NCBI GenBank assembly: GCA_030531595.1
Contig: JAUNND010000006.1
Location: 1 to 57,702 of the forward strand
Reading direction: 5' to 3'
Source of the DNA: Eubacteriales bacterium
Lineage (GTDB): Bacteria; Bacillota; Clostridia; Oscillospirales; Oscillospiraceae
DNA length: 57,702 nt
The translations under genes and the position numbers were made by a program. Position 1 is the stretch's first letter. Every line of letters begins with the position of its first letter. Below are positions 1 through 57,702 of the stretch, piece by piece. The notes beneath the pieces are model-generated. The model did not search any database and was not told the origin of the DNA. It saw nothing but the letters and a program-made list of their open reading frames with translations.

Positions 1-572
1 GCTTCACCCACGGTATCGGCTGGTGCGCACCTCAGCAGGGCGCCTGCAAGCTGACTCTCAATGTCAAGAACGGCATCATCGAGGAAGCTCTTGTTGAGAC
101 TCTCGGCTGCTCCGGCATGACCCACTCCGCGGCAATGGCGTCCGAGATCCTCATCGGCAAGACCATTCTTGAGGCTCTGAACACCGACCTCGTCTGCGAC
201 GCTATCAACACCGCAATGCGCGAGCTGTTCCTGCAGATCGTCTACGGCCGTTCTCAGTCCGCTTTCTCCGAAGACGGTCTGGCAGTCGGCGCGTCTCTTG
301 AAGACCTCGGCAAGGGTCTGCGCTCCCAGGTTGGCACGATGTTTGCCACCAAGGAAAAGGGACCCCGCTATTTAGAGCTCACCGAGGGCTACGTTACCCG
401 CATCGCTCTCAATAAAGACGATGAGATCATCGGCTACGAGTTTGTCAGCATCGGCAAGATGATGGACTTCATCAAGAAGGGCATCGACGCCAATGAGGCA
501 CTCAACAAGGCAAAGGGTCATTACGGTCAGTGGGATGCCGCTGCAAAGTACATTGACCCCCGTCAGGAATAA
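1..572 (+). CDS. Fe-S cluster scaffold-like protein, partner of GGGtGRT protein (5' end missing)
   Basis: The reading frame enters from the left edge (first full codon at base 3) and stops at 572, so 189 residues of the C-terminal part are present. The first ATG at 117 is internal, because the frame is open and conserved-looking before it. I recognise the protein as the one usually named iron-sulfur cluster assembly scaffold protein in gut clostridia, always found beside the GGGtGRT protein. Visible cysteines in GWCAPQQGACK and ETLGCSGMTH could bind a metal or cluster, but that is inference. It ends 18 bp before the next gene with an AGGAGG site between them, so the two are co-transcribed. 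Codon use is strongly biased, like tuf, which suggests abundant expression. Biochemical role not established. Confidence 0.8.
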   Translation, partial: FTHGIGWCAPQQGACKLTLNVKNGIIEEALVETLGCSGMTHSAAMASEILIGKTILEALNTDLVCDAINTAMRELFLQIVYGRSQSAFSEDGLAVGASLEDLGKGLRSQVGTMFATKEKGPRYLELTEGYVTRIALNKDDEIIGYEFVSIGKMMDFIKKGIDANEALNKAKGHYGQWDAAAKYIDPRQE

Positions 573-590
573 GAAAAGGAGGACACATAA

Positions 591-1589
591 ATGGCACTTT
601 TTGAAAATTACGACAGAAGAATCGACAAGATCAACGGTGTCCTCGCACAGTACGGTCTGAGCTCCGTTGAGGAATGCAGAGAGCTCTGCAAGGCAAAGGG
701 CTTTGACCCCTATGAGATAGCAGCCGGCATTCAGCCCATCTGCTTTGAAAACGTCCGCTGGGCATACTGCGTCGGTGCGGCTATCGCCATCAAGTCCGGC
801 GTCAAGACTGCTGCCGAGGCCGCAAAGTGCATCGGTGTAGGTCTCCAGAGCTTCTGCCTTGACGGCTCCGTCGCCGAGGACCGCAAGGTCGGTCTCGGTC
901 ACGGCAACCTCGGCGCAATGCTTCTGAGCGATGATACCCAGTGCTTCGCCTTCCTCGCAGGTCACGAGTCCTTCGCCGCCGCAGAGGGCGCTATCGGTAT
1001 CGTCAAGAACGCAAACAAGGCAAGAAAGAACCCCCTGCGCGTTATCCTCAACGGTCTCGGCAAGGACGCCGCTCAGATCATTTCCCGTATCAACGGCTTT
1101 ACCTATGTCCAGACCCAGTTTGACTACTTCTCCGGCGAGCTGAAGGTCGTCCGCGAAATCGCCTACTCCGACGGCGAGCGCAAGAACGTCCGCTGCTACG
1201 GCTGTGACGATGTCCGCGAGGGCGTTGCCATCATGCACTTTGAGGGCGTCGACGTCTCCATCACCGGCAACTCCACCAACCCCACCCGCTTCCAGCATCC
1301 CGTTGCAGGCACCTACAAGAAGGAATGTATCGAGCAGGGCAAGAAGTACTTCTCCGTCGCGTCCGGCGGCGGCACGGGTCGTACCCTCCACCCCGACAAC
1401 ATGGCTGCAGGCCCCGCTTCCTACGGCATGACCGATACGATGGGCCGTATGCACAGTGACGCTCAGTTTGCCGGCTCCTCCTCCGTCCCCGCACACGTTG
1501 AGATGATGGGCTTCCTCGGCATGGGCAACAACCCCATGGTCGGCGCGACCGTCGCTGTCGCTGTCGCAACCGCAGAGGCAATGAAGTAA
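591..1589 (+). CDS. GGGtGRT protein
   Basis: A 332-residue protein with the family-defining motif GGGTGRT at residues 259-265, followed by a Gly/Ala/Met-rich C-terminus (GMTDTMGRMHSDAQF, GFLGMGNNPMVGA). The start ATG follows AGGAGG with 7 bases between. No signal peptide or membrane segment is apparent, so it is probably cytoplasmic. The family is known mainly by its name motif and its fixed neighbour, the Fe-S-scaffold-like gene just upstream; its reaction is not known to me. Codon choice (GGT/GGC, CGC, ATC, AAG) is like that of EF-Tu and the ribosomal proteins in this window, so it is probably among the more abundant proteins. The gene ends at a strong intrinsic terminator. Confidence 0.88.
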   Translation: MALFENYDRRIDKINGVLAQYGLSSVEECRELCKAKGFDPYEIAAGIQPICFENVRWAYCVGAAIAIKSGVKTAAEAAKCIGVGLQSFCLDGSVAEDRKVGLGHGNLGAMLLSDDTQCFAFLAGHESFAAAEGAIGIVKNANKARKNPLRVILNGLGKDAAQIISRINGFTYVQTQFDYFSGELKVVREIAYSDGERKNVRCYGCDDVREGVAIMHFEGVDVSITGNSTNPTRFQHPVAGTYKKECIEQGKKYFSVASGGGTGRTLHPDNMAAGPASYGMTDTMGRMHSDAQFAGSSSVPAHVEMMGFLGMGNNPMVGATVAVAVATAEAMK

Positions 1590-1597
1590 GTTTTATT

Positions 1598-1627
1598 AAT
1601 TCCCCGGAGCTTCCGGGGAATTTTTTT
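1598..1627 (+). terminator. Rho-independent terminator after GGGtGRT gene
   Basis: Eleven-bp perfect stem (1598-1608 with 1612-1622), GC-rich core CCCCGG, 3-base loop, followed by seven Ts. It closes the scaffold/GGGtGRT operon. Confidence 0.93.
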
Positions 1628-1666
1628 ATGCAGTTATTTAAATATGAACAATTCATTCACATTTTT

Positions 1667-1697
1667 TTAACCAATCTTCATACATCGGGTTTATAAT
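1667..1697 (+). promoter_or_regulatory. possible promoter of the two-component operon
   Basis: A perfect TATAAT at 1692-1697 lies 30 bp before the regulator start. The best upstream hexamer is TTAACC at 1667-1672 with a long 19-bp spacer, so the -35 is weak; activation by the regulator itself would fit this but is inference. Confidence 0.4.
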
Positions 1698-1727
1698 ACA
1701 GATAATAAATCTGCGGGAGGTATATTC

Positions 1728-2411
1728 ATGAACAAAAGAGCTCTTATAGTGGAAGACGACGGAAATATTGCGGAACTGCTGCGGCTTTACCTCGGAAAAG
1801 ACGGTTTTGAAGTGATGATCTCTCCCGATGGCGGAAAGGCCAAGGCGATGTTCGATCTTTTTCAGCCCGATGTCGTGCTGCTTGATATCATGCTGCCCGT
1901 AAAGGACGGCTGGCAGGTATGCAGAGAGATCCGGGAAAAGTCTTCTGTTCCCATCATCATGCTGACCGCAAAGGGAGAGACGAACGACAAGGTCAACGGA
2001 CTTGAGATGGGTGCGGACGACTATGTCACAAAGCCTTTTGAGGTCAAGGAGCTTATGGCGCGTATCCATGCGGTCATGCGCCGTACCGACGCCGATGCGC
2101 CTGTTGAAAAATGCCTCAGCTTTGATAAACTGACAATCAATCTCGATTCCTACGAGCTCGTTGTTGACGGCAAAAAGGTCGACGCCCCACCGAAGGAGAT
2201 GGAGCTTCTGTATCATCTTGCCGCTTCCCCCAACAGAGTTTTCACACGAAACCAGCTTTTGGACGAAGTCTGGGGGTTTGACTATTTCGGGGATTCCCGC
2301 ACTGTTGATGTGCATATAAAACGTCTCAGAGAAAAGCTCGAAAATGTTTCCGCAAAATGGAACCTGAAAACCGTCTGGGGCGTTGGTTATAAATTTGAAG
2401 TGGTTGAGTGA
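1728..2411 (+). CDS. OmpR/PhoB-family response regulator
   Basis: 227 residues. N-terminal receiver domain (about 4-117) with acidic pocket EDD near residue 10, phospho-acceptor D53 in VVLLDIMLP, and the conserved Lys in YVTKPF. C-terminal winged-helix DNA-binding domain (about 130-225) ends in the usual VWGVGYKF. The start has a GGGAGG site. The sensor kinase starts 7 bp downstream and an HtrA protease follows, so this resembles the CssRS-HtrA type of secretion/envelope stress circuit of Bacillus; the stimulus is inferred only from that neighbour. Confidence 0.93.
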   Translation: MNKRALIVEDDGNIAELLRLYLGKDGFEVMISPDGGKAKAMFDLFQPDVVLLDIMLPVKDGWQVCREIREKSSVPIIMLTAKGETNDKVNGLEMGADDYVTKPFEVKELMARIHAVMRRTDADAPVEKCLSFDKLTINLDSYELVVDGKKVDAPPKEMELLYHLAASPNRVFTRNQLLDEVWGFDYFGDSRTVDVHIKRLREKLENVSAKWNLKTVWGVGYKFEVVE

Positions 2412-2418
2412 GCCATAA

Positions 2419-3843
2419 ATGAAAAGCATTTATCTCAGAAACTTTTTTGCAACAGCCGTGATGGTTCTGGTCTGCTTTCTGATACTGGCGTTTTCATTCG
2501 TCAGTATAGGAAGAAACTATGTCATCAGTGAGTATCGGGAGGATATGGTCAACGGCGCCCGAGAAGTATCACGTATGGCCTCTGCGATCGTTCGCCATGA
2601 GGCACTTGACAGCATGACGCTGGGTATGTCTCTTAGTACGGTCTCAAATTCAACAGGCAACCAGGTCTTTGTGACCGACGTTGACGGGCGCGTTGTCAAC
2701 TGTTCCGACAGAGCACCGGTATGCAGACATCTGGGGATCGTTATTTCCGGAGAGATACTCGCGCAGATAAAGGACGGCGGGGAATTCAATCAGATCACGG
2801 ACCTGTCCGGTATGTATGAAAGCAAACGCTATGTTGTGGCGATGCCTATCTATGCGGACAAAAGCATCCTCGCCGGATATGTGTTTGTTACAAATATCCT
2901 TGACAATATGCTCGGCGCATGGTCGACTTTTCTGAGCATCGGACTTTTTGTCACCATTGCCGTTTTTGCCGCCGCGCTTATCATTTCGTTGATCTATTCA
3001 AAGAGCATGGCACGTCCTTTGGACGAAATGGCTTCTGCCTCGCGGAAATTTGCGAGGGGTGATTTTTCGGTCAGAGTAAAACAGGAGGACGATACGACCT
3101 ACGAGATGGGGGCGCTGATCGAATCCTTCAACAAAATGGCAGATTCGCTCGAACAGGCAGAAGAGAGAAGGAGCGAATTTATTGCCAACATATCCCATGA
3201 GCTGCGGACGCCCATGACAACGATCGCGGGATTTGCCGACGGCATACTTGACGGCACAATAAGCCGTGATGAACAGGACAAATATCTTGTTTCGATCAGA
3301 GATGAGACCAGGAGACTTTCAAGGCTCGTGCGTGAGATGCTGGATGTTTCCCAGACAAGAGCAAGAGCCGCCGACCCGGAAAAACGTATAGCCTTTGATC
3401 TGACAGAGCTTGTCCTCCAGACTATGCTCAGTTTTGAAAGCCGTGCGACATCAAAAGAGCTTGATGTTGATCCGCAGCTGCCGGACAATCATATTATGGT
3501 CGTGGCTGACAAGGATGCCATAACACAGGTGATCTACAATCTGCTTGACAATGCGGTTAAATTTGCACATAACGGTACATGTATAACCGTGCGTCTGTAT
3601 AAAGATAATGATAAGGCATATATTTCGATCAAGGATGAGGGTGAAACGATCCCGCCTGACGATCTGCCGTTTATTTTTGACAGATTTCATAAGTCGGACC
3701 GTTCGCGCAGCCTTGACAAAACAGGCGTTGGACTCGGATTATATCTTGTAAAGACGATTATTAACAGCCATGATGAAGATATTGCCGTTAAGAGTGAGAA
3801 CGGAATAACGGAATTCGTGTTTACTCTGGCTCTGGCAAAATGA
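2419..3843 (+). CDS. membrane sensor histidine kinase
   Basis: 474 residues. Transmembrane helices at about 8-30 and 167-193 bracket a 135-residue extracytoplasmic sensor region. A HAMP linker follows (about 193-245), then the HisKA dimerisation domain with phospho-acceptor H260 in ISHELRTPMTT. The HATPase domain shows the N-box (NLLDNAVKFA), the G1-like DEGE and the G2 box GVGLGLYLVK. It is the cognate partner of the regulator 7 bp upstream. The HtrA-like protease gene starts 24 bp after its stop, so all three are probably one transcript. Confidence 0.93.
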   Translation: MKSIYLRNFFATAVMVLVCFLILAFSFVSIGRNYVISEYREDMVNGAREVSRMASAIVRHEALDSMTLGMSLSTVSNSTGNQVFVTDVDGRVVNCSDRAPVCRHLGIVISGEILAQIKDGGEFNQITDLSGMYESKRYVVAMPIYADKSILAGYVFVTNILDNMLGAWSTFLSIGLFVTIAVFAAALIISLIYSKSMARPLDEMASASRKFARGDFSVRVKQEDDTTYEMGALIESFNKMADSLEQAEERRSEFIANISHELRTPMTTIAGFADGILDGTISRDEQDKYLVSIRDETRRLSRLVREMLDVSQTRARAADPEKRIAFDLTELVLQTMLSFESRATSKELDVDPQLPDNHIMVVADKDAITQVIYNLLDNAVKFAHNGTCITVRLYKDNDKAYISIKDEGETIPPDDLPFIFDRFHKSDRSRSLDKTGVGLGLYLVKTIINSHDEDIAVKSENGITEFVFTLALAK

Positions 3844-3867
3844 TATTGCTTTTTAGGGGGATATCTG

Positions 3868-5205
3868 ATGGAGAATAATGAATATCAGTGGTATATATAC
3901 GCGCAGGAAGAAGAGCAAAGATCGGATGACAGAAAAACAAAACGCCGTCTCCGTATCTGGCGTACGATCGGTATTATTGCCATCGTCCTTGCGCTTATAG
4001 CCGGAACCTCTGCTGCATTCGGAAGAATATCCGAAAAGGACGAACCCGAACATGACTTTGACAGTGATTTTTTCATGACAGATGACGGAGATGATTCCGG
4101 TTTTACCGTTCCCTGGGGAAGCGGAGACGATCCTTTCGCATATCAGGATGAAATGCCGGATTCCTTCAAGGATTTTTTCAAAGAGTACTTTGTGGAGGAC
4201 GACAGCACGAAGCTCACCTCGGATATTAATATCCCGCAAGAGGCAGCTCCGGGAGATTTCGAGGTCGTTTTGACCGCTCCGCATTCAGATATTTTAGATC
4301 TTGTCGAGCTGTATGAAAAATGCGCTCCTTCAGTCGTGGCAATATACGGAACCGTCGACGGGGAGGTCGGATTTTACTACGGAACAGGGATCGTTCTTAC
4401 AGAAGACGGGCTGATCCTTACAAACACCCATGTTATCGAAGGCTGCGACGCCGCGACCGTAAAGCTCTCCGATGATTCCGAATTTGAAGCAACGCTCGTC
4501 GGTGCTGATGCGATAAGCGATCTTGCTGTTTTGAAGATAGATGCGGACGGACTCACTCCCGCCGAATTCGGTATAAGCGATGATCTGCGGGTGGGGGAGG
4601 ACGTTGCTGCCATAGGTAATCCTCTGGGCGAGGAATTCAGACAGACTCTCACAAACGGCATCATTTCGGCAATCGACCGCGGAATAAGCTATAAGGGCAG
4701 AAGCATGACACTTATACAGACAAATACGGCTCTCAATAACGGAAATTCCGGCGGCGCTCTTTTCAATATGTACGGTCAGGTCATCGGCGTTACCAATATG
4801 AAGATGATGTCGAGCTATTCGAGCATCGAAGGTATCGGCTTTGCCATCCCGTCCTCTACTGTCCGCACGATCGTTGCATCCCTCATGAAATACGGCAAGG
4901 TGATCGGCAGACCTTCTCTCGGTCTTACAGTCGGCTCTATTCCGGAAAACGCTTTGGAAAAATATGATATGCCCGAGGGCGTATATGTGGCAGGAGTACA
5001 GGAAAACTCCGACGCCGCTAAGGTCGGTATCCGGGAAGGCGACGTTATTCTTGAGGTGAACGGTACAGAGGTAACGACTGCCGACGAAATAAACGATTTG
5101 AAGAATGAATTTCAGGTCGGTGATTCCATGAACTTCAAGATCTGGCGCGAAGGAGAGACACTTGAGTTCGATGTAATGCTCATGGATACAAATGACATTT
5201 ATTGA
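3868..5205 (+). CDS. HtrA/DegP-family serine protease with PDZ domain
   Basis: 445 residues. A short cytoplasmic N-terminus (about 1-29, charged), one transmembrane anchor (about 30-50), then a very acidic, Asp-rich linker of roughly 80 residues. The trypsin-like domain carries a complete catalytic triad: H188 (TNTHVIEG), D218 (ISDLAVLKI) and S294 (GNSGGAL). One PDZ domain (about 345-440) ends the protein. It should act outside the membrane on misfolded or secreted proteins. The GGGGGATA site precedes the ATG. Position behind a two-component pair suggests stress-induced expression. A hairpin terminator follows at 5228. Confidence 0.93.
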   Translation: MENNEYQWYIYAQEEEQRSDDRKTKRRLRIWRTIGIIAIVLALIAGTSAAFGRISEKDEPEHDFDSDFFMTDDGDDSGFTVPWGSGDDPFAYQDEMPDSFKDFFKEYFVEDDSTKLTSDINIPQEAAPGDFEVVLTAPHSDILDLVELYEKCAPSVVAIYGTVDGEVGFYYGTGIVLTEDGLILTNTHVIEGCDAATVKLSDDSEFEATLVGADAISDLAVLKIDADGLTPAEFGISDDLRVGEDVAAIGNPLGEEFRQTLTNGIISAIDRGISYKGRSMTLIQTNTALNNGNSGGALFNMYGQVIGVTNMKMMSSYSSIEGIGFAIPSSTVRTIVASLMKYGKVIGRPSLGLTVGSIPENALEKYDMPEGVYVAGVQENSDAAKVGIREGDVILEVNGTEVTTADEINDLKNEFQVGDSMNFKIWREGETLEFDVMLMDTNDIY

Positions 5206-5227
5206 AATAACTTGAAATTGTTTTGCT

Positions 5228-5260
5228 AATCGGTGCCTTATCAAAAAAAGGCACCGATTT
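5228..5260 (+). terminator. hairpin terminator after htrA-like gene
   Basis: Twelve-bp perfect stem (5228-5239 with 5248-5259), AT-rich ends and GC core GGTGCC. The downstream T-run is short (TTTAG), so termination may be partial. Confidence 0.7.
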
Positions 5261-5305
5261 AGCGTGTTAATGTAAAAATTTTTTCTATTTATTCAACAAA
5301 AAATA

Positions 5306-5334
5306 TTGACTATTTTTGTGTAATGTGCTAAAAT
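5306..5334 (+). promoter_or_regulatory. sigma-A promoter of the str operon
   Basis: TTGACT (5306-5311), 17-bp spacer, TAAAAT (5329-5334). Lies about 130 bp upstream of rpsL, leaving an untranslated leader of roughly 120 bases that could carry regulation; no known leader motif recognised. Confidence 0.85.
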
Positions 5335-5460
5335 CAAAAATCGCGTGGGGTTAACTGCGCCAATATAAATAACATTCATTATTTTCTGTATAATAAAGCC
5401 GATATAATGAATACTATGAATATTGTGCGGTCCCGCGACAAATAAAGAAAGGAGAACACA

Positions 5461-5886
5461 ATGCCAACCTTTAACCAGCTGGTAAGAAAGGGCAGAGAAA
5501 AGGTCACCTATAAGTCCACCTCTCCTGCAATGCAGAAGGGTCTGAACACCCTCAAGAACAAGGAAACCGATCTCAGCTCCCCCCAGAAGAGAGGCGTATG
5601 CACCGCAGTTCGTACTTCCACTCCTAAGAAGCCTAACTCCGCTCTGCGTAAGATCGCCCGTGTACGTCTGACCAATGGTTACGAAGTCACCGCTTATATC
5701 CCCGGTATTGGTCATAACCTGCAGGAGCACTCCGTCGTTATGATCCGCGGCGGTCGTGTAAAGGACCTTCCCGGTGTCCGTTACCACATTATCCGCGGTA
5801 CCCTCGATGCACAGGGCGTGAACGGTCGTATGCAGGCCAGATCCAAGTACGGTGCAAAGAGACCCAAAGCTGCAAAGAAGAAGTAA
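5461..5886 (+). CDS. rpsL: 30S ribosomal protein S12
   Basis: 141 residues. Typical S12: N-terminus [12 protein letters not shown], the decoding-site loop [15 protein letters not shown] and [13 protein letters not shown], where streptomycin-resistance substitutions occur in the family; both key lysines (TPKKPNS and GRVKDLPGV) are present, which is the sensitive-type sequence. Basic C-terminus. AGGAGA site before the ATG. It opens the operon rpsL-rpsG-fusA-tuf with its own promoter, without rpoBC directly upstream. Confidence 0.98.
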
Positions 5887-5959
5887 TTTCAACTTCAGCG
5901 GCAAACTTTTGCCCTGTCGTTTATCTATATAATATATGTGGATAGACCTCGGGGCGCAA

Positions 5960-5975
5960 CGGACGATTTCGTTCG
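5960..5975 (+). promoter_or_regulatory. small hairpin in the rpsL-rpsG spacer
   Basis: The 130-bp spacer between rpsL and rpsG (5887-6016) is long for this operon. It contains a 6-bp stem CGGACG/CGTTCG (one G-U pair) with a 4-base loop. S7 autoregulation acts in this spacer in E. coli, so this could be a functional analogue, but I see no sequence proof. Confidence 0.3.
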
Positions 5976-6016
5976 AGTACCGATGATCCCATTTTTTAAT
6001 GAAGGAGGGAAGCAAC

Positions 6017-6487
6017 GTGCCCAGAAGAGGTAATGTTCCCAAAAGAGAAATTTTGCCCGATCCTATGTATAATTCCGTTCTGGTAACCAAGCTTGTCAAC
6101 GGAGTTATGCTCGACGGCAAGAAGGGTGTAGCTCAGAAGGTCGTTTATGATGCATTTGACATTATAAAGAATAAGACCGGTAAGGAGCCCCTTGATGCTT
6201 TTAACGAAGCAATGAACAATATCATGCCTGCTCTGGAGGTCAAGGCCCGTCGTGTCGGTGGTGCAACCTATCAGGTTCCTATCGAAGTCAGACCCGCCCG
6301 CCGTCAGACTCTGGCTCTTCGCTGGCTGGTAGATTACTCCCGCAAGCGCAGCGAGAAGACCATGAAGGAGCGCCTCGCAGGCGAGATCATGGATGCCTGC
6401 AACAATGTCGGCGGCTCCGTCAAGAAGCGCGAAGACATGCACAAGAATGCCGAAGCCAACAAGGCATTCGCACATTTCAGATGGTGA
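6017..6487 (+). CDS. rpsG: 30S ribosomal protein S7
   Basis: 156 residues from a GTG start at 6017, exactly the usual S7 length and the usual N-terminus [16 protein letters not shown]. An in-frame ATG at 5999 is rejected as start because it overlaps the AAGGAGGG ribosome binding site that fits the GTG with 7-bp spacing. S7 nucleates the 30S head by binding 16S rRNA and is often the translational repressor of the str operon. The C-terminus [15 protein letters not shown] is canonical. Confidence 0.97.
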
Positions 6488-6522
6488 TCTGATTTTTTCG
6501 GACACTTTTCAGGAGTTTCTAA

Positions 6523-8622
6523 ATGCCCAGAAATTATTCGCTTGAGAAAACCAGAAATATCGGTATCATGGCTCACATCGATGCCGGAAAGACTACGACA
6601 ACAGAGCGTATTCTTTTCTACACCGGTATCAATTACAAGATAGGTGAGACCCATGAGGGCAGCGCCACCATGGACTGGATGGAGCAGGAGAAGGAGAGAG
6701 GTATAACCATCACCTCCGCTGCGACCACGTGTTTCTGGCGCGATACCCGTATAAACATTATCGATACTCCGGGTCATGTGGACTTCACCGCAGAAGTCGA
6801 GCGCTCTCTTCGCGTTCTTGACGGCTGCGTGACAGTTCTTTGTGCCAAGGGCGGTGTCGAGCCTCAGTCTGAGACCGTTTGGAGACAGGCTGACCACTAC
6901 GGTGTTCCCCGTATGATATACGTCAATAAGATGGATATCACCGGCGCCGATTTCTACCGTGTTCTTGACATGATCAAGGATAGACTCAAGTGCAATGCTG
7001 TTCCTGTACAGCTTCCCATAGGCAAGGAAGGCAGTTTCCGCGGGATCATTGATCTTGTGGAAATGAATGCCGATATCTATTATGATGATCTCGGCAAGGA
7101 TCAAAGAGTTGAGCCTATACCCGAAGAGATGATGGAACTTGCTCTGGAATATCGCGACAGCCTGATCGAAGCAGTGTCCGACTTCGACGACGAGATAATG
7201 GAACTTTATCTTGAAGGCGAGGATGTTCCGGCAGATAAGATACGCCAGGCACTTCGCAAGGCGACCGTGGCAGTCAGGCTCGTCCCGGTCACCTGCGGTA
7301 CTTCTTATAAAAACAAGGGCGTCCAGAAGCTCCTTGATGCGATCGTTGATTATATGCCTTCTCCGCTGGATATTCCTCCGATCGAAGGTGTTAATCCCAA
7401 AAACGACGAGAAGGAGATCAGAGAGGCAGACGATAAGGCTCCTTTTTCCGCCCTTGCTTTCAAGATCATGACCGACCCGTTTGTCGGTAAGCTCAGTTTC
7501 TTCCGCGTGTATTCGGGTACGCTCGAAACCGGTAAAACCGTGCTGAATTCGGTCAAGGGTCAGCGTGAACGTTTAGGCCGCATTTTACAGATGCACGCCA
7601 ATCACAGAGAAGATATCGACCATGTTTATTCAGGTGATATCGCCGCCGCCGTGGGACTTAAAAATACTACGACAGGTGATACTCTCTGCGATGAAAAGTA
7701 TCCGATAATTCTTGAGTCAATGGAATTTCCCGACCCGGTCATCAGAGTTGCTATCGAGCCCAAAACGAAAGCCGGACAGGAAAAAATGGCCATCGCCCTT
7801 CAGAAACTGGCAGAGGAAGATCCTACATTCAAAACCTATACCGATGATGAGACCGGTCAGACGATCATAGCAGGTATGGGTGAGCTCCATCTGGAGATAA
7901 TTGTAGATCGCCTTCTGCGAGAGTTTAAGGTGGAGGCAAACGTCGGTAAACCCCAGGTCTCATATAAGGAGACCATCAAGAAAGCCGCTACGGTCGATAC
8001 GCGCTATGTGCGTCAGACAGGCGGCAAGGGACAGTATGCGCACGTCAAGCTTATGATAGAGCCCAATGAACCCGGCAAGGGTTATGAGTTCGTCAATAAG
8101 ATCGTTGGCGGAGCAATCCCCAAGGAATTCATCCCCTGCGTCGATCAGGGCATTCAGGGCGCTATGCTCTCCGGTGTTCTGGCAGGATATCAGGTCGTTG
8201 ATGTAAAGGCTACTTTACTGGACGGTTCTTTCCATGAAGTCGACTCCAGTGAGCTTTCCTTCAAGATCTGCGGCAGTATGGCTTTCAAGGAAGCCTGTCA
8301 GAAAGCAGGTCCCACGCTGCTCGAGCCTATCATGGCGGTCACTGTAACAGCACCTGAAGAATATATGGGCGATGTTATGGGCGATATCACGGCAAGGCGC
8401 GGTCAGATTACCGGCAGTGACGTCAGAAACGGCACGGCAACCGTCGAGACGGCGGTTCCGCTCTCCACCATGTTCGGATACGCAACAGATCTCCGCAGCA
8501 AAACACAGGGCAGAGCTACGTATTCCATGCAGCCCAGCCACTTTGTCGAGCTGCCCAAAAACTTGCAGGAATCCCTCATCCATCCGATGAGCGGTTTCGA
8601 TTTCAGAAACTCTAATTTTTAA
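6523..8622 (+). CDS. fusA: elongation factor G
   Basis: 699 residues, normal length. GTPase motifs: G1 [11 protein letters not shown], switch region [10 protein letters not shown]3 DTPGHVDF, G4 NKMD. Domain II follows around residue 290, and domain IV carries the long [12 protein letters not shown] segment typical of canonical translocase EF-G rather than the RRF-only EF-G2. It moves tRNA-mRNA on the ribosome. Starts 35 bp after rpsG with an AGGAG site. Part of the str operon, with tuf 35 bp downstream. Confidence 0.98.
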
Positions 8623-8657
8623 TTATTTTATTTACAATTTTTTAGGAGGATAAACTC

Positions 8658-9860
8658 ATGGCAAAACAGGCTTTTGACAGATCCCTGCCCCATGTTAACA
8701 TCGGCACCATCGGTCACATCGACCACGGCAAGACCACCCTTACCGCTGCTATCACCAAGTACCTCTCCCTCAACGGCGGCGCAGAGTACACCGACTACTC
8801 TTCCATCGATAAGGCTCCCGAAGAGAGAGAACGTGGTATCACCATCAATACCGCACACGTTGAGTACAAGACCGCTAACCGTCACTATGCTCACGTTGAC
8901 TGCCCGGGTCACGCTGACTACATCAAGAACATGATCACCGGTGCTGCTCAGATGGACGGCGCTATCCTCGTTATCGCTGCATCCGACGGTCCTATGGCTC
9001 AGACCCGTGAGCACCTTCTGCTCGCCCGTCAGGTTAACGTTCCTTCCGTTCTGGTCTTCCTGAACAAGTGCGACCAGGTCGACGATGATGAGCTGCTTGA
9101 GCTCGTCGAGATGGAAGTTCGCGAGCTGCTTGACTTCTACGGCTTCCCCGGAGATGACACCCCCATTATCCGCGGCTCCGCTCTGAACGCTCTCGTCTGC
9201 GAGTCCAACGATCCCAATGCTCCCGAGTATGCCTGCATCAAGGAACTCATGGACAACGTTGACACCTGGATCCCCACTCCCGACCGTAAGGCCGATATGC
9301 CCTTCCTTATGCCCATCGAGGACGTCTTCACCATTTCCGGACGCGGCACTGTCGTTACCGGCCGTGTTGAGCGTGGTCGTGTCAAGGTCGGCGACAAGGT
9401 CGAGATCGTTGGTCTGAAGGACGAGTCCACTGAGACCACCGTTACCGGTACCGAAATGTTCCACAAGCTGCTTGAGTACGCAGAAGCCGGCGACAACGTG
9501 GGCTGCCTGCTCCGTGGTATCGACAAGAAGTCCGTTGAGCGTGGTCAGGTTCTGGCTGCACCCAAGTCCATCCATCCCCACTACAAGTTCAAGGGTCAGG
9601 TTTACGTTCTGTCCAAGGAAGAAGGCGGACGTCATACTCCTTTCTTCAACAACTACAGACCCCAGTTCTATTTCCGTACCACTGACGTTACCGGCGTTAT
9701 CACCCTTCCCGAAGGCGTTGAGATGTGCATGCCCGGCGACAACGTCGATATGGACGTTGAGCTGATCACCCCCATTGCTATTGAAGTCGGTCTTCGCTTC
9801 GCTATCCGTGAAGGCGGCCGTACCGTCGGTTCCGGTGTTGTCATCGGCATCAACGAGTAA
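8658..9860 (+). CDS. tuf: elongation factor Tu
   Basis: 400 residues. G1 [12 protein letters not shown]3 [13 protein letters not shown]4 NKCD, and domain II/III features ([20 protein letters not shown]). It delivers aminoacyl-tRNA to the ribosome. A consensus AGGAGG site precedes the ATG. Codon use is the most biased in the window (almost only GGT/GGC, CGT/CGC, ATC, AAC, AAG), as expected for a very abundant protein. Terminated by a strong hairpin at 9878. Confidence 0.98.
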
Positions 9861-9877
9861 TATACAGCTAATATATG

Positions 9878-9906
9878 ACTGCGCCGTTTTTCGGCGCAGT
9901 TTTTAT
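9878..9906 (+). terminator. Rho-independent terminator of the str operon
   Basis: Nine-bp perfect stem ACTGCGCCG/CGGCGCAGT with T5 loop, then a T-rich tail. Confidence 0.93.
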
Positions 9907-9925
9907 TTATTTTACAAGTTTGTTC

Positions 9926-9954
9926 TTGTCAAGTTATGTAAAGTGTGATAAACT
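9926..9954 (+). promoter_or_regulatory. promoter of the envelope-glycan operon
   Basis: TTGTCA (9926-9931), 17-bp spacer, TAAACT (9949-9954) with an extended TG two bases upstream of the -10. It sits 37 bp before the GTG start of the next gene. Confidence 0.65.
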
Positions 9955-9990
9955 GACTAAGCTAAAGCTCATTATCTGAGGAGTGGGACC

Positions 9991-11088
9991 GTGAAAGAAA
10001 AAAATAAATTCAGAGATTCGGAAATACAGCAGCCTGACAATTCCAGACTTGCGAAAGAGATAAGACGCAGGCAGGCACAAAAGGACAGATTTATGACGAA
10101 GATGGACCGCCTTTTCGGTTTTATTCTTCTGAGCGCCCTCATCTTAGGCTGTGCCGGACTCGGACTGCTCTATATACTTGAAAAAGGTCCGTCCGAATCA
10201 CTGCGTGATTCTTTTGTCATGACGATGCAGGAGACAAGACGGTTTGACTTTATTTCAAATATTTTTCTTGAACAGGAAACGATAAATGAAATCAAGTCGG
10301 CAGCTGATGATTCCGCAAAATATGTTCCGGTTGCAAAAACGATGCAGAATATTGAAACAGCTTCTCTTTCCGCTCATGAGGTACATGTTGAGCTTGCCCA
10401 GGATGATGACGGAGACGGCATTATTTTTGAGGAGATCAAGGGCGGCGGCTATTTAGGCTATATGATAACCGTTCTCGACCCGACACGTATCATAATCGGC
10501 ACACCGGATTCCTTTGGCGGTGTCGGCTGGACGATGGAAGATCTCGTAAAAAAGTATGACGCCATAGGCGGTGTAAACGGCGGCGGGTTTAAGGATGAAG
10601 GCGGCACGGGTTCCGGCGGACTTCCTGTCGGGCTTACGATCATTGACGGAAAGTTTTATGGAGACACAAACGGAGAAAGTGCATTTGTAGGCTTTGACGC
10701 AAACGGGAAAATGTACTTCGGCTATTTTAATCAGTGGTTAGCCGAGTATTTCGGCATTGTAAACGGCGTATCCTTCGGTCCTATGCTGATCGTTGACGGA
10801 GAACCTGCTCCGAAGGGCTCGCTTGGTTCGGGTGTTAATCCCAGAACAGCCATTGCCCAGCGTTCAGACGGTGCTGTTATGATGCTGTGCATTGACGGAC
10901 GGCAGGTACACAGCATGGGCGCTACCTATCAGGACTGCATTGATATATTCCTTGCAAGGGGCGCTGTTAACGCAATCAATATGGACGGCGGCTCCTCTAC
11001 CACCATGTACTATAACGGTGAATATATCAACAGTCCCAGCGGTACGTCAACTTCAAGACTTTTTCCCTCGGTATTTCTCTTTAAGTGA
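9991..11088 (+). CDS. membrane-anchored phosphodiester glycosidase-family protein
   Basis: 365 residues from a GTG start with a GGAGTGGG site. A charged cytoplasmic N-terminus (about 1-44), one transmembrane helix (about 45-68), then an extracytoplasmic part. The C-terminal half (about 180-365) is the NAGPA/phosphodiester glycosidase fold: YDAIGGVNGGGF, NPRTAIAQ, CIDGRQ and INMDGGSSTTMYY are the family's signature stretches. Members remove sugar phosphodiester caps or act on cell-wall polymers. Followed within 11 bp by an unknown anchored protein, then GT2 and GtrA genes, which points to envelope glycopolymer metabolism. Substrate unknown. Confidence 0.85.
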   Translation: MKEKNKFRDSEIQQPDNSRLAKEIRRRQAQKDRFMTKMDRLFGFILLSALILGCAGLGLLYILEKGPSESLRDSFVMTMQETRRFDFISNIFLEQETINEIKSAADDSAKYVPVAKTMQNIETASLSAHEVHVELAQDDDGDGIIFEEIKGGGYLGYMITVLDPTRIIIGTPDSFGGVGWTMEDLVKKYDAIGGVNGGGFKDEGGTGSGGLPVGLTIIDGKFYGDTNGESAFVGFDANGKMYFGYFNQWLAEYFGIVNGVSFGPMLIVDGEPAPKGSLGSGVNPRTAIAQRSDGAVMMLCIDGRQVHSMGATYQDCIDIFLARGAVNAINMDGGSSTTMYYNGEYINSPSGTSTSRLFPSVFLFK

Positions 11089-11099
11089 GGTAAAATTGA

Positions 11100-12233
11100 T
11101 TGAAAAATTCTAAAAAGAAAAAAATCGGCAGTTTATTTTACTGGCTGTTTTTATTACTTTATTCGGCCGCACTGATTGGGATATGTGTTATTGCCCTCAA
11201 GGTCGCATGGAATTTTGCAGAGAAATATGAGCTTTCCATGCCGGATGATATTATTTCTTCCTATGTAGACGGCTTGCAGGGAAATATCCTTGACGGAGCT
11301 GTAATGGATACTATCAAGGCCATGCCGCATGCATTTCAGTCCGACGAGGAAGTCGCCCAAATCGTAACCGATATGTTTTCCGGTCGGATCGAATATGCGG
11401 AAGGGGAGAGCGAGTCTCCCGATATAAAGGTTTATTATCTGATCTGTGACGGCTATTCCTTCGGAAAGGTCTATCTGATGAAAGATCAGAGCAAGTCTCC
11501 GTATTTTTCCGCTTACGGATACGAGATAAAGCTTCCGTATGATCTTCGCCCCTGGCTCTTTTATAAAGAAGAATTTGATTTCAGCGGACTTTACAGCGGA
11601 ATTGAAGTCACCGTTCCGAACAACTATCATGTTATGCTCAACGGCAGACAGTTTACTTCCGATTATATCGTTGAAGACAATATAAAAATGGATTGTCTTT
11701 CCGACTATTATGATATATGTGCCGGTCTTCCCGTGAAGGTAAAATACAGATATGAAAATATTATCGGCAAGCTTGAGCCGGTGATTTATGACGAAGCCGG
11801 AGACGTATATACCATCGATACGACACGGGATGACTCCCAGTTTCTCAAACCCTGCGCTCCGGAGAAGCTTGCAAGGCTTGATGAATTCTGCGGTCAGTTT
11901 TCACAGAATTATCTGAGATATATTTCGGGCGTCTATGGCGAACCTTCTGTCGGTTATTACAATCTGCAGCCGTATCTTCTTGCCGGGAGCGATCTTGATG
12001 AAAGAATGATCAACAATCAGGACGGACTCGGATGGGCTCATACATCTTCTTTTAACCTTGACTCCTATTCGCTGACCAATGCCATCGAACTCGGAGACGG
12101 CTTTTTCGTATGCTATATTACTGCTGACTCCACAACCTATACGACCGGAAAAGGCGAACAAAAAACTACAAGCAATCTTAAATTGCTTGTTCTTGATGAC
12201 GGCAATTCGATTAAGGCCGTTTCAATGATTTGA
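11100..12233 (+). CDS. conserved-looking membrane-anchored protein of unknown function
   Basis: 377 residues from a TTG start (GTGAGG site 6 bp upstream); no ATG lies nearby, and the N-terminus MKNSKKKKIGSLFYWLF reads as a normal basic-then-hydrophobic anchor. One transmembrane helix at about 12-34; the remaining 340 residues should be outside the membrane. The exported part is rich in Tyr, Asp and Ser and has no motif I recognise. It lies between a phosphodiester glycosidase-like gene and a GT2 gene with gaps of about 10-15 bp, so it shares their transcript. A role in surface glycan assembly is inference from position only. Confidence 0.75.
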   Translation: MKNSKKKKIGSLFYWLFLLLYSAALIGICVIALKVAWNFAEKYELSMPDDIISSYVDGLQGNILDGAVMDTIKAMPHAFQSDEEVAQIVTDMFSGRIEYAEGESESPDIKVYYLICDGYSFGKVYLMKDQSKSPYFSAYGYEIKLPYDLRPWLFYKEEFDFSGLYSGIEVTVPNNYHVMLNGRQFTSDYIVEDNIKMDCLSDYYDICAGLPVKVKYRYENIIGKLEPVIYDEAGDVYTIDTTRDDSQFLKPCAPEKLARLDEFCGQFSQNYLRYISGVYGEPSVGYYNLQPYLLAGSDLDERMINNQDGLGWAHTSSFNLDSYSLTNAIELGDGFFVCYITADSTTYTTGKGEQKTTSNLKLLVLDDGNSIKAVSMI

Positions 12234-12248
12234 TAAAGAGATTTGATT

Positions 12249-12968
12249 ATGATGAACAGACAGGATGTTTTTGAAAGACTCGTTGTTGTCTTACCGTCCT
12301 ATGAACCGGATCGGAAGCTTCTTAAGGTTGTGGAAGAGCTTGTTGAGTCCGGATTCAGCAAAATCGTGATCGTTGACGACGGCAGCGGTGGATCGTTCCG
12401 TGCAATTTTTGAAAAAGCCGATTCATATGAGCAGACATATGTAATTCATCACGATGTCAATAAAGGCAAAGGCAGAGCTTTAAAAACAGCTTTTGAGTTC
12501 GCCTTGAAAAATTTCAGCAGCATTGAAGGTGTAATTACTATTGACGGTGACGGTCAGCATCTGACAAAGGATATTATTGCGTGCGGGGAAAAAATGCTTG
12601 AGCTGAAAAACTCTGTCGTGTTAGGCAGCCGCAACTTTAATGATCCGAGCGTACCTGCGAGAAGCGTTGCCGGTAATAAATCCACCTCCAGATTATTCCG
12701 TATGATTTTCCGCATAAGGATAAACGATACGCAGACAGGACTGAGAGCGATACCCGTATGCTTTCTCGGAAAATTCTGCGAGATCGAAGGAGAGCGTTTC
12801 GAGTACGAGACCAATATGCTTCTATGGATGAAACGCTGGAAAATCAACTTCTTTGAGCAGCCTATCACAACTGTCTATGATCCTGATGATTACAGCTCCC
12901 ATTATCATGCGTTGAAGGATTCTCTCAGAATATCTAAAATCATGATAAAATTTCTTTTTAAGAGATAA
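12249..12968 (+). CDS. family 2 glycosyltransferase (polyprenyl-phosphate type)
   Basis: 239 residues. GT-A fold features: VVLPSYEPD at the N-terminus, IVDDGSGG (UDP/nucleotide-binding Asp), NKGKGRALKTAF and the DxD-like DGDGQH motif that binds the metal-sugar nucleotide, then LGSRNF. It resembles dolichol- or undecaprenyl-phosphate glycosyltransferases that charge a lipid carrier at the inner membrane face. A TTG at 12243 is also in frame, but the AAAGAG site fits the ATG at 12249 better. The GtrA-type membrane protein immediately downstream is the usual partner that moves such lipid-linked sugars. Confidence 0.88.
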   Translation: MMNRQDVFERLVVVLPSYEPDRKLLKVVEELVESGFSKIVIVDDGSGGSFRAIFEKADSYEQTYVIHHDVNKGKGRALKTAFEFALKNFSSIEGVITIDGDGQHLTKDIIACGEKMLELKNSVVLGSRNFNDPSVPARSVAGNKSTSRLFRMIFRIRINDTQTGLRAIPVCFLGKFCEIEGERFEYETNMLLWMKRWKINFFEQPITTVYDPDDYSSHYHALKDSLRISKIMIKFLFKR

Positions 12969-12974
12969 TTGCAG

Positions 12975-13427
12975 ATGCTGAAAAAATTGTTTGAAAAGTA
13001 CTCGGGTATTCGTTATATTTTAAGCTCATTTGCTGCTTTCCTTGTTGACAATTCCCTGTATTACGTTTTTTTACATTTTGTTTTCGGCAGGCTCCATTCA
13101 ATAAGCGCCGTTGCTTCTTCAACTTTCGCATATATTGTCGCACGGGTTCTTTCTGCATTTATGAATTTCAACTGTAATTACTTTTTTGTTTTTACAAGAG
13201 ACAACTCGTATAAAAATGCTCTTTTCAAGTATTTTTGCCTTGCTGTTCCGCAGGCCTTGGTTTCAATGCTCCTGCTTGATATTGTCATTGCAAACGCAGA
13301 CTTCGGAAATGATCTTATAAAAGTTACTGTAAAAATTTTAATTGAGGCCATTTTATTTGTCATAAGTTATCTTATTCAAAACAAATGGGTTTTTGTAAAA
13401 AAAAAACAGAGCAGGAAAGAATTCTGA
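12975..13427 (+). CDS. GtrA-family membrane protein
   Basis: 150 residues, four predicted membrane helices (about 13-33, 40-62, 78-100, 108-130) and a basic C-terminus (QNKWVFVKKKQ), the normal layout of GtrA proteins, including the family's terminal NKWVF motif. GtrA members are thought to flip undecaprenyl-phosphate-linked sugars. An in-frame TTG at 12969 touches the stop of the GT2 gene; the ATG at 12975 has better spacing from AAGAGA. Together with the GT2 gene it forms a sugar-lipid module. A terminator follows. Confidence 0.88.
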   Translation: MLKKLFEKYSGIRYILSSFAAFLVDNSLYYVFLHFVFGRLHSISAVASSTFAYIVARVLSAFMNFNCNYFFVFTRDNSYKNALFKYFCLAVPQALVSMLLLDIVIANADFGNDLIKVTVKILIEAILFVISYLIQNKWVFVKKKQSRKEF

Positions 13428-13448
13428 GAAGTAGTTTTTCGGAATTGG

Positions 13449-13490
13449 AAAGGACGGTTTTCAGCGATCACGGCGTAAACCGTCCTTTTT
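13449..13490 (+). terminator. Rho-independent terminator of the glycan operon
   Basis: Twelve-bp perfect stem (13449-13460 with 13477-13488), T-rich tail. Confidence 0.92.
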
Positions 13491-13576
13491 AGTATAGATT
13501 AAACGTATCTGAACGATCAGCTCTTTCGGCGCAGACATACAGATTATTCTTATGATTTGATGAAAAAGGAGAAAAA

Positions 13577-14773
13577 ATGGTTTACAAAACAGATTTTCAG
13601 GATTTGGAATTATCCGGATTAGGCTTCGGTACAATGCGCCTTCCGCTGCTCCCGGGCGGTAAAGGGAAGGATATTGACCAGCAGATGTTTGATGAGATGG
13701 TAGATCTCGCCATAGAAAACGGTATAAACTATTTTGACACTGCGGCACCGTATCACGAAAGCTTTTCGGAGCTTGCCGTGGGAAAATCTCTTTCCCGATA
13801 TCCCCGTGAAAGCTATTTTCTGGCTGACAAATATCCCGGACATCAGATCTCTTCCTCCTATGATCCGAAAGCGACCTTTGAAGAACAGCTGAAAAAGTGC
13901 GGAGTGGATTATTTCGACTTCTATCTGATGCATAACGTAAACGAGACTTCAATAAATAATTACCTCGATCCGAGATGGAGGATGGTCGATTATTTTATTG
14001 AGCAGAAAAAAATCGGCAGGATCAGGCACCTCGGTTTCTCGACCCATGGCAGTGTGCCCTGTATTGAACGTTTTCTCGATGCCTACGGCGAACACATGGA
14101 GTTTTGTCAGATCCAGCTGAATTATCTCGATTGGACGCTTCAGGACGCGAAGGGCAAATACGATATGCTTACAGCCAAAGGTATCCCGATCTGGGTAATG
14201 GAACCTGTCCGCGGAGGTAAGCTCGCAGCGATAGACGAAGCTTCAACGTCACAGTTAAAGGAGCTTCGCCCCGACGAGACTGTTCCTGCCTGGGCGTTCC
14301 GCTTCCTTCAGGGACTTCCGAACGTTAAAATGATCCTCAGCGGTATGAGCAATGTTGAGCAGATGAAAGACAATCTCAATACATTTAAGAAGAGAGAGCC
14401 GCTCAATAAAGAGGAAATGACGGTGCTGCTCGATATAGCGGAAAAGTTAAAGAATTCCGTACCGTGCACGGGCTGCCGTTACTGCGTCAAAACTTGCCCG
14501 GCTCACCTTGAGATCCCCGAGATCATACGGCTTTACAACGACGCCAAGCTCTACCCGAGCATTAATATTGATATGAGGCGGATGCCTCTCGGAGAAGCCG
14601 GAAAACCGGAGAACTGTCTCGGCTGCGGAATGTGTGTAAAGATGTGCCCTCAGGGTATTAATGTTCCGGAGCTTATGCCTAAGGCGAAAGAGATATTTGA
14701 CGGGGTGCCTTCATGGATCCGGGTATGTAAGGAACGCGAAGCGAAAGCCTCTGAAGCCAGACAAGCGAAATAA
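13577..14773 (+). CDS. aldo/keto reductase with C-terminal two-cluster ferredoxin domain
   Basis: 398 residues. The TIM-barrel part (about 1-285) has the aldo/keto reductase tetrad D54, Y59, K85 and H119. The C-terminal part holds two CxxCxxCxxxC motifs, C297-C300-C303-C307 and C347-C350-C353-C357, which would bind two 4Fe-4S clusters. Such fused proteins are common in anaerobes and probably exchange electrons between ferredoxin-like carriers and a nicotinamide or organic substrate; the substrate is unknown. AAAGGAG site before the ATG. Stands alone, with terminators on both sides. Confidence 0.9.
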   Translation: MVYKTDFQDLELSGLGFGTMRLPLLPGGKGKDIDQQMFDEMVDLAIENGINYFDTAAPYHESFSELAVGKSLSRYPRESYFLADKYPGHQISSSYDPKATFEEQLKKCGVDYFDFYLMHNVNETSINNYLDPRWRMVDYFIEQKKIGRIRHLGFSTHGSVPCIERFLDAYGEHMEFCQIQLNYLDWTLQDAKGKYDMLTAKGIPIWVMEPVRGGKLAAIDEASTSQLKELRPDETVPAWAFRFLQGLPNVKMILSGMSNVEQMKDNLNTFKKREPLNKEEMTVLLDIAEKLKNSVPCTGCRYCVKTCPAHLEIPEIIRLYNDAKLYPSINIDMRRMPLGEAGKPENCLGCGMCVKMCPQGINVPELMPKAKEIFDGVPSWIRVCKEREAKASEARQAK

Positions 14774-14838
14774 ATATATACATTAATCCCCGCCCGAAGA
14801 CTTTTACGCCCATACAGCTGACACTTCTTGAATATAGC

Positions 14839-14884
14839 AAAAAGGTATCCGATTTGAGAAAATCAACAAATCGGATACCTTTTC
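14839..14884. terminator. bidirectional terminator between converging genes
   Basis: Seventeen-bp perfect stem (14840-14856 with 14867-14883) with T-runs on both strands. Serves the aldo/keto reductase on the plus strand and the coat-protein pair on the minus strand. Confidence 0.93.
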
Positions 14885-14907
14885 TGCTTACAGCAGTTTG
14901 ATCAACG

Positions 14908-15156
14908 TCAGCAGCAGGAGGAGTATTTCTGCTTTACCTGCGTCATTTTCTGCCCGTCGGCCTGCTCGAAGGTGTACCAGCCGTTGTTTGCCATGCGGTC
15001 GTAGATACAGCCCTGCATACTCAGACCGTCAGAGAGTGCACTCGTGAATGCCTGACGTACCTTCGGAGTCGCGGATTCGATTGAACCGTGCATATAAAGG
15101 TCGCACACGCCCTTGGTCGTGAGAAGGATATTCTCCATGATTTCCTTGTCGTTCAT
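14908..15156 (-). CDS. CotF-like spore coat protein
   Basis: 82 residues. I recognise the CotF-type pattern of small clostridial coat proteins: KEIMENILLTTKGVCDLYMHGSIES, VRQAFTSALSDGLSMQGCIYDRMANNGWY. The C-terminus ends in a cysteine pair (YSSCC), possibly for cross-linking in the coat, which is inference. A consensus GGAGG lies 9 bp before the ATG and overlaps the stop of the 57-residue gene upstream, so the two are translated from one mRNA. Presence supports a spore-forming host. Confidence 0.82.
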   Translation of the reverse strand: MNDKEIMENILLTTKGVCDLYMHGSIESATPKVRQAFTSALSDGLSMQGCIYDRMANNGWYTFEQADGQKMTQVKQKYSSCC

Positions 15157-15169
15157 TTTACGCGCCTCC

Positions 15170-15343
15170 TCAGATAAGATTGTAGAACTGAGTAAACAGC
15201 TTCTGATTGCCGTTTACAAGAGCCTGTGCCTGCTGGCGCAGTGCGGGATCGGTAAGCTTGGATGCTGCTTCGCGGCACTGGTTCATCAGAAACTGAGTGT
15301 GACCCAGCGCGTCTTCGATATAAAGCAGTTCTTTAGGACTCAT
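15170..15343 (-). CDS. small CotF-like spore coat protein (57 residues)
   Basis: A gene too short for usual length limits: ATG at 15343, TGA at 15170-15172, 57 residues beginning MSPKELLYIEDALGHTQFL. GAGGTG lies 7 bp before the start. The helical, Gln/Leu-rich sequence and the phrase ELLYIEDALGH are typical of the short coat proteins that precede CotF-like genes in clostridia. Its stop overlaps the ribosome binding site of the larger coat gene 13 bp downstream. The ribosome binding site lies in the arm of an inverted repeat (15345-15390). Confidence 0.8.
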   Translation of the reverse strand: MSPKELLYIEDALGHTQFLMNQCREAASKLTDPALRQQAQALVNGNQKLFTQFYNLI

Positions 15344-15344
15344 A

Positions 15345-15390
15345 AATAATCACCTCGGTCTTATTATCTGCTGTGACCGGGGTGATTATT
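15345..15390 (-). promoter_or_regulatory. inverted repeat covering the ribosome binding site of the coat operon
   Basis: Sixteen-base arms (15345-15360 and 15375-15390) pair with a single mismatch, with a 14-base loop. In the minus-strand RNA the arm next to the gene contains GAGGTGATT, the ribosome binding site of the 57-residue coat gene. No T-run follows on the minus strand, so a plain terminator for the upstream permease is unlikely; translational gating is a possibility. Confidence 0.55.
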
Positions 15391-15419
15391 AAAGAAATTT
15401 TTTCAATTATTTTGTATTT

Positions 15420-16304
15420 TTATTCTTCTTTTCCCCTGACGGGAAGCTCACTTATAACGGCAGCCCCTAAAATGAGAGCCGCACCGACAAATTCCCCAAG
15501 ACCCACATTTTCCCTCAGAATAAGAGCCGAGACCAGAACCGCCACGACCGGGTCTATATAGCTGACGATGGCGAGAGTCTGTGAGGGCAGCGCATCCATG
15601 GAGCCGAAATAGAGAAGATAAGCGATCCCGGTATGGACGATACCGAGCGTAAGAAGCATTACCCAGGCTATGCCGGTCATCGAAAGACCTGTAAAGCTGC
15701 CGGTGAAGAGATTGTACGGAATAAGTATGACGGCGGACAGGGCAAGCTGGAAGATCGTTTTGTCGTAAGCGGAAATGTCTTTAAGCTGCTTGTTGACGAT
15801 CACGATCGCCGCGTAGAAGCAGGCCGCGCCCAACGCAAGCAGAATGCCCTTCAGCTCGGAAACGGGCGGGATCCCGCTGGAGGCAACGCCCGATACGAAG
15901 ACCATACCTGCAAGAGCTGCAAGAATACAGAGTACTTTTCGAACCGTGAGCTTTTCTCTGAAAAGAATGGGCGAAAGAGCAACGATAATAATGGGAGCAA
16001 AATAATAGCCCAGTGTCGCCGTGGCGACGGTCGTAAATCGGTAAGCCTCAAAAAGAAGGATCCAGTTGAAGCCGAGAAGAGCGCCGGATATGAGAAGATA
16101 TATCAGATTGCGCCTTATGGCCTGCATATCGAGCTTCTGTTTTTTCACTGCAAGCACAAAAAGCAGAAAAGGCGCACCGATGATCCCTCTGACCATAGAT
16201 GTGACCGAGGAGGGGAGAGGAATATAGCGAACGAAAAGACCGATGGTGCCGTAAATGACCATGGAGATGATTACGTTAAGTCTGGCTTTTGCAGTAGTGT
16301 CCAT
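15420..16304 (-). CDS. EamA-family (DMT) transporter
   Basis: 294 residues with ten hydrophobic helices in two repeated EamA halves, e.g. ISMVIYGTIGLFVRYIPLPS at the start of the first and a PVVAVLVSALILREN signature in the second. Members export amino acids or metabolites; the substrate cannot be read from sequence. The start is placed at the ATG at 16304, which has TGGAGGC upstream; a longer frame reaching 16334 lacks a site. A second, unrelated-looking EamA permease lies at 33713. Confidence 0.88.
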   Translation of the reverse strand: MDTTAKARLNVIISMVIYGTIGLFVRYIPLPSSVTSMVRGIIGAPFLLFVLAVKKQKLDMQAIRRNLIYLLISGALLGFNWILLFEAYRFTTVATATLGYYFAPIIIVALSPILFREKLTVRKVLCILAALAGMVFVSGVASSGIPPVSELKGILLALGAACFYAAIVIVNKQLKDISAYDKTIFQLALSAVILIPYNLFTGSFTGLSMTGIAWVMLLTLGIVHTGIAYLLYFGSMDALPSQTLAIVSYIDPVVAVLVSALILRENVGLGEFVGAALILGAAVISELPVRGKEE

Positions 16305-16418
16305 GGAACTGCCTCCAGAATAATGATAAAGCATTCTATCATATTCATTTATAAAAAGATAGCTTTATTATTGCGTCTGTGGTAAAATAAATAAAAAATT
16401 TCAGTGAGGTCTTTAACT

Positions 16419-17639
16419 ATGAAAGCAGAAAGATGTTTTCCGCGCTTTACGATAACGGCAAAAGGCACACGCTGGGTGGAACAGGGACATCCGTGGATAT
16501 ACGAAGCGGAGGTGCTGAGCGGTGATGGCGAGGTGGAAAACGGCAGCCTTGTTGACGCAGTGAGCGAAAAGGGCAAATATCTCGGTACGGGCTTTTTCAG
16601 CCGGGAGAGCAAGATAAGGATACGTCTCGTATCCCGCAGCGCCAACGACCGTTTTGACGAAGCGTTCTGGAAGCGGCGCATCAAATACGCATGGGATTAC
16701 AGGAAAACCGTGATGCGCGGGGATACTGACTGCTGCCGCATCATTTTCGGCGAAGCGGACGGTTTTCCGGGGCTGACCGTGGACAGATTTTCAACCCTTC
16801 TCTCGGTTCAGACACTGTCTGCCGGAACAGAAAGAATAAAGGATATGCTTTTTCCGCTGATACTTGAAGTTCTGCGGGAAGACGGGCAGCATATTGACGG
16901 AATTTTCGAGCGCAACGATGCATCGATCCGTGCACTGGAGGGTCTCAATCAGTACAAAGGCTGGTATGGAGAGGAGCATCCCGCCTCTGCAGTGACAGAG
17001 ATATGCGAAAACGGCATATATTACAGCGTTGATGTGGAAAACGGACAGAAGACAGGCTTTTTCCTCGACCAGAAGTATAACCGACGCGCGGTTGCCGCCA
17101 TTTCCGAGGGGAAGCGTGTCCTTGACTGCTTTACTCATACCGGCTCATTTGCTCTTAACGCCGCAAAAGGCGGGGCGGAACATGTGACCGCTGTGGATAT
17201 TTCCGAAAGCGCCGTAGCTATGGCGAGAGCCAATGCCGTGAGAAACGGACTCGACGGTAAAATGGATTTTCTCTCAGCGGATGTGTTCGATCTGCTTCCG
17301 GAGCTTGAAAAGAGCGGAAAAGCCCTGTATGACCTTATTATTCTTGACCCTCCTGCTTTCACAAAATCCAGAAAGACTGTCAGCAGCGCCGAGCGGGGAT
17401 ATAAAGAGATCAATTACCGCGCTCTGAAGCTCCTGCCTCGAGGAGGCTACTTTGCTACTGCCTCATGCAGCCACTTTATGCCGAACGAGCTTTTTGTAAA
17501 GATGCTGCGCTCCGCGGCAGCGGATGCTTGCGTGGAGCTGAAGCAGATCGAAGTACGTCAGCAGTCGCCGGATCATCCGATATTGTGGAACGTGCCTGAA
17601 ACGGACTATCTCAAATTTTATATTTTTCAGATCGTATGA
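16419..17639 (+). CDS. RlmI-like class I SAM-dependent rRNA (cytosine-5) methyltransferase
   Basis: 406 residues. An N-terminal PUA-type RNA-binding region (about 5-85) is followed by the Rossmann methyltransferase domain: RVLDCFTHTGSFALNAAKGG (SAM-binding motif I), VTAVDISESAV, and the catalytic-region motif LIILDPPAFTKS; a cysteine in the SCSHFM stretch completes the RlmI pattern. In E. coli RlmI modifies C1962 of 23S rRNA. The ATG at 16419 has GTGAGG upstream; an in-frame GTG at 16404 overlaps that site and is rejected. Strong terminator downstream. Confidence 0.88.
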   Translation: MKAERCFPRFTITAKGTRWVEQGHPWIYEAEVLSGDGEVENGSLVDAVSEKGKYLGTGFFSRESKIRIRLVSRSANDRFDEAFWKRRIKYAWDYRKTVMRGDTDCCRIIFGEADGFPGLTVDRFSTLLSVQTLSAGTERIKDMLFPLILEVLREDGQHIDGIFERNDASIRALEGLNQYKGWYGEEHPASAVTEICENGIYYSVDVENGQKTGFFLDQKYNRRAVAAISEGKRVLDCFTHTGSFALNAAKGGAEHVTAVDISESAVAMARANAVRNGLDGKMDFLSADVFDLLPELEKSGKALYDLIILDPPAFTKSRKTVSSAERGYKEINYRALKLLPRGGYFATASCSHFMPNELFVKMLRSAAADACVELKQIEVRQQSPDHPILWNVPETDYLKFYIFQIV

Positions 17640-17647
17640 TAAACATA

Positions 17648-17682
17648 GCCTCCGGAGCCTGAAACACTCCGGAGGCATTTTT
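17648..17682. terminator. terminator between converging genes
   Basis: Ten-bp perfect stem GCCTCCGGAG/CTCCGGAGGC and five Ts on the plus strand. It lies just beyond the stop of the MATE gene on the other strand and may serve it weakly too. Confidence 0.9.
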
Positions 17683-17683
17683 G

Positions 17684-19045
17684 TCAGCGTACGCTGCATT
17701 TTAAAAGAACGCTTTTATGTAATGTGGAATGACGATAATAATACCATAGTGTAACGAAAGCGCAAAGAATCCAGGATACAGGATAACATAAATAGACAAA
17801 TAGAATATCGTTGTATATGCGCAGCGTCGCTTCAAGCCATATTACGCGGAAAAGACATATACAGAGAAGACTGATCACCGTGACCTGCACGGTCTGGCCG
17901 GAACCTCTTATCGCGCCGCCGAAAATATCAATAAAGGAGAACATCCAGATACACGGGAGCAGATATTTTGCAAAATCGCGGGCATAGGTGAGCGTATCGG
18001 CATCATCCGAAAAAATATGTATGAGAGGTTCAAAGAATTTTCCCACAAGTCCGCTGATCAGTATGGAGCAGAAAATGGCGGCTGTGAGAGCAGTGACGAT
18101 GCCTTTTTTCATTCGTTCATATTTGCCGGCACCGATATTCTGCCCTACGTATGTGGATATGGCAAGTCCTAAAGCAGTTATGGGCATATAGCAGAAGGCG
18201 TCAAGCTTACCGTAAGCAGCAGTTCCGGCCATTGCGGCCTGCCCAAAGGAGTTGATCTTTACCTGTACGAGAAAGTTCGAGATACCGTACATGGAAGACT
18301 GTATACCGCAGGGAATGGAAATGCGGGTAATGTCCCAGAGCGTAAGCCGATCCGGGCGCATTTGGAGCGGGCGGAAAGCGTACAGAGGGTTCATCCTGCA
18401 AAGCCTGAAAACAACAAGCACGGCTGTAAGCGTCTGTGCGGTGACTGTGGCATATGCGGCGCCTGAAACCCCCATGTCCCAGACGGCTACCATGAGAAGA
18501 TCAAGGATCATATTGACAGCTCCGCCGATAAAAAGATAGATCAGCGGTCTTGTGGAGTCGCCTTCGGAACGGATCAGTCCCGCACCGACATTATAGACCA
18601 TAGTTGCCACAGTGCCGGACATATAGATCCTCAGATAGACTGCCGAAGGAGCAAAAGTCTCTTCCGGAATATCCATCAGTCTTGTAAGCTGTTCCGTCCA
18701 TATTACACCGCCGACAGTCATGATGATACCGAAAATAAGGCTCAGAAACATGGCGGAGTCAATGACCTTCCGGAGCCCTTCATAATCGCCGGCTCCATAG
18801 TGCATGGCAAACAGAATACCGGCGCCGGTAGCAAAGCCGAGAAAAAAACCGGTGAGCAGATTGATGAGCGAGGCTGTGGAACCGACCGCAGCCAGAGCGA
18901 TACTCCCGCACCAATGTCCTAAAACAGCGCTGTCAACGCTGTTATAAAGCTGCTGAAGCAGATTTGTAAGTAAGATCGGGATCGCAAAACGGATCAGACC
19001 GGACGCGATGGGCCCGTCTGTCAGAGAAGCTGAAGAATGGCTCAT
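17684..19045 (-). CDS. MATE-family efflux transporter
   Basis: 453 residues, twelve predicted membrane helices in two MatE halves (IASGLIRFAIPILLTNLLQQ opens the first; FCYMPITALGLAISTYVGQN the second). The PxxxxNLLQQLYNSVD stretch with VLGHWCG is typical of the clostridial DinF/NorM-like branch. It should extrude cationic compounds or drugs using an ion gradient; substrate unknown. The ATG at 19045 has CGAGG upstream, and a good promoter lies at 19097-19125 on the minus strand. Confidence 0.92.
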   Translation of the reverse strand: MSHSSASLTDGPIASGLIRFAIPILLTNLLQQLYNSVDSAVLGHWCGSIALAAVGSTASLINLLTGFFLGFATGAGILFAMHYGAGDYEGLRKVIDSAMFLSLIFGIIMTVGGVIWTEQLTRLMDIPEETFAPSAVYLRIYMSGTVATMVYNVGAGLIRSEGDSTRPLIYLFIGGAVNMILDLLMVAVWDMGVSGAAYATVTAQTLTAVLVVFRLCRMNPLYAFRPLQMRPDRLTLWDITRISIPCGIQSSMYGISNFLVQVKINSFGQAAMAGTAAYGKLDAFCYMPITALGLAISTYVGQNIGAGKYERMKKGIVTALTAAIFCSILISGLVGKFFEPLIHIFSDDADTLTYARDFAKYLLPCIWMFSFIDIFGGAIRGSGQTVQVTVISLLCICLFRVIWLEATLRIYNDILFVYLCYPVSWILCAFVTLWYYYRHSTLHKSVLLKCSVR

Positions 19046-19096
19046 AGGAACCTCGAATGATTAAATAATCTGAATATTCATAAAAGATCGGAGTGT

Positions 19097-19125
19097 ATTG
19101 TATACCTTTTTGCAAACGAATTCAA
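19097..19125 (-). promoter_or_regulatory. sigma-A promoter of the MATE gene
   Basis: On the minus strand TTGAAT (19120-19125), 17-bp spacer, TACAAT (19097-19102), 52 bp before the ATG. The rest of the 296-bp spacer 19046-19341 is AT-rich and holds no gene. Confidence 0.72.
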
Positions 19126-19263
19126 GCGTTAAATTTTATGTTAACAGAATAAAAATTAAATATAATTCAACTAATTTGGGAATAAATAAGATTTTTGCTA
19201 ATTAATTTAATTTATATAGTAATAACTAAGGCAAAATTTTAAGAAAAATAATAAAAGAAAAGG

Positions 19264-19292
19264 TTGATATCGGCATGGGTATGTGATAAAAT
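19264..19292 (+). promoter_or_regulatory. sigma-A promoter of the murA operon
   Basis: TTGATA (19264-19269), 17-bp spacer, TAAAAT (19287-19292), 49 bp before murA. Confidence 0.82.
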
Positions 19293-19341
19293 AAACAGCG
19301 AATATGCCTTGAACCATTCTTAACTGTCGGAAGGTATAAAG

Positions 19342-20646
19342 ATGGAAAAATATGTTATAAAGGGCGGCACCGTTCTTCACGGTGAAGTCGAGATAAGCGG
19401 GGCAAAGAACGCAGCAGTTGCGATCATTCCCGCGGCCCTTATGGTAGACGGCGTCTGCCGCATTGAAAATGTACCGCAGATCAGCGATACCGATATGCTT
19501 CTTACCATTTTGAAGGAGCTTGGCGCAAAAGTCCGCTATCTTAACAGATCCACCGTTGAAATAGACTGCACTAAAGTACGTAATCAGGATGCACCTTATG
19601 ATCTCATGCGCAAGATCCGTGCATCATATTATCTTATCGGAGCCATGCTCGGACGTTTCGGAAGCTCCAAGACCACCATGCCCGGCGGCTGCAACTTCGG
19701 TGTCCGCCCCATTGACCAGCATATAAAGGGAATGACGGCTCTCGGCGCTCAGGTAGACATCAGAAACGGCTATGTGTATGCGGAGGCTGTCGGCGGGCGG
19801 CTGCACGGTACGAGGATTTATCTCGACAAGGTCTCTGTCGGCGCCACCATGAATATCATCCTTGCCGCAACTCTGGCACAGGGACGCACCATCATTGAAA
19901 ACGCCGCCCGTGAGCCGCATATCGTCGACCTTGCAAACTTCCTCAACTCCATGGGCGCAGACATCAGAGGCGCGGGGACCGATACCGTTAAAATAAACGG
20001 AACCGAAAGACTGCACGGCGGGACATACACTATCATTCCCGATCAGATCGAAGCGGGTACATATATGGTAGCTGCCGCCGCAACTGGCGGGGAAGTGCTG
20101 ATAAAGAACATTATCCCCAAGCATCTCGAATGTATCAGCGCAAAGCTACGTGAGACCGGCACGATCGTGCAGGAGTACGAGGACTGCGTTCTTGTAAAAG
20201 GCGCAAGCTCGCTGAGAAGAGTCAACGTAAAGACTCTGCCTTATCCCGGATTTCCGACCGATATGCAGCCGCCAATGGGCGCTCTGCTGTGCCTTGCAAA
20301 CGGTACCTCGGTCATTACCGAGGGAATATACGACAATCGTTATAAATACGTCAACGAGCTTCGCAAAATGGGCGCTGAGATTCAGGTCGACGGAAGAGTT
20401 GCCGTGTTTGAAGGCGGAAAACGTCTGACCGGCGCTCCCGTACAGGCGTGCGATCTGAGAGCGGGCGCAGCCATGGTCATAGCCGGTATGTGCGCAAGCG
20501 GAACAACCGTCGTCGAGGATATCCACTATATCGAACGCGGCTATGAGAATTTTGTCGGTAAGCTCAATGCAATGGGCGCCGAGATCGAGATAATTGACTT
20601 CCCGGAAGAGGAAGAAAACCTGAAAAAGATCATATCGGTCAGTTGA
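19342..20646 (+). CDS. murA: UDP-N-acetylglucosamine 1-carboxyvinyltransferase (first copy)
   Basis: 434 residues. Transfers enolpyruvate from PEP to UDP-GlcNAc, the first committed step of peptidoglycan synthesis in the cytosol. Active-site C117 in the loop MPGGCNFGVRPIDQH, so it should be fosfomycin-sensitive; the N-terminal lysine region SGAKNAAV and the RYVNELRKMGA-like segment are also present. It is the first gene of a compact operon with the YycJ-like hydrolase and rlmH. A second copy is at 47230; Gram-positive bacteria often carry two. Confidence 0.95.
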   Translation: MEKYVIKGGTVLHGEVEISGAKNAAVAIIPAALMVDGVCRIENVPQISDTDMLLTILKELGAKVRYLNRSTVEIDCTKVRNQDAPYDLMRKIRASYYLIGAMLGRFGSSKTTMPGGCNFGVRPIDQHIKGMTALGAQVDIRNGYVYAEAVGGRLHGTRIYLDKVSVGATMNIILAATLAQGRTIIENAAREPHIVDLANFLNSMGADIRGAGTDTVKINGTERLHGGTYTIIPDQIEAGTYMVAAAATGGEVLIKNIIPKHLECISAKLRETGTIVQEYEDCVLVKGASSLRRVNVKTLPYPGFPTDMQPPMGALLCLANGTSVITEGIYDNRYKYVNELRKMGAEIQVDGRVAVFEGGKRLTGAPVQACDLRAGAAMVIAGMCASGTTVVEDIHYIERGYENFVGKLNAMGAEIEIIDFPEEEENLKKIISVS

Positions 20647-21431
20647 TGAGAGTCTGTGTTTTTGCCAGCGGATCGGGAGGCAACTGTCTTCTGATCTCCC
20701 ATAAAAGTACGAATATATTGGTAGACGCCGGAATATCCATTCGGAGGATCGAAGCGGCCCTCTCACGGTCACAGCTTTCAATGGGCGATATTACCGGAGT
20801 GCTCATTACTCATGAGCACTCCGATCATATTTCGGCACTCAGAATGATCGCAAAGAAATACGACGTTCCGCTCTGTGCGCCGCATACTGTGGCTGCCCGG
20901 ATCGTCGGAATGCTGCCGGAGACGGGTGAACATATCCGTATTATCCCTGTCGGAGAAATAATCCGGATAGGAGAGCTTGCTGTAAAGGCTTTCTACACCA
21001 GCCATGACACAGATGAGAGCGTGGGATACCGTGTCTCCGGAGACGGAATTTTTGCCATAGCGACCGATACGGGCTGTGTGACCGAGGAGATATGGAACGG
21101 CCTTGCGGGTGCTGACACGGTGCTGATCGAGTCAAATCACGATGAAGATATGCTCCGCTGGGGACCTTACCCGGCGGTTCTGAAAAGACGTATCCTTTCG
21201 GAGCACGGGCATCTTTCAAATGAGGATTGTGCGCGTCTGGCCGGGAGACTTGCGGAGTCCGGGACCGGAACGATCGTTCTCGGACATCTGAGCAAGATAA
21301 ATAATACGCCTCAGAAGGCGCTTGAGGCGACAGGAAGGGCGCTTTGCGGCACAGATGCAGAGCTTTTCTGCGCACCGGAGCTCGGATACCTTGAACTGCA
21401 GATAGGAGAGAAAACGGAATGCTTGCCTTAA
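20646..21431 (+). CDS. YycJ/WalJ-like metallo-beta-lactamase-fold hydrolase
   Basis: 261 residues from an ATG that shares one base with the murA stop. The metal-binding motif THEHSDHISAL (HxHxDH) and later conserved His and Asp residues (ATDTGCVTEE, ESNHDE, GHLSNEDC, LGHLSKINN) fit the YycJ/WalJ group of MBL exonuclease-like proteins, implicated in cell-wall homeostasis and DNA metabolism. An in-frame TTG at 20643 is a less likely start. It overlaps rlmH by 13 bp at the 3' end, the same yycJ-rlmH order as in Bacillus. Confidence 0.88.
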   Translation: MRVCVFASGSGGNCLLISHKSTNILVDAGISIRRIEAALSRSQLSMGDITGVLITHEHSDHISALRMIAKKYDVPLCAPHTVAARIVGMLPETGEHIRIIPVGEIIRIGELAVKAFYTSHDTDESVGYRVSGDGIFAIATDTGCVTEEIWNGLAGADTVLIESNHDEDMLRWGPYPAVLKRRILSEHGHLSNEDCARLAGRLAESGTGTIVLGHLSKINNTPQKALEATGRALCGTDAELFCAPELGYLELQIGEKTECLP

Positions 21432-21901
21432 AACTTATCTGCGTAGGCAAAATGAAGGAAAAGTTTTTCATTGACGCTTTTGGGGAATACTCAAAGAGGC
21501 TGCAGAGCTACTGTAAATTTGAGCTTGTCGAGCTTAGTGAGCAGAGACTTTCCGAGTCTCCCTCGGACGGGGAGATATCGGCGGCTCTTGCGAAGGAAGC
21601 GAGCGAGATACTGAGAAATATCCCGCCGGATGCTTATGTGACCGCGATGTGTGTCGAAGGGAAACAGATGCCCAGCGAGGGCATGGGAAAACTGATCGCA
21701 GAGCGGGAAAATTCCGGAAAGCCGAAGCTGTGCTTTATCATAGGCGGCTCCTTCGGCCTGGACGAGAGCGTCAAAAAACGTGCGGACAGAAAGCTGAGTA
21801 TGTCGGAAATGACATTTCCGCATCATCTGGCAAGGGTCATGCTTGCCGAGCAGATATACAGAGGCTTTAAGATAAACGAGGGTTCAAGATATCATAAATA
21901 G
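21419..21901 (+). CDS. rlmH: 23S rRNA pseudouridine(1915) N3-methyltransferase
   Basis: 160 residues, normal length for RlmH. SPOUT-fold features: LKLICVGKMKEKF at the N-terminus, IIGGSFGLDESV (SAM-binding knot), KLSMSEMTFPHHLARVMLAEQIYR and the invariant C-terminus INEGSRYHK. It methylates the pseudouridine at position 1915 of helix 69 on assembled ribosomes. Overlaps the hydrolase gene by 13 bp; a short unknown gene follows after 14 bp. Confidence 0.96.
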   Translation: MLALKLICVGKMKEKFFIDAFGEYSKRLQSYCKFELVELSEQRLSESPSDGEISAALAKEASEILRNIPPDAYVTAMCVEGKQMPSEGMGKLIAERENSGKPKLCFIIGGSFGLDESVKKRADRKLSMSEMTFPHHLARVMLAEQIYRGFKINEGSRYHK

Positions 21902-21915
21902 GAGGAGCAGATGCT

Positions 21916-22230
21916 ATGAATGATCTAAACCTTGGCTGGGGAAGGTCATCGATCGGCGATGTATTTGAAAACTGGCCGAAGGATGAAAACGGTCAACCGG
22001 AGGAACCGGCGTTCCTCTGTAATTGCATAAACAATGATATGAGCGATACGATCAAGATCAATATGCTTCGGGCATACGGCATTCCCTGCGTTACGGAGTA
22101 TCCCGGCGACGGCGGATTCGGAAAGCTTGTACTCGGCATGAGCGGTCCGGGTACCGATATCTATGTCCCGAAAAGTCTTCTGGAGGACGCAAAGCATTTA
22201 TGTGAGGAGGAATACAATGAGGAGCTATAA
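21916..22230 (+). CDS. DUF2007-like small protein
   Basis: 104 residues. The middle and end (DTIKINMLRAYGIPCVTEYPG, then GTDIYVPKSLLEDAKHLCEE) follow the pattern of DUF2007 'putative signal transducing' proteins: a helix around a short-range duplicated ligand-binding fold ending in IYVP...A..L. The first 35 residues are not recognisable. AGGAGG site 12 bp before the ATG. Its last 14 bp overlap the phosphoglucomutase gene, so translation is probably coupled. Function unknown. Confidence 0.75.
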   Translation: MNDLNLGWGRSSIGDVFENWPKDENGQPEEPAFLCNCINNDMSDTIKINMLRAYGIPCVTEYPGDGGFGKLVLGMSGPGTDIYVPKSLLEDAKHLCEEEYNEEL

Positions 22231-23944
22231 GGAAGAATACGAGCACTGGATGGACTCTCCCGTGCTGAACGAACAGGAATGGGAAGAACTCAATTCCATA
22301 AAGGACGATGAAAAGGAGATCGAGAATCGCTTTTTTGCACCTCTTGATTTCGGTACCGCAGGTCTTCGCGGCACGATGAAGGTCGGCCTTCACAATATGA
22401 ATATCCACATCATCCGCCACGCTACCCAGGCCTTTGCCAACGTGATCTGCGCAGAGGGCACGGAGGCGATGGAAAAGGGAATTGCCATAGCCTATGACTG
22501 CCGTTTGAACGGTACGGATTTTGCAAAAGAGGCCGCCTGCGTCATGGCGGCGAACGGTATTCATGTGCGTATTTTTGACGCTCTGCGCCCAACGCCTGAG
22601 CTGAGCTTTGCCATACTCCATTACGGCACGACTGCCGGTCTGAATGTTACGGCGAGCCATAACCCCAAGGAGTATAACGGCTACAAGGTTTACTGGTCTG
22701 ACGGCGCTCAGCTTCCTCCCCAGAAGGCCGAAGCTATCGCCCGTGAGATGGAAGAGATCGACATATTCACCGGCTTTAAAACCTGCGATTTTGATACAGC
22801 CGTCAAAGAGGGAAAGATCGAAGTTCTCGGAGAAGAGACCGATGAGGCGTTTCTCGCACAGGTCATGGCACAGGCGATCGATACCGAGACCGTCAAAAAG
22901 GTCGCCGATGATTTCAGGATCGTCTACACGCCCTTCCACGGCTGCGGCTATAAGCTTGTCCCCGAGGCTCTCAGGCGCCTTGGTCTGAAGCACATCTATC
23001 CCGTAGAGCAGCAGATGGTGATCGACGGTAATTTCCCCACGGTGGATAGCCCCAACCCCGAAAATCCGGAGGGCTTCTATCTGGCTGTTGATCTTGCAAA
23101 GAAAGTCGGCAGCGATCTGATCATCGGCACAGACCCTGACTCCGACCGCGTCGGCACGATGGTGCGTGACGGCGAAAACTATGTCACGATCACCGGCAAT
23201 CAGATGGGCGTTCTGCTGCTTGACTATATCATAAATGCCCGCATCGCAACCGGTACCATGCCGGAAAATCCGGGCGCTGTCAGCAGCATCGTATCCACCG
23301 CCATGTCCCGCGCCGTGGCAGAGGCGAACGGCGTCCATTTTGAGGATACCTTCACCGGCTTCAAGTTCATGGCAGAGAGAATCGCTCAGTGGGAAAAGGC
23401 GGAAAGCTATAAGTATATATTCGCCTTTGAAGAGAGCTACGGCTATATGATGGGCGATTATGTCCGCGATAAGGATGCCGTGACAGCATCTCTCATGATA
23501 GCGGAGATGGCGGCGTATTATCACGCAAAAGGCATGACTCTGCTTGACGCGCTCAACGCTCTGTATGAGAAATACGGCTGGTTTATGGAAAAGACCATCA
23601 ATCTGGTCATGCCGGGTCTGGACGGTCTGCAGAAAATGAAGGAGCTGATGGACTCCCTCCGCAGCGAGCCTCCGCGTGAGATCGCCGGAGCCGAAACTCT
23701 GCGTATCAGGGACTATGAAGACGGCTCCATCTGGGTGGCGGGTCTCGGCAAGGTGGATAAAACTCCTATTTCCGGCTCCAATGTGCTCTATTTTGAACTT
23801 GCTGACGGATGTAACTTTATCGTCCGTCCTTCCGGCACCGAGCCTAAGATAAAGATATACATTCTCGCCCGTGCCAGAGACAGAGAGGGCTGCTTAAACT
23901 GCATTGAGAAATATACGCAGTATGCGGAAGGGCTGAAAAAATGA
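22217..23944 (+). CDS. alpha-phosphoglucomutase / phosphosugar mutase (PgcA type)
   Basis: 575 residues, close to Bacillus PgcA. Active-site phosphoserine S147 in TASHNPKEYNGYK, Mg-binding loop D306-P-D-S-D310-R, sugar-binding FEESYG, and the phosphate-binding C-terminal loop RPSGTEPKIK. It interconverts glucose-1- and glucose-6-phosphate, feeding UDP-glucose and envelope glycans; mannose activity is possible. The ATG at 22217 follows GGAGG by 7 bp; upstream in-frame ATG at 22163 lies inside the preceding gene and is rejected. The stop overlaps the next gene by 4 bp. Confidence 0.93.
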   Translation: MRSYKEEYEHWMDSPVLNEQEWEELNSIKDDEKEIENRFFAPLDFGTAGLRGTMKVGLHNMNIHIIRHATQAFANVICAEGTEAMEKGIAIAYDCRLNGTDFAKEAACVMAANGIHVRIFDALRPTPELSFAILHYGTTAGLNVTASHNPKEYNGYKVYWSDGAQLPPQKAEAIAREMEEIDIFTGFKTCDFDTAVKEGKIEVLGEETDEAFLAQVMAQAIDTETVKKVADDFRIVYTPFHGCGYKLVPEALRRLGLKHIYPVEQQMVIDGNFPTVDSPNPENPEGFYLAVDLAKKVGSDLIIGTDPDSDRVGTMVRDGENYVTITGNQMGVLLLDYIINARIATGTMPENPGAVSSIVSTAMSRAVAEANGVHFEDTFTGFKFMAERIAQWEKAESYKYIFAFEESYGYMMGDYVRDKDAVTASLMIAEMAAYYHAKGMTLLDALNALYEKYGWFMEKTINLVMPGLDGLQKMKELMDSLRSEPPREIAGAETLRIRDYEDGSIWVAGLGKVDKTPISGSNVLYFELADGCNFIVRPSGTEPKIKIYILARARDREGCLNCIEKYTQYAEGLKK

Positions 23945-24483
23945 ACATTCTTGCGCAGTTGTTTTTTTCCTTTGCCAAAGTCGGTGTGATGACCTTCGGC
24001 GGCGGATACGCGATGCTTCCCGTTCTGCAGCGTGAGGTGGCGGAAAACAAGCACTGGGCAACCGATGAAGAGCTTATGGATTATTACGCCGTGGGTCAGT
24101 GTACCCCCGGCGTGATCGCCGTTAATACGGCGACCTTTGTGGGCAAAAAGGAGGCAGGCATATTGGGCGGGATCGCGGCCACATTAGGCGTCGTGTTTCC
24201 GAGCCTTGTGATCATAACGGTGATAGCGGCCGTGCTCACGGGCTTTGCCGATATTGCGGCCGTAAAAAGCGCCTTTGCCGCGATACGTGTGTGCGTCTGC
24301 GTGCTTATCTTTAACTCCGTTGTCAAGCTCTGGAAAAAAGCCGTGACAGATAAAGCAACGATATTCATGTGTCTGGCTGTCTTCGTTCTTTCCGTTTTTC
24401 TTGATGTTTCGCCGATCGTCTATGTGCTCGTATGCGCTGCGGCCGGTATAGGACTTACGCAGGCGGGGGTGAGAGAAAAATGA
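23941..24483 (+). CDS. chromate transporter, N-terminal-type half
   Basis: 180 residues, one ChrA domain of the short-chain type. The opening FFSFAKVGVMTFGGGYAMLPVLQREV and the GQCTPGVIAVNTATFVG loop are hallmark ChrA sequences. About five to six membrane helices. ATGA overlap with the mutase before it and with the second half after it. Two-gene ChrA systems work as a heterodimer; whether chromate is the natural substrate is unknown in anaerobes. Confidence 0.92.
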   Translation: MNILAQLFFSFAKVGVMTFGGGYAMLPVLQREVAENKHWATDEELMDYYAVGQCTPGVIAVNTATFVGKKEAGILGGIAATLGVVFPSLVIITVIAAVLTGFADIAAVKSAFAAIRVCVCVLIFNSVVKLWKKAVTDKATIFMCLAVFVLSVFLDVSPIVYVLVCAAAGIGLTQAGVREK

Positions 24484-25055
24484 TGCTTCTCCGACTGTTT
24501 ATTGAGTTTTTCAAGACCGGACTTTTCTCCGTAGGCGGCGGGATGGCAACTCTGCCGTTCCTTTACGCGATGAGCGAGAAGACCGGGTGGTTTACTCAGG
24601 CGCAGCTTGCGGATATGATCGCCGTGAGTGAGTCGACGCCGGGACCGATCGGGGTCAATATGGCGACATACGTCGGATATATCACGGCAGGAATACCCGG
24701 GGCGGTCATAGCAACGATCGGACTTATTACTCCTTCGGTCATTGTCATTCTGATCGTTTCCCGCTTTCTGCAGCAGTTCAGACGAAACCGTTATGTCGAC
24801 GCCGCTTTTTACGGACTGCGTCCCTGCTCTGTGGGGCTGATCGCGGCGGCAGGCTTTCTGGTGCTGAAAATCTCGCTTCTGAATATACCGGCGTTTTCCT
24901 CAAGCGGCTCTTTAGCTGATCTTTTTAACTTAAAAGCGATCGTCCTTGCCGCTGTTCTGCTGGTACTGACAAGGTTTGTGAAAAAGACAAAGGGTCTGCA
25001 TCCGATATGGTTCATCCTTGCCTCTGCCGCCATCGGCGTTATGTTCTCGTTTTAG
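24480..25055 (+). CDS. chromate transporter, second half
   Basis: 191 residues from the ATG at 24480 (4-bp ATGA overlap with the first half). Again a single ChrA domain: FIEFFKTGLFSVGGGMATLPFL and SESTPGPIGVNMATYVGY. A hydrophobic C-terminal extension relative to the first half. Adjacent ATGs at 24480 and 24483 leave the exact start open. Its last 4 bp overlap the end of ylbJ on the opposite strand. Confidence 0.92.
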   Translation: MMLLRLFIEFFKTGLFSVGGGMATLPFLYAMSEKTGWFTQAQLADMIAVSESTPGPIGVNMATYVGYITAGIPGAVIATIGLITPSVIVILIVSRFLQQFRRNRYVDAAFYGLRPCSVGLIAAAGFLVLKISLLNIPAFSSSGSLADLFNLKAIVLAAVLLVLTRFVKKTKGLHPIWFILASAAIGVMFSF

Positions 25056-26023
25056 AAAAGAAACAGAGTAAGTATATATGTATACATTGCCGCGATGCCG
25101 GCACACAAAAGGTGTCCTGTAAAATGCAGGGCGCCTTTTATTTCGGCACTTCCGGCAACGGAGAGAGACTGCATATGGACCGACAGACCGCCCCAGCCGA
25201 GCACAAAGGCCGCAAGCGTCATCGAAGCGGGTGAGGGGAGAAGTGTACGCATCTCACCGAATGCACAGCCAAGCTCAAATATCCCGCAGAAAAGCGAGCG
25301 GAGCCATGTCAGCTCTATTCCCGTTTTATCGGAAATCAGACCGATCGCCAGAGAGAAAAGACCGCAGGCGTCAAGAAGCCTTATGATAACGGAGAACAGA
25401 ACAATAAAACCGCAGACATTCAGCATTGAAATGACGGCATTTTTTACCGAAGCGGTCAGCAGGGAGGTCAATTCAACCTTTTCCGCGTCAGCGATTTCAG
25501 ACTCGCAGCAGGAAAACGACAGTTTACCGAGGCGCTTTTTCATCAGGATACCGACGGTTATTGCGGCCATGGCATGTGTAAAATACAGAATAAGCCCGTA
25601 TCGCGCATTTCCGAATACTCCGCAGCCCACGGCGCCGATAATAAAGCCGAAACCGGAGTTACTGCAAAAGCCCATGAGACGTTCCGACTCTTCGGCGGAA
25701 ACGACTCTCTGCTTTCTCAGGTCGGTTATATAGACAGCGCCCATGGGATATCCGCAGGAGAGACCGACGATCAGCGCGGTGGCACCGACGCCGGAAACAC
25801 CGAACAGCTTCTGCGATGCTCCCGACAGCTTTTTCCCGATGCTCTGAGGAATTTTAAGACCGGTTATGACGCCGGACAGAATGAAAAACGGAAACAGAGA
25901 AGGAATGATGAGCTCGGAACATATTTTAAGAGCGCTTCGGCAGCCCTCTGAGGCAGAGTGAGAAAAAACTATCAGAACGATTGCGGCTGTAAGGCATAAA
26001 AAAACTTTCAGATGCTTTTTCAT
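25052..26023 (-). CDS. ylbJ: sporulation integral membrane protein YlbJ
   Basis: 323 residues, about eight membrane helices. The Gate/nucleoside-recognition-type segments ICSELIIPSLFPFFILSGV, GLSCGYPMGAVYITDLR and FCSNSGFGFIIGAVG identify YlbJ, needed in Bacillus for cortex formation or engulfment-stage development under sigma-E. The ATG at 26023 has GGAAGG 8 bp upstream; an in-frame GTG at 26041 overlaps that site and is rejected. It is divergent from yqfC-yqfD, another sporulation pair, with only about 80 bp between. Confidence 0.9.
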   Translation of the reverse strand: MKKHLKVFLCLTAAIVLIVFSHSASEGCRSALKICSELIIPSLFPFFILSGVITGLKIPQSIGKKLSGASQKLFGVSGVGATALIVGLSCGYPMGAVYITDLRKQRVVSAEESERLMGFCSNSGFGFIIGAVGCGVFGNARYGLILYFTHAMAAITVGILMKKRLGKLSFSCCESEIADAEKVELTSLLTASVKNAVISMLNVCGFIVLFSVIIRLLDACGLFSLAIGLISDKTGIELTWLRSLFCGIFELGCAFGEMRTLLPSPASMTLAAFVLGWGGLSVHMQSLSVAGSAEIKGALHFTGHLLCAGIAAMYTYILTLFLF

Positions 26024-26090
26024 ATTCTTTCCTTCCTTCACGCTGTGACTGGTATCAAGCTATGCCCGGCCTCATAGATTTATACGGACT

Positions 26091-26097
26091 GGGGGTG
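26091..26097 (+). promoter_or_regulatory. ribosome binding site that decides the yqfC start
   Basis: GGGGGTG, one base off GGAGGTG, lies 5 bases before an ACG codon at 26103. No ATG, GTG or TTG is in frame between the upstream stop (26046-26048) and the conserved part of the gene. Confidence 0.6.
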
Positions 26098-26102
26098 CGG
26101 AT

Positions 26103-26372
26103 ACGAAGGTACTGAAAAAAATCAAACAGCAGCTGAGCGATGCCCTTGAGCTTCCGCCGGAGACAGCAGGAAGCACATCGGTCACTGTTTCCGAGGGGAA
26201 ACGTGTACTTATCGAAAACCATAAGGGAATAATAGACCTTGACGAAACCATGATCTCTGCGAAGATCGCGGAAGGTAAACTTACGGTTACCGGTACTTCT
26301 CTCGGTGTTAAGGCGATGGCTGAGAGGAAAATCATGATAGAAGGGAAAATACGTTCTGTCGAATGGGAATAA
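26103..26372 (+). CDS. yqfC: sporulation protein YqfC (YabP/YqfC family), probable ACG start
   Basis: 89 residues if read from ACG at 26103. The sequence (KKIKQQLSDALELPPE, VTVSEGKRVLIENHKGII, KLTVTGTSLGVKAM, IMIEGKIRSVEWE) is a clear YqfC, a sigma-E-dependent mother-cell protein made with YqfD. In relatives the methionine sits about 15 residues before LELP, exactly at this ACG, and the ribosome binding site at 26091-26097 is correctly spaced for it. A start at CTG (26112) or a T-to-C error are alternatives. Its last 10 bp overlap yqfD, the usual pairing. Confidence 0.82.
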   Translation, partial: TKVLKKIKQQLSDALELPPETAGSTSVTVSEGKRVLIENHKGIIDLDETMISAKIAEGKLTVTGTSLGVKAMAERKIMIEGKIRSVEWE

Positions 26373-27532
26373 AAGCGAAAAAAACTATGTTGTTTAACGG
26401 CCGGTGTCTGCTTCGCATCACCGGAAGCTGCCCCTGTACGGTGCTCAACCGCTGTGCAGCGGCTGCGATTGATGTGCACAATGCAAAGAAAGAGAACGAA
26501 TACGTTCTTACCCTTGAAGTCCGGGAAGCCGAACTTGATGCGGCCATTTCTATCTCGGAGAAATGTATGTGCGACTGCGAGGTCATGGAGATCAAAGGCG
26601 GCAGTTCGCTTCTGAGCTTTCTCAAAAACCATATCTGGTTTCTTGCAGCGTCATCTGCCGTCATTGCCCTTGTTTTACTGTCCTCGCTTTTTGTATGGGA
26701 AATAAGGGTCACAGGCAATGATAGGCTCTCCGACGGAGAGATACTTCGCGCACTCAGTGAGTGCGGTGTTGATATAGGGACGTACAGAGCGGATATCAAA
26801 AACGACATCATCAGAAATGAAATGCTCCTCAGGCTGCCGGAGATCGCATGGATGAGCGTGAATTTCAGCGGGTCGAGAGCGACGGTGCTCGTGTCGGAAC
26901 GGCTTGAAAAACCGGAGGTGTACGATGCATCGGTATATACGGATGTCATTTCCAAAGCGGACGGGATCGTAAAAACCGTCAGGACTCTCAACGGCACGGC
27001 ACTCGTCAGCCGCGGACAGTCCGTGCTGAAAGGAGAAAAGCTTATCGACGGAAGGATCGAAAGCATCACGGCGCCTCCCGGATATGTCAACGCCTTCGGC
27101 AGCGTGATCGCACGGACGCGGCGTGAAGAAAGCGCTGTGTCTCCGGTCAGAATACGGGAAAAAACAGAGTATAAAGCCGGGAAAAACCGTTTTGCGCTCA
27201 GAATCGGAAAAAGAAAAATAAATTTTTACTTAAACGGTGGAAAACCTGTTGACGAATGTGATAAAATTATTCATAATTATAAAATCGGGAAAAAGGGAGT
27301 TTTCTCACTTCCGCTGACGCTCGTACACGAGAAAATACTTCCTTATACAACCGAAACTGTCACGGTAAATGAGGGCAGACTTATCGGGAAGCGACTGTCG
27401 GAAGATCTGAGAAATGAGATCGACGGGGAGATTCTTTCCGAGAGTATATCTCAGAGCGCGGACGGAGAGCTTCTCACCGTCACCGCCCGATGGGAATGTC
27501 TTGAAAATATAGCAGAAACCGTAAAGCGGTGA
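26363..27532 (+). CDS. yqfD: sporulation protein YqfD
   Basis: 389 residues. N-terminal cytoplasmic region (about 1-88) with the family's LLRITGSCPCTVLNRCAA segment, one membrane helix (about 91-113), then a long extracytoplasmic part starting WEIRVTGNDRLSDGEILRAL, which has the POTRA-like look typical of the family. YqfD is made in the mother cell and needed for late sporulation in Bacillus. The start overlaps yqfC by 10 bp; ATG at 26387 is an alternative. Confidence 0.9.
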   Translation: MGIKAKKTMLFNGRCLLRITGSCPCTVLNRCAAAAIDVHNAKKENEYVLTLEVREAELDAAISISEKCMCDCEVMEIKGGSSLLSFLKNHIWFLAASSAVIALVLLSSLFVWEIRVTGNDRLSDGEILRALSECGVDIGTYRADIKNDIIRNEMLLRLPEIAWMSVNFSGSRATVLVSERLEKPEVYDASVYTDVISKADGIVKTVRTLNGTALVSRGQSVLKGEKLIDGRIESITAPPGYVNAFGSVIARTRREESAVSPVRIREKTEYKAGKNRFALRIGKRKINFYLNGGKPVDECDKIIHNYKIGKKGVFSLPLTLVHEKILPYTTETVTVNEGRLIGKRLSEDLRNEIDGEILSESISQSADGELLTVTARWECLENIAETVKR

Positions 27533-27545
27533 AAGGAAACTGCGA

Positions 27546-28553
27546 ATGATAGAACAGACGATTAAAGTTGACAGGATGGAGCACGTTATCAGCGTGTTCG
27601 GTTCCTTTGACCAGAACCTACGTATTATCGAAGAGGATATGAACGTGAAGGTCCTGGATCGGGATGATCTGATCCATATTACCGGCGAGGCGGAGGACGT
27701 TATGCTCGCGGAAAAGGCGATCAACGGTCTTCTGACGCTGGCGGCCAAGGGCGAGAATATAGATGCTCAGAATGTCCGGTATATCCTCAAGCTCGTCCGT
27801 GAGGGCAAGGACGCAAAGATCGGGGAGCTCGCCGGTGACGTCATATGCATCACGGCCAAGGGAAAACCCATCAAGCCTAAGACCCTCGGTCAGAAGGCAT
27901 ACTGCGATGCGATAAGTAAAAATACCGTGACTCTCGGCATAGGTCCGGCCGGTACCGGAAAGACCTATCTCGCTGTCGCGGCGGCTGTCGCGGCGTTTCG
28001 TGCCGAGGAGGTCAACCGCATTATTCTTACCCGACCTGCCGTTGAGGCCGGTGAACGCCTCGGCTTTCTGCCCGGCGATCTGCAGAGCAAGGTCGACCCG
28101 TATCTGAGACCGCTCTATGATGCGCTTTTTGATATGCTCGGTGCGGACACTTATCAGAAATATCTTGAAAAGGGCAATATAGAGGTCGCGCCGCTTGCCT
28201 ATATGCGCGGCAGAACGCTCGATGATAGCTTCATTATTCTCGACGAGGCTCAGAATACCTCACGGGAGCAGATGAAAATGTTCCTCACACGTATCGGCTT
28301 CGGCTCCAAGGTGGTCATCACCGGCGATATCACTCAGATAGACCTGCCCGAGGATAAGGTCAGCGGACTGAAGATCGCCATGAAGGTGCTTGACGGGATC
28401 GAGGATATAGCCATCTGCACGCTTACAGGCGCCGATGTCGTGCGCCACAGACTGGTTCAGAAGATCATCGAGGCGTATGAGGTCTATGACAAGAAAAATC
28501 CCGTGCAGGATGTGAAAAAAATGCCTCCGCACAAAAACTTTAAGAGGAAATGA
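27546..28553 (+). CDS. phoH: PhoH-family ATPase
   Basis: 335 residues. Walker A GPAGTGKT at 133-140, Walker B FIILDEAQN, and the preceding ILTRPAVEAGERLGFLPGDL stretch are canonical PhoH/YbeZ. An N-terminal KH-like region (about 1-90) precedes the ATPase core. It works with the endoribonuclease YbeY in rRNA maturation and RNA quality control; ybeY follows directly, the usual order. Gene lies 13 bp after yqfD, repeating the Bacillus order yqfC-yqfD-phoH-ybeY. Confidence 0.95.
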   Translation: MIEQTIKVDRMEHVISVFGSFDQNLRIIEEDMNVKVLDRDDLIHITGEAEDVMLAEKAINGLLTLAAKGENIDAQNVRYILKLVREGKDAKIGELAGDVICITAKGKPIKPKTLGQKAYCDAISKNTVTLGIGPAGTGKTYLAVAAAVAAFRAEEVNRIILTRPAVEAGERLGFLPGDLQSKVDPYLRPLYDALFDMLGADTYQKYLEKGNIEVAPLAYMRGRTLDDSFIILDEAQNTSREQMKMFLTRIGFGSKVVITGDITQIDLPEDKVSGLKIAMKVLDGIEDIAICTLTGADVVRHRLVQKIIEAYEVYDKKNPVQDVKKMPPHKNFKRK

Positions 28554-28555
28554 GA

Positions 28556-29044
28556 ATGGAACACGAGATATATATAAGCCGAGAGGTGAAAAACCTCGGG
28601 CATAATGAATCGGCTGCTCTGATAAAAAAAGCCGTGAGCATGGCATTGGATGCCGAAAAGATCAACGTACCCTGCATCGTGAGCGTTATGCTGACCGACG
28701 AGGACGGGATACACGCCGTAAACAGGGAGTTTCGCAATGTGGACGCGGCGACCGACGTTCTTTCTTTCCCGATGAACGAGCTTACGCCGGGAGAGTTTGA
28801 CGCCGATATGTGTGAGCGAGACATGGACACCGGCGCGGTGCTGCTGGGGGATATGATGATCTCTGTGCCGAGATGCGAAAAGCAGGGCGAAGAGTTCGGG
28901 CACGGATATAAGAGAGAGCTGATGTATCTGACGGTACACTCTATTCTCCATCTGCTGGGCTATGACCATACGGATGAGGGCGAGATGAAAAAGCAGATGC
29001 GTGCAAGAGAGAAAGAGATCATGGGGGATAAGGACGATGACTAA
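28556..29044 (+). CDS. ybeY: endoribonuclease YbeY
   Basis: 162 residues. Zinc-binding H3xH5xH motif in HSILHLLGYDHTDEGE, plus NREFRNVDAATDVLSFP and LLGDMMIS, all diagnostic. It matures 16S rRNA 3' ends and joins ribosome quality control. The ATG at 28556 has AAGAGGAA at the right distance; an ATG at 28550 overlapping the phoH stop leaves no room for it. Its end overlaps era by 8 bp; the dgkA and cdd genes that sit here in Bacillus are absent. Confidence 0.95.
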   Translation: MEHEIYISREVKNLGHNESAALIKKAVSMALDAEKINVPCIVSVMLTDEDGIHAVNREFRNVDAATDVLSFPMNELTPGEFDADMCERDMDTGAVLLGDMMISVPRCEKQGEEFGHGYKRELMYLTVHSILHLLGYDHTDEGEMKKQMRAREKEIMGDKDDD

Positions 29045-29924
29045 ATCGGCAATGATAACCGTATGCGGCAGACCGAATGTGGGCAAATCCACGCTGACAA
29101 ACGCTCTGGTGGGAGAGAAGATCGCCATAGTATCCGACAAGCCGCAGACCACAAGAAACCGCATCACCGCGATCATTGAGCACGGTGACACCCAGTTCGT
29201 TCTTATGGACACGCCGGGCTTCCACAAGCCGAGAACGAGACTGGGCGACTATATGGTGAATGTTGTGCGTGAGAGCGTGGCGGACGTTGATCTTGTGCTG
29301 CTGATGGTCGAGCCTGTCGCCGCGATCGGCCCACAGGAGCAGGCACTGATAGATAAGATACGCGAGTGCGGCGCACCGGCAATCCTGCTTATAAACAAGA
29401 TCGATTCCGTTGAAAAGACGAGGCTTCTTGAGGTCATTTCCGTCTACTCCCGGGCATATGATTTTGACGCCGTCTTTCCGATATCCGCGAAGGAGGGCGA
29501 CGGACTTGGTGAGCTGCTGACCGAAATGGAGAAATACGCCGCGGAAGGTCCGCATCTTTTCCCGGACGATATGATCACAGATCAGCCCGAGCGCCAGATC
29601 TGCGCCGAGCTTATCCGTGAAAAGCTGCTGAAAACTCTCGATAAGGAAATTCCGCACGGCACCGCTGTGGAGATAAGCCGCTTCAAGGAACGCGGTGACG
29701 GCGTTATCGAGATAGAAGCGACGATCTACTGTGAAAAGGAAAGCCACAAGGGCATTATCATCGGCAAAAAGGGCGCGATGCTCAAAAAGATCGGCGAGCT
29801 TGCCCGCAATGATATGGAGGAATTTCTTGACGCGAAGGTCTTTTTGCAGACCTGGGTGAAGGTCAAGGAAAACTGGCGCGACAGTCTTTCCCTGCTCCGC
29901 AATTTTGGCTTCAACGAAGAGTAA
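29037..29924 (+). CDS. era: GTPase Era
   Basis: 295 residues. G1 GRPNVGKS at 11-18, the Era signature DKPQTTRNRI, G3 DTPGFHKP, G4 NKID, and a C-terminal KH domain (about 205-290) with IIIGKKGAMLKKIG. Binds the 3' end of 16S rRNA during 30S assembly. The ATG at 29037 (8-bp overlap with ybeY) is preferred to an upstream ATG inside ybeY because it gives the standard N-terminus. Confidence 0.97.
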   Translation: MTKSAMITVCGRPNVGKSTLTNALVGEKIAIVSDKPQTTRNRITAIIEHGDTQFVLMDTPGFHKPRTRLGDYMVNVVRESVADVDLVLLMVEPVAAIGPQEQALIDKIRECGAPAILLINKIDSVEKTRLLEVISVYSRAYDFDAVFPISAKEGDGLGELLTEMEKYAAEGPHLFPDDMITDQPERQICAELIREKLLKTLDKEIPHGTAVEISRFKERGDGVIEIEATIYCEKESHKGIIIGKKGAMLKKIGELARNDMEEFLDAKVFLQTWVKVKENWRDSLSLLRNFGFNEE

Positions 29925-29982
29925 AAACTTCCAACTTTATTTCCGTGCCCCTTTGCAGATAATAACGGCGGAGGGACGAAAT

Positions 29983-30081
29983 ATGGACAGAACGTTTTTC
30001 TGGAAAGAGTTCATCCGCACAGGCGACCCTGTGTGCTATCTGCTATACAGAGAGAGCTGCAGACTGTCGGAAACCATCTGA
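29983..30081 (+). CDS. YqzL-like micro-protein (32 residues)
   Basis: A very short gene, ATG at 29983 to TGA at 30079, with GGAGGGA 8 bp upstream. It reads MDRTFFWKEFIRTGDPVCYL and ends in LYRESCRLSETI. Bacillus has the small gene yqzL exactly between era and recO, and the pattern F-W-K-x-F-x-x-T-G-x-x-x-x-Y-L matches that family. Function unknown. Its end overlaps the left arm of a hairpin (30061-30087) in front of recO. Confidence 0.72.
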   Translation: MDRTFFWKEFIRTGDPVCYLLYRESCRLSETI

Positions 30082-30087
30082 CAGTCT
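30061..30087 (+). promoter_or_regulatory. hairpin between yqzL-like gene and recO
   Basis: Eight-bp perfect stem AGACTGTC/GACAGTCT with an 11-base loop, containing the end of the small gene and lying just before the GTGAGG ribosome binding site of recO. No T-run follows. Confidence 0.5.
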
Positions 30088-30100
30088 GTGAGGTACATAT

Positions 30101-30865
30101 ATGTTTCAGAACACAAAGGCTCTTGTACTGCGCGAGGTACGCTATAAAGAGTCAGACCGGATACTGACGCTGCTTTCCGATACCGGCGGAAAAATCACCG
30201 TAAAGGCAAGAGGCGCTCTGAGAAAGGGCAGCAGGATGTCCGCTGCCACTCAGCAGCTCTGCTATGCCGACATGACGCTTTTTTTCAACAGAGGAAAGTG
30301 GACGGTCAATGAGGCCGCTGTCATAGAAGACTTTGCGGGGCTGCAAAAGGAGCTTTCCGCCTTTGCTCTGGGCAGCTATTTTGCCGAGTGCATCGATGCC
30401 ATAGCCGTTGAGGATCAGCCGGATGCGGCACTTCTGCAGCTCGGACTGAATTCTCTCTTTGCCTTGAGCCGCGGAATGTATGACAGGGAACGGATAAAGG
30501 CCGCCTTTGAGCTGCGGCTCATGGCTCTGGCGGGGTATACGCCGGATCTGAGCTGCTGCTGCGTATGCGGTAAAACGGAACCGAAAAGACCGTATCTCAG
30601 CCTTGCAAGAGGAAGAATATGCTGCGGTGAATGCAGAGACGGCTCCTTTGACGCACCCGTCAGACTCGGCGGAGATTCGCTTGACGCCATGCGGTATATA
30701 CTCTCGGCTCCGGCAAAAAAGCTCTTTTCGTTTTCAGCCGATAAGGACACTCTGAGAGAGCTTTCAAACGCCGCGGAAAACTATTTGCTCAGACAGACCG
30801 AGAGACATTTTGCGTCTTTAACATACTGGAAAAGTATAAAACAATTTGATTTGGAGAACAAATGA
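30101..30865 (+). CDS. recO: DNA repair protein RecO
   Basis: 254 residues. N-terminal OB fold (about 1-80: KALVLREVRYKESDRILTLL, ITVKARGALRKGSRM) and a helical C-terminal domain with four cysteines (CCVCG and CCGEC) that form the zinc finger. Loads RecA on SSB-coated DNA with RecR in the gap-repair pathway. GTGAGG site; its last 4 bp overlap mutS2. Confidence 0.94.
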   Translation: MFQNTKALVLREVRYKESDRILTLLSDTGGKITVKARGALRKGSRMSAATQQLCYADMTLFFNRGKWTVNEAAVIEDFAGLQKELSAFALGSYFAECIDAIAVEDQPDAALLQLGLNSLFALSRGMYDRERIKAAFELRLMALAGYTPDLSCCCVCGKTEPKRPYLSLARGRICCGECRDGSFDAPVRLGGDSLDAMRYILSAPAKKLFSFSADKDTLRELSNAAENYLLRQTERHFASLTYWKSIKQFDLENK

Positions 30866-33228
30866 GTTTTTTTGAGAAATCACTGAATACACTTGAACTG
30901 CCCGCCGTGCTTGAAATGCTTGCAAAGGAGGCGGTCTCGCAGGGCGCAAAAGAAAAGGCTCTGCTGCTGCGTCCCTCAGATGACGCCGCGACGGTAAAGC
31001 ACCTTCAGGACGAGACTGGGGCGGCAAGACTGATGATGACCTTGCGCCAGAGTCCCGGCTTTTACGGTGTGAAGGATGTACGCGCCAGCCTCTCAAGGGC
31101 AAACTTGGGCGGTACTCTCAATACCCGTGAGCTGCTTGACATCGCGGGTGTGCTCCGCTGTTCCCGCTCTGTCAGAGGCTATATCGCCGATGATAAGCTT
31201 GGCAAGTCCTGCATCGACCATCTTTTCTACGGTCTGCGGGCAAACAAATTTCTTGAGGAGAAGATAAGCACCTGCATTGTAGGCGAGGATGAAATATCGG
31301 ACAGCGCGTCGGCTGATCTGACGCACATCCGCCGTCAGATGAGGGCGGCGGCATCAAAAGCGAGAGATGCTCTGCAGAAGATAATCTCCTCGCCGAGCTA
31401 TGCAAAGGCATTGCAGGAGACCATTATCACAATGCGCTCCGACAGATACGTCGTACCTGTCAAAGCCGAGTTCAAGGGCTCCATACCGGGGCTTGTGCAC
31501 GATGTTTCCGCCTCCGGCATGACCGTTTTCATTGAGCCTATGGGCGCGGTCAAGGCAAACAACGAGCTTCGTGAGCTTACGGCAAAGGAAAAGCTTGAGA
31601 TTGAGCGTATTCTTGCCGAGCTCAGTGCCGATTGCGCGGAGCACAGCACGGATATTATTTCCGACTATGAGATTCTTGTCCGGCTTGACCTTATATTTGC
31701 CAAAGCAAAGCTGTCATATAAGCTTGACTGTCAGCAGGCGGCGAATGAGGACAGAGGAATAGTTCTGCGCCGAGCAAGACACCCGCTGCTCGACAAAGAG
31801 AAGGCAGTGCCGATCGATGTGGAGCTTGGCTCTGAGTTTGATACGCTCGTCATCACAGGCCCCAATACAGGCGGTAAGACGGTCTCGCTGAAAACGATAG
31901 GTCTGCTTGCGGCCATGAATCAGTGCGGTCTGCATATTCCCGCCTGCGACGGAAGCAATCTGCCGATATTCAGCCATATACTCGCCGATATCGGCGATGA
32001 GCAGAGCATCGAGCAGAATTTATCCACCTTCTCCGCTCACATGACGAATATAGTCAATATACTCAATGAATGTGACGGGAGATCGCTTATCCTTTTTGAT
32101 GAGCTTGGCGCGGGCACCGACCCGACAGAGGGCGCGGCACTTGCCATCGCCATCATCGAGTACGCCAGAAAGCGCGGCGCGATGATCGCGGCGACGACAC
32201 ATTACGCCGAGCTGAAGGTATACGCCACGAATGAAAAGGGTGTGCAGAACGCATCGTGCGAGTTCGATGTGGAAACTCTCAGACCGACCTACCGTCTTCT
32301 TGTCGGTATACCGGGAAAATCCAACGCCTTTGCCATATCAAAACGTCTGGGTCTTACCGACGTTATCATTGAGGATGCAAAAAAGCGTATCAATACGGAC
32401 AGCGTCAGCTTTGAGGCCACGATCGAAAAGCTCGAACAGACGCGATTGATGCTTGAAAAGGACAGAAACGAGGCACAGCTCAAGCTGAGGCAGGCGGAGG
32501 AGAACGCAAAGAGATCGGCGTTTTTAAAGGCGGAGCTGGAGGTCAGGTTGGAAAAAGCCGACCTCAGAGCAAAACGTGAGGCGGAGCGCATCATAAACGA
32601 TGCCCGTTCCACGGCGGAAGAGGTATTTGCCGAGCTTGACGAGATGAAGAAAAGGGTCAACGAGGAGGACGACGTCCACCGCATCAATGAGGCCCGCTCC
32701 GAGCTTCGCAGAAGGCTCAATCTGCATGAAGAAGCATTGAGGGAGCCAAGTGAGCCGGAGAAAGAGGAGACCTCGGCAAGACCCGTGACCGTAGGCGACA
32801 CCGTGAGACTGAAATCAATGGGGATCACCGCAGAGGTCCTTTCGGTATCCGAGGACAGAACCCTTACCTTAAGAGCGGGCATCATGAATGTGACCGCAAA
32901 GGAGGCGGATGTCGTTCTTGTCAACGAAAAGCCTGCCGAAAAAAAACAGACTCTCAGATCCACGGGAACTCAGCTTCACAGCAGCATTTCCACCGAGATC
33001 GATCTGCGGGGCATGGAGGCCATAGACGGCGTTATCGCGGCGGAGAGATTTATAGACAGTGCCGTTATGGCGAAGCTTAAGACCGTCACGATCATACACG
33101 GAAAGGGAACCGGCGCTCTAAGAGCGGCGATCCAGCAGATGCTCAAGAAAAACAAGGCTGTCAGAACCTTCCGCCTGGGACGCTACGGGGAGGGCGAGAG
33201 CGGAGTGACTGTGGTTGAACTGAAATAA
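30862..33228 (+). CDS. mutS2: endonuclease MutS2
   Basis: 788 residues, normal length. MutS-type core and clamp, ATPase domain with Walker A GPNTGGKT (333-340) and Walker B ILFDELGAGTDPTEG, a long coiled coil (about 515-625), and a C-terminal Smr nuclease domain (about 710-788) with EIDLRGM and HGKGTGAL. MutS2 lacks the mismatch-recognition domain; it limits recombination and, in Bacillus, splits collided ribosomes. ATGA overlap with recO. Confidence 0.96.
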   Translation: MSFFEKSLNTLELPAVLEMLAKEAVSQGAKEKALLLRPSDDAATVKHLQDETGAARLMMTLRQSPGFYGVKDVRASLSRANLGGTLNTRELLDIAGVLRCSRSVRGYIADDKLGKSCIDHLFYGLRANKFLEEKISTCIVGEDEISDSASADLTHIRRQMRAAASKARDALQKIISSPSYAKALQETIITMRSDRYVVPVKAEFKGSIPGLVHDVSASGMTVFIEPMGAVKANNELRELTAKEKLEIERILAELSADCAEHSTDIISDYEILVRLDLIFAKAKLSYKLDCQQAANEDRGIVLRRARHPLLDKEKAVPIDVELGSEFDTLVITGPNTGGKTVSLKTIGLLAAMNQCGLHIPACDGSNLPIFSHILADIGDEQSIEQNLSTFSAHMTNIVNILNECDGRSLILFDELGAGTDPTEGAALAIAIIEYARKRGAMIAATTHYAELKVYATNEKGVQNASCEFDVETLRPTYRLLVGIPGKSNAFAISKRLGLTDVIIEDAKKRINTDSVSFEATIEKLEQTRLMLEKDRNEAQLKLRQAEENAKRSAFLKAELEVRLEKADLRAKREAERIINDARSTAEEVFAELDEMKKRVNEEDDVHRINEARSELRRRLNLHEEALREPSEPEKEETSARPVTVGDTVRLKSMGITAEVLSVSEDRTLTLRAGIMNVTAKEADVVLVNEKPAEKKQTLRSTGTQLHSSISTEIDLRGMEAIDGVIAAERFIDSAVMAKLKTVTIIHGKGTGALRAAIQQMLKKNKAVRTFRLGRYGEGESGVTVVELK

Positions 33229-33284
33229 ATTTCAGTTGTCAAACGGATATTAGATGTATATTTTCACTAAAAGAGTAAAAATTG

Positions 33285-33313
33285 TTGACGATTGCGGGAA
33301 AATTTGATATAAC
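33285..33313 (+). promoter_or_regulatory. sigma-A promoter of ptsH
   Basis: TTGACG (33285-33290), 17-bp spacer, TATAAC (33308-33313), 63 bp before the ATG. Confidence 0.82.
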
Positions 33314-33376
33314 ATAAGTAACTATCGGGAATAAGATAGAGAAAAATAACAGAGATCTTTATAAGGAGTGGCGAGT

Positions 33377-33640
33377 ATGATATCAAAAGAAGTAGTCATC
33401 AATAATCAGGTAGGTCTTCACGCAAGGCCCGCGACTTTCTTCATTCAGAAAGCCAATGAGTTCAAAAGCAGTATTTGGGTGGAAAAGGATGACCGCCGTG
33501 TAAACGCAAAGAGCCTTCTCGGCGTCCTTTCTCTCGGCATTGTCAAGGGCACTTCCGTGACTTTGATCGCTGACGGCGCTGATGAGGAAGCCGCAATTTC
33601 CACTTTGGCTGAGCTTATTGACTCTGACTTTTCCGAGTGA
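33377..33640 (+). CDS. ptsH: phosphocarrier protein HPr
   Basis: 87 residues, the standard length. H15 in VGLHARPAT accepts phosphate from enzyme I; S46 in NAKSLLGVLSLG is the regulatory site used by HPr kinase in Firmicutes, so it can act in sugar uptake and in CcpA-linked repression. Having H15 rules out a Crh paralogue. The ATG at 33377 is set by AAGGAG; an in-frame GTG at 33368 lies inside that site. It is alone, with no ptsI next to it. Confidence 0.96.
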   Translation: MISKEVVINNQVGLHARPATFFIQKANEFKSSIWVEKDDRRVNAKSLLGVLSLGIVKGTSVTLIADGADEEAAISTLAELIDSDFSE

Positions 33641-33658
33641 TTTTTCCTATGCTGAACA

Positions 33659-33683
33659 AGGGGGCGTGTTTTTCACGCCCCCA
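33659..33683 (+). terminator. hairpin after ptsH
   Basis: GGGGGCGTG/CACGCCCCC stem (9 bp) with a T5 loop. The tail has few Ts, so termination is likely but may be incomplete. Confidence 0.6.
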
Positions 33684-33712
33684 TTACTATGTTGTCATAA
33701 GCAGGAGAAAAG

Positions 33713-34564
33713 ATGAAACAGGAACGTAAAGCCGTAATTGAAATGATAATCTGCGCCTCCCTCTGGAGCATCGCGGGTATTTTTATGAAGCTCATACCGT
33801 GGAACGGCTTTGCCGTATCGGGCATGAGAAGTCTTTTTGCCGGTCTGACCTTTGCATTTTATATGCTTATAAAGCGCATAAAACCGGTAATAAACAAAAC
33901 AACGCTCTCTGCCGGTATTATGACAGGCTGCGTGTATATCTGTTTTTCTGTTGCAAATAAGCTGACAACAGCCGCAAACGCAATTGTGCTCCAGTTTACC
34001 TCGCCTGTTTTCATCGTTATTTTTTCAGCGATATTTCTCAAGGAAAGGATCAGGAAAAACGATCTTGCGGTCGTAGTCTGTACTCTTATCGGCATAATGC
34101 TCTTTTTCTTCGATGAGCTCGGCACAGGCTATATCTTAGGCAATTTTGTGGCTATCCTTGCCGGTATGTTTATGGCGGGAATGTTTGTCGTAATAGGAAA
34201 TATTGACGGTGAGAGCCGCTTCAGCGTTATTCTTATCGCCCAGACCTTCACCTTCCTTGTGGGGCTTCCGTTTATTATCGCCACAAAGCCGGCGTTTACC
34301 GCGACGGCTCTGACAAGCGTTATCATTCTCGGCGTATTCCAGCTCGGCATATCGTATATATTCTATGTACGGGCATCCATGCACGTCTCACCCCTTGCCT
34401 GCTGTCTTATTAGCGCTTTGGAGCCGCTTCTCAATCCCGTATGGGTAATGATCTTTGACGGCGAGACACCGGGTATTTTCGCGCTGATCGGCGCAGTCAT
34501 CGTAATTACTTCCATAACCGTCTGGTCGGTCATGAAAAACAGAGGGAATAAAGCAAATGCTTGA
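33713..34564 (+). CDS. EamA-family (DMT) transporter
   Basis: 283 residues, ten hydrophobic helices in two EamA repeats (MIICASLWSIAGIFMKLI; LQFTSPVFIVIFSAIFLKER; second half ACCLISALEPLLNPVWVMIF). Small-molecule exporter of unknown substrate. GCAGGAG site before the ATG. Its last 8 bp overlap uvrC, so it is co-transcribed with DNA repair and CoA genes, an arrangement with no obvious functional logic. Confidence 0.9.
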   Translation: MKQERKAVIEMIICASLWSIAGIFMKLIPWNGFAVSGMRSLFAGLTFAFYMLIKRIKPVINKTTLSAGIMTGCVYICFSVANKLTTAANAIVLQFTSPVFIVIFSAIFLKERIRKNDLAVVVCTLIGIMLFFFDELGTGYILGNFVAILAGMFMAGMFVVIGNIDGESRFSVILIAQTFTFLVGLPFIIATKPAFTATALTSVIILGVFQLGISYIFYVRASMHVSPLACCLISALEPLLNPVWVMIFDGETPGIFALIGAVIVITSITVWSVMKNRGNKANA

Positions 34565-36371
34565 AACGCTTGCCGAAAAAGCGAATAATCTGCCGATGCT
34601 TCCGGGCGTATACATTATGCTGGACGAGCATAATGAAGTAATCTACGTCGGTAAGGCCAAAAAGCTTAAAAACCGTGTGACGAGCTATTTTCACGGTGAA
34701 CATCTGCCAAAAGTGGCGGCTATGGTCGAAAAAGTGCGGGATTTTAACGTAATTGTGGCGGGAAGCGAATTTGAGGCGCTCGTGCTCGAAAACTCGCTGA
34801 TAAAACGTCACAAGCCGCAGTATAACATCCTGCTCAAGGACGATAAGGGATACCCTTTTATCCGGGTCGATGTAAAAAGCGAGTACCCGGTCATGAGCAT
34901 ATCCTCACGATCGCCGAAGGACGGGGCAAAGTATTTCGGTCCGTTCGGAGGAAGAGGACAGACGAGAGAGATTATCGGGACGATCTCCAAAGCTCTTTTA
35001 CTGCCGGACTGCTCGCGGAAGTTCCCGAGGGACATCGGCAAGGAGCGCCCCTGCCTGAATTATCACATGGGCTTATGCGCCGGATGGTGCATCGGGAAAA
35101 AGAGCGGTGAGGAATACCGAAGCCTTATGCAGCAGGCCATGCTCATTCTCGACGGAAAGAGCGATGAGCTTACCGCAGCTCTTACACGGCAGATGGAGGA
35201 ATACGCCGAGGAGCTGAGATTTGAGCAGGCGGCGGAGCTGAGAGACAGAATAAAGGCGATAGAGAGCCTTTCCAATAAACAGCGTGTTATTTCCACTGCC
35301 TTTGCCGATACGGACGCCATCGGCTTCTGCCGCGGAGCGAAGACCTGCTTTTCGGTGCTGCACTTTGTAAACGGCGACCTTGCGGGCAAGGAGGTCGAGA
35401 TGATGGACGAGCCGCTGGAGGACGACAGCGAGGCGCTTTCGGATCTCCTGCTGAGCTATTACGGTTCCCATCGCGGCGGTTGGCCGAAATCCGTTATCCT
35501 GCCGTATGAGATAGAGGATCGGGAGGCGATGGAGGAGCTTCTCAGTGAGCTTTCCGGACGCAGGATATATATCGAGACGCCTAAACGCGGCGAGAAGCAC
35601 CTGCTTGTGCAAAGCGCCATGCTCAATGCCGCGGAGGAGGTAATGCGGCGCACGACCGCGCAGCAGAGAAGCCTCAAAACTTTGGAATGGCTGCAGAAAG
35701 CACTGGAGCTTGATGTTTATCCGAAACGTATAGAGGCTTTTGATATTTCAAATCTGGGCGATACCGGAATCGTTGCGGGTATGACCGTACACGTTGACGG
35801 CAGGCCGCTCAAACGTGCCTATAAAAAATTCCGGATAAAAGACCTTGAAATCAGGGATGACTATGCCAGTATGCATCAGGCTGTTTACAGACGCTTTAAG
35901 CACTATACAGACGGAGACGAGAGCTTTGCGCCCCTGCCGGAGCTGCTGCTTATAGACGGCGGCGACACACACGCTGCCATGGCGGAAAAAGCACTTGCGG
36001 AGCTGGGACTTAAACTGCCGGTGTTCGGCATGGTCAAGGATGACAGACACCGCACAAGAGCTCTTGTGTGCTCCGACGGCCGAGAGATCGGCATACAGGG
36101 CAATCAGGCGGTATTCGCGCTGATCGGCTCCGTTCAGGAGGAGACCCACAGATTTACGATCGAGTATCAGAGACAGCTGAGAAACGAGGGGTATGCTTCG
36201 GTACTTGACAGGATAGACGGGGTGGGTCCGAAAAGACGGGAAGACCTTATTAAAGCCTTTAAATCCGTAAAAGCCGTAAAAAACGCAAGCTATGAACAGC
36301 TGTGCCTTGTCGTTCCGAAAAACACGGCACGGACAGTATTCGATTATTTTCACAACGGAGAAGAAAAATGA
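34557..36371 (+). CDS. uvrC: excinuclease ABC subunit C
   Basis: 604 residues. N-terminal GIY-YIG nuclease (PGVYIMLDEHNEVIYVGKAK), UVR motif (about 205-240), C-terminal RNase H-like nuclease with ISNLGDTG, LLIDGG and KDDRHR, and helix-hairpin-helix near the end (LDRIDGVGPKRREDLIKAF). Makes both incisions in nucleotide excision repair. Overlaps its neighbours on both sides by 8 and 4 bp. Confidence 0.97.
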   Translation: MLETLAEKANNLPMLPGVYIMLDEHNEVIYVGKAKKLKNRVTSYFHGEHLPKVAAMVEKVRDFNVIVAGSEFEALVLENSLIKRHKPQYNILLKDDKGYPFIRVDVKSEYPVMSISSRSPKDGAKYFGPFGGRGQTREIIGTISKALLLPDCSRKFPRDIGKERPCLNYHMGLCAGWCIGKKSGEEYRSLMQQAMLILDGKSDELTAALTRQMEEYAEELRFEQAAELRDRIKAIESLSNKQRVISTAFADTDAIGFCRGAKTCFSVLHFVNGDLAGKEVEMMDEPLEDDSEALSDLLLSYYGSHRGGWPKSVILPYEIEDREAMEELLSELSGRRIYIETPKRGEKHLLVQSAMLNAAEEVMRRTTAQQRSLKTLEWLQKALELDVYPKRIEAFDISNLGDTGIVAGMTVHVDGRPLKRAYKKFRIKDLEIRDDYASMHQAVYRRFKHYTDGDESFAPLPELLLIDGGDTHAAMAEKALAELGLKLPVFGMVKDDRHRTRALVCSDGREIGIQGNQAVFALIGSVQEETHRFTIEYQRQLRNEGYASVLDRIDGVGPKRREDLIKAFKSVKAVKNASYEQLCLVVPKNTARTVFDYFHNGEEK

Positions 36372-36904
36372 GAGTTATTACCGGCACAGCCAGAGGCAGA
36401 AAACTGAAAACTCCGGAAAACTATGATATCAGACCTACGACGGATAATGTGAAGGAGTCGATATTCAATATTATTCAGTTTGATATCGAGGGCAGAAAGG
36501 TACTCGACCTGTTTGCGGGCACCGGACAGCTCGGGATCGAATGTCTGAGCCGCGGGGCGGAGAGCGCGGTTTTCGTTGACAGAAGCCGGGAGGCGGTGAA
36601 GATCGTCAGGGATAATCTGGCTGCGTGCGGTTTGAAGGGGACGGTTCTTGAAGCCGACTCCGTATCGTTTCTGAAAACCTGCGACAAATTCGACCTAATA
36701 TTCATCGATCCGCCGTATGACTCCGATTTATACGAAGAAGTCCTTGATAATATCAATATATTTGACATTTTGCGAGACGGTGGTATAATAATATGCGAAG
36801 CGCGGCGCGGCAGGGAAATGCCCGAAATGAGGCCGCCCTACCGTAAGAGCAGAGAATACAATTACGGTTCTGTGAAGCTGTGCAAGTATTATAAGGAGCA
36901 GTGA
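36368..36904 (+). CDS. rsmD: 16S rRNA (guanine(966)-N2)-methyltransferase
   Basis: 178 residues from the ATG overlapping the uvrC stop. RsmD features: MRVITGTARGRKLKTP, RPTTDNVKESIFNII, SAM motif VLDLFAGTGQLGIE and the catalytic DPPY in IFIDPPYDSD. Methylates G966 of 16S rRNA late in 30S assembly. It precedes coaD, the usual pairing in bacteria. Confidence 0.95.
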   Translation: MRVITGTARGRKLKTPENYDIRPTTDNVKESIFNIIQFDIEGRKVLDLFAGTGQLGIECLSRGAESAVFVDRSREAVKIVRDNLAACGLKGTVLEADSVSFLKTCDKFDLIFIDPPYDSDLYEEVLDNINIFDILRDGGIIICEARRGREMPEMRPPYRKSREYNYGSVKLCKYYKEQ

Positions 36905-36906
36905 GC

Positions 36907-37401
36907 ATGAGGATCGCCATCTGTCCGGGCAGCTTTGACCCGATCACTCTCGGACATCTGAATATTATACGCCGCACGTCCAGAATTTTTGACGAGGTCA
37001 TCGTCTGCGTTATGAAAAACGCATCGAAGACAAGTCCGATGTTCACTGTTGAAGAGCGGGCGGCCATGGTCAGAAAAAGTGTTTCAAAATACCCCAATGT
37101 ACGCGTGGAGACGCCGGACGGTCTTCTGGCGGAATATGCAAAGAACTTTCCCGGGGCTGTTGTTGTGAAGGGTCTCAGAGCCGCGTCTGATTTTGATTAT
37201 GAATTTCAGATGAATCTGATAAACAAGAAGATCAATCCGGAAATGGAGACGATGTTCCTTACTTCCAGTGAAAAGTATACCTTTCTCAGCTCGTCGATAG
37301 TGAGAGAAATAGCAAAATACGGTTCGGATCTGACGGGACTTGTTCCTGATGAAATAAAGGAAGAAATCGCCAAAAAAGCAACTGAGTGGAGGGAAAGATA
37401 A
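36907..37401 (+). CDS. coaD: phosphopantetheine adenylyltransferase
   Basis: 164 residues. Nucleotidyltransferase motifs CPGSFDPITLGH (TxGH) and TFLSSSIVREIAKYG (SSSxxR), both needed for ATP binding. Makes dephospho-CoA from phosphopantetheine, the fourth step of CoA synthesis. The ATG at 36907 is spaced 7 bp from AAGGAG; the in-frame GTG at 36901 overlaps the rsmD stop region and is less likely. Confidence 0.96.
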   Translation: MRIAICPGSFDPITLGHLNIIRRTSRIFDEVIVCVMKNASKTSPMFTVEERAAMVRKSVSKYPNVRVETPDGLLAEYAKNFPGAVVVKGLRAASDFDYEFQMNLINKKINPEMETMFLTSSEKYTFLSSSIVREIAKYGSDLTGLVPDEIKEEIAKKATEWRER

Positions 37402-38028
37402 ATGGAAAACAACGCGGATATCATAGAATTGCTGGATATTCTTTACGGTATGGTAACGGAAGCCTGGGGTGTTCCTCTCGGAAACGACAAATGCATCATC
37501 GAGCGTGACAAGGCAGTGGAGATCATCAACGAGATAAAAGAAAATCTTCCCACCGCTCTGGCTGAGGCCAAGCGTCTTGTAGCCGCAAGAGATGAGTTTA
37601 TCGGCAATGCCAAACGTGAGGCCGAGTCCATGCGTAAGAGTGCCGAGGAAAAGGCGAGAGCCATGATCGAGGAGCAGGAGATCGTCAGAGTTGCCCGTGC
37701 AAGAAGCAGTGAAATGATCAATGCCGCCGAGACGAAATCCAATGAGCTTCGCCGGGTGGCAAGCGAATATGTTGACGAGATCATGCGCCAGACCGAGGTC
37801 AACGTCAGCGATACACTTGCAAAACTGCAGAGTGCGCATAACGCTTTTAAGTCTATGGGCGGAAACACCGTTCAGCGTCAGCCGGCACAGCAGGCGTCCG
37901 GCAGTGTTCCTTCAGCCGCCGCCAAACAGACTGCGGCACAGAATGTTCAGACAGCCGTGCCGACAGCGGTACCTCAGATGCCGAAGCGCCAGGGCGCTGC
38001 CGTGATGAAAATTCAGAGAGAGAGCTGA
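37402..38028 (+). CDS. coiled-coil protein with Ala/Gln/Pro-rich tail, unknown function
   Basis: 208 residues starting immediately after the coaD stop (GGAGGG site inside coaD). A short N-terminal domain (about 1-30), a long Ala/Glu/Lys/Arg-rich helix (about 30-135) like the coiled coils of ATP synthase b subunits or DivIVA-type proteins, then a low-complexity tail (about 155-208). No membrane helix. Similar genes follow coaD in clostridia, but I know no function. A structural role in division or envelope organisation is only a guess. Terminator at 38053. Confidence 0.72.
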   Translation: MENNADIIELLDILYGMVTEAWGVPLGNDKCIIERDKAVEIINEIKENLPTALAEAKRLVAARDEFIGNAKREAESMRKSAEEKARAMIEEQEIVRVARARSSEMINAAETKSNELRRVASEYVDEIMRQTEVNVSDTLAKLQSAHNAFKSMGGNTVQRQPAQQASGSVPSAAAKQTAAQNVQTAVPTAVPQMPKRQGAAVMKIQRES

Positions 38029-38052
38029 TCGTTTTCTACATATTGTGGTCTC

Positions 38053-38094
38053 ATGGCCCGATAACAGCGTATACTGTTATCGGGCCATTTTTAT
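38053..38094 (+). terminator. Rho-independent terminator before the dcw cluster
   Basis: Fifteen-bp perfect stem ATGGCCCGATAACAG/CTGTTATCGGGCCAT, 6-base loop, then TTTTTATT. Confidence 0.95.
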
Positions 38095-38120
38095 TCAGAG
38101 CTTATCGGGAATAACGTAAA

Positions 38121-38150
38121 AAAAGACAAAAAGAGTCAAAAAAAGTCAAA
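38121..38150 (+). repeat. three 10-bp tandem repeats upstream of the mraZ promoter
   Basis: Units AAAAGACAAA, AAGAGTCAAA and AAAAGTCAAA lie head to tail, ending 9 bp before the -35 element. The helical phasing and A-tracts suggest bent DNA or an UP element; a regulator site is also possible. Confidence 0.65.
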
Positions 38151-38159
38151 GTAATTTCC

Positions 38160-38188
38160 TTGATTTTTTGCCTGCTGACCCATATAAT
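38160..38188 (+). promoter_or_regulatory. sigma-A promoter of mraZ and the dcw cluster
   Basis: TTGATT (38160-38165), 17-bp spacer, perfect TATAAT (38183-38188), 68 bp before the GTG start. Confidence 0.85.
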
Positions 38189-38198
38189 TGTAAACGAA

Positions 38199-38223
38199 GT
38201 GGGTAAATGTGGTGCGAAATGGT
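38199..38223 (+). promoter_or_regulatory. probable MraZ operator
   Basis: GTGGG, GTGGT and ATGGT occur with exactly 10-bp periodicity (TGG at 38200, 38210 and 38220), starting about 11 bp after the -10. MraZ in E. coli binds TGGGN direct repeats separated by 5 bp in its own promoter; the unit and spacing match, so autorepression is likely. Confidence 0.7.
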
Positions 38224-38255
38224 TTATAATCCCACAACAAGGGAGGCTGCGGAAG

Positions 38256-38672
38256 GTGACAGGTGAATATCAGCATTCCCTGGATAACAAGGGAAGAATA
38301 TTTATTCCTGCAAAGCTCAGAGAAGAACTGGGCGATGTATTTTATATAACTATTTCAATGGACAGATGTCTTTGCGCATACAGCAGTGAAAACTGGCGTG
38401 TATTATCCGAGAAGGTGAGCGCAATGCCATATGTTAAGCAGCGCAGAATGCGTCCGCTGTTTGCGCACGCGGCAAAATGTGAGCTTGACAGTCAGGGACG
38501 TGCTCTTATTCCGGCAAATCTGCGTGAGTTTGCCGGCCTTGAAAAGAATGTTTCGGTGATAGGCTGCAATAACCACGCGGAGCTATGGGACAGCGCTTCA
38601 TGGGAACAAATATATGCCGAAGAGACTACGCCCGAAAATATTGCCGCTGTTATGGAGGAGCTTGAGTTCTGA
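38256..38672 (+). CDS. mraZ: transcriptional regulator MraZ
   Basis: 138 residues from a GTG start (MTGEYQHSLDNKGRIFIPAK). Two AbrB-like swapped-hairpin domains, each with the DxKGR/DxQGR motif (LDNKGRIFIPAKLRE, LDSQGRALIPANLRE). Autoregulator of the division/cell-wall cluster and transient partner of RsmH. Upstream in-frame starts as far as 38160 are rejected because they lie in the promoter and operator. The stop overlaps the rsmH start (TGATG). Confidence 0.95.
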   Translation: MTGEYQHSLDNKGRIFIPAKLREELGDVFYITISMDRCLCAYSSENWRVLSEKVSAMPYVKQRRMRPLFAHAAKCELDSQGRALIPANLREFAGLEKNVSVIGCNNHAELWDSASWEQIYAEETTPENIAAVMEELEF

Positions 38673-39607
38673 TGAGTGAAGGAAAGCATATCTCTGTGCT
38701 CCTTGACGAGTGCATCGAAAATCTGAACATCAGACCGGACGGAATATATGTCGACGGAACGATGGGCATGGGCGGTCATTCCTTTCAGATAGCCTCAAGA
38801 CTGACCACCGGAAGACTTATCTGCATCGACAGAGATCCGGTAGCCATAGAGCGTGCCGGAAAACGTCTCGCTCCGTTCGGTGATCTTGTGACCATAGTAC
38901 ACGGCAATTTCTGCGATACATCGCGAATTCTGGATGATCTTGAGATCCGGGGCGTTGACGGAATGCTTTTTGACCTCGGCGTTTCATCTCCGCAGCTTGA
39001 CGAGATCGAACGCGGCTTTTCGTATATGGGAGATGCACCCCTCGATATGAGAATGAACAGCGAGGACGCACTCAAAGCAAGCGATATCGTAAATACATAT
39101 ACCGAGGACAGACTCAACCGTATATTCTGGGACTACGGTGAGGAGCGGTATGCAAGAAGAATAAGCGCGGCAATAGTAAAATACCGTGAAAAAAAGCCCA
39201 TAGAGACGACGCTGGAGCTCGTTTCGATCATCAGGTCGGCGCTTCCGGCACCGGCTCTCAGAGAAAAGCAGCACCCCGCGAAAAGATGCTTCCAGGCAAT
39301 ACGCATAGCGGTGAACGACGAACTCGGTGCTGTGGCAGCCATGATGGAAACGGCTCCCGACAAGCTCAATACCGGCGGAAGGCTGTGCGTGATAAGCTTC
39401 CATTCCCTTGAGGACAGGATCGTAAAAAACGGTATTGCCGCAAGAGAAAACGGCTGCACGTGCCCGAGAGAGGCGCCGGTTTGCACCTGCGGATTTGTAA
39501 AGACTCTCAGATCCGTCAGCCGTAAACCTATCCTTCCCACACAGGAGGAGCTGGAGAACAACCCGCGTTCCAGAAGCGCGAAGCTGAGAGTTGCGGAGAG
39601 AGTATAA
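38672..39607 (+). CDS. rsmH: 16S rRNA (cytosine(1402)-N4)-methyltransferase
   Basis: 311 residues. SAM motif DGTMGMGGHSFQIA, LFDLGVSSPQLDEIERGFSY, HPAKRCFQAIRIAVNDEL and VISFHSLEDRIVK are the RsmH hallmarks. Methylates C1402 in the ribosomal P site. Second gene of the dcw cluster, overlapping mraZ by one base; ftsL begins at the very next base after its stop. Confidence 0.97.
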   Translation: MSEGKHISVLLDECIENLNIRPDGIYVDGTMGMGGHSFQIASRLTTGRLICIDRDPVAIERAGKRLAPFGDLVTIVHGNFCDTSRILDDLEIRGVDGMLFDLGVSSPQLDEIERGFSYMGDAPLDMRMNSEDALKASDIVNTYTEDRLNRIFWDYGEERYARRISAAIVKYREKKPIETTLELVSIIRSALPAPALREKQHPAKRCFQAIRIAVNDELGAVAAMMETAPDKLNTGGRLCVISFHSLEDRIVKNGIAARENGCTCPREAPVCTCGFVKTLRSVSRKPILPTQEELENNPRSRSAKLRVAERV

Positions 39608-39889
39608 ATGCTGAAAAAACTGTCCCGTTCACTTTTCTGCGCGGTCGTATATGTTTTTTCCTCGGGACTTCTGATCATTTCGCTTCTCGTATCGATCCGC
39701 ATCACGGCTCTATGGGACGAAGTCACATCGGCTCAGCATATAGTGGATGAGCTGAAAGAGGAAAATACGAGGCTGACGAACGAATATGAGAGCAGCATCA
39801 GCCTTGAAGAGATTGAAAACTACGCGACAACGCAGCTCGGAATGTGCCGATGCACAAATGAACAGATAGAATATATAGTTTTGAAATGA
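39608..39889 (+). CDS. ftsL: FtsL-like cell division protein
   Basis: 93 residues: short basic N-terminus, one membrane helix (about 10-32) and an extracytoplasmic leucine-zipper-like coiled coil (SAQHIVDELKEENTRLTNEYESS). Sequence is poorly conserved, as normal for FtsL; the call rests on topology, size and position between rsmH and the septal transpeptidase. FtsL joins FtsQ/DivIB and FtsB/DivIC to activate FtsW-FtsI. Confidence 0.8.
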   Translation: MLKKLSRSLFCAVVYVFSSGLLIISLLVSIRITALWDEVTSAQHIVDELKEENTRLTNEYESSISLEEIENYATTQLGMCRCTNEQIEYIVLK

Positions 39890-39956
39890 TCTGTGTGTGA
39901 TAATCTCTGGCTGACACGAATATACTGAATATATATTTGTGACAAGGAGAGAATTA

Positions 39957-42278
39957 ATGCGCACTGAAAACGGTAAATCCGGCTATGCCGCTAGACCGAC
40001 CGGACAGATGCTCCGCCGCACACTTGTTCTGATGGCCGTGTGCGGCGGTGCTGCATTTGCGCTCCTGCTCGGAAGGCTCTACAAGCTGCAGATAACGGAC
40101 CATGAGAAATACGAGTCTCTTGCGATCGCCCAGCAGCTCCGGCAGACGCCCACGGCAAGGGCAAGAGGTACGATCCGTGACAGGAATTTAAAGCCGCTGG
40201 CTGTGAGCGCGTCGGTCGACAATGTATATCTCAGCCCGGCCGAGATCGAAATGTACGGTGAGGATAAGGAGCTGATCGCGGACGGTCTGTCCGAAATATT
40301 GGGGCTTGACCGATGTGATATACTGGATAAGGCGTCACAGAAGGGCTCCTGGTATGTAACGGTCGCCAAAAAAGTCGAGAGTGAGACAGCAGAGAAGATA
40401 AGAAAGTTCAAAGCCGAAAACTCGCTTATGGGAGTACGGCTCGAAACGGATATAAAGAGATATTATCCGAACTCCTCGCTCGCCTGCCATGTGATCGGCT
40501 TTGTCGGTACGGACAACAGCGGTCTGGAAGGTATCGAGGCGCAGTATGAGTCGGTGCTTGCGGGTACAAAGGGCAGTACGCTCAGAGCCACAAACGCCTA
40601 CGGCACGGAGCTGCTGATCAACGGATTTGAGGAATACAGACCCGGCGAGAGCGGACTGGATGTCGTTACAACGATAGATACCGGCATACAGTACTTTATT
40701 GAAAAGCATCTGAGACAGGCTGTGGCGGACTATGACATTCAAAACGGTGCCGGCGCGATCGCGATGGATGTGAACACGGGTGAGATCCTTGCCATGGTGT
40801 CACTTGACGGGTATGATCTCAACAACTTCCTCGACGTCAGCGATGAAGTAAAGCAGGAAATGGAGCTTGCGCCCGACGAAGAAACGGCTTCGGAGATACT
40901 GAGAAACGCCCAGACACGGCAGTGGCGGAATAAAGCTCTGTCAGATACCTATGAACCCGGCTCTACCTTCAAGATCATCACGCTCGCCATGGCGCTTGAG
41001 GAAAACGTCGTTTCGGAAAATGACAGCTTTTACTGTCCGGGAAGCGTCAGCGTCGTGGGACGCACAACACCGATCCGCTGCTGGAAAAGCGGAGGCCATG
41101 GCTCACAAAATCTGACGCAGGCCGTGCAGCACTCCTGCAACGCCGCTTTCGTGAATATCGGTCAGAGAGTCGGTGCAGAAAAGTTTTACGAATACTGCGA
41201 CGCGTTCGGCTTTCTTGAACTGAGCGATGACGATGACGCCTCGCTAACCGCAAGGACCGGCATTGATCTTGCCGGAGAGAGCGGCAGTATCTGGTGGAGC
41301 CGTAATGTGTTCTGCTCAAAGAAAAATCTGTCCCAGCTCGCTGCCGCTTCGTTCGGACAGACCTTCACTATAACGCCGCTGCAGCTTATCACGGCGGTGA
41401 GCGCCTGTGTAAACGGCGGACATCTGATGCAGCCGTATGTAGTGAAAGCGCTTCTCCGGCCGGACGGTACGCCTGAGCTTGAAAAACAGCCCCGGGAGCG
41501 CCGGCAGGTCATAAGCGAGGAGACGAGCGCCAAGGTTCGCTCCATTCTCGAAAAGGTAGTGGGCGACCCCAATGAGGGCACGGGACGCAACGCGGCCGTG
41601 GCCGGATATCGGATCGGCGGAAAGACCGGTACCAGTGAAAAGGTAAGTCTTGAAGCCAAAACCGGACAGAAGGAATATATTGTCTCTTTTATCGGCTTTG
41701 CTCCTGCCGACGAGCCGAAGATTGCAGTCCTCATTTTCCTTGACACCCCGTCGAATGAGTCGGGGATATACATAAGCGGCGGTCAGATGGCGGCGCCGGT
41801 CGTGGGACGCATGATGGCCGATATCCTGCCGTATCTCGGTGTGGAGGCGGACGGAGAGAGCGGAAGGAACGAATGCTCTATGCCGATGCTTATCGGCGAG
41901 CCGCTTTATAAGGCGCGGGAAAGCGTCTCCGACAGCGGCTTAAGATGCCGTACGATCGGGGAGGGGGACACGGTGACGGATCAGCTCCCGGCAGCGGGAA
42001 CACTGATAGCGCCAGACAGTGAAGTGATACTCTATCTCGGAGCGGAGATATCTCAGGAGAATGAAGCCGTACCGGATCTTGCCGGAATGACTTTTTCACA
42101 GGCCAGAGACAGCCTTTCCTCGCTGGGACTGTTTATGAATACGATCTCTCCCGCAGAGAATGCCCAAAAGCGCATTGTGTGCTGGCAGAGCATCAGCTCC
42201 GGGACGACGGTAAAACATGGCAGTGTGATCGAGGTCACACTGATCGACGGCGATGAGACTATATTGGGAAAGTATTAA
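39957..42278 (+). CDS. septal peptidoglycan transpeptidase (FtsI/SpoVD-type PBP) with two PASTA domains
   Basis: 773 residues. Membrane anchor (about 18-40), PBP dimerisation domain, then the transpeptidase domain with S336-T-F-K339, S393-C-N and K556-T-G, all intact. The C-terminus carries two PASTA-like repeats (about 640-700 and 702-765; the second begins VPDLAGMTFSQARDSL). It crosslinks peptidoglycan at the septum. Only one such gene is in the cluster, so vegetative FtsI and sporulation SpoVD roles cannot be separated. The ATG at 39957 has AAGGAGAG; an in-frame GTG at 39939 precedes that site and is rejected. Confidence 0.92.
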   Translation: MRTENGKSGYAARPTGQMLRRTLVLMAVCGGAAFALLLGRLYKLQITDHEKYESLAIAQQLRQTPTARARGTIRDRNLKPLAVSASVDNVYLSPAEIEMYGEDKELIADGLSEILGLDRCDILDKASQKGSWYVTVAKKVESETAEKIRKFKAENSLMGVRLETDIKRYYPNSSLACHVIGFVGTDNSGLEGIEAQYESVLAGTKGSTLRATNAYGTELLINGFEEYRPGESGLDVVTTIDTGIQYFIEKHLRQAVADYDIQNGAGAIAMDVNTGEILAMVSLDGYDLNNFLDVSDEVKQEMELAPDEETASEILRNAQTRQWRNKALSDTYEPGSTFKIITLAMALEENVVSENDSFYCPGSVSVVGRTTPIRCWKSGGHGSQNLTQAVQHSCNAAFVNIGQRVGAEKFYEYCDAFGFLELSDDDDASLTARTGIDLAGESGSIWWSRNVFCSKKNLSQLAAASFGQTFTITPLQLITAVSACVNGGHLMQPYVVKALLRPDGTPELEKQPRERRQVISEETSAKVRSILEKVVGDPNEGTGRNAAVAGYRIGGKTGTSEKVSLEAKTGQKEYIVSFIGFAPADEPKIAVLIFLDTPSNESGIYISGGQMAAPVVGRMMADILPYLGVEADGESGRNECSMPMLIGEPLYKARESVSDSGLRCRTIGEGDTVTDQLPAAGTLIAPDSEVILYLGAEISQENEAVPDLAGMTFSQARDSLSSLGLFMNTISPAENAQKRIVCWQSISSGTTVKHGSVIEVTLIDGDETILGKY

Positions 42279-42289
42279 AGAGGTAAGAA

Positions 42290-43756
42290 ATGAAGCTGAA
42301 AGATCTTGTAAAATATGTAAATATAGTATCCTGTACGGCTGATGAGGATACCGAGATAAGCGGAATAAGCTATAACTCAAAGCTGACAGAGCCCGGAGAT
42401 ATATTTGTAGCGATCAAAGGTCTGAGCGTTGACGGACACAAATATATTCCCGCTGCGGCGGAAAAGGGCTGCGCCGTCGTGCTGTGTGAGGATATTCCGG
42501 AGCTCGGTGTGCCGTATATTCAGACCGACGACTGCCGTCTCGCACTGGCAATGATCAGCAGCGTATTTTACGGCGAGCCCTCAAAGCAGATGAAGATGAT
42601 CGGTTTGACGGGCACCAGCGGCAAGACGACTTCAAGCTATCTCATCAAGCATATCCTGGAACAAAAGCTCAACGCCAAGGTCGGTCTTATCGGCACTAAC
42701 GGGAACATGATAGGCGATGAGCATATCCACACCGAGTTCACAACGCCCGAGAGCCTTGAACTGCACGGGCTTTTCAGACGTATGGCGGACGCGGGATGCA
42801 CGCATGTCGTCATGGAGGTCTCTTCGCATTCGCTGGAGATGAACCGTGTGGCAGGAATTCATTACGATGTGGCGGAGTTTACAAATCTCTCGCAGGATCA
42901 CCTTGACCTCCACGGCACTATGGAGGCGTACGCCGCGGCAAAGAGAAAGATATTTTCCCGCTGCGATGTCGGCTGCGTCAATGCCGACGACAAATGGAGC
43001 GGCTTCATGAAGGAAGGGGCTTCATGTGAATTCAGCACCTTCGGCGCGGAAACGATCGAAGCCGACCTTACGGCAAACGATATTCGTCTGAGCGCCTCGG
43101 GCGTGCGCTTTGCCGCCGTCTGCGGAAATGAGCTTACGCTTGTAAGACTCGGAATACCCGGTATGTTTTCCGTACATAATGCACTCGGAGCAATATCCGT
43201 CTGCATGGCTCTGGGCGTTTCTCTTTCCGACTGTGCCGATGCCCTTTCGTCGGCAAAGGGCGTAAAGGGCAGGATGGAGCTCGTTCCGACGGACGGTGAT
43301 TACTCTGTCGTTATCGACTATTCCCATAAGCCCGATGCGCTGGAAAAAGTCCTGAAAACTCTCAGACCGGTCACAAAGGGGAGACTTATAACGCTTTTCG
43401 GCTGCGGCGGAGACAGAGACAGGGCAAAACGTCCCCTTATGGGCGCAATTGCGGCCGACAACTCCGACTTTGTCATCGTGACAAGCGATAACCCGCGCAC
43501 AGAGGAGCCCCGTGAGATCATCCGGCAGATCACCGAGGGAATGAAAAACAAACGTACTCCCAAAAAAGTGATATGCGACAGGGTGGACGCGATACACTGG
43601 GCTATTGACAACGCACGTCCCGGTGATGTAATATTATTAGCCGGAAAAGGTCACGAGGATTATCAGGTGGTGGGGCATGAAAAGCACCGCATGGACGAAC
43701 GTGAGATCGTAGCCGAATGGCTGGAATTGAAAAGAAAAACCTCTGCCGCAAAATGA
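42290..43756 (+). CDS. murE: UDP-MurNAc-tripeptide synthetase, meso-DAP adding
   Basis: 488 residues. ATP loop GLTGTSGKTT, substrate-binding STxxS-like ISYNSKLTEPGDIFVA, TTPESLELH, and the amino-acid specificity motif D400-N-P-R403, which marks meso-diaminopimelate rather than lysine. Adds the third residue of the stem peptide in the cytosol. Normally murF follows; here mraY comes next after 36 bp. Confidence 0.96.
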   Translation: MKLKDLVKYVNIVSCTADEDTEISGISYNSKLTEPGDIFVAIKGLSVDGHKYIPAAAEKGCAVVLCEDIPELGVPYIQTDDCRLALAMISSVFYGEPSKQMKMIGLTGTSGKTTSSYLIKHILEQKLNAKVGLIGTNGNMIGDEHIHTEFTTPESLELHGLFRRMADAGCTHVVMEVSSHSLEMNRVAGIHYDVAEFTNLSQDHLDLHGTMEAYAAAKRKIFSRCDVGCVNADDKWSGFMKEGASCEFSTFGAETIEADLTANDIRLSASGVRFAAVCGNELTLVRLGIPGMFSVHNALGAISVCMALGVSLSDCADALSSAKGVKGRMELVPTDGDYSVVIDYSHKPDALEKVLKTLRPVTKGRLITLFGCGGDRDRAKRPLMGAIAADNSDFVIVTSDNPRTEEPREIIRQITEGMKNKRTPKKVICDRVDAIHWAIDNARPGDVILLAGKGHEDYQVVGHEKHRMDEREIVAEWLELKRKTSAAK

Positions 43757-43792
43757 TTATATTTTCGCGTGCCGTGATTCATGGAGCATAGA

Positions 43793-44806
43793 ATGACGAT
43801 TAAGCTGATTTGCGCCTTTGTGCTGTCCTTCCTTTTTGCGACGGCCTTCGGCAAATATTATATCCCCTGGCTCAGGAAACAGAAAGCCGGTCAGGAGATA
43901 AGACAGGACGGACCTACCTGGCATAACAGCAAGGCCGGCACTCCGACGATGGGCGGCGTGATCTTCATAGGCGCTGTTTGCCTTGCCTGCCTGACGGTGG
44001 GCTTTGAAGGGATGCTCCGTGGAGAATATGTGCATATCTTTGTTTTGCTGTTTGCCCTTGTTTTCGGCGCCATCGGATTTCTGGATGACTGGGAGAAAAT
44101 AAAGAAAAAGCAGAATTTAGGACTGACAGCACGGGCTAAATTTCTCCTCCAGCTTGCCGCGGCGCTCGTTTTTGTACTCCTTATGCGCCAGATAGGCTAT
44201 CTCACGCCCAACCTCTACATCCCGTTTTTCAACAGAAGCGTACTGATGCCGGAGTGGCTTTACTTTATCCTTGCAGCTTTTATTATCGTGGGCACTGTCA
44301 ATGCGGTCAATATTACAGACGGCGTTGACGGTCTTGCCACAGGGACTTCGATCCCGGTCTTCCTCTTCTTTGTCGTTATCAGTATCGTGTGGGGGGAAAA
44401 CTACTCGGAGCTCGGTATATTCGCCTCCGGCATGGTCGGCGGTCTTATGGGCTTTCTCGTATATAATTTCAATCCGGCAAAGTGTTTTATGGGCGATACA
44501 GGTTCCCTGTTTCTGGGAGGGGCGATCGCGGCGCTGGCTTTTGCATACGATATGCCCATGATCCTTATTACCCTCGGTATCGTATTTATTCTTGAGACGC
44601 TTTCCGATATCATACAGATCACCTATTTCAAGCTCACGCACGGAAAACGTATATTCAAAATGGCACCCTTCCATCATCATCTGGAAATGGGCGGATGGAC
44701 AGGAAAAAAGTGGAAGGAAAAAGAACTTTTTGTTTTGTTTACAGGCATATCTTTTGCCTTTGCCGTCATATCATTTATTGGAGTCTATCAGAGATTTCTG
44801 ATATAA
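43793..44806 (+). CDS. mraY: phospho-N-acetylmuramoyl-pentapeptide transferase
   Basis: 337 residues, about ten membrane helices. Family motifs: KAGTPTMGGVIF, FLDDWEKI, NAVNITDGVDGLATG, CFMGDTGSLFLGG and the HHHLEMGGW loop. Makes lipid I on undecaprenyl phosphate. The ATG at 43793 has TGGAG 8 bp upstream; the ATG at 43781 overlaps that site. A perfect TATAAT at its stop codon may belong to an ftsW promoter. Confidence 0.96.
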   Translation: MTIKLICAFVLSFLFATAFGKYYIPWLRKQKAGQEIRQDGPTWHNSKAGTPTMGGVIFIGAVCLACLTVGFEGMLRGEYVHIFVLLFALVFGAIGFLDDWEKIKKKQNLGLTARAKFLLQLAAALVFVLLMRQIGYLTPNLYIPFFNRSVLMPEWLYFILAAFIIVGTVNAVNITDGVDGLATGTSIPVFLFFVVISIVWGENYSELGIFASGMVGGLMGFLVYNFNPAKCFMGDTGSLFLGGAIAALAFAYDMPMILITLGIVFILETLSDIIQITYFKLTHGKRIFKMAPFHHHLEMGGWTGKKWKEKELFVLFTGISFAFAVISFIGVYQRFLI

Positions 44807-44807
44807 T
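44778..44807 (+). promoter_or_regulatory. possible promoter of ftsW inside the end of mraY
   Basis: TTGGAG (44778-44783), 18-bp spacer, perfect TATAAT (44802-44807). Transcription would begin close to 44814, so the ftsW hairpin at 44824-44872 would be near the 5' end of that RNA. The -35 is weak. Confidence 0.4.
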
Positions 44808-44823
44808 GATCTGAACGGAACTG

Positions 44824-44872
44824 AGTCGGGGAGGTGGTTTGATGCGTTATGACAGCGGCCGCCTCCCCGACT
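44824..44872 (+). promoter_or_regulatory. strong hairpin enclosing the ftsW ribosome binding site and start codon
   Basis: Arms AGTCGGGGAGGTGG (44824-44837) and CCGCCTCCCCGACT (44859-44872) pair over 14 bp with one G-U. The left arm contains GGGGAGG, the ftsW ribosome binding site; the ATG at 44842 is in the 21-base loop; the right arm is codons 6-11 of ftsW. Four Ts follow (44872-44875), so it also looks like a terminator or attenuator. Confidence 0.8.
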
Positions 44873-45993
44873 TTTCCGTATCTGAGGGGGAAAAGACCGT
44901 GCGGAGGGCGGACGGATCGTTTCTGACGCTTATCCTTATTCTGCTTACCACAGGTGTTATAATGGTCCTGTCCTCAAGCTATGCAAGAGCATATTATGAC
45001 CCGGGCAATATCACCGGCGGGAGCGCCGTGTATTTTTTTGTTCGACAGCTTCTATATGCACTGGCAGGTGTCGCGGCGATGCTGTTTGCCTCACGTCTGC
45101 CGATGGATTTTTACAGGAAAAATTCGTTTTATTTCATGGTGGCTGCCGTTGTTTTACTTGCGCTCGTACCATTTATCGGTGTTAAGGCAAACGGTGCAAG
45201 AAGATGGATCGGTATAGGCGGTCTTACGCTCCAGCCCTCGGAGATAGCAAAGCTTGCAATAATTCTCGAATTTTCTTCTATGATTTGCAAATTTAGGACT
45301 GGCATGAGTACGGTCAGATATGGTATAATACCATTTACGGCAGTTTTGATTTTGATTGTCGGACTGCTGGTGCTCGAACCTCATTTCTCCGCTTCGATCA
45401 TCATTATTGCCATAGGCGGCGTCATGATGTTTCTGGGCGGGGTAAGACTCGGCTGGTTTGCAGGAGCGTTTATCCTGGCGGGAGGCGCTGTTGCGGTACT
45501 TCTCACTATGTTTCCGTATGCCTCGAGCCGGATCGTCACATGGAGAGATCCTTTTGCAAGCTCTTCGGATGAGGGTTATCAGATCATCCAGTCACTCTAC
45601 TCCATCGGCTCCGGCGGATTAAGCGGTCTGGGACTCGGCGGCAGTCGGCAGAAATATCTCTTTCTTCCGGAAGAGCATAACGACTTTATTTTTTCCGTCG
45701 TGTGTGAGGAGCTCGGATTTATCGGTGCTGCTCTTATTCTTGTTCTTTTTTCACTGCTGATCATCCGTGGCTACTGTATAGCCATGAGATGCGGCGATCG
45801 GTACAGTCTGCTCGTCTGTGCCGGAATAACCTCGCTCCTTGCGATACAGGTGTTTCTGAATATTGCGGTCGTGACGAACCTCGTTCCGTGCACGGGCATA
45901 TCTCTTCCGTTTTTCAGCTACGGAGGAACGGCTCTTATCATAGAGCTTTTTGAAATGGGGATCGTACTCAGTGCTTCCAGAGATATATTCTGA
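44842..45993 (+). CDS. ftsW: FtsW/SpoVE-type SEDS glycosyltransferase
   Basis: 383 residues, a cytoplasmic N-terminus of about 30 and ten membrane helices. SEDS features: GARRWIGIGGLTLQPSEIAKL, the periplasmic loop with SSDEGYQIIQSLYSIGSGG, LPEEHNDFIFSVVCEELGF and GISLPFFSYGGT. Polymerises lipid II at the septum with the PBP encoded upstream. ATG 44842 follows GGGAGGTGG; the site is buried in a 14-bp hairpin. Distinguishing FtsW from the sporulation paralogue SpoVE is not possible here. Confidence 0.94.
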   Translation: MRYDSGRLPDFSVSEGEKTVRRADGSFLTLILILLTTGVIMVLSSSYARAYYDPGNITGGSAVYFFVRQLLYALAGVAAMLFASRLPMDFYRKNSFYFMVAAVVLLALVPFIGVKANGARRWIGIGGLTLQPSEIAKLAIILEFSSMICKFRTGMSTVRYGIIPFTAVLILIVGLLVLEPHFSASIIIIAIGGVMMFLGGVRLGWFAGAFILAGGAVAVLLTMFPYASSRIVTWRDPFASSSDEGYQIIQSLYSIGSGGLSGLGLGGSRQKYLFLPEEHNDFIFSVVCEELGFIGAALILVLFSLLIIRGYCIAMRCGDRYSLLVCAGITSLLAIQVFLNIAVVTNLVPCTGISLPFFSYGGTALIIELFEMGIVLSASRDIF

Positions 45994-46015
45994 CTATATC
46001 GGAAAGGTCAAAAAA

Positions 46016-47128
46016 ATGAAATTTCTGTTTACCTGCGGCGGAACCGCCGGACATATAAATCCCGCACTTGCCGTTGCCGGCCGGCTCAGAGAGCTCATGC
46101 CGGACTGCGGCATCCTTTTCATCGGCGCGGACGGCAATATGGAGACCGAGCTCGTTCCGAGAGAGGGATACGATATCAAAACAGTGACGGTCACAAACCT
46201 GAGCCGCGGTCATGATATGGAGGCGCTCAGACATAATCTGCATACGGTCAGGAATGCGGCGGCAGCAATCCGCCAGTCAAAAAAGATCATAAAGGATTTT
46301 TCACCGGACATCGTGGTCGGAACCGGCGGTTATGTGTGCTTTCCCGTCATCGAGGCGGCGGAGGAACTCGGAATACCGTCTGTCGTCCATGAGAGCAACG
46401 CCGTGCCCGGGCTGACAACAAAGCTTCTCGCCGACAGAGTGCAAAAGATCATGGTGGGTTTTTCCGACAGTGTGAAGCACTACCGTCATACCGACAGAGT
46501 TGCCGTAACCGGGACGCCGGTCCGGGGGCAGTTTGACAAATACACAAAGGCACAGGCAAAAGCCGAGCTCGGACTTGACGTTGATAAGCCTCTTGTCGTC
46601 TCCGTATGGGGCTCTCTCGGCGCCGGATTTATGAATAAGCTTTTTGCGGAGATCATAACGGGAGATGCGCTTGACGGAAGCTTTGAACTTATCCACGCTG
46701 TGGGCAAAAGGTATTATTCCGATTTCTGCAATAAGATCGGAAATACTGACCTTGCCTCTCAATGTGCGGATATACGGGAGTATATTTTCGATATGCCCCG
46801 CGTCATGGCGGCAGCAGATCTGATCCTCTGCCGCGCCGGAGCCTCCACACTCGCGGAATTATGCTATATGGGCAAGCCGGCGATCATTGTACCCTCACCG
46901 AATGTGACGAACAATCATCAGGAGCGAAACGCGAGGGTGCTGGAAAGCGCAGGAGGCGCGAAGGTCATTCTGGAAAGTGAGCTGTCGGCAAAGCTCCTTG
47001 CAGACGAGATAAAGGCGCTTGCATTTGACAGGGAGAGACTTGAAAGAATGTCAGAAGCCATGAGAACTCTTGCAGTCAGGGATTCCGCAGACAGGATATG
47101 CGGCGTTATTCTGAGCACTGTAAAATGA
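46016..47128 (+). CDS. murG: UDP-GlcNAc--undecaprenyl-PP-MurNAc-pentapeptide GlcNAc transferase
   Basis: 370 residues. GT-B family 28 motifs: CGGTAGHINPALAVA (acceptor site), VVGTGGYVCFPVI, VHESNAVPG, and in the C-terminal half CRAGASTLAELCYMGKPAIIVPSP. Makes lipid II at the inner membrane face. The ATG at 46016, 22 bp after ftsW, gives the standard N-terminus MKFLFTCGGTAGH. Confidence 0.96.
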   Translation: MKFLFTCGGTAGHINPALAVAGRLRELMPDCGILFIGADGNMETELVPREGYDIKTVTVTNLSRGHDMEALRHNLHTVRNAAAAIRQSKKIIKDFSPDIVVGTGGYVCFPVIEAAEELGIPSVVHESNAVPGLTTKLLADRVQKIMVGFSDSVKHYRHTDRVAVTGTPVRGQFDKYTKAQAKAELGLDVDKPLVVSVWGSLGAGFMNKLFAEIITGDALDGSFELIHAVGKRYYSDFCNKIGNTDLASQCADIREYIFDMPRVMAAADLILCRAGASTLAELCYMGKPAIIVPSPNVTNNHQERNARVLESAGGAKVILESELSAKLLADEIKALAFDRERLERMSEAMRTLAVRDSADRICGVILSTVK

Positions 47129-47229
47129 CCTGAATTTAAAAAAGCCGTTTTGCGAGCGAAAAACGCACAGGACACTCTTCCCTTGCATAGTATGGGATGA
47201 TATGAAGCACGGGAAGGAGTTTTCTGTAT

Positions 47230-48510
47230 ATGGATATATGGCGGATCACCGGAGAGAGAAAACTCGAAGGAAGCTGCACGGTCCAGGGGTCAAAAAACGC
47301 CACGCTTCCTGTTATGGCAGCCTCGCTGATATGTCCTGCCGGAACGGAGCTTTTCAATGTGCCGCAGCTGAGCGATGTTGACTCTGCCCTGCGTATTCTG
47401 CGCCATCTGGGCTGCAGAGCGTATCAGCAGGGGAACAGCGTCTATATAGATTCAACAGCGATCTCCGACAGTACTATTCCGGAGCATCTTATGGAAGAAA
47501 TGCGCTCATCCGTTTTCTTCCTCGGCGCTCTGACGGCCCGCTGCGGCGAGGCAAGACTGTCCCTGCCCGGCGGATGCCGACTCGGGAAAAGACCGATAGA
47601 TCTCCATCTGGACGCTCTCCGGCGCATGGGCGCGGAGATAGAGGAAAACGGCGGAGAGATACTCTGCCGTGCAAGGCAGCTCACAGGCTGTGAGATCACG
47701 CTCGGATTTCCGAGTGTGGGGGCAACCGAAAACATCATGCTTGCCGCCTGTGCGGCAAAAGGGAGCACTGTGATACGCGGCGCGGCGAGAGAACCGGAGA
47801 TATCGGCACTTTCGGACTATCTTATAAGCCTCGGAGCCGAGATCACGGGCGCCGGAACATCGAGCATAACCATTGAAGGCTTCAAACCGAGAAAGCAGAC
47901 ACATTTCAGAATTATTTCCGACCGGATCGCCGCATCCACGCTCATGTGCTGTACGGCGGCAGCCGGCGGCAGGGTCGAGCTGAGAGATGTTGTTCCGGAG
48001 CATTTTTCCACGGTCACCGATGTCCTCGCCGGATGCGGATGTGATATGATACGCACCGGAGATACGCTGACCGTCTCTGCGGGAGGGAGGCTCTCTTCTC
48101 CCGGGTACTTCTCAACGGAGCCTTACCCGGGCTTTCCGACTGATGCACAGCCCGTGCTGATGGCTGCTTTACTGAAAGCCTCCGGCACTACATATATTCG
48201 TGAAAAAATTTTTGAAAACCGTTTCCGTCAGGCTGCGGAGCTGAGAAAGCTCGGAGCGGATATAGAAACGGACGGGAACCTCGCCTGCATAAAAGGCAGA
48301 GAACGTCTTTACGGCAGCCGACTGGAAGCGACCGATCTTCGCGGCGGAGCCTCCATGGTCGTGGCAGCGCTCGGGGCGGAAGGAGAGACGGTGATCTGCG
48401 ACAGCGGACATATTTCACGAGGCTACGAGGAACTTGATAAGGTGCTCTGCTCCCTCGGAGCGGATATTAAGGCAACACCGCACAATACGTCTGCGGCAGC
48501 TGACGGATAA
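47230..48510 (+). CDS. murA: UDP-N-acetylglucosamine 1-carboxyvinyltransferase (second copy)
   Basis: 426 residues. MurA fold with QGSKNATLPVMAA near the N-terminus and active-site C116 in SLPGGCRLGKRPIDLH, so it should be active and fosfomycin-sensitive. It is clearly diverged from the copy at 19342. GGGAAGGAG lies about 9 bp before the ATG. The 101-bp spacer after murG has no gene. Placement between murG and ftsQ is typical of clostridial dcw clusters. Confidence 0.94.
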   Translation: MDIWRITGERKLEGSCTVQGSKNATLPVMAASLICPAGTELFNVPQLSDVDSALRILRHLGCRAYQQGNSVYIDSTAISDSTIPEHLMEEMRSSVFFLGALTARCGEARLSLPGGCRLGKRPIDLHLDALRRMGAEIEENGGEILCRARQLTGCEITLGFPSVGATENIMLAACAAKGSTVIRGAAREPEISALSDYLISLGAEITGAGTSSITIEGFKPRKQTHFRIISDRIAASTLMCCTAAAGGRVELRDVVPEHFSTVTDVLAGCGCDMIRTGDTLTVSAGGRLSSPGYFSTEPYPGFPTDAQPVLMAALLKASGTTYIREKIFENRFRQAAELRKLGADIETDGNLACIKGRERLYGSRLEATDLRGGASMVVAALGAEGETVICDSGHISRGYEELDKVLCSLGADIKATPHNTSAAADG

Positions 48511-48665
48511 AATGTGCCCTGATTTTGTCATTTTTTCTTGAAATACACAAAGTATTCCTGCAAAAAAATGCCTTCATCAGAACCCATTTTCTCTCGCCAT
48601 CTGCTCTTGCCGCATTATGCGGTATTGCCTTAAAAAAACTGATCGATACTGAGAGGATATTTCCG

Positions 48666-49448
48666 ATGGCAGCTACAAACAGAGGAATTCAGCCGTCCGC
48701 AGACAAGCGCGGTGATTTTATGATGGCCCGGCACCGCAGTACGATAAGTCCCCCCCTGATGTTTGTTATCGTAATTGTGGCTATAATATTCGTAATGAGT
48801 GTGTTTTTCCGCGTCTCCGATATAGAAGTCGTGGGAAATTCACATTACTCGGACACGGAGATCATTCGCGCGATCGATATCGAGGAAGGCGACAACCTCT
48901 TTTTCTTTGACCGTTTTGCGGCGATCAGCCGTGTTTTCGCAAAGCTTCCGTATATCGAAGAGGTCACGGTCGTGAGGAAACTGCCAAGTAAGGTGACAAT
49001 AGAGGTAACGGAGAGTACGGCGCTTGCATATATCGCTATCGGCGATGAAATGTGGACGATGGATCACGGCTGCAAGATCCTCGGTAAAGCCACGCCCGAA
49101 GAGGTAGGCAGTCTTGTGCGCGTCGACGGGATAGACCCGGGCACCCTTCTTATAGGAGAACCTCTTACGACATCTGAGGGTGACACCGCCGTTGTCGAAC
49201 AGCTTGCGGAGATACTCTATCAGGTACAGGAGAGAGGACTGACGAATAAAACGACTCTGATCGAGTTTATCAGCTCCTCGGACGTTCAGCTGAGCTATGG
49301 CGGACAGTTTACGGTAAAGCTCGGCGGAGCGGATAATATTGAGCATAAATTCGGTATGCTCGTTTCGGTTCTCGGAAAGCTGAGCAGCGGTGATGTGGGA
49401 TTGATCGATCTTTCATCGGGAAATAAGGCTCATTTCATGTCAGAATGA
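48666..49448 (+). CDS. ftsQ: FtsQ/DivIB-type cell division protein
   Basis: 260 residues from the ATG at 48666 (GAGAGG 10 bp upstream). Cytoplasmic N-terminus of about 30, one membrane helix (about 34-56), then a POTRA domain (FRVSDIEVVGNSHYSDTEII, DNLFFF) and a beta domain (VVRKLPSKVTIEVTEST). Scaffold of the divisome that binds FtsL and FtsB/DivIC. The frame is open back to 48525, but that part has no ribosome binding site and does not look coding. Another ATG at 48720 is possible. Confidence 0.88.
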   Translation: MAATNRGIQPSADKRGDFMMARHRSTISPPLMFVIVIVAIIFVMSVFFRVSDIEVVGNSHYSDTEIIRAIDIEEGDNLFFFDRFAAISRVFAKLPYIEEVTVVRKLPSKVTIEVTESTALAYIAIGDEMWTMDHGCKILGKATPEEVGSLVRVDGIDPGTLLIGEPLTTSEGDTAVVEQLAEILYQVQERGLTNKTTLIEFISSSDVQLSYGGQFTVKLGGADNIEHKFGMLVSVLGKLSSGDVGLIDLSSGNKAHFMSE

Positions 49449-49452
49449 GGCA

Positions 49453-49525
49453 TATTACATTTTGCTTACAAAAAAATTTCAGAAATTTGCAAATACCACT
49501 TGACCAATACAAAAAAATGTAATAT
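49453..49525 (+). repeat. 12-bp inverted repeat bracketing the ftsZ promoter
   Basis: ATATTACATTTT (49453-49464) and AAAATGTAATAT (49514-49525) are perfect inverse copies 49 bp apart. The right copy covers the spacer end and part of the -10 element, so a protein bound there, or a loop, would block the promoter. Confidence 0.6.
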
Positions 49526-49528
49526 TAT
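49500..49528 (+). promoter_or_regulatory. sigma-A promoter of ftsZ
   Basis: TTGACC (49500-49505), 17-bp spacer, TATTAT (49523-49528), 63 bp before the ATG. Confidence 0.82.
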
Positions 49529-49591
49529 AAGAAGCGAAATTTTTGAAATTTATCCTTAACAGGTTTTATAAGAGACATAGGAGGCAGTAAT

Positions 49592-50821
49592 ATGGACTTC
49601 AAAGCCGAGGCAGGTCCCGAGAATGTTGTTACGATAAAAGTCGTAGGCGTAGGCGGCGCCGGAAATAACGTAGTAAACAGAATGGTCAGAGCAGGTACAC
49701 AGGGTGTAGAATTCATTGCCATCAATACCGATAAGCAGGCTCTGGCGATTTCCAATGCCGATCAGAAGCTTCAGATCGGTGAAAAAATGACCCGCGGTCA
49801 GGGCGCAGGTTCCGATCCGGAGATCGGCAAGCGTTCCGCGGAGGAAAGCCGCAATAACATTGCAAAGGCCGTCGAGGATGCGGATATGGTGTTCATCACG
49901 GCCGGTATGGGCGGCGGTACGGGCACCGGCGCGGCTCCCACGGTTGCCGAGCTCTGCCGTGAGGCCGGTATACTCACCGTCGGCGTTGTTACAAAGCCCT
50001 TCAAGTTTGAGGGCAAGCGCCGTATGGATCAGGCGAATGCCGGTATCAAGGAGCTGCTCGGAAGAGTTGACTCCCTGCTGATCATTCCCAATGACAGACT
50101 CAAGTTTGCCACCGACCAGAAGGTCACGCTTGCAAACGCATTCGAGATCGCAGATGATGTCCTTCATCAGGCTGTCACAAGCATCTCCGATCTTATAAAG
50201 AACACCGGATTTATCAATCTGGACTTTGCCGACGTCTCCTGCATCATGCGTCAGGCGGGCTTTGCTCATATGGGCGTGGGACACGCAGCAGGCAAGGGCA
50301 AGGCAGAGGATGCTGCAAGAATGGCAGTTTCAAGCCCGCTGATGGAGACCTCCATAAACGGTGCGAGAGGCGTTCTTATCAATATCACCGGCTCTGAGGA
50401 TATGGATCTTGAGGATGTCGAGACCGCTGCCAATCTTGTTCAGGAGGCCGCTCATCCCGATGCGAATATTATCTTCGGTGCTACCTTCGACGATACGATG
50501 CAGGATGAGATCAGAGTCACCGTTATCGCGACAGGCTTTGAAGAGGGTATGTCCTTTGGCGGGACGAACGAAGCAGACGAGCAGTCTGTTAAGACCGGCG
50601 CTTCAAAGTCGATCGGAACGACACGCGAGAGAACGACCGGTCTGTTTACCGGCGCTTCCGAGAAGGCTTCGGCAGGTGTATCTGCCTCTTCGATCGCTCC
50701 CCCTCCTCTTGTAAGCTCGGCGGAGAGCCGTCAGAGTGCCGCTGTCAAGCCTCAGGAAACTCCGGCAGAGGATCCTTTTGACAGTATTTTCAAGATCTTT
50801 AACGCCAACGGCAACAAATAA
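49592..50821 (+). CDS. ftsZ: cell division protein FtsZ
   Basis: 409 residues. Tubulin signature G107-G-G-T-G-T-G113, VGVGGAGNNVVNRM at the N-terminus, and the catalytic T7 loop NLDFADVSCIM. Polymerises into the Z ring. The linker (about 320-390) is Ser/Ala-rich and the C-terminal peptide reads EDPFDSIFKIFNANGNK, lacking the usual DIPxFLR-plus-basic tail that binds FtsA and SepF in Bacillus. No ftsA lies in the cluster. GGAGG site 9 bp before the ATG. Confidence 0.97.
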   Translation: MDFKAEAGPENVVTIKVVGVGGAGNNVVNRMVRAGTQGVEFIAINTDKQALAISNADQKLQIGEKMTRGQGAGSDPEIGKRSAEESRNNIAKAVEDADMVFITAGMGGGTGTGAAPTVAELCREAGILTVGVVTKPFKFEGKRRMDQANAGIKELLGRVDSLLIIPNDRLKFATDQKVTLANAFEIADDVLHQAVTSISDLIKNTGFINLDFADVSCIMRQAGFAHMGVGHAAGKGKAEDAARMAVSSPLMETSINGARGVLINITGSEDMDLEDVETAANLVQEAAHPDANIIFGATFDDTMQDEIRVTVIATGFEEGMSFGGTNEADEQSVKTGASKSIGTTRERTTGLFTGASEKASAGVSASSIAPPPLVSSAESRQSAAVKPQETPAEDPFDSIFKIFNANGNK

Positions 50822-50840
50822 TCCGGTCATAAATATCTTA

Positions 50841-50877
50841 ACGCCCCCCGACCAGCGTAAAACTGTTCGGGGGGCGT
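50841..50877 (+). terminator. hairpin after ftsZ
   Basis: Eleven-bp perfect stem ACGCCCCCCGA/TCGGGGGGCGT. The tail is GTTGC, without a T-run, and the next ribosome binding site is only 5 bp away, so it may be a partial terminator or a translational element. Confidence 0.55.
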
Positions 50878-50893
50878 GTTGCAGGAGTATACG

Positions 50894-51736
50894 GTGAAAA
50901 GAATAATACTATTTTGCAAACGGTTCGGTGAGATATATTCAAAAAGTCAGGCAACCGCTATTTCGGCAGCTTTGTCCTTTTATGTTACGCTGACTTTTTT
51001 CCCGATGATGATCTGTCTTTATACGCTTCTCGGGAATAATTATGACAGACTGAAGCGTCTGCTTGATTTTCTTGAAGGCTTTCTTCCGGGGAATGCGGTC
51101 GGTTTTCTGGAGGAATTTATCAATTACATTGCTGAAAACAACAGACCGGCTATGCTTATTGCCGGAATAATCGTACTTCTGACGTTTTCGTCATCCGCAA
51201 TACGTCAGTTCCATAATTTTATCGGTGTAATGCAGGGGGGAAACAAGTTTTCCGGGATCTCCTTCTATATTTTCAGCGTTATATTTTCGGTGATTTTTCT
51301 TGCAGCGGTGTATTTTGCCATTCTTGTCATGTTTACGGGTGAGAACTTCCTTGCGTGGATCGAAACTACTTTCCCGTTCATCGAAATACCTTATGACTGG
51401 AAAACCATTCGCTATCCGCTGCTCGGACTTGTGTTCTTCCTGTTTATTCAGGGACTGTATTCGACTTCAAAGCGCAGGACGGATATGTATTCCACAGCCT
51501 TGGGAAGTCTGCTGAGCACGGTGAACTTTGTTCTGATCACGATGCTGTTTTCGATGTTTATTGCCAAATCGGGAAACTATCCTCTTGTATACGGCTCTCT
51601 TGCATCGATCGTCCTTTTTATGCTGTGGCTGTATTACTGCTGTCAGGTAATATGCATCGGTGCTGTTTTCAACATCGCGGTCAGAGACAGCAGAATGGAG
51701 CGACTGAGAGCGGAGTATGACATAGAAAGCTTATGA
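50894..51736 (+). CDS. YihY/BrkB-family membrane protein
   Basis: 280 residues from a GTG start (CAGGAG 6 bp upstream; the earlier in-frame TTG at 50876 lies in the ftsZ hairpin). Six membrane helices; the signature AISAALSFYVTLTFFPMMICLY and the later YGSLASIVLFMLWLYYCCQVICIGAVFN fit the UPF0761/YihY family, once mis-named ribonuclease BN. Possible transporter or envelope factor, function not established. Its last 6 bp overlap the CsoR-like gene on the other strand. Confidence 0.9.
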   Translation: MKRIILFCKRFGEIYSKSQATAISAALSFYVTLTFFPMMICLYTLLGNNYDRLKRLLDFLEGFLPGNAVGFLEEFINYIAENNRPAMLIAGIIVLLTFSSSAIRQFHNFIGVMQGGNKFSGISFYIFSVIFSVIFLAAVYFAILVMFTGENFLAWIETTFPFIEIPYDWKTIRYPLLGLVFFLFIQGLYSTSKRRTDMYSTALGSLLSTVNFVLITMLFSMFIAKSGNYPLVYGSLASIVLFMLWLYYCCQVICIGAVFNIAVRDSRMERLRAEYDIESL

Positions 51737-52063
51737 CATGAATTTGTCGATCGCCTCGTTCAGCGCTTTGATCTGTTCGGCATTGTCGCCCTCGCCCTCG
51801 GTTATGCAGTGCTCCAGATGATCCTTGAGGATGACTCTGGCTGTACTGCTCAGAGCCGAGCGGACTGCGGCCAGCTGGACGAGCACCTCTGTACAGTCAC
51901 GACCCGATTCGACCATGCGTTTTACGGATTCCAGATGACCGATTGCACGGGACAGCCTGTTGATCACGGCTTTTGTCTGTGTGTGCGTATGAGCGTGTTC
52001 GCCGGAATGTATTGCTTCGTCACCGTGGTCATGAATATAGATCTCTTCATCTGTTCTGTGCAT
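51731..52063 (-). CDS. CsoR/FrmR-family metal-sensing repressor with His-rich N-terminus
   Basis: 110 residues. The core (about 30-110) is the all-helical DUF156 fold; C57, H82 and C86 occupy the Cys-His-Cys positions that bind Cu(I) in CsoR. The N-terminal 28 residues carry seven histidines (HDHGDEAIHSGEHAHTHTQ), an uncommon extension that could bind additional metal. GGAGGG site. No copper exporter or chaperone gene is next to it, so the target is unknown; nickel/cobalt or sulfur-species sensing are alternatives. Confidence 0.88.
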   Translation of the reverse strand: MHRTDEEIYIHDHGDEAIHSGEHAHTHTQTKAVINRLSRAIGHLESVKRMVESGRDCTEVLVQLAAVRSALSSTARVILKDHLEHCITEGEGDNAEQIKALNEAIDKFMS

Positions 52064-52283
52064 TTTTCCCTCCGAGAATTAATAAGTAATCGAGCGTTGA
52101 TCCGGCGAGTGCCGAAGCTGAATTATACCGGCTTTTATCAGACGGCGGATAAAGTCTGCTTTTTACCGGAGAAAGATTGATCAGCGTTTACCTGAGCTGC
52201 CTGTCACGGTCTGCGTTCAGCGGGCTGTGACATTTTTATACTTAATGAGTGATAAAACATTTAAATCCTGCGGATGCCTGATA

Positions 52284-52871
52284 TTATTTTATGGCGTACT
52301 CGTTTACCCAGCCGTTAACAGCCCGGATCGCGGGAGTATCACAGCGACCGGTTGTTTCAAGCACAAGGATGTCATTGCGTCGGGTGAAAAAGGCTGTCAG
52401 AGCGTTTCTGCGCTCCTCAAGGGTAGGGTCGAGACGCAGGGCGTCCCGCAGACTTGCCGTGTTCGTGCCGCCTTTGAAAACGCCTATTAAGGGTGTATCC
52501 GATGAGAGCAGCTCCGTAAGCGCCGAATAAAACTCCGGAACCAGAAGATCGGCGCCTCCAAACTCATCACATACGGAAAAGCTGTAGTTTTCTGCCTCGC
52601 GGAGAAGCTTCACGCCGTAATATCTGAATACATCGCTGTCGAGCCGGAACGGGGAAACAGAGCAGTCAATAAATCTTTCGGCCGTAAAGCCTTTAACACT
52701 GTCTGCATCTGCTGCGGGAGCCATGTCGAAGCCGATAAGCGCCCCTTCGCTGTCATGTGCCCTATATGTTATAAATCCTCCGGCATATTTCATGCGTGCC
52801 CCGAGAGCACGGCGGATCATTGTCGTTTTGCCGCAGCCGGAAGCACCTGTAAGCAAGAGCTTTCTTTTCAC
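52284..52871 (-). CDS. THEP1-like nucleoside-triphosphatase
   Basis: 195 residues from a GTG start with GGAGGAG upstream. Walker A GASGCGKT begins at about residue 8, followed by AGGFITYRAHDSEGALIGFDM, the family's usual second segment, and VCDEFGGADLL in the Walker B position. THEP1 proteins hydrolyse many NTPs in vitro; biological role unknown, sometimes linked to nucleotide modification. Read divergently from the DUF554 gene. The 220-bp spacer to the CsoR-like gene contains no gene I can support. Confidence 0.8.
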   Translation of the reverse strand: MKRKLLLTGASGCGKTTMIRRALGARMKYAGGFITYRAHDSEGALIGFDMAPAADADSVKGFTAERFIDCSVSPFRLDSDVFRYYGVKLLREAENYSFSVCDEFGGADLLVPEFYSALTELLSSDTPLIGVFKGGTNTASLRDALRLDPTLEERRNALTAFFTRRNDILVLETTGRCDTPAIRAVNGWVNEYAIK

Positions 52872-52910
52872 ATTGCTCCTCCATACGGATAAAATGATCG
52901 GATAACAGCA

Positions 52911-52939
52911 ATTATATACGTACAAATGCAATTTGTAAA
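52911..52939 (-). promoter_or_regulatory. sigma-A promoter of the NTPase gene
   Basis: On the minus strand TTTACA (52934-52939), 17-bp spacer, perfect TATAAT (52911-52916), 40 bp before the GTG. Confidence 0.72.
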
Positions 52940-52987
52940 TCGGTAAATTGTTATAATTGTGGAAAACGACGAATAGAAAACAGACTA

Positions 52988-53016
52988 TTGACAGAAGAGA
53001 GATATAAATTAATAAT
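52988..53016 (+). promoter_or_regulatory. sigma-A promoter of the DUF554 gene
   Basis: Perfect TTGACA (52988-52993), 17-bp spacer, AATAAT (53011-53016), 28 bp before the ATG. Confidence 0.65.
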
Positions 53017-53043
53017 AGGATGTAAAAGAAGGGAGCGGATCAT

Positions 53044-53754
53044 ATGACTGCAACTGTTGTTAATGCACTTGCCATTATTATCGGAGGGCTGATAGGCTCT
53101 GTATTCGGGAATAAGATAAAAGAAAAATATACGAAGAACATCATGCTCGTTATGGCGATGATCGTCGCGATCATAGGCATTCAGGGGGCGGTTGCAGCGA
53201 CCGATATACTTGCGCTCGTTATCTGCTGTGTGCTCGGTACGGTGATAGGAACCGCACTGAAGCTGGATGATGCGATAAACTCCTGCGGGGATAAGCTGAA
53301 ATCAAGGCTTTCCGGTACGGTCATAGGAAAGGGAAGCATAGGAGATGCATTTGTGACTGCAACGCTTCTTTTCGGCGTAGGCACCATGGCGATACTCGGC
53401 TCGATACAGGCCGGTATCAATAAGGACTACGGGATACTGTTTACAAAAAGCGTAATGGACTTTGTAAGCGCCATCGCTTTCTCGGCTGCCATGGGTCCCG
53501 GAGTGATATTCTCGGCGATCCCGATATTCGTCTTTCAGGGAGCGATAACCCTTTTGGCGGGAGTTGCGGAACCGTATCTGACAAAGGACGTCATCACTGC
53601 CATGTCTGCTGCCGGCGGACCGATATTTATGGGAATGGCAGTGAATATGCTTGAGCTGAGAGAGGAGAGAGTAAAAATAGGCGATATGCTGCCGGCTATT
53701 TTCATGCCGATCATATACCTCCCTCTGGCAGAGCTGCTTAAATCCCTGTTCTGA
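53044..53754 (+). CDS. DUF554-family membrane protein
   Basis: 236 residues, about seven membrane helices. Family pattern: TVVNALAIIIGGLIGSVFGNKIKEK at the start, GDAFVTATLLFGVGTMAILGSIQAG in the middle (GxxxxxGSIxxG), and a glycine-rich AAGGPIFMGMAVNMLE near the end. Putative transporter of unknown substrate. GAAGGGAG site before the ATG. Single-gene unit. Confidence 0.9.
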   Translation: MTATVVNALAIIIGGLIGSVFGNKIKEKYTKNIMLVMAMIVAIIGIQGAVAATDILALVICCVLGTVIGTALKLDDAINSCGDKLKSRLSGTVIGKGSIGDAFVTATLLFGVGTMAILGSIQAGINKDYGILFTKSVMDFVSAIAFSAAMGPGVIFSAIPIFVFQGAITLLAGVAEPYLTKDVITAMSAAGGPIFMGMAVNMLELREERVKIGDMLPAIFMPIIYLPLAELLKSLF

Positions 53755-53966
53755 TATGGCTTCTGAACATAATGTGAATATCACTGCGGAAAATGTATAT
53801 AATACTTTACAGTGTAAGCCACTGAAACAAAACTGAAAAATAAACAGCAAACAATTCAAAAACTGAAATAATGATATTTAACAGACAAAAAGCAATGCGC
53901 GTCTCTGAAATGCGGACGGACTTGGAAAAAATTTTCAAAAAACTCTGCTGTTTTTGAAAAATATAC

Positions 53967-53995
53967 TTGATTAATTAAAAATAACAGTATATAAT
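53967..53995 (+). promoter_or_regulatory. sigma-A promoter of the BlaI-like gene
   Basis: TTGATT (53967-53972), 17-bp spacer, perfect TATAAT (53990-53995). Confidence 0.82.
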
Positions 53996-54025
53996 AAACC
54001 TCAGAAAGCGTGCATTTGTAAGATA

Positions 54026-54035
54026 TACAGATGTA
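54026..54035 (+). promoter_or_regulatory. possible BlaI-type operator half-dyad
   Basis: TACAGATGTA, a TACA-NN-TGTA dyad, lies downstream of the promoter and 33 bp before the gene. TACA/TGTA cores occur in BlaI/MecI/CopY operators, so autorepression is possible, but the full longer consensus is not present. Confidence 0.4.
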
Positions 54036-54068
54036 AATATAATATTTGATTATAAGGACGGTTTCAAT

Positions 54069-54443
54069 ATGGAACTTACTAAAAGCGAACTTGAAATCAT
54101 GAATGTCATCTGGAAAGCAGACAAACCTCTGACCCGCGGCGAGATACTCAGATACTCAAACGATAAAACATGGAAAGACAGCTCTATTCATATCCTGCTC
54201 AACGGGCTTATGAAGAAAGGCGCCATTTCGGAAGCCGGCTTTGCAAAAAGCGGAAAGACTTTCGGTCGTGTCTATGCAGCCACTCTCAGCGGTGAAGAGT
54301 ATTACAGCTCCAAGGTGTTTTCTTTCTGCGGCAAGGAGGGAGTTGCGGATTTCTTTGCAGCGCTTATCAGATGCGATGGTGTCGATGCCCAGATGCTTGA
54401 ACAGCTTGAGCAGATAATCGACAAGAGAAAAGCTGAGCTCTGA
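54069..54443 (+). CDS. BlaI/MecI/CopY-family transcriptional repressor
   Basis: 124 residues. N-terminal winged helix (ELTKSELEIMNVIWKADKPLTRGEILRY; DSSIHILLNGLMKKGAI recognition region) and a helical C-terminal dimerisation part. It lacks the CxCxxxxCxC copper motif of CopY and there is no BlaR-type sensor protease beside it, so neither copper nor beta-lactam control is supported. It has its own promoter and terminator and precedes a VanZ/ATPase/HAD unit. Confidence 0.88.
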   Translation: MELTKSELEIMNVIWKADKPLTRGEILRYSNDKTWKDSSIHILLNGLMKKGAISEAGFAKSGKTFGRVYAATLSGEEYYSSKVFSFCGKEGVADFFAALIRCDGVDAQMLEQLEQIIDKRKAEL

Positions 54444-54456
54444 TTTTGATATGTAT

Positions 54457-54488
54457 AAAAAGCGCCGGACTTCGGTTCGGCGCTTTTT
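54457..54488 (+). terminator. Rho-independent terminator after the BlaI-like gene
   Basis: Stem AAAAAGCGCCG/CGGCGCTTTTT (11 bp) with T-run; also A-rich on the other side. Confidence 0.93.
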
Positions 54489-54554
54489 ATTACTTGATTT
54501 GAGCTGCGGTTTTGATGTATAATCAAATTCAATATTTCCGCATGGAGAAACAAA

Positions 54555-55040
54555 TTGAAACACAGGATCAAAATTTTTCTGTATATTCTGCTTTCACTGC
54601 TGCTGATGGTGATGATCTTCTGCTTCTCATCACAGGATGCGGAGCAATCCAGAAACCTGAGTGACGGACTATCCGCAAAACTGATGGAGTTTCTCGCTCA
54701 AATAAGTCCGCTTGCGGTGCGCTTCCTGAGAAACGGAGAAAATATCCGGACGCTTGCCCATCTGATTGAATATACTTGTCTCGGGGCAAGCTATATGCTT
54801 TTGCTGCATGAGCTTTTTATGAGCAGACCCGGTTCGCTGAAGCTCTGCTGCATTTTTGCCGTCGATGCCGGACTTGTGTATGCCCTCTCCGATGAAGTAC
54901 ATCAGATATTTGTGCCGGGTCGGGCGTTTCAGATTTCGGACATTGCGGTCGATCTCATCGGGTGCATCATCGGCAGTGCGGCAGCAGCCCTGATAATCAA
55001 ACTAATCAAAAAAACTGGAGCATCATTTAATGAGCATTAA
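54555..55040 (+). CDS. VanZ-family membrane protein
   Basis: 161 residues from a TTG start (GGAGA 6 bp upstream; no ATG is in frame near it). Four membrane helices; the family pattern is clear in IFCFSSQDAEQS, AHLIEYTCLGASYMLLL and ALSDEVHQIFVPGRAFQISD, where Ser-Asp-Glu-x-His-Gln is the VanZ signature. VanZ-like proteins affect teicoplanin and lipoglycopeptide resistance in some hosts, but most are of unknown function. Overlaps the ATPase-like gene by 11 bp. Confidence 0.9.
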   Translation: MKHRIKIFLYILLSLLLMVMIFCFSSQDAEQSRNLSDGLSAKLMEFLAQISPLAVRFLRNGENIRTLAHLIEYTCLGASYMLLLHELFMSRPGSLKLCCIFAVDAGLVYALSDEVHQIFVPGRAFQISDIAVDLIGCIIGSAAAALIIKLIKKTGASFNEH

Positions 55041-57018
55041 GCACTCTTTGCCAAAGATGAAAGAATCGGATAAGCAGATCAAGAATATCAGGCAGAAGAA
55101 CATTCCTTCATTCAAGCTGCCCAGAATCAGTTTCAGATCAATACTTCCGGAACATAAAGCGAGGAACTGTTACGGAACGGACCTGTTCAGTATTGTTTTA
55201 CTCGCTCTTTCGGCGGCACTGTTGATCGTGTCCCGCTTTATCGGAGACAAAGGCTTTTTAACTCCGGCAGTGCTGATCGCTGCTCTTGTTCTGGCGGGGA
55301 AAGATGTTTTTCTTGCGGTCTTTGACGATGCCGCTGCCGGAAACTGTTTCTCTGAGGAGACTGTTTTCGTGCTCGCATCTGTTGTCACGGCCGCTTTCGG
55401 GAATTTTGCCGACGGCGCGGTGATCATGTTTGCCTACCGTGTATGCCGTATGGCTGAAGCACTTTCGGAAAAAAAGATCAGATCCGCTGCAGACTGGCTG
55501 AATATCGAGCTGCCCAAACGTTCCTCGGTCGAAACCGGCGAGGGTATAAAGGTGGTCTCTCCGAAAAAGATCAAAAAGGGGAGAATAGTGATCGTTCCGG
55601 CCGACGGAATAATTCCGGTCGACGGTATCGTTCTGGAAGGTGACAGCCGGATGGATACTTTCCCGATAACCGGCTGTGAGCAGGCGGTTGGCGTATCCTA
55701 CGGCAGTACGGTATACAGCGGGTGCATCAACAAAGACAACGAAATAAGAATAAAAGCCATAGCTGATTTTGATGATTCGACAGCCTGCATTATCAGCTCC
55801 ATGCTCACTCAGGGCATGGATTACTTATCGGAAAAGGAGAAGCTGATAGATTACTGGACGCGGCTTGCCGCCGCAGGGTGCATTGCTGCGGGAATCATTC
55901 TGGCGATCGTGCCGCCGATCATACTTGGGATCGACTGGCCCGTCTGGATAGGGAAAGGATGTGCCCTTGCCGCGCTTTCCGCCTGCTATCCGCTGTCAAA
56001 GGCGGTTTCAATGTCATTCCATGCGGGGATCGTCCTGTGCGCATCAAAGGGAATCAATGTGGGGGGAAACCGTATCCTTGAAAAATTAACTTCTCTTTCG
56101 GCGATCATTTTCAATAAAACAGGCACTCTGACAGAGGACAGGTATGAAATCGAAGAGATCTGCGCAGAAACGATGGACGATTATGAGCTCCTTGCCATAG
56201 CTGCCGTTGCAGAGCAGTTTTCCGATCATCCTATCGCCAGGGCGGTCTGTCGGGAATGTATGTCATATGAGCATATGGAGAGAAGCGATGTACAGTTCGA
56301 GGAGATAGAAGGCAGGGGAATGAGCGCAGGTGTAAGAGGGAGACATATTCTCGTAGGAAACGCCGGTCTCCTTGAGGACAATAATATCAGCTGTGTAATT
56401 CCGCGCAGAGGAGGAACTGCGATCCATGTCGCGGTGGACGGGAAATACTGCGGTTACATTATTCTCGGAAACAAACTGAAGGAAAACGCTTTCGACACGA
56501 TAGAAGCGCTGAGGCAGTTCAAAATAAACAGTTTTGTCATGCTTACGGGCGATCTTCTTGCCAACGCGAGAGCTGCGGCATCGACGCTCAACTTCGATAT
56601 GATGAAAGCGGAGCTTTCAAAGGAGGAAAAGCTGTCGGCGATAGAATATCTGAAAACCTCTGAGATCAACGGGAGAGCCGTGGCTTATGTGTGCAGCGGA
56701 TGCGAAGATGAGAATTTCTTCACGAAAGCCGACATAGGAGTATCGATCGGAGCGCTGGGATGCCGTGGAGCCATGTCGGACGCGGATGTTCTTATCATGG
56801 CTGACGATATGAAGCTTCTTCCGAAAGCTGTGGAGTATTCCGTCAGATCGGGCAATACCGCGAGTATTGAAACGATCGTTTACGGGGCGTTTAAGCTGCT
56901 GCTTATCCTGCTTACGGCTGCCGGATTATGTCCGGTCACTGCTGTGATGCTTCTGGATCTTTTAATATCAGCCGCACTTCTGTTCTACTCATGCGTTGCC
57001 CTGCGGATCAATGACTGA
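55030..57018 (+). CDS. degenerate P1B-type ATPase-like membrane protein (probable pseudoenzyme)
   Basis: 662 residues, full length and uninterrupted. Order of parts is that of heavy-metal P-type ATPases: membrane helices from about 50, actuator domain (about 145-245), helices 265-345, P/N domains (350-590), two final helices. But the key residues are lost: the phospho-acceptor motif DKTGT is N362-K-T-G-T, the actuator TGE is T214-G-C-E217, the metal-site CPC is C319-Y-P321, and the hinge GDGxND is replaced by S556-G-C-E-D-E. The nucleotide-domain motifs SDHP and GRGM and the TGD motif remain. Without the aspartate it cannot use the normal cycle, so it is probably regulatory or structural. No N-terminal metal-binding domain. 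Confidence 0.9.
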   Translation: MSIKHSLPKMKESDKQIKNIRQKNIPSFKLPRISFRSILPEHKARNCYGTDLFSIVLLALSAALLIVSRFIGDKGFLTPAVLIAALVLAGKDVFLAVFDDAAAGNCFSEETVFVLASVVTAAFGNFADGAVIMFAYRVCRMAEALSEKKIRSAADWLNIELPKRSSVETGEGIKVVSPKKIKKGRIVIVPADGIIPVDGIVLEGDSRMDTFPITGCEQAVGVSYGSTVYSGCINKDNEIRIKAIADFDDSTACIISSMLTQGMDYLSEKEKLIDYWTRLAAAGCIAAGIILAIVPPIILGIDWPVWIGKGCALAALSACYPLSKAVSMSFHAGIVLCASKGINVGGNRILEKLTSLSAIIFNKTGTLTEDRYEIEEICAETMDDYELLAIAAVAEQFSDHPIARAVCRECMSYEHMERSDVQFEEIEGRGMSAGVRGRHILVGNAGLLEDNNISCVIPRRGGTAIHVAVDGKYCGYIILGNKLKENAFDTIEALRQFKINSFVMLTGDLLANARAAASTLNFDMMKAELSKEEKLSAIEYLKTSEINGRAVAYVCSGCEDENFFTKADIGVSIGALGCRGAMSDADVLIMADDMKLLPKAVEYSVRSGNTASIETIVYGAFKLLLILLTAAGLCPVTAVMLLDLLISAALLFYSCVALRIND

Positions 57019-57020
57019 CT

Positions 57021-57587
57021 ATGAATGCTTATGATTTTGATAAAACTATCTACCCCAAGGACAGCTCGGCGGAATTTTTCGGTTTCTGTCTGAAAAGTTA
57101 TCCGTTGGCTGTGTTGAGAGCATTTCCGGGAATTATTTCCCGCTATATAGCGTTTAAGACAAGACAGGGAACATTTCTTGAACTGAAGGAGCAGGTATTC
57201 TCTTTTCTGAAGTATGTTCCCGACATTGACTCGGCTGTGGAGCTGTTCTGGCAGGAGAGAAAAAACAATATAGGAGAATGGTATCTGAAGCGGAAAAAAA
57301 GCGACGATGTAATAATTTCCGCATCGCCGGAGTTCCTTCTCAGACCGGTGAGCGAGATGCTCGGCGTGGAGCTGATCGCAACGGTGATGGATAAGCGTAC
57401 CGGTGAAATAAGCGGCCTCAACTGTCATGATAAAGAAAAGGTCAGACGGTTTAGAGAGAGATATCCCGAGGGCAGGATCGCGGAATTCTATTCCGACTCT
57501 TATGCCGATACGCCGCTGGCCCAGGCTGCGGAAAAAGCGTTTATGGTAGGAAAAGGGAAGATCGACCCATGGAAGAATAAAAAGTAA
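57021..57587 (+). CDS. HAD-superfamily subclass IB phosphatase-like protein
   Basis: 188 residues starting 2 bp after the ATPase-like stop. All four HAD motifs are present: I YDFDKTIYPKDSS (D5 nucleophile, D7 acid/base), II ISASPEF, III Lys in DKEKVRRF, IV FYSDSYADTPL. It resembles phosphoserine-phosphatase-like members acting on small phosphates or lipids; substrate unknown. As the last gene of the VanZ/ATPase-like/HAD unit it is intact, in contrast to its degenerate neighbour, which belongs to the same superfamily. Confidence 0.88.
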   Translation: MNAYDFDKTIYPKDSSAEFFGFCLKSYPLAVLRAFPGIISRYIAFKTRQGTFLELKEQVFSFLKYVPDIDSAVELFWQERKNNIGEWYLKRKKSDDVIISASPEFLLRPVSEMLGVELIATVMDKRTGEISGLNCHDKEKVRRFRERYPEGRIAEFYSDSYADTPLAQAAEKAFMVGKGKIDPWKNKK

Positions 57588-57616
57588 AGCGCACTCTTTC
57601 GGGTGCGTGAAGCGGT

Positions 57617-57649
57617 AAAAAACCTTTGTCGATGAGACAAAGGTTTTTT
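57617..57649 (+). terminator. Rho-independent terminator after the HAD gene
   Basis: Fourteen-bp perfect stem AAAAAACCTTTGTC/GACAAAGGTTTTTT, with 5-base loop; works in both directions. A small CGCAC/GTGCG hairpin at 57590-57607 precedes it. Confidence 0.93.
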
Positions 57650-57662
57650 GTATATTGAAAAC

Positions 57663-57679
57663 CCCACGCTAGGCGTGGG
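57663..57679 (+). mobile_element. hairpin at the window edge, possible IS200/IS605-type terminus
   Basis: CCCACGC/GCGTGGG stem with a 3-base loop, followed by GGTTCGGAAGC. Short subterminal hairpins of this look mark the ends of IS200/IS605 elements in clostridia. No transposase is visible because the window ends at 57702. Confidence 0.35.
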
Positions 57680-57702
57680 TGGTTCGGAAGCGCTTAAAGC
57701 TG

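Follow-up and report, generated by a model that had tools for sequence, protein, structure and literature searches.

P-type ATPases take their name from a phosphorylated aspartate. Here a genus-wide family appears to have been kept under selection without the pumping machinery, and the question raised by the locus is what such a protein does. The gene lies in a 57,702-nt stretch of forward-strand DNA from an Eubacteriales bacterium (JAUNND010000006.1, positions 1 to 57,702), referred to as the window, in which the following features were assigned:

54069..54443, + strand: BlaI/MecI/CopY-like repressor, upstream of the VanZ gene (domain scans)
54555..55040, + strand: VanZ-family protein, an optional part, overlapping the pseudo-pump by 11 nt (domain scan)
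55030..57018, + strand: P1B-ATPase-like pseudo-pump, 662 aa (ORF, domain scans, AlphaFold)
55669..55677, + strand: TGC, residues 214-216 (T214-G215-C216), replacing the actuator TGE (alignment to intact relatives)
55981..55989, + strand: ACY, residues 318-320 (A318-C319-Y320), replacing the membrane CPC metal motif (alignment)
56113..56115, + strand: N362 where DKTGT has its phosphorylated Asp; K363, T364 and G365 retained
56212..56232, + strand: EQFSDHP, E395 to P401, retaining E395 and H400 of the nucleotide site in the N domain
56311..56319, + strand: G428-R429-G430, N-domain glycine loop, kept
56356..56361, + strand: G443-N444 of the N domain, kept
56692..56709, + strand: CSGCED, residues 555-560 (C555-S556-G557-C558-E559-D560), replacing the P-domain GDGxND (alignment)
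57021..57587, + strand: HAD-IB phosphatase, the near-constant partner, whose motifs DFDKT, SAS, K140 and SDSYAD are intact

The pseudo-pump frame comprised 662 codons with zero internal stops, and the strings FNKTGTLT (N362), PITGCEQ, SACYPLSK, SGCEDENF, SDHPIAR, GRGM and MLTGD were read in its translation. None of the four features of a functional P1B-type ATPase (phosphorylated Asp, TGE, a CPC-type motif and GDGxND) was present in the window protein, and its CSGCED segment retained the third residue (Gly) and the final Asp of the GDGxND hinge motif. The first-pass annotation had described Asn in place of the Asp and the replacement of all four hallmark sites, which was borne out by alignment to intact relatives, and a full frame without a stop that kept SDHP and GRGM, which was confirmed by the ORF and by motif reading. 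The losses it reported were real, but two of the replacements, read as CYP and SGCEDE, were one residue out of register.

The window protein scored 67.6 bits against PF00122 (E1-E2 ATPase, cut-off 28.1), 45 bits against PF00702 (hydrolase, cut-off 26.4) and 283 bits against NCBIfam TIGR01525 (heavy-metal P-type), the last being below the curated cut-off of 346.25. The solved structures that matched it best by sequence included CopA (7r0g, 3j08) and ZntA (4umv). An AlphaFold model (pLDDT 90.4, pTM 0.87) showed elements of the A, N and P domains together with eight long helices where membrane segments were expected. The protein resembled P1B-type ATPases such as CopA and ZntA in domain order, predicted fold, the HP, GxG and GN of the N domain and, in the P domain, K363 and TGD, whereas it differed from them in lacking the phosphorylated Asp, TGE, CPC and a full GDGxND and in falling below the TIGR01525 cut-off. 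It would be assigned to the P1B-ATPase fold family, by homology only, and annotating such genes as metal-translocating ATPases would mislead.

A P-type match at 1e-20 was obtained in 102/102 genomes of the genus, the listed best matches mostly sharing 29-37% identity with the window protein. From 60 genomes the best locus was taken with flanks, and from each of 31 more a single locus was taken; together with the window these gave 92 rows from 92 genus genomes. All 92 rows were of the dead type, which was thus recorded in 92 of 102 genomes. A fragment short of the Asp, TGE and CPC sites (L243, G041) was excluded from the 92, and L250, truncated by a contig start, was kept with its gaps scored as motif losses. 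The complete set of four motifs was found in 0/92 dead rows and in 36/36 canonical rows, the latter being a non-random choice from high-scoring matches, and 43/92 dead rows had none of the four left. Counted singly, the Asp was intact in 29 dead rows, GDGxND in 20, TGE in 4 and CPC in 1 (the gaps of L250 counted as losses). Position 362 was occupied by D in 29 rows, G in 25, S in 14, N in 11, E in 11, and T and C in one each. TGE was gone in all 29 Asp-keeping rows, and CPC was also gone in 28 of them. In one subclade of nine full-length rows the actuator domain itself was gone, 130 residues having shrunk to 37-39; a model of one such protein (L237; AlphaFold pLDDT 89.4, pTM 0.80) had no strands between the helices at the actuator site.

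It had been suggested at first pass that homologues in close relatives with the normal Asp, or relaxed selection across the gene, would refute the observation. Neither outcome was encountered, with the qualification that the Asp persists in the 29 rows, every one of them without TGE; the homologues from the 91 other genus genomes all proved to be of the dead type. A read error or strain mutation was rejected, Asn being common to the window's clade and dead types being present in 91 other genomes. Two loci matched RGIG5982 (Oscillospiraceae bacterium, sheep omasum) and RUG12904 (Ruminococcaceae bacterium) at 75/75 and 23/23 sampled 60-mers, respectively. A related-locus search with the window protein alone returned no relative. 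Among the best-scoring 30 loci of a family-wide search over 250 genomes, the 6 from this genus were dead and the 24 from other genera were intact; of 80 loci listed in a further contig scan, 78 had the Asp, and the 2 without it both belonged to members of the genus, a listing that sets no bound to the distribution. Among the nine genus genomes without a HAD match, the five other than G030, G034, G035 and G092 were looked at, and in each of these the top pump match was intact.

The closest dead pairs gave dN/dS values of 0.048-0.257, and canonical paralogue pairs gave 0.057-0.260, for lists in which pairs share branches and which comprise 40 canonical pairs and the 45 dead pairs of highest similarity, one of the latter lacking a dS value. 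The earlier suggestion to look for dN/dS below 1 was answered in the affirmative for these closest dead pairs, at 0.05-0.26 and like active paralogues. The window gene itself was too divergent: its best relative was 36% identical, the dN/dS figures come from other homologue pairs, and its branch was long (1.09 and 1.38 in two trees). The values were also pooled by domain over pairs hand-picked from the closest-pair lists. Dead pairs without the Asp (9 pairs) gave 0.047 for the N domain, 0.049 for P, 0.103 for A and 0.113 for TM; dead pairs with the Asp gave 0.103, 0.044, 0.156 and 0.134, and active paralogues (8 pairs) gave 0.111, 0.055, 0.061 and 0.094, in the same order. Therefore, the A domain was less constrained in either dead set, and the N domain was more constrained only in the set without the Asp, where N and P were the domains held most tightly; the comparison is between pair groups that differ in divergence (dS roughly 0.9 vs 0.3). 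The N-domain value of the Asp-keeping pairs (0.103) was no lower than that of the active pumps (0.111). The claim of selection for a non-pumping function stood, with frames open genus-wide, close pairs well under a dN/dS of 1 and nucleotide-site residues kept, and a putative pump without pumping function under selection is well supported.

The residues K363, E395, G430, G443, D508 and K534 were kept in 92/92 dead rows, while N444 was kept in 89/92, H400 in 85/92 and G428 in 84/92, some rows having changed. All nine nucleotide-site residues together were present in 46/63 rows without the Asp, in 29/29 rows with it and in each of the nine actuator-less rows. The window protein displayed a pseudoenzyme pattern, with catalytic residues lost and all nine nucleotide-site residues kept. 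E395 and H400 were taken to correspond to E1064 and H1069 of ATP7B. The equivalence between dead-family and ATP7B sites was set by motif. ATP7B residues G1099, G1101, G1149 and N1150 are reported near ATP in the available part of PMC3203118. At a mark of at least 95% conservation in the other 91 rows, 26 positions were obtained, all within residues 363-541 (P and N domains), a mark out of reach for A-domain positions given gaps there in ten rows. The window protein held 25 of these 26 positions at 38% identity to the consensus. Because the A-domain residues D198, G204 and G231 were invariant in 62 rows with an actuator domain, that domain, where present, is not simply idle. Further, F488, E492, R495, F522 and Y540 of the P domain were near-fixed in the dead family and not in canonical pumps, and such family-specific positions hint at a new surface. 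The N-terminal tail (window 55030-55180) had a KHLxP-like start in many dead rows, with H5 in 78/92, at the place of the His-rich tails of two intact sister pumps.

In a careful 44-row tree, the dead rows grouped as one clade (100/100) apart from the canonical paralogues, and its sister was a clade of HAD-linked pumps from genus g79 (100/99). Five of the six g79 pumps preceding a HAD gene were intact (L266, L268-L271); L268, whose 5' end is cut, showed gaps at TGE in the alignment, and its open frame reads TGES. These pumps resembled the dead family in their downstream HAD gene and sister position and were unlike it in having DKTGT, TGES, CPC and GDGxND intact and, in two of them (L266 and L270), a His-rich tail. 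Because intact HAD-linked pumps form the sister clade, the dead family would descend from a working pump already linked to the HAD gene. The window's own clade in this tree (L143, L151, L189, L235; 96/88) carried Asn throughout. In a quick tree of 100 rows, the Glu rows L200 and L248 joined it with a support of 82, long branches being flagged by the program, and at least seven changes were required between Asp and non-Asp, or 12 among the letters themselves. With intact relatives at one end and actuator-less proteins at the other, the graded series allows asking what the fold does besides pumping. The sixth g79 pump (L267:3607-5499, - strand) was a dead HAD-linked pump with the Asp kept and TGD, SFA and GDAVSD at the other sites; it lay on a long branch, was 51% identical to the intact L266 and had a HAD partner with intact motifs.

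As a rule, the start of the HAD gene lies no more than a few nucleotides from the pump stop. This gene adjoined the pump downstream in 66/70 pump-anchored loci, while the other flanking genes varied; the denominator of 70 was used since 22 of the 92 rows had been fetched around the HAD gene itself. In the first set of pump-anchored loci it was near the pump in 58/61. Its start lay within 1.4 kb in 88/92 rows, at -4 to +36 nt in 63 (10 of them at -4), at 493-562 nt in 23, and at 174 and 285 nt in two. A nitroreductase-like gene stood beside the pump in 17/61 loci, the HAD gene then being about 420 to 560 nt off. Other flanks in the 61 loci were SpoIIIAA/AB (30), UvrA (23), Obg (17), VanZ (14) and LigA (8), VanZ and HAD being named by domain scan and the others from sequence. 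In the four of 70 loci without an adjacent HAD gene (G011, G079, G014, G057), a homologue with weaker scores was found far away or on another contig (compare L272, L273). The first-pass annotation had locked the pump into a unit with VanZ and HAD by overlaps and had asked whether these genes co-occur. The 11-nt VanZ overlap was found, but the HAD gene starts 2 nt after the pseudo-pump without overlap, and co-occurrence held for HAD (66/70) but not for VanZ (14/61). A fixed VanZ-pump-HAD operon was rejected on this last count. The link between pump and HAD phosphatase is strongly supported, and that between VanZ and pump is weak.

The HAD phosphatase was intact, as had been described, with its catalytic motifs present. 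Its protein scored 63.7 bits against PF12710 (cut-off 27); it shared the catalytic motifs of the HAD-IB phosphatases (TIGR01490, PF12710) and, at 62 bits, missed the TIGR01490 cut-off of 98.3. S102, K140, D159 and D163 were invariant in 26 aligned rows, chosen by their first motif, which in other HAD rows read DFDQT, DFDET or DFDRT. A HAD match was found in 93/102 genus genomes, including 34/34 of high quality, and the nine without it were 57 to 80% complete. The genus appears to retain a non-pumping metal pump with ATP-binding parts, almost invariably adjacent to a gene for an intact phosphatase, and this suggests that an old pump was put to another use, perhaps as a sensor or regulator in the membrane. 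HAD homologues were present in 41/200 family genomes and 18/72 genera, and 15 HAD loci of other genera had no P1B gene within the fetched stretch; HAD, therefore, does not need the pseudo-pump. Near the HAD homologues L280 and L281, from two other genera, lie genes which we presume to be UbiA-like prenyltransferase genes, and these neighbours hint at a prenyl or lipid phosphate as the possible HAD substrate. With a phosphatase as near-constant partner, the system can be approached directly by experiment.

The reading that we find slightly more probable than not is that of a pseudo-pump, anchored in the membrane, which binds nucleotide and regulates or places the HAD phosphatase, nucleotide binding and regulation being our inference. 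Very probably, a zinc/cadmium-type pump that already stood ahead of the HAD gene lost, in this genus, its metal motif and actuator loop; many lineages would also have lost the phosphorylated Asp or the P-domain hinge, the frame staying under purifying selection. The protein would then, as conservation suggests with fair probability, still bind ATP or ADP between the N and P domains. No pump aspartyl phosphate would be formed, at any rate in proteins that, like that of the window, have lost the Asp, so that switching would follow from nucleotide occupancy and not from turnover. The 29 of 92 rows that keep the Asp might still be phosphorylated. In the weakest step, for which synteny speaks and which we hold only tentatively, this membrane nucleotide switch could recruit or regulate the HAD phosphatase near its substrate. 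The nucleotide-binding sensor or scaffold envisaged at first pass may fit the conservation. It is conceivable, although we place it below an even chance, that a heavy-metal pump was turned into a membrane nucleotide-occupancy switch controlling a partner phosphatase. The switch would then have arisen from a working pump linked to HAD, through repeated changes of the phosphorylated Asp (at least seven in the 100-row tree) and, in one subclade, shedding of the actuator domain. If true, this would be a class of P-type ATPase pseudoenzymes comparable to the pseudokinases.

Several other explanations were weighed against this pseudo-pump. A transporter with unusual chemistry could still move an ion or a lipid, a case that has been made for TMEM94/ERMA, which is also poor in motifs. 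The dead family retains its membrane helices, their dN/dS is well below 1, the Asp persists in 29/92 rows, and ERMA needs the Asp of its degenerate motif (D427) for Mg2+ uptake, according to the accessible part of PMC13322241. Against this, no TM position reached 95% conservation in the dead rows, though G341 and G632 reached 90%; CPC was intact in 1/92, D643 was kept in 34/92 and K622 in 59/92, nine rows were without an actuator domain, and the window protein and 62 other rows were without the Asp. We regard such a transporter as unlikely. Slightly less probable still is a regulatory subunit or dominant partner, in which the dead pump pairs with an active P1B paralogue and gates it: intact P1B paralogues were seen in all 20 genus genomes from which one was taken (chosen from the match list) and conservation extends over the N and P domains, but the constant neighbour is HAD and not a live pump.

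A pump-derived metal sensor or receptor that reports metal to the HAD enzyme was considered improbable. His-rich tails in two sister-genus pumps (L266, L270) and H5 of the N-terminal tail in 78/92 dead rows would suit it, whereas CPC and D643 are mostly lost and no His-rich tail was seen among the dead rows whose tails were displayed. A pseudogene in decay, or else a faulty assembly, could be read from the long branch of the window gene and from the 112 of 196 canonical-invariant positions that were kept in <60% of dead rows. It is contradicted at the family level by frames that are open genus-wide and by dN/dS of 0.05 to 0.26 in close pairs, while the window protein keeps 25/26 conserved positions and shares its Asn with its clade. 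This explanation was judged very improbable, and the pseudogene was rejected on the dN/dS values and the 25/26 positions.

Human TMEM94/ERMA would be the nearest precedent found. The available part of PMC13322241 describes a P-type fold in which TGES is absent, GDGVND has become GSSANL and DKTGT is changed; the likeness to the window protein lies in a P-type-ATPase-like protein with degenerate motifs. The two differ in that ERMA is eukaryotic, keeps its Asp (DKQGI) and needs it for transport, according to the same portion of PMC13322241, which also describes its N-domain pocket as occluded, in contrast to the conserved nucleotide-site residues of the dead family. The first-pass statement that no role was described for such a protein is qualified by this case insofar as the portion available of PMC13322241 describes such a protein, P-type-ATPase-like and degenerate in its motifs. 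Among 9,634 UniProt P-type ATPases, a 2014 survey counted 22 without an intact DKTGT and presents them, in the text at hand, as isolated cases, being sequencing errors, non-functional or highly specialised (PMC3896382). These cases share changes in DKTGT with the dead family, and a conserved clade or a partner is absent from their description in that text of PMC3896382. No such dead family was found in the available part of a 2023 P-type ATPase-related review (PMC10654040). A literature search on dead P-type ATPases, with partial coverage that makes absence weak evidence, found no equivalent family.

A second, different dead P1B-like protein of 545 aa, without an actuator, was found in the window's own genome (L003:988-2622, + strand; G000:C44:15422-17056). 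It carried FDNAG, SEQP and LLCED at the motif sites; motifs were read in 20 members, and its relatives were present in 72/102 genus genomes at 1e-60 and in 9/150 family genomes from 3/72 genera (g1, g79, g30). This second actuator-less family and L267 of the sister genus suggest that such conversions may recur here. When 297 genomes of the order were searched for a Ser/Gly-KTG pattern, six matches turned up in as many genomes, and the reversed-pattern control gave 9 matches in 8 genomes. One of the six matches, L343 from another family of the order, was a P1B-like frame with FGKTGTLT, TGD, CPT and GDGVND. In genus g30 (L207, L224, L274), the HAD gene lay close to a same-strand frame for a different kind of P-type ATPase, with VDKTGTIT and ALITGESD.
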